Below are positions 1 through 14,218 of a DNA stretch of 14,218 bases, in pieces; positions within the stretch are counted from its first letter, which is position 1; every line of letters starts with the position of its first letter. The DNA lies in contig JAFYRC010000250.1 in NCBI GenBank assembly GCA_017547065.1, positions 1-14,218 on the forward strand. The letters run 5' to 3'. The position numbers were made by a program, and so were the translations under genes. The notes under the pieces are model-generated. The model did no database searches. It was given only the letters and a program-made list of their open reading frames with translations, and was not told where the DNA came from. This stretch comes from Tidjanibacter sp. Its GTDB lineage: Bacteria; Bacteroidota; Bacteroidia; Bacteroidales; Rikenellaceae.

Positions 1-1
1 A

Positions 2-988
2 CAGAATGGCGCTTTTGCTTATGCAGAGTGCAAGATGTGGCTTGCCATCAGGGATGGTAAGGTTGTTGGTCGTGCGGCAGGTGTGCTGAATAAGGCCTAC
101 AACGAGAAGATGAACGTTAAGCAGATGCGCTTTACAAGGTTCGACTTTGTGGACGATGCTGAGGTTGTTGACGCACTGTTCGCCAAGGTTGTGGAGTATG
201 CCAAGGAGTGCGGTATGAACGAGATTATCGGCCCCATCGGCTTCTCGGATTTGGATAAACAGGGCCTTGTGATTGAGGGCTTCGAGGAGGAGGACATGTA
301 TGTTACCCCCTACAACTATCCCTACTACGTTACCCACTTCGAGCGCTTGGGCCTGACCAAGAAGGTTGACTGGAAGGAGTTCCAGATTACCCTGCCTACC
401 GAGATGAACGAGAGGCTCGATAGGGTTGCCAATATGGCAATCGAGAGGTATGGCTATAAGGTTATCCGCTTCAAGAAGATTTCGGAGATCAAGCCCTACA
501 TCATTCCTGCCTTGCAGATTCTCAACGAGGCTTTCGCAAAATTGTTCGGCGTGGTGTGGTTGAGCGACAAACAGCTGCTCGACTACTCGAAACTGATTAT
601 GCTGGTGGGCAACCCCGACTATGTTTCGGTTGTGCAGAACAAGGAGGGCAACATCATCGGTTATAGCTTCATGGCACCCTCGATTAGCAAGGCTGTAAGG
701 GAGTCGAAGGGTAAACTCTTCCCTTGCGGTATCTTCCGCATTTTCAGGGATTTGAAGAAGAGCAAGACTTTGGATTTTTATAGCATTGGTGTAAAACCCG
801 AGTATCAGGGTAAGGGCGTGAACGCAATTTTGTTGCGTGAGGGCTTGGCCGGTGCCATTAAGAATGGAATGAAGTTTGCCGAGACCGGTCCCGAGTTGGA
901 AACTAACGTTGAGGTTCAGAGCCAGTGGAAGGCCTTTGAACATCGCAATCACAAACGTCGCAGATGTTATACCTTGCCCTTGCAATAG
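2..988 (+). CDS. GNAT-like N-acetyltransferase family protein, 5'-truncated by the window edge
   Basis: The frame is open from the first bases of the window, reading Q-N-G-A-F-A-Y-A-E before the first internal Met (35), so the true start lies outside and only the C-terminal ~328 residues are seen. The C-terminal third holds an acetyl-CoA-binding-like segment, IGVKPEYQGKGVNAILL (Q-x-x-G-x-G/A type), and the ending ETGPELETN...QWKAFEHRNHKRRRCY. From memory this matches a widespread Bacteroidetes protein family of about 370-385 residues annotated as GNAT or YghO-like; that is recollection, not a search. The N-terminal half (FDFVDD...GPIGFSDLDKQGLVIEGFEE) is also typical of that family. The substrate is unknown and the protein is probably cytoplasmic. 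It overlaps the next gene by 25 nt, suggesting translational coupling. Family assignment is fairly sure; biochemical role is not. Confidence 0.75.
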   Translation, partial: QNGAFAYAECKMWLAIRDGKVVGRAAGVLNKAYNEKMNVKQMRFTRFDFVDDAEVVDALFAKVVEYAKECGMNEIIGPIGFSDLDKQGLVIEGFEEEDMYVTPYNYPYYVTHFERLGLTKKVDWKEFQITLPTEMNERLDRVANMAIERYGYKVIRFKKISEIKPYIIPALQILNEAFAKLFGVVWLSDKQLLDYSKLIMLVGNPDYVSVVQNKEGNIIGYSFMAPSISKAVRESKGKLFPCGIFRIFRDLKKSKTLDFYSIGVKPEYQGKGVNAILLREGLAGAIKNGMKFAETGPELETNVEVQSQWKAFEHRNHKRRRCYTLPLQ

Positions 989-1845
989 TTTGCGGAGCAA
1001 CCTATTCGATATTCTTTAAGTTATTCGCTTGCAGGGGGTTGAATTCCTTGCAAGCGATTGCTTTCAATTACCTAACCGCTTTTGTGTTGGGCCTGATTGT
1101 CGACGGAGTGTCGGATGGTGGCGCGGTGCTGCCCTCGAGTGTTGGCTCGTGGGTTGTGGCTGTTGGCCTGGGTGCCACCTTTGCGGGAGCCTTTGTTGTT
1201 ATGTCGCGCTCCACGGTGCTGTCGGGTGTTACGCTCACCACGGTGGCGTCGAGGGTGTCGGTACTCATCCCCGTAGTGTGTAGCTACCTACTCTTGCCCG
1301 ACGGAAACGAACCCCGCTGGGGTGCGGTGGCAACCATTCTGGCGGCTATGGTACTGATGTTCGTGCCGAGGCGCACGGAGGAGAAGAAAGAGAGAAACCA
1401 CGTTGGCCTTGTGGGTGCGCTCTGTATCCTTGGCGTGTGGTTGCTTTTTGGAGTGAACAACTTCGGACTCAAATGGTCGCAGAGTGTGCTGATTGCCCCC
1501 GAGGAGTCGGCAATGTTCAGCGCCGTGATATTCCTCTTTGCCACTCTGTTTTCCACGCTGGTGTGGATTGTGGGCGATAGGAATAGGGGCGTGAAGAGTG
1601 TGAAGGTCGACCTTCGCAGTGCTCTGGGAGGTGTTGTATTGGGCCTTGCCAACTTCTGCGTAACGTGGGGAATGTTGCGAGGACTCGCCGAGGTACCTGC
1701 GTCGGTATTCTTCCCTGTCTACCACTGTACCATCGTAGCCCTCGTGGCGGTGATTGGCACCATCGTGTTTAGGGAGCGCCTTTCGGTAGTGCAATGGCTG
1801 GGTGTGGGAGTTGCCGCACTGGGCATTGTAATGTTTTTTGTTTAG
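964..1845 (+). CDS. EamA/DMT-superfamily inner-membrane transporter
   Basis: A 293-residue, strongly hydrophobic protein with about ten predicted membrane segments arranged as two EamA-like halves. The first half starts at the N-terminus (LYLALAIVCGATYSIFFKLF) and includes a run ending LAAMVLMFVPR. A charged loop with RRTEEKKERN follows, then the second half, ending FRERLSVVQWLGVGVAALGIVMFFV. The phrase 'F(R)ER(L)S...Q(W)(L)G...(L)(G)I' is a family hallmark at the end of each DMT half. Members move small metabolites such as amino acids or nucleotide derivatives across the inner membrane; the cargo cannot be read from sequence. The ATG at 964 is used because it begins the first membrane helix; it overlaps the preceding gene by 25 nt. 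hydE begins 25 nt after its stop, so co-transcription with the hydrogenase maturases is plausible, though a functional link is only inference. Confidence 0.82.
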   Translation: MLYLALAIVCGATYSIFFKLFACRGLNSLQAIAFNYLTAFVLGLIVDGVSDGGAVLPSSVGSWVVAVGLGATFAGAFVVMSRSTVLSGVTLTTVASRVSVLIPVVCSYLLLPDGNEPRWGAVATILAAMVLMFVPRRTEEKKERNHVGLVGALCILGVWLLFGVNNFGLKWSQSVLIAPEESAMFSAVIFLFATLFSTLVWIVGDRNRGVKSVKVDLRSALGGVVLGLANFCVTWGMLRGLAEVPASVFFPVYHCTIVALVAVIGTIVFRERLSVVQWLGVGVAALGIVMFFV

Positions 1846-1870
1846 GAGAGAGAATACATATAAATAATAT

Positions 1871-2899
1871 ATGGACCACACGGGCTACATAATCGACACA
1901 CTGCGGAGGGGCGAAATGCCCTCCGAGGATGCCCTCGTGCACCTTATTGAGGAGTGCGACGAGGAGAGCGTGTCGAGGGTGTGCCGTGCAGCTCAGGCCG
2001 TGGCCGAAGAGAGATTTGGCCGACGGGTGTGGCTACGAGGACTCGTGGAGGTGTGGTCGAGGTGCGAGGGCGGGTGCCGCTACTGTGGCCTTCGTGCCGA
2101 GAATTGCGACCTTGTGCGCTATGAGATGAGCTCCGAGGAGATCATTGGGGCGTGCAGGGAGGCCTACCGCTTGGGCCTGCGTACCTTCGTGTTGCAGGGT
2201 GGGCAGGTGAGAGATAGGGTTGAGAAGGTGGAGAGCATTGTCCGTAGGCTCAAAGAGGAGTTTGCGGATGTGGCTGTTACCTTGTCGCTTGGCGAACAGA
2301 CACGGGAGGCTTATGAGAGATGGCGTAGGGCGGGTGCCGACCGCTACCTGCTGCGCCACGAAACCGCCTCGGAGGAGCACTACAAGGAGCTCCACCCCGA
2401 GCGTATGAACTTCCACCACCGCCGAGAGTGCTTGGCGTGGTTGAAGGAGTTGGGCTACCAAACGGGCGCAGGAATGATGGTCGGAAGCCCCCACCAGAGG
2501 GTAGAAGACTTGGTTGCCGACCTCCGCTACCTACGTGAGTTGAGGCCCGAGATGGTGGGCATTGGCCCCTTTATGCCACAGGCTGATACGCCAATGGCGG
2601 CCCACCCACGAGGAAGCGTGGAGCGCACACTGCTGATGGTTGCATTGGTGCGACTGATGTTGCCCGATGCGATGATACCCGCCACCACGGCTCTTGCGTC
2701 GGCCTCGGAGAGTGGAACGCTGAGGGGTGTGATGGCAGGTGCCAACGTGGTTATGCCCAACGTGACACCGAGGTGCTACCGAGAGCACTACGTTATTTAC
2801 GACCATAAGAAACAAACGGGGAGTGAGGCTGCCGAGGGCATTGCAGGGCTTGCCGCCGATCTCCAAACCATTGATTATAAAATATGTTGGGAAAAGTGA
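1871..2899 (+). CDS. hydE: [FeFe]-hydrogenase H-cluster maturation radical SAM enzyme HydE
   Basis: A 342-residue radical SAM enzyme. The SAM-cluster motif CxxxCxxC is C65-E-G-G-C69-R-Y-C72, close to the spacing and position in Thermotoga HydE. Other family segments are FVLQGGQ, the LRHETASEEHYKELHPE region and GAGMMVGSPHQ. In the known pathway HydE acts on the Fe(CO)2(CN)-cysteine product of HydG on the way to the dinuclear iron subcluster. The C-terminus, which in some HydE proteins carries an accessory CX7CX2C cluster, has no such cysteines here: after NVTPRCYREHYVIY it continues HKKQTGSEAAEG. BioB and ThiH are relatives, but location directly before hydG and hydF settles the call. Only 18 nt separate it from hydG. 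The AT-rich leader (aataatat before the ATG) lacks a Shine-Dalgarno, as is usual in this phylum. Confidence 0.93.
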   Translation: MDHTGYIIDTLRRGEMPSEDALVHLIEECDEESVSRVCRAAQAVAEERFGRRVWLRGLVEVWSRCEGGCRYCGLRAENCDLVRYEMSSEEIIGACREAYRLGLRTFVLQGGQVRDRVEKVESIVRRLKEEFADVAVTLSLGEQTREAYERWRRAGADRYLLRHETASEEHYKELHPERMNFHHRRECLAWLKELGYQTGAGMMVGSPHQRVEDLVADLRYLRELRPEMVGIGPFMPQADTPMAAHPRGSVERTLLMVALVRLMLPDAMIPATTALASASESGTLRGVMAGANVVMPNVTPRCYREHYVIYDHKKQTGSEAAEGIAGLAADLQTIDYKICWEK

Positions 2900-2917
2900 T
2901 AGCCCAAATTTGAAAAA

Positions 2918-4339
2918 ATGTTTGATCTGAAATCACATAAGGCAGAGGAGTTTATCGACCACGAGGAGATTGTGGCCACGATGGCCTATGCCGCCGCACA
3001 TAAAGACGATAGGGAGCTCATCGAGTCGATTATTGCCAAGGCTACCGAGTGCCGCGGACTCTCCCATAGGGAGGCTGCGGTGCTGTTGGAGTGCACCTTG
3101 GAGGATCTCAATGAGCGCATCTACACTCTGGCCAAGGAGATAAAGCAGAAGTTCTATGGCAACCGCATTGTGATGTTCGCACCGCTCTACTTGTCGAACT
3201 ACTGCGTAAATAGTTGTACTTACTGCCCCTACCACATCGCCAATAAGACCATTCCTCGCCGTAAGCTCACCCAGAGTGAGATTGAGGCCGAGGTTGTGGC
3301 GTTGCAGGATATGGGCCACAAGAGGCTCGCATTGGAGGCTGGCGAGGATCCCCTCCACAATCCGTTGGAGTATATCCTGGAGAGTATCCGCACGATCTAC
3401 TCCATCAAGCACAAGAATGGCGCAATCCGTAGGGTTAATGTGAACATCGCCGCCACCACGGTGGAGAACTACCGCCGCCTGAAAGACGCGGGCATTGGCA
3501 CCTATATCCTCTTCCAGGAGACCTACAATAAGGCCCGCTATGAGGCTCTCCACCCCCGAGGCCCCAAGAGTAACTACGCTTGGCACACCGAGGCAATGGA
3601 TAGGGCCATGGAGGGCGGTATCGACGATGTAGGTATTGGCGTACTGTTCGGCTTGGAGGGCTATCGCTATGATTTTGTGGGACTTGTGATGCATGCCGAG
3701 CACTTGGAGGCTGCTTGTGGCGTGGGGCCCCACACCATCAGCGTGCCTCGCATCTGCCCTGCCGACGGAGTGGACGTGGGCGACTATCAGGACGCTGTGC
3801 CCGACGAGATTTTCCACAAGATTGTGGCCGTGTTGCGCATCACGGTGCCCTACACGGGTATGATTATCTCCACCCGCGAGAGCCGTGCTTCGCGTGAGAG
3901 GGTGCTCGAACTGGGCGTGTCGCAGATTAGCGGCGGATCATCCACGGGCGTGGGTGGCTACACCGAGGGCCACAAGGAGGAGGCCCACTCGACGGCGCAG
4001 TTCGACGTGAGCGACACCCGCACGCTGGACGAGATTGTACGCTGGCTGTTGGAGTTGGGCTATGTGCCGAGCTTCTGCACGGCTTGCTACCGCGAGGGCC
4101 GCACGGGCGATAGGTTTATGACCCTCGTGAAGAACGGACAAATTGCCAACTGCTGCCAGCCCAACGCGTTGATGACCCTGAAGGAGTACCTCATGGACTA
4201 CGCCTCGCCCGAAACTTTGAGGGTGGGCTTGAAGGTCATTGCTGACGAACTGGGCCGTGTGCCCCACCCAAATGTTAGGCGCATCGCCGAGGAAAACCTC
4301 ACGAAAATTGAGAACGGCGAACGCGATTTTAGATTTTAA
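2918..4339 (+). CDS. hydG: [FeFe]-hydrogenase H-cluster maturation radical SAM tyrosine lyase HydG
   Basis: A 473-residue protein, full length for HydG. The radical SAM motif is C96-V-N-S-C100-T-Y-C103, at the same positions as in Thermoanaerobacter HydG. The C-terminal auxiliary-cluster motif CX2CX22C is C387-T-A-C390 through C413 (within IANCCQPNAL). Together these mark an enzyme that cleaves tyrosine to p-cresol and dehydroglycine and releases CO and cyanide onto the 'dangler' iron, forming the iron synthon passed to HydE. The segment ALEAGEDPLHNPLEYI and the GVGPHTISVPRICPADG stretch are also family-typical. ThiH shares the radical SAM chemistry but lacks the C-terminal cluster, so HydG is preferred. 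It lies 18 nt after hydE and 21 nt before hydF, in an evident operon. All key cysteines are present, so it should be functional. Confidence 0.96.
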   Translation: MFDLKSHKAEEFIDHEEIVATMAYAAAHKDDRELIESIIAKATECRGLSHREAAVLLECTLEDLNERIYTLAKEIKQKFYGNRIVMFAPLYLSNYCVNSCTYCPYHIANKTIPRRKLTQSEIEAEVVALQDMGHKRLALEAGEDPLHNPLEYILESIRTIYSIKHKNGAIRRVNVNIAATTVENYRRLKDAGIGTYILFQETYNKARYEALHPRGPKSNYAWHTEAMDRAMEGGIDDVGIGVLFGLEGYRYDFVGLVMHAEHLEAACGVGPHTISVPRICPADGVDVGDYQDAVPDEIFHKIVAVLRITVPYTGMIISTRESRASRERVLELGVSQISGGSSTGVGGYTEGHKEEAHSTAQFDVSDTRTLDEIVRWLLELGYVPSFCTACYREGRTGDRFMTLVKNGQIANCCQPNALMTLKEYLMDYASPETLRVGLKVIADELGRVPHPNVRRIAEENLTKIENGERDFRF

Positions 4340-4360
4340 CCACCACAAAATCAACATACT

Positions 4361-5566
4361 ATGAACTCTACACCTCGCGCTCTGCGCCTACACATAGGCT
4401 TCTTTGGCCGCTGCAATGCGGGCAAATCGTCGCTCATTAATGCCATTAGCGGCCAGACGGTTGTGATTGTTAGCGACATTGCCGGCACGACCACCGACCC
4501 CGTGGTGAAGAGTATGGAGATTGGCGGTGTGGGAGCTTGTGCCCTCATCGACACAGCAGGCTTCGACGACCAAAGCGCTCTGGGCGACGCCCGTAGGGAG
4601 CAGGCTCGCAGGGCGGCCGATAGGAGCGACGTGGCCGTTGTGGTGTGTGGTGCACAGACGGACTATTCGCTTGAAAGGGAGTGGCTTACCCTCTTCGACG
4701 AGCGCAAGGTGCCCGTGATTGTGGTGCTTGGCAAGAGCGATATGCTTGTGTCGGCCGAGGCTACGGCTCGCACGATTGAAGCCCAGCTTGGACGTAAACC
4801 ACTGATGGTTAGCTCTGTTGGTAGGGTTGGCATTGAGGCGCTCGTTGCCGAGATTGCAAAGGTGGCCGAGGAGAGCAAGGGTGCCGAGCAGACCATCTTG
4901 GGTGACCTTGTGAAAGAGGGCGATAGGGTGGTGCTTGTGATGCCCCAGGACGCCCAGGCCCCCAAGGGACGTATTATCCTGCCCCAGGTGCAGACCCTGA
5001 GGGAGTTGCTCGATAGGGGTTGCGTGTCGGTGTGCTGCCGCCCCGACGAACTGGCCCAGACGCTCGACTCGTTTACCACACCTCCGAGCCTTGTCATCAC
5101 CGATTCGCAGGTCTTTGCCCAGGTAGCCAAGGTTGTGCCTGAGGGCGTGCGCCTGACGTCGTTTTCGGTGCTGATGGCTTGCTATAAGGGTGACAGTGAG
5201 GCTTTTGTGGAGGGTGCGAAGGCTCTCGATAGTCTTACGGAACAGTCGAGGGTACTCATCGCCGAGGCTTGTACCCACGCCCCTGCGAGCGAGGACATTG
5301 GCCGTGTGAAACTGCCCCGCATGTTGCGTAGCAGGGTGGGCGAGGGCCTTACGGTGGATGTTGTGGGCGGTGCCGACTTCCCTGCCGACTTGACTCCCTA
5401 CGACCTTGTGATACACTGCGGAGCGTGTATGTTCAACCGCCGCCACGTGCTTTCGAGGCTCGATAGTGCCTCCACCCAGGGCGTGCCGATGACCAACTAC
5501 GGCATTGCCATTGCCCACCTTACAGCCATCCTCGACAGGGTTGTTTGGCCAAATAAGGAGGCGTAA
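4361..5566 (+). CDS. hydF: [FeFe]-hydrogenase H-cluster maturation GTPase HydF
   Basis: A 401-residue three-domain scaffold GTPase. The N-terminal GTPase domain shows the P-loop G16-R-C-N-A-G-K-S-S24, the switch DIAGTTTDP, the G3 motif D64-T-A-G67 and a G4-like motif L-G124-K-S-D127. A central dimerisation-type region follows. The C-terminal cluster-binding domain has C304-x-H306 and H352-C353-x-x-C356, corresponding to the family pattern CxH...HCxxC that binds a [4Fe-4S] cluster and carries the [2Fe] precursor. HydF receives the products of HydE and HydG and loads the 2Fe subcluster into apo-hydrogenase. Oddity: the usual Asn of the G4 N-K-x-D motif is Gly, which could weaken guanine recognition. 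It is the last gene of the tight hyd group; 91 bp follow before the pectate lyase gene. Confidence 0.95.
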   Translation: MNSTPRALRLHIGFFGRCNAGKSSLINAISGQTVVIVSDIAGTTTDPVVKSMEIGGVGACALIDTAGFDDQSALGDARREQARRAADRSDVAVVVCGAQTDYSLEREWLTLFDERKVPVIVVLGKSDMLVSAEATARTIEAQLGRKPLMVSSVGRVGIEALVAEIAKVAEESKGAEQTILGDLVKEGDRVVLVMPQDAQAPKGRIILPQVQTLRELLDRGCVSVCCRPDELAQTLDSFTTPPSLVITDSQVFAQVAKVVPEGVRLTSFSVLMACYKGDSEAFVEGAKALDSLTEQSRVLIAEACTHAPASEDIGRVKLPRMLRSRVGEGLTVDVVGGADFPADLTPYDLVIHCGACMFNRRHVLSRLDSASTQGVPMTNYGIAIAHLTAILDRVVWPNKEA

Positions 5567-5600
5567 GATCTGAAATTGAGAAAAAATCACTATATTTATA

Positions 5601-5613
5601 CCCACAAAGTGGG
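5601..5613 (+). other. Short hairpin CCCAC-AAA-GTGGG in the hydF-pectate lyase gap
   Basis: A perfect 5-bp stem with a 3-nt loop lies in the 91-bp gap (5567-5657). It has no following U-tract, so it is not a convincing intrinsic terminator. An AT-rich block TATATTTA sits just upstream (5591-5598) and is one base from a Bacteroidetes -7 box, but I see no -33 element at the right distance. The hairpin could lie in the 5' leader of the lyase mRNA, or mean nothing. Confidence 0.25.
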
Positions 5614-5657
5614 CTTTGCCTGCTGAAAACTAACACCTAAGAAACTCTCTACTGACT

Positions 5658-7733
5658 ATGAAAAGATTCCTTTCGTGGAGCTTGTTGCTGGTTGCAACAC
5701 TGCTTATTGGTTGTGTAAACCAACCCGAGCCCGAACCTACTCCCACTCCCGACGAGGAGGTGGAAACCCCTGTAACCCCCGAAGACCCCGAGGACCCCAC
5801 GGATCCCGATACGCCGGAGGACCCCGACACTCCCGCTAATCCCGACGAGCCAACCGAGCCCGAGGAACCCGAAAATCCCGATACCCCCACAGAGCCCGAG
5901 GAACCCAACACCCCCGAGGTGCCCGATACCCCCACTGAGCCTGCCGAGCCCATTGCTCCGCCCGTGGTGGGTAATGTACCTCTGGATGCGCTGGTGGGCT
6001 ATGGCGCCCAAACTACCGGTGGTCAGGGCGGCAAGGTCTATCACTTCAACAATGGCGTGGCTTTCCGTGAGTGGCTCGCACTGAGGGAGAAGAACAAGAG
6101 TAGCGACCCTGCGGTAGTGTGGCTTAGCGGTACCTTTACCAAGGAGGACGGCCGTGCTTCGAGTAGCCCCTGGTTTGACATCAAACGCACCTCCAATATC
6201 ACCATCTACGGCACCAACTCGTTCCGTATGAAAAATGTGGGCTTTTTCCTCAATGAGGCAAATAATATCATCATCCGCAACGTCTATATCGTTCAGCCCA
6301 AGGCAGATAACGGAGCCGATGGTATCTCGATGCAGGAGAGTAAGAATGTGTGGGTGGACCACTGCACCTTCGAGAGTGTCAACTCCACCAAGGACTACGA
6401 GGATGGCTCGTGCGACGTTACCCACGCCACAAGCGGTGTGACCGTTTCGTGGTGCCACTACATCCGCACCCAGAAGAGTAGCCTCGTGGGCCACTCCAAT
6501 AGCGCCTCGGCCGATAAGGCGATCACCATCACTATGCACCACAACTGGTTTGAGGACAGCAGTTCTCGTCACCCGAGGGTGAGGTTTGGCCGTGCCCACG
6601 TCTTCAACAACTTCTACGATAACGTGACAACCTATGGTGTCGGTAGTGCCTACGAGGCCATGGTGCTCGTGGAGCACAACTCGTTTGATGGTGTGAGGTT
6701 GCCCATCGACATCTGCACCTTCCCCGCCAAGAAGAGCGGTAGCAGCTGGGTGTCTAACCTCACGGGTAGTGTTGCGGGCTATGCCTACGCCTACGAAAAC
6801 CACTACACCAACATCCCCGCCGATGCATCCGACCCCTATCCCTTCACCAACGTGGAGTATACCTCCTACGGCGGTGCAAAACTCGCCACTCCGCTCACCT
6901 ACGAGGACTTCAAACCCTCATATAGCTACGTTGTGGACGCTGCCGACAGAGTGCCCGAGATTGTGACCACGGGTGCTGGTGTTGGGCGCCTTTCGGGCTA
7001 TGACCAGGCCCCCATTGCTGCCGACAATGGCGGAATGAACACGGGTGGTGGCTCCGATAGTGGTAGCGATAATGGTGGCTCCGACGATGGTGGCTCCGAC
7101 GATGGCGGTACCCCCACCACACCCTCCGAGCCTTCGGGTAGCACCATTGGCGGTGGCTGGACGCTCACCTCGATGAACGACGCACAGGCCACCTGCTCGG
7201 TGGACGGCGAGGGTAGGCTCACCCTCACGGCTCTCGGTAAGTTTGAGAGCAGTTCCCAGAAATTTGGCTATGTGTGGCGCAAGGTGAGTGGCGACTTTGA
7301 GGTTGTCGTGAAGTTGGATTCCTACGCATCTGATAAGAGTGGTAATCAGAGCATTGCGGGCCTTATACTGGCGGCCGACATCACCGCCTCGCCTGCCGAC
7401 CTATTGTATGCCACCTCGGGTGTTATCACCACCGAGTATTACAGCCACTATCGCCTGGCTGCTGCCGAGAAGTCGGGCAAAAAGTCGCTCGGCACTCGTG
7501 CTACGACCGACAACGCGGTGCTGAAATTGGTGCGCAAGGGCAACGCCTTTGAGGCACACATCTCGACCGATGGCGGCGTAACCTACTCGGCCACCAAGAG
7601 CGATAGCTTCACGGCTACGCTCCCGCAGGAGATCTATGTGGGCGTGTGCGTGTGCAGTGGCGATAATAGCAAAACTGCGACGGCCGTATTCAGTGGCCTC
7701 ACCATCAACGGCACAGCCTACGGATTTAATTAA
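5658..7733 (+). CDS. Surface-type lipoprotein pectate lyase (PL1 family) with C-terminal beta-sandwich module
   Basis: A 691-residue secreted polysaccharide lyase. Residues 1-18 form a signal peptide ending in a lipobox (L-I-G-C19), so the protein should be a lipid-anchored lipoprotein. Residues ~22-101 are an acidic Pro/Glu/Asp/Thr stalk. A PL1 parallel beta-helix domain follows (~105-440) with GYGAQTTGGQGGKVYHF, V-W-V-D-H-C-T-F (233-238), the acidic D249-G-S-C-D253 near the expected calcium site, and R304-H-P-R-V-R309, which fits the PL1 RxPxxR catalytic pattern. A Gly/Ser/Asp linker (~455-490) leads to a ~200-residue C-terminal domain (GYVWRKVSGDFEVVVKL...AGLILAAD) that resembles DUF1349/concanavalin-like beta-sandwiches and may bind carbohydrate. 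The enzyme should cut polygalacturonate by beta-elimination. No SusC/SusD pair accompanies it. Export to the outer face is inferred: the residues after Cys19 (V-N-Q-P-E-P-E) are acidic but not a clean lipoprotein export signal. Confidence 0.9.
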   Translation: MKRFLSWSLLLVATLLIGCVNQPEPEPTPTPDEEVETPVTPEDPEDPTDPDTPEDPDTPANPDEPTEPEEPENPDTPTEPEEPNTPEVPDTPTEPAEPIAPPVVGNVPLDALVGYGAQTTGGQGGKVYHFNNGVAFREWLALREKNKSSDPAVVWLSGTFTKEDGRASSSPWFDIKRTSNITIYGTNSFRMKNVGFFLNEANNIIIRNVYIVQPKADNGADGISMQESKNVWVDHCTFESVNSTKDYEDGSCDVTHATSGVTVSWCHYIRTQKSSLVGHSNSASADKAITITMHHNWFEDSSSRHPRVRFGRAHVFNNFYDNVTTYGVGSAYEAMVLVEHNSFDGVRLPIDICTFPAKKSGSSWVSNLTGSVAGYAYAYENHYTNIPADASDPYPFTNVEYTSYGGAKLATPLTYEDFKPSYSYVVDAADRVPEIVTTGAGVGRLSGYDQAPIAADNGGMNTGGGSDSGSDNGGSDDGGSDDGGTPTTPSEPSGSTIGGGWTLTSMNDAQATCSVDGEGRLTLTALGKFESSSQKFGYVWRKVSGDFEVVVKLDSYASDKSGNQSIAGLILAADITASPADLLYATSGVITTEYYSHYRLAAAEKSGKKSLGTRATTDNAVLKLVRKGNAFEAHISTDGGVTYSATKSDSFTATLPQEIYVGVCVCSGDNSKTATAVFSGLTINGTAYGFN
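5769..5960 (+). repeat. Codons for a (x-x-Pro)22 acidic stalk in the pectate lyase
   Basis: Residues 38 to 101 have proline at every third position without a break, 22 in a row. The intervening residues are mostly Glu, Asp and Thr (for example TPEDPEDPTDP and TEPEEPENPDTP). The DNA is a degenerate 9-nt period, not an exact repeat. Such a tract likely forms an extended, negatively charged polyproline-II-like spacer that holds the catalytic domain away from the membrane. Confidence 0.8.
7074..7103 (+). repeat. Perfect 15-bp tandem duplication in the Gly/Ser/Asp linker
   Basis: Two identical head-to-tail copies of GGTGGCTCCGACGAT (7074-7088 and 7089-7103) each encode G-G-S-D-D. A diverged relative lies just upstream (from about 7045, GGTGGCTCCGATAGT). 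The unit is a multiple of three, so slippage would change linker length without breaking the frame. Confidence 0.75.
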
Positions 7734-7757
7734 CCCCGACCAAACCCCCAATAATAA

Positions 7758-7791
7758 AAAAAAGAGTTCCAAACGTTTGGAACTCTTTTTT
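7758..7791. terminator. Bidirectional intrinsic terminator between convergent genes
   Basis: A perfect 34-bp palindrome centred between 7774 and 7775, with the core GAGTTCCAAACGTTTGGAACTC flanked by A-runs on the left and T-runs on the right. Read on either strand it gives a GC-containing stem followed by a U-tract. It lies 24 bp after the pectate lyase stop, and its right edge is 1 bp from the stop codon of the convergent TonB receptor gene, so it can end both transcripts. Confidence 0.9.
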
Positions 7792-7792
7792 G

Positions 7793-10102
7793 TTAGAATC
7801 GTATCTCGGCTCCGAGGTAGATGCTGTGTGGTTGCAGAGGGCCATAGACGTATCCCGAATCTCGGTTGGCTCCCTTGTCGAAGTCGCTCTGGTAGGAGTT
7901 GAAGATGTTTTTCACTCCGCCGAATAGCTCGATGAAGGTGTCGTCGTAGACGAGTGTTGTGTAGCCTATGCGTGCGCTCACATCCATAAAATTCTCTGTG
8001 CGCTCCACTCGGTCCTCGATGATGTAGCCTGTGTAGTGCTGCACCCACATTGGGCCGGTGTAGTTACCCGTCAGGTCGATGTTGAGCCTTGCGGTGGGCT
8101 TGTACATCAGGGTGAAATAGCCGTAGGCGTCGGGTGTGCGGAACATGTCGAGTGATGCAGGGGCTGTTTCGCTCCACTGCTCGGGCTCGGCATAGCGACT
8201 GCGCTGGAGGGTGAATCCTGCCTGCAACTCCAACTTGCGGCTCAGCAGTGCACGACCCTCGATGTTCACACCACTCACCGTGGCACCCGAACCATTATAA
8301 CGCTCCTGAATGGCCACTCCTTCGCTGTCGTGCCCCTTCTCACGCAGGGCAAACACGTCGTCGAGGCGAGTGTGGAAACCCTCCACGATGAGGTTTGTGG
8401 CCACGGTACCGAAGGTGTGGTAGAACTCTGCCGAGGCACTCCACGACGAGGAACGCTCCTCCTTCAGATTGGGGTCCAACACGATGCGTGTGCGCTCGCC
8501 ACCCACGATGGCAACGTGGAGATCCTCATCGTAGGCCTGGGGCGCACGATAGCCACCCGCATAACTGAGTCGCAGACTAATCTCTTCCGTGGGGTTGTAA
8601 CGCAAGTTTGCGCGGGGAGAGAAGATGGGGGCGGATATCATATTGTGCTTGTCCAAGCGGCCACCCAAGAGGATGGACCACTGCTTGTTGCGCCACTCGT
8701 TCTGGAAATAGACGCCATAGATGTTAGCAATCTGCTTGGTGTCAATGTTGTAGCCGAGCGAGGTGTCGTGCAGGTTGTTGTGGCTCACCTCCGAGCCCAC
8801 GGTGAGGTTGGAGGGCATAAAGAGGAGGTGGTCAAACTCGTGGACATACTGCACACCTGCCGCAGCCATAAGGTCGTGTGTGCGACCATAGGCGTTGGGG
8901 TCCTGCCCTGCGCCATAGTAACTTTTGCGTGCGGTGTTCTGGAACGAGGTGTAGATGTTCAGACGATTGGTGTGTGTGGGGTCGGACCAATCGAAGGTTA
9001 CACTACCGCCATCAATGGTGTGGTCGGCCTGCTCACACACCTCGGCGAGGTGCTGGGGCTTGTCCAACTGGTCGCCACCACGGCGATAGTCCTTGATGCG
9101 GTGATACTGGGCCGTGATGCGGGAGTAGTTGCTGGTGCGGAACACCGAGCGCATACCGAGCGCCTCCGAGTTGGATTCCAGCAGCTCGGTAAAACCGTCG
9201 CCGTCCACATCGTAGCCACCCGAGGTACGGCTTTGGGCGAAGACGCTCACGGCGGCCTTGCCACTGTCGGACACCAGTGAAGCGTTGAGAGTTGTGGCGT
9301 TTTCCATTGCGCCACCCATAGCGATGGCCGTTGTGGTGTGGCTCATCTCGGCCACACTCTGCTTGGGCTCCTTGGTGATGATGTTGATGGTACCACCGAT
9401 GGCCGAAGCACCATAGAGTGCCGAGCCTCCGCCGCGCATAACCTCCACACGCTCAATCATATTGGCAGGGATTTGCTCCATGCCATACACACCCGTGAGC
9501 GAGGAGAAGAGGGGGTGGGAGTCGACCAAAATCTGTGAGTAACGACCATCCAGACCGTTGATTCTCACCTGGGGGAAGCCACAGTTCTGACATGTGTTCT
9601 CCACCCTCACACCGGGCTGGTAGGCAAGGCCACCGGCCAGCGAGGCCGAACTCACCCTGTCGAAAATCTCGGAGTCGACCACACTCACCAACGAGGGAGC
9701 CTCCCTTTTGAGCGTTTCGGAGCGGTTGGACGACACAACGATTTGGTCGAGCGTCACGGCATCCTCGACGAGCTCAAACTCCACCTCGTGGGTCTGGCCT
9801 GCCACCACCTTCACCTGCTTGGTGGCGGAGATGTAGCCCACGGCACTAACCTCCACAGTGTAGGTGCCGGGGGTCATATTTTTGATGATGTAGTGTCCGG
9901 TAGCATCGGTAACCACGCCAATGGTTGTGCCCTCAATCACCACAGCAACATAGGGAATGTGAATACCGGTTGCTTTGTCAATCACGTGTCCGAAGATGTG
10001 TGCATCGGTGGGGCTTGGCTTGGGAATTACGGGGGTTGTCGCTACTGCGTTGGCGAGGCCAAAGCCACAAACCAAGAGTAGTAGTGCAAAGAGTTTTTTC
10101 AT
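7793..10102 (-). CDS. TonB-dependent outer-membrane receptor with N-terminal carboxypeptidase-regulatory-like domain
   Basis: A 769-residue outer-membrane transporter on the minus strand. A signal peptide covers about residues 1-19 (MKKLFALLLLVCGFGLANA). Residues ~33-115 form the Ig-like carboxypeptidase-regulatory domain common in Bacteroidetes receptors (GHVIDKATGIHIPYVAVVI...VSAVGYISATKQVKV). The plug domain follows, with QIVVSS, V-R-I-N-G-L-D-G, IERVEVMRGGGSALYGASA and GGTINIITKEP. The rest is a beta-barrel ending in Phe (YLGAEIRF), as expected for BAM insertion. At 769 residues it is shorter than SusC proteins and there is no SusD partner, so a metal-chelate, haem, cobalamin or small-molecule substrate is more likely than a glycan; the sequence does not decide. 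A C171-Q-N-C174 motif lies in the plug. It is convergent with the pectate lyase and divergent from the SGNH hydrolase. Confidence 0.92.
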   Translation of the reverse strand: MKKLFALLLLVCGFGLANAVATTPVIPKPSPTDAHIFGHVIDKATGIHIPYVAVVIEGTTIGVVTDATGHYIIKNMTPGTYTVEVSAVGYISATKQVKVVAGQTHEVEFELVEDAVTLDQIVVSSNRSETLKREAPSLVSVVDSEIFDRVSSASLAGGLAYQPGVRVENTCQNCGFPQVRINGLDGRYSQILVDSHPLFSSLTGVYGMEQIPANMIERVEVMRGGGSALYGASAIGGTINIITKEPKQSVAEMSHTTTAIAMGGAMENATTLNASLVSDSGKAAVSVFAQSRTSGGYDVDGDGFTELLESNSEALGMRSVFRTSNYSRITAQYHRIKDYRRGGDQLDKPQHLAEVCEQADHTIDGGSVTFDWSDPTHTNRLNIYTSFQNTARKSYYGAGQDPNAYGRTHDLMAAAGVQYVHEFDHLLFMPSNLTVGSEVSHNNLHDTSLGYNIDTKQIANIYGVYFQNEWRNKQWSILLGGRLDKHNMISAPIFSPRANLRYNPTEEISLRLSYAGGYRAPQAYDEDLHVAIVGGERTRIVLDPNLKEERSSSWSASAEFYHTFGTVATNLIVEGFHTRLDDVFALREKGHDSEGVAIQERYNGSGATVSGVNIEGRALLSRKLELQAGFTLQRSRYAEPEQWSETAPASLDMFRTPDAYGYFTLMYKPTARLNIDLTGNYTGPMWVQHYTGYIIEDRVERTENFMDVSARIGYTTLVYDDTFIELFGGVKNIFNSYQSDFDKGANRDSGYVYGPLQPHSIYLGAEIRF

Positions 10103-10145
10103 ATAGAGTGTTTCTCGTGTTAACTATAAGTTGGGATTTCGGCCG

Positions 10146-10176
10146 CAAAAGTATGCCAATCGAAGGTGGTGTGCAA
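10146..10176 (-). promoter_or_regulatory. Predicted Bacteroidetes promoter for the TonB receptor gene
   Basis: On the minus strand TACTTTTG (10153 to 10146) matches the -7 consensus TAnnTTTG. TTG (10176 to 10174) lies 20 nt upstream, the right distance for the -33 element. Transcription would start near 10140, giving a leader of roughly 37 nt before the ATG at 10102. Confidence 0.6.
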
Positions 10177-10183
10177 TACCAAA

Positions 10184-10218
10184 TTGTTGTGATTTTTTCG
10201 AAAAAAAACATAACTTTG
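10184..10218 (+). promoter_or_regulatory. Predicted Bacteroidetes promoter for the SGNH hydrolase gene
   Basis: TAACTTTG (10211-10218) is a full match to TAnnTTTG. TTGTTG (10184-10189) upstream puts a TTG 21 nt before it, as expected for the -33 element. The start would be near 10225, about 26 nt from the ATG at 10251. The spacer contains the A/T palindrome TTTTTTCGAAAAAA (10193-10206). Confidence 0.62.
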
Positions 10219-10250
10219 TGGAAATTGTCTAACTATTATTCTTTAATAAG

Positions 10251-10916
10251 ATGCTAAAACGAACCCTTTTTGTAACCCTTGCCCTGCTTGCAGCCCTCGC
10301 CGTAGAGGCCCAAACTCCAACCAAAGATTGGGCGCGATTCAATCGCTATGAGGAGGCTAATAAGCAACTCACCACCGCCCCCGACGTGGTATTTATGGGT
10401 AATTCCATCACCGCCAACTGGGCCAAGTTCCGCCCCGAGTTCTTCGCCGACAATAACTTTGCTGGCCGAGGTATCAGCGGACAGACCTCCTCGCAGATGT
10501 TGGTGCGCTTTCGTGCCGATGTGATTGACCTCCATCCCAAGAAGGTTGTGATTTTGGCTGGCACCAACGACATCGCACTCAACAATGGCCCCATTACACT
10601 TCCCCACATCTTGGACAACATCGCCTCGATGTGTGAGCTGGCGGCCTACAACAACATTGAGGTTGTGCTTTGCTCGGTGCTCCCCTGCAAGGCCTACAAA
10701 TGGAGGCCCGAGGTTACCCCTGCCCCCATCATCAAGGAACTCAACGCGCTGATTGCTGCTTATGCTGCCGAGAAGGGCTACCCCTATGTCGACTACCACT
10801 CGGCAATGACCAACGAGGAGGGAGGCCTTCCCGTGGAGCTGAGTCCCGACGGTTGCCACCCCAACGTGGAGGGCTACCTCATTATGGAGCGCCTGTTGTT
10901 GGAGGTGCTCAAATAG
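10251..10916 (+). CDS. Secreted SGNH/GDSL-family hydrolase (probable esterase/acetylhydrolase)
   Basis: A 221-residue protein with a signal peptide (MLKRTLFVTLALLAALAVEA, likely cut before Q-T-P) and all SGNH blocks. Block I is M-G50-N-S52-I with Ser52 as nucleophile (GNS instead of the classical GDS), block II G-I-S-G77-Q, block III G104-T-N-D107, and block V D200-G-C-H203-P-N with the catalytic Asp and His. The size matches single-domain bacterial GDSL esterases such as the platelet-activating-factor-acetylhydrolase-like group. It should act in the periplasm or outside the cell on an ester, possibly removing acetyl groups from a polysaccharide. A role in de-esterifying pectin beside the nearby lyase is attractive but unproven, as the two are separate transcription units. 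There is no lipobox. A strong terminator follows the stop. Confidence 0.88.
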   Translation: MLKRTLFVTLALLAALAVEAQTPTKDWARFNRYEEANKQLTTAPDVVFMGNSITANWAKFRPEFFADNNFAGRGISGQTSSQMLVRFRADVIDLHPKKVVILAGTNDIALNNGPITLPHILDNIASMCELAAYNNIEVVLCSVLPCKAYKWRPEVTPAPIIKELNALIAAYAAEKGYPYVDYHSAMTNEEGGLPVELSPDGCHPNVEGYLIMERLLLEVLK

Positions 10917-10961
10917 GTAAGTAGCTCAACAGTAGTGCGATAATAATTCCGCACCGCAAAT

Positions 10962-10997
10962 AAAATCCCCCGCATCATTCGATGCGGGGGATTTTTT
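10962..10997. terminator. Strong bidirectional intrinsic terminator after the SGNH hydrolase gene
   Basis: A perfect 15-bp stem (left arm 10962-10976, loop ATTC 10977-10980, right arm 10981-10995) with the core ATCCCCCGCATC / GATGCGGGGGAT is followed by T10992-10997 on the + strand. On the minus strand it is followed by TTTTATTT, so it can also stop transcripts of the convergent acyl-CoA synthetase gene. Confidence 0.92.
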
Positions 10998-11008
10998 GCT
11001 CAGTATGT

Positions 11009-11034
11009 TCGGCCCCGGCGGGGCCATTGGCCGA
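11009..11034. repeat. GC-rich element with two overlapping inverted repeats
   Basis: TCGGCC (11009-11014) pairs with GGCCGA (11029-11034). Alternatively GGCCCC (11011-11016) pairs with GGGGCC (11020-11025). The two hairpins share bases and cannot both form. There is no U-tract. The element sits 5 nt from the stop codon of the acyl-CoA synthetase gene, in that gene's 3' untranslated region. It is much more GC-rich than its surroundings. Confidence 0.5.
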
Positions 11035-11039
11035 GTGGT

Positions 11040-12818
11040 TTAGAACTTGCCTACGTTGTAGTAGATGTCCTTACCCTCGGGAGTGTACATTGCATTGAGG
11101 CGATCTGCGAAGTACTCCTCAACCTTACCACGAACAACCTTCATGGTGGAGTTGATCAGGTGGTTCTGCTCGGTGAAAGGCTCGTTCAGCAGTGCGAAAG
11201 TTGCGGGCAACCAACGCTCGGGGAACTGACCCTCAAACTTACCACCCCTCTTGTACTCGTTCAAGTCAGCCTGTACCAACTCGATGATCTTCCTCTGACC
11301 TTCCTCGCTATCCAAGGTGAGTTTGAGGGGAGCGAGAGCTGCCTTCATAGCCTCCTTGTTGGGCGAGATAAGAAGGGTAGTGTAGGGATCCTGGTTGTTG
11401 TGGAGGATTGCGTGGTCAATAAACTTCGAGGTCGAAACGTATGCCTCCTCGATACCCTCGGGGCAGTACTTCTCACCATCGGCAGCAATCAGAAGGCTCT
11501 TGAAACGACCGTAAACATAGAGGAGGTCGCCCTTGATAGCACCCATATCGCCGGTGTACAACCAGCCGTCCTTAACGGTGTCGGCAGTGGAAGCCTCATT
11601 CTTCCAGTAGCCCATCATCACGTTCTCGCCTTTGCAGACCATCTCGCCCTTCTCGCCCTCGGGAAGCTCGTTACCGTCGGGATCACAGATCTTCATCTCG
11701 AAGGGTTTAACCATCACACCGCTCGAACCGAACTGGTACCTGCGGGGACCGTTGGACGAAATTACGGGAGTAGCCTCGCTCAAACCATAGCCCTGGAACA
11801 TAGGCATACCTACGGCCATGAAGAACACCTGGAGCTCTTTGTCCAAGAGTGCGCCACCACCAACGAAGAATTTCAGCTCACCACCGAAGCCCTCGCGAAC
11901 TTTCGAGAAGATGATCTTGTCGAACAAGCACACCAGAGGTTTGCGCAAAGCACGCAGGCCCTTACCACGCTCTTTGTCGCTGTCGCCATTGTAGGCAATA
12001 GCGTTTTTAAGACCCCAGTTGTAGAGTTTCTCCACAGTTTTACCTTTGGCCTTAATGCTGTTCTCGATGTTTTTCTTGAAGTTCTTTGCCAGAGTGGGCA
12101 CCGAAAGAATGATGTGGGGTTTAACCTCACGGATGTTCAAAGGAATGTTTTTGAGGGTCTCCATACCAGTGCGACCGTTCTGTACGGTTGCAACCTGTGC
12201 GCCCTTGTGCATAAAGATGTAGAAACCTACAACGTGTGCAAAGCAGTGGTCCAAGGGGAGGATGATGAGCGTACGCCAAGTCTGGTCGATGTCCATCAGG
12301 GTGAGAGCCTGCTCAACGTTGGAGGTGTAGTTGCGGTGCGAAAGGCAAACACCTTTGGGATCGGCGGTAGTACCGCTGGTGTAGGTGATGGTTGCCAAGT
12401 CGTCGTTCTGGATAGCCTGACCGATTTTGAGGAAGCCCTCTTTGTCCTCGGCAAGGAGCTCACGGCCGAGAGCCTGTACGCTTTCGAGCGACACCTCACG
12501 GTCCTGATACTCGTCAATGGCGTCCAACACGATAACCTTCTCTACCAAAGGCAGGTCGGCGATGATACGACGGATTTTGGGGAGCTGGGTTTTCGAAACC
12601 ACGATCCACTTGGTGTCGGAGTGTTTCAGACGGAAGATGAGGTCGTTGCTCTCCTCGAGTTTGATCGACAGGGGCACGTTTGCAGCACCTGCGTAGAACA
12701 TTGCCAACTCGGAGATGATCCACATGTTGCGACCCTCCGAGAGGAGTGCCATATTGTCTTTGGGGGCTACGCCCAATTTTACAAAGCCAGCACCGAGCTC
12801 ATAGACCTTATCACGCAC
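11040..12818 (-). CDS. Long-chain acyl-CoA synthetase (AMP-forming); 5' end interrupted by two in-frame stops
   Basis: A 592-residue ANL-superfamily enzyme read from a GTG at 12818. It adenylates fatty acids with ATP and transfers them to CoA on the inner face of the membrane. Motifs include Y146-T-S-G-T-T-A-D-P-K-G (ATP/phosphate loop), Q-G-Y-G-L-S-E-A-T-P, W-L-Y-T-G-D-M-G-A-I-K-G-D-L, G-R-F-K-S-L-L-I-A-A-D-G-E-K, and the C-terminal N-S-T-M-K-V-V-R-G-K with the catalytic-type lysine. The catalytic body appears intact. The GTG is only the first standard start codon after two in-frame TAA codons. Family-like sequence (VANYPNNVFLKEKIGKEW) continues upstream of it in the same frame, and the natural ATG is almost certainly 12929. 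As written, translation would have to reinitiate at GTG 12818, losing about 37 N-terminal residues, or the gene is a recent pseudogene, or the sequence has errors. Confidence 0.85.
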   Translation of the reverse strand: MRDKVYELGAGFVKLGVAPKDNMALLSEGRNMWIISELAMFYAGAANVPLSIKLEESNDLIFRLKHSDTKWIVVSKTQLPKIRRIIADLPLVEKVIVLDAIDEYQDREVSLESVQALGRELLAEDKEGFLKIGQAIQNDDLATITYTSGTTADPKGVCLSHRNYTSNVEQALTLMDIDQTWRTLIILPLDHCFAHVVGFYIFMHKGAQVATVQNGRTGMETLKNIPLNIREVKPHIILSVPTLAKNFKKNIENSIKAKGKTVEKLYNWGLKNAIAYNGDSDKERGKGLRALRKPLVCLFDKIIFSKVREGFGGELKFFVGGGALLDKELQVFFMAVGMPMFQGYGLSEATPVISSNGPRRYQFGSSGVMVKPFEMKICDPDGNELPEGEKGEMVCKGENVMMGYWKNEASTADTVKDGWLYTGDMGAIKGDLLYVYGRFKSLLIAADGEKYCPEGIEEAYVSTSKFIDHAILHNNQDPYTTLLISPNKEAMKAALAPLKLTLDSEEGQRKIIELVQADLNEYKRGGKFEGQFPERWLPATFALLNEPFTEQNHLINSTMKVVRGKVEEYFADRLNAMYTPEGKDIYYNVGKF

Positions 12819-12929
12819 CTGTGTGTAGGTTGTATCGGTCCACTCTTTACCGATTTTCTCTTTCAGAAAGACGTTGTTCGGATAGTTAGCTACTTAACCT
12901 TAAAAGAGGTCCACCAAGTTTTTCTTCAT
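12819..12929 (-). pseudogene. Interrupted N-terminal segment of the acyl-CoA synthetase gene
   Basis: From ATG 12929 the minus strand reads M-K-K-N-L-V-D-L-F, then TAA (12902-12900), Gly, TAA (12896-12894). It continues in the same frame as V-A-N-Y-P-N-N-V-F-L-K-E-K-I-G-K-E-W-T-D and runs without break into the synthetase at 12818. The pattern 'M-K..L-V-x-L-F...S-V-x-x-Y-P-N-N-x-F-L' is what I recall as the ordinary N-terminus of this family, so the stops fall inside a formerly coding stretch. The other two frames are also closed within the same ~20 bp, so a simple frameshift does not rescue it. Confidence 0.7.
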
Positions 12930-12965
12930 AGAAGTTTTGTTTTACTTATACTTAAAATTTCACAC

Positions 12966-12978
12966 TTGTGGCACACAA
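12966..12978. repeat. Inverted repeat TTGTG-GCA-CACAA overlapping the synthetase -7 box
   Basis: Two perfect 5-bp arms flank a 3-nt centre, covering the predicted start site and the edge of the -7 box (12976-12983). It could be an operator half-site pair or a hairpin at the mRNA 5' end; it may also be chance. Confidence 0.3.
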
Positions 12979-12983
12979 ATATA
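12976..12983 (-). promoter_or_regulatory. Predicted -7 promoter box for the acyl-CoA synthetase gene
   Basis: TATATTTG on the minus strand matches TAnnTTTG and lies 46 bp upstream of ATG 12929, predicting a leader of about 40 nt. I see no TTG/TTTG at the -33 spacing, so the promoter may be weak, activator-dependent or wrong. Its position supports ATG 12929, not GTG 12818, as the original start. Confidence 0.45.
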
Positions 12984-13034
12984 TAAATTTATTTTGAGAT
13001 TGTTCTCCGTTGCTGCAAAATTATTCTGCCGCAC

Positions 13035-13676
13035 CTATTCGATGAGGAGCTCCTCGGCCCTCACTTTGGGCACATAATGGGTACCCTTTTCGTCACGATA
13101 GTAGGTGTGCGATTGGTCGGCAGAGATGCTCACGAGTTCGATTTTTTCGGCGGGCTTGCCGATGGCAATCAGCAGCAGCGGGTCGAGCGGCAACTCCAAC
13201 GAGGCTTTGAGAGCCTCTTTGTCGAAGGCACCAATGCAGATACCGCCCAAGCCAATTTCCACCGCTTGGAGGAGCATTGTCTGGGCCGATATGCCTAAAT
13301 CAATATAGGTGTAGTGATCGGTGGGTGGTACAGCACACACCACAATGAAAGCCCTCGGCTCACTACCCTCGTGCGGAAGATGCAGGTGGGGGAGTGCACC
13401 GCCCAGGCGGAAGTGGGGGAGCACTTTGTGTGCTTCCTCGGAGGTTACGATGCGGAAACGCAACTGCTGAGTGTTACGTGCAGAGGGAATACGAGTGTTG
13501 GTCTCCACGATGCGCAACAACTGATCCCTGCGCACCACAAAGGAGTTATCGTAGCCTCGGTAGCTACGGTTTTTGAGAATGAGTTTACCGAGCGATGCGG
13601 AGCTCTTCGAGGCACCACTCTTGGAGGCCTGCGCCTTGTAGTCCTCCATTTTCTTTTCCAAATAGTTGTCTGCCAT
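13035..13676 (-). CDS. Nitroreductase-family flavoprotein
   Basis: A 213-residue FMN-dependent oxidoreductase of the nitroreductase superfamily. The N-R-S-Y-R-G-Y-D segment near residue 36 fits the FMN-phosphate-binding R-(S/R)-x-R pattern, followed by T-R-I-P-S-A-R-N-T-Q-Q-L-R-F. The core helix D-L-G-I-S-A-Q-T-M-L-L-Q-A-V-E-I-G-L-G-G-I-C-I-G is a strong family signature, and L-L-L-I-A-I-G-K-P-A-E matches the usual C-terminal strand. These enzymes are typically cytoplasmic dimers that pass electrons from NAD(P)H to nitroaromatics, quinones or flavins; the physiological substrate is not visible. The first ~28 residues are Lys/Ser/Ala-rich and poorly family-like. An alternative start at Met10 (13649) is possible because a -7 box lies only 4 nt before the annotated ATG. 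It sits 105 bp upstream of the synthetase start, in the same direction. Confidence 0.85.
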   Translation of the reverse strand: MADNYLEKKMEDYKAQASKSGASKSSASLGKLILKNRSYRGYDNSFVVRRDQLLRIVETNTRIPSARNTQQLRFRIVTSEEAHKVLPHFRLGGALPHLHLPHEGSEPRAFIVVCAVPPTDHYTYIDLGISAQTMLLQAVEIGLGGICIGAFDKEALKASLELPLDPLLLIAIGKPAEKIELVSISADQSHTYYRDEKGTHYVPKVRAEELLIE

Positions 13677-13680
13677 ACTA

Positions 13681-13688
13681 CAAATATA
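13681..13688 (-). promoter_or_regulatory. Predicted -7 promoter box for the nitroreductase gene
   Basis: TATATTTG on the minus strand matches TAnnTTTG and is identical to the box before the synthetase gene. It ends 4 nt before ATG 13676, so transcription would begin at about the start codon (leaderless), or translation begins at Met10. No clear -33 element is seen. Confidence 0.4.
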
Positions 13689-13691
13689 CGA

Positions 13692-13705
13692 ATTGAAAAT
13701 TGAAA
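13692..13705. repeat. Short tandem repeat ATTGAAA x2
   Basis: Two perfect 7-bp copies lie in the 53-bp gap upstream of the nitroreductase gene. From memory, similar ATTGAAA runs occur in Bacteroidales intergenic DNA. No function is assigned. Confidence 0.4.
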
Positions 13706-13729
13706 ATGGAGAATCCAGTAGCCCTTTTT

Positions 13730-14218
13730 TTATTCGACCTCAATCACCAGAGTGGCCGGTTTGCGTGTGGCCTCCATCGACACATAGAGCAATCCGGGGT
13801 AGGGGCTCTCGATTGCGAGGGGCTTTCCGTTGAGTGTAGCTCGGTAGGTGTACTCGGGGTTAAGACAGGCCACAACGGCCACCTTCCTACCCACGGCATC
13901 CTTCTCGAAGCGCAACGAGGCTTTGTAGTGGCTTTGCTCGTTGGTGAATGTGCCACCCTCCACCACCACATCGAAACCGGTGGTAAGCGTACCCTTTCGG
14001 AAATAGGAGCTGTACCAGCACACCACGGGCGACGAGAGGCCCGAGAAGTTGTGCCAGCCGGCACCTCGGCCCGAGGCTATGATGAAGTGCTCGGGGCTGT
14101 TGTAGCTCTCGCCACACTCACGGCTCCAGGTGTCCAGTGCGGTAAAGGCAATCTTGTGTGCCTCGCTGGTGAGGTTGTTGTCCAACATTGATTTCCAGAG
14201 CATCATCTGATGGGGAAC
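13730..14218 (-). CDS. C-terminal part of a probable (alpha/alpha)6-barrel glycoside hydrolase, truncated by the window edge
   Basis: The frame is open to the window edge (V-P-H-Q-M-M-L-W upstream of the first internal Met), so only the last ~162 residues are seen. The visible part reads LDTWSRECGESYNSPEHF, then GRGAGWHNFSGLSSPVVCWYSSYFRKGTLTTGFDVVV, then a beta-rich tail (YKASLRFEKDAVGRKVAVVACLNPEYTYRATLNG...LVIEVE). The H-x-F-x-G-L-S...W...Y...G-x-L-T-x-G-F-D layout with a C-terminal beta-sandwich reminds me of MGH1/GH63-like six-hairpin glycosidases of Bacteroidetes. This is resemblance only, and the catalytic acids are not in the visible part. It is upstream of and co-directional with the nitroreductase, 53 bp away. 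The ending TAA at 13730-13732 is clear. Confidence 0.6.
   Translation of the reverse strand, partial: VPHQMMLWKSMLDNNLTSEAHKIAFTALDTWSRECGESYNSPEHFIIASGRGAGWHNFSGLSSPVVCWYSSYFRKGTLTTGFDVVVEGGTFTNEQSHYKASLRFEKDAVGRKVAVVACLNPEYTYRATLNGKPLAIESPYPGLLYVSMEATRKPATLVIEVE

Follow-up and report, generated by a model that had tools for sequence, protein, structure and literature searches.

Two in-frame TAA codons fall within the first twelve codons of a gene that runs open in every relative with which it was compared, and the question this locus raises is whether they record the loss of an enzyme, an unusual mode of translation, or a fault in the assembled sequence. The gene, 630 codons long and broken by these stops at codons 10 and 12, encodes an AMP-binding (ANL-type) acyl-CoA synthetase and occupies the minus strand at 11040..12929 of the window, by which we mean the whole 14,218-nucleotide stretch of DNA analysed. 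The window is one contig of a Rikenellaceae (Tidjanibacter-like) MAG of 1.73 Mb, assembled in 322 contigs (this one C314) and 90.7% complete, whose nearest relatives are Tidjanibacter sp. MAGs, mostly from ruminant gut.

The interrupted reading frame and its product

Translated from the ATG at 12929 on the minus strand, the gene reads M-K-K-N-L-V-D-L-F-stop-G-stop-V-A-N-Y-P-N-N-V-F, and then continues as an open frame to its terminal TAA at 11042-11040. Codon 10 (12900..12902) and codon 12 (12894..12896), both on the minus strand, are each TAA, at neither contig end, and the rest of the synthetase frame is intact, as the original prediction had described. That prediction also held that all three minus-strand frames close within a short distance, as they do on re-reading (at 12902 and 12896 in the frame of the gene, and at 12892 and 12888 in the other two), and that one indel could not explain the stops. 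A single indel is indeed ruled out, as the frame is the same on either side of the stops and the gene equals that of ten congeners in length. Upstream of the ATG, an AT-rich leader (12930..12996, minus strand) with a TATATTTGTGTGCCACAAGTGT-like stretch, also present in G013, G012, and G017, is a putative promoter.

Judged by profile membership, the gene product is an ordinary acyl-CoA synthetase. The part encoded downstream of the GTG at 12818 matches the PF00501 AMP-binding profile at 213.6 bits (cut-off 29.9), and the C-terminal AMP-binding_C_3 profile is matched at 21.9 bits (cut-off 20.8). In both matches the protein resembles the long-chain-type fatty acyl-CoA synthetases (ANL, PF00501), and its relatives carry the database names AMP-binding protein or long-chain fatty acid--CoA ligase; it differs from them in the TAA at codons 10 and 12, which the compared relatives lack.

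Were the nine-codon frame a leader, with reinitiation at GTG 12818 yielding a shorter enzyme or serving as a translational switch, then the ribosome would have to resume 75 bases past the second stop. This GTG (codon 38; 12816..12818, minus strand) is the first in-frame canonical start beyond the stops; no ATG, GTG, or TTG lies in frame between the second stop and it, and CTG 12866 and ATC 12854 are the only other candidates there. The 592-residue frame that it opens still scores as AMP-binding, in keeping with a functional shorter form, but lacks 37 residues, including positions 1-27 of the Pfam AMP-binding profile, which this product enters at position 28 of 384, whereas a relative (P0001) enters at position 1. 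As assembled, the N-terminal part of the AMP-binding domain is incomplete from any usable canonical start. A model of a relative's structure, built with 26 of the best 120 homologues aligned and of low confidence (mean pLDDT 56, hence a hint only), suggests that helix 5-15, strands 20-26 and 29-34, and the start of helix 35-52 would be lost. The predicted local fold is more stable at the GTG (-15.1 kcal/mol) than at the ATG (-6.2 kcal/mol), neither value being unusual relative to shuffled sequence. Further, the 592-residue form is absent among the best 120 of more than 8,000 homologous proteins, although the clusters in which these are grouped hide members, and an independent copy with the same stops may lie among the proteins hidden or unlisted. 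A short leader frame is found in none of the 18 relatives compared, all of which have one continuous frame, and a regulatory leader kept by selection is rejected on that ground. Taken together, we consider reinitiation the least probable of the explanations entertained here.

Comparison with relatives

Twenty-nine relative loci were fetched, and 5' ends were compared in 18 relatives. Codon 10 encodes Glu in all 18, and codon 12 encodes Ser, Ala, or Thr. All ten full-length congeners (not counting an eleventh that a contig end truncates) have a 630-codon frame free of internal stops, and all ten have Thr at codon 4 (12918..12920, minus strand), where AAC (Asn) constitutes a third private change in this MAG. 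The nearest relative, G013, is open throughout and 98% identical downstream of the stops, with Glu and Ser codons at positions 10 and 12 that each lie one G:C to T:A step from TAA; the substitutions proposed originally thus agree with it codon by codon. The close homologues use the same ATG, and none starts downstream of the stops. Given sense codons in all compared relatives, and an open frame in the nearest, both stops are, on this alignment, derived and private to the present MAG assembly.

The two bases changed to give the stops (within 12894-12903) occupy mirror positions in a small inverted repeat, which reads TGAAGGTTCA in G013 and TTAAGGTTAA in the window; this pairing may simply reflect a T preceding both codons. 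Elsewhere in the window, similarity to G013 drops past approximately 13,680, and the last partial frame (13730-14218) differs at nearly half its bases, suggesting a break in synteny beyond this point.

Within the genus, orthologues 90-98% identical to the gene occur in 11 congeneric genomes. Seven of the 22 congeneric genomes (G001, G002, G004, G007, G010, G014, and G015; best E no better than 2.1e-42) yielded no close copy, six of these seven being at least 98% complete, and the synthetase therefore looks dispensable in the genus, its loss apparently tolerated. In G003, G006, G008, and G011, the acyl-CoA synthetase copy is only 61-62% identical. Dispensability of this kind would suit a very recent, ordinary nonsense pseudogene, in which the stops are real, translation ends after nine codons, and the enzyme is lost to this strain. 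Such a pseudogene would have arisen by two substitutions or one multi-base event, with the remainder of the gene as yet undecayed, and the position of the premature stops, where orthologues have sense codons in 18 of 18 cases, is as it would predict.

Substitution pattern and MutY

Relative to G013, the synthetase differs at 151 codons synonymously and 18 non-synonymously, a figure that counts the two stops; of the 11 window genes compared, it has the smallest non-synonymous share. This constraint, together with the sense codons in all 18 relatives, indicates that the stops are more than chance noise in an open reading frame. Neutral decay of a pseudogene would have made an odd start here, with nonsense changes at both codons 10 and 12, no frameshift, and 16 missense differences alongside the 151 synonymous ones. 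At positions where the ten congeners agree, the synthetase has 15 private bases, six of them non-synonymous (codons 4, 10, 12, 144, 203, and 334). Its private amino-acid positions number four, relative to between zero and 11 in the ten congeners, and once the stops are set aside the gene is unremarkable; had it been broken very recently, no further changes would be expected.

Four of the 15 private bases are G:C to T:A changes, relative to 17 of 161 in the ten congeners, a weak excess (one-sided p 0.085). Across 110 gene pairs there is no genome-wide excess of this type (894 non-synonymous G:C to T:A differences vs 889 in reverse), a balance that speaks against widespread oxidative damage but is compatible with sparse errors. 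Neither does the clustering of changes at the 5' end prove a bad read, as a window with at least three differences in 12 residues is not rare, occurring in 18 of 26 conserved pairs.

MutY normally removes adenine opposite 8-oxoG, and its loss would consequently favour G:C to T:A transversion. Matches to MutY over the curated cut-off are patchy in the genus (5 of the 21 congeneric genomes searched), with none in the MAG, nor in 16 of those 21 congeners, including all the near ones searched. A near-relative branch without such a match offers a natural route to both TAA codons by mutation, and in this respect supports a pseudogene. An inactivation of MutY particular to the MAG, as a source of the transversions, is unsupported, because the near congeners equally lack a match. 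The one weak MutY match in the MAG, which had been flagged with a TAA, proved to be an intact 211-residue frame, presumably endonuclease III, and the TAA its own terminus.

Stops elsewhere in the assembly

If the stops arose as consensus errors, a comparable private break might be found in a gene that must be intact, and one was found. On contig C186 (8305-7448, minus strand), codon 24 of a 286-codon gene that we take to be rpoD is an in-frame TAG private to this MAG, which contains no other rpoD match. The stop is absent from all 23 other matching genomes (one further genome, 59% complete, has no match), and while Tyr21 and Glu24 are constant in six aligned congeners, only the MAG departs from them, with Phe21 and TAG24. 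Bacteria cannot dispense with their housekeeping sigma factor, which rpoD encodes. With the next in-frame canonical start, a GTG, only at codon 62 of this essential gene, TAG24 is most simply read as a consensus error, and, since an essential gene should be unbroken, point errors of this kind probably occur in the consensus of this MAG.

We compared 58 stretches of the MAG, among them the window (332,380 bases in all), with 82 from G013 (1,247,662 bases). The 109 orthologous genes that do not overlap (39,908 aligned residues) contain five in-frame stops. The synthetase accounts for two of these and codon 24 of rpoD for another; a further stop falls in the tail of a third gene (464 of 472), and the last in a frame of 133 codons that lies opposite a longer match. 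Outside rpoD and the synthetase, none of these genes contains a clean nonsense change. In one run an overlap filter replaced the synthetase by a longer frame on the opposite strand; the counts of stops and of substitution direction given here include the synthetase. The reverse comparison (96 orthologues, 41,697 residues) yielded stops in G013 in only two alignments, inside gapped, dissimilar stretches. Between the MAG and G013 we saw no frameshift that could be assigned to a real gene, in keeping with read errors of the substitution type.

Errors of this sort cannot be dense, as none of 39 further MAG matches (rpoB 1, rpoC 2, PF00009 12, PF00133 5, PF00005 17, and prfA 2) contains an internal stop. 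Random substitutions in these genes would give approximately 3.7% stops and 74% missense changes, and G:C to T:A substitutions 8.2% stops. At these rates, should the three stops in the synthetase and rpoD be errors of random substitution, the compared genes are expected to contain several tens more, which would hide within the approximately 5,900 non-synonymous differences.

Alternatively, the stops could be real but overcome by readthrough, whether from a suppressor tRNA or from loose termination, such that the synthetase and RpoD are both made at full length. Readthrough would explain the rpoD stop as well as the intact, constrained remainder of both genes. However, none of the 26 tRNA genes found has a stop-reading anticodon; of the 78 genes whose ends were checked, 68 terminate in TAA (36) or TAG (32); release factor 1 is encoded without internal stops; and stops within conserved genes are very few. 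The 26 do not form a full set, as none serves Lys, Gln, Trp, Asn, Phe, Val, or Ile, and a suppressor could have escaped detection. On these grounds we regard readthrough as very unlikely. Even less probable is that weak ochre-type suppression, or some unusual readthrough, lets the lineage tolerate rare 5'-proximal in-frame TAA and TAG codons, that of rpoD included. Genome-wide reassignment of TAA, judged unlikely at the outset because TAA ends hydG, hydF, the TonB receptor, and the synthetase itself (each re-read in the window), is ruled out by its use as terminal stop in 36 of the 78 genes and by the intact release factor 1.

Discussion

The original prediction left four explanations open for the two TAA codons: an assembly error, a recent pseudogene, translational reinitiation, and the deliberate use of a leader frame. 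It is the first that we favour, because a comparable private stop interrupts rpoD in the same MAG, and we place recent pseudogenization second. Neither readthrough nor a switch based on a leader and reinitiation has positive support. The two TAA codons are thus, on balance, probably errors of the assembled consensus, a judgement that we hold with only modest confidence. We infer that if the rpoD stop is an error, then the stops in the synthetase may have arisen likewise. Under this explanation, both TAA codons would be substitutions wrongly entered into the consensus of this highly divided assembly, at a place where reads over the 5' end were few or poor; the cell's own synthetase gene would be intact, and would start at the same ATG as those of its relatives. 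The likeness to point errors in MAGs extends to private substitutions with no frameshift seen, a fragmented assembly, and an essential gene also struck, and the difference lies in the lack of a genome-wide excess of one substitution type.

A recent nonsense pseudogene is a credible explanation, if one that we think falls short of probable. The locus resembles such pseudogenes in having in-frame premature stops in a gene that is otherwise intact, kept by many relatives, and missing from some. It departs from them in the lack of any further decay, and in the company of the rpoD stop, which cannot be simple gene loss and would need a separate explanation.

More broadly, these findings counsel caution: when a single contig of a fragmented MAG shows a striking lesion, one should ask how often essential genes of the same assembly carry similar ones. 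If, on the other hand, the stops in both the synthetase and rpoD were real, they would constitute evidence for natural nonsense suppression in an uncultured lineage of the Rikenellaceae.
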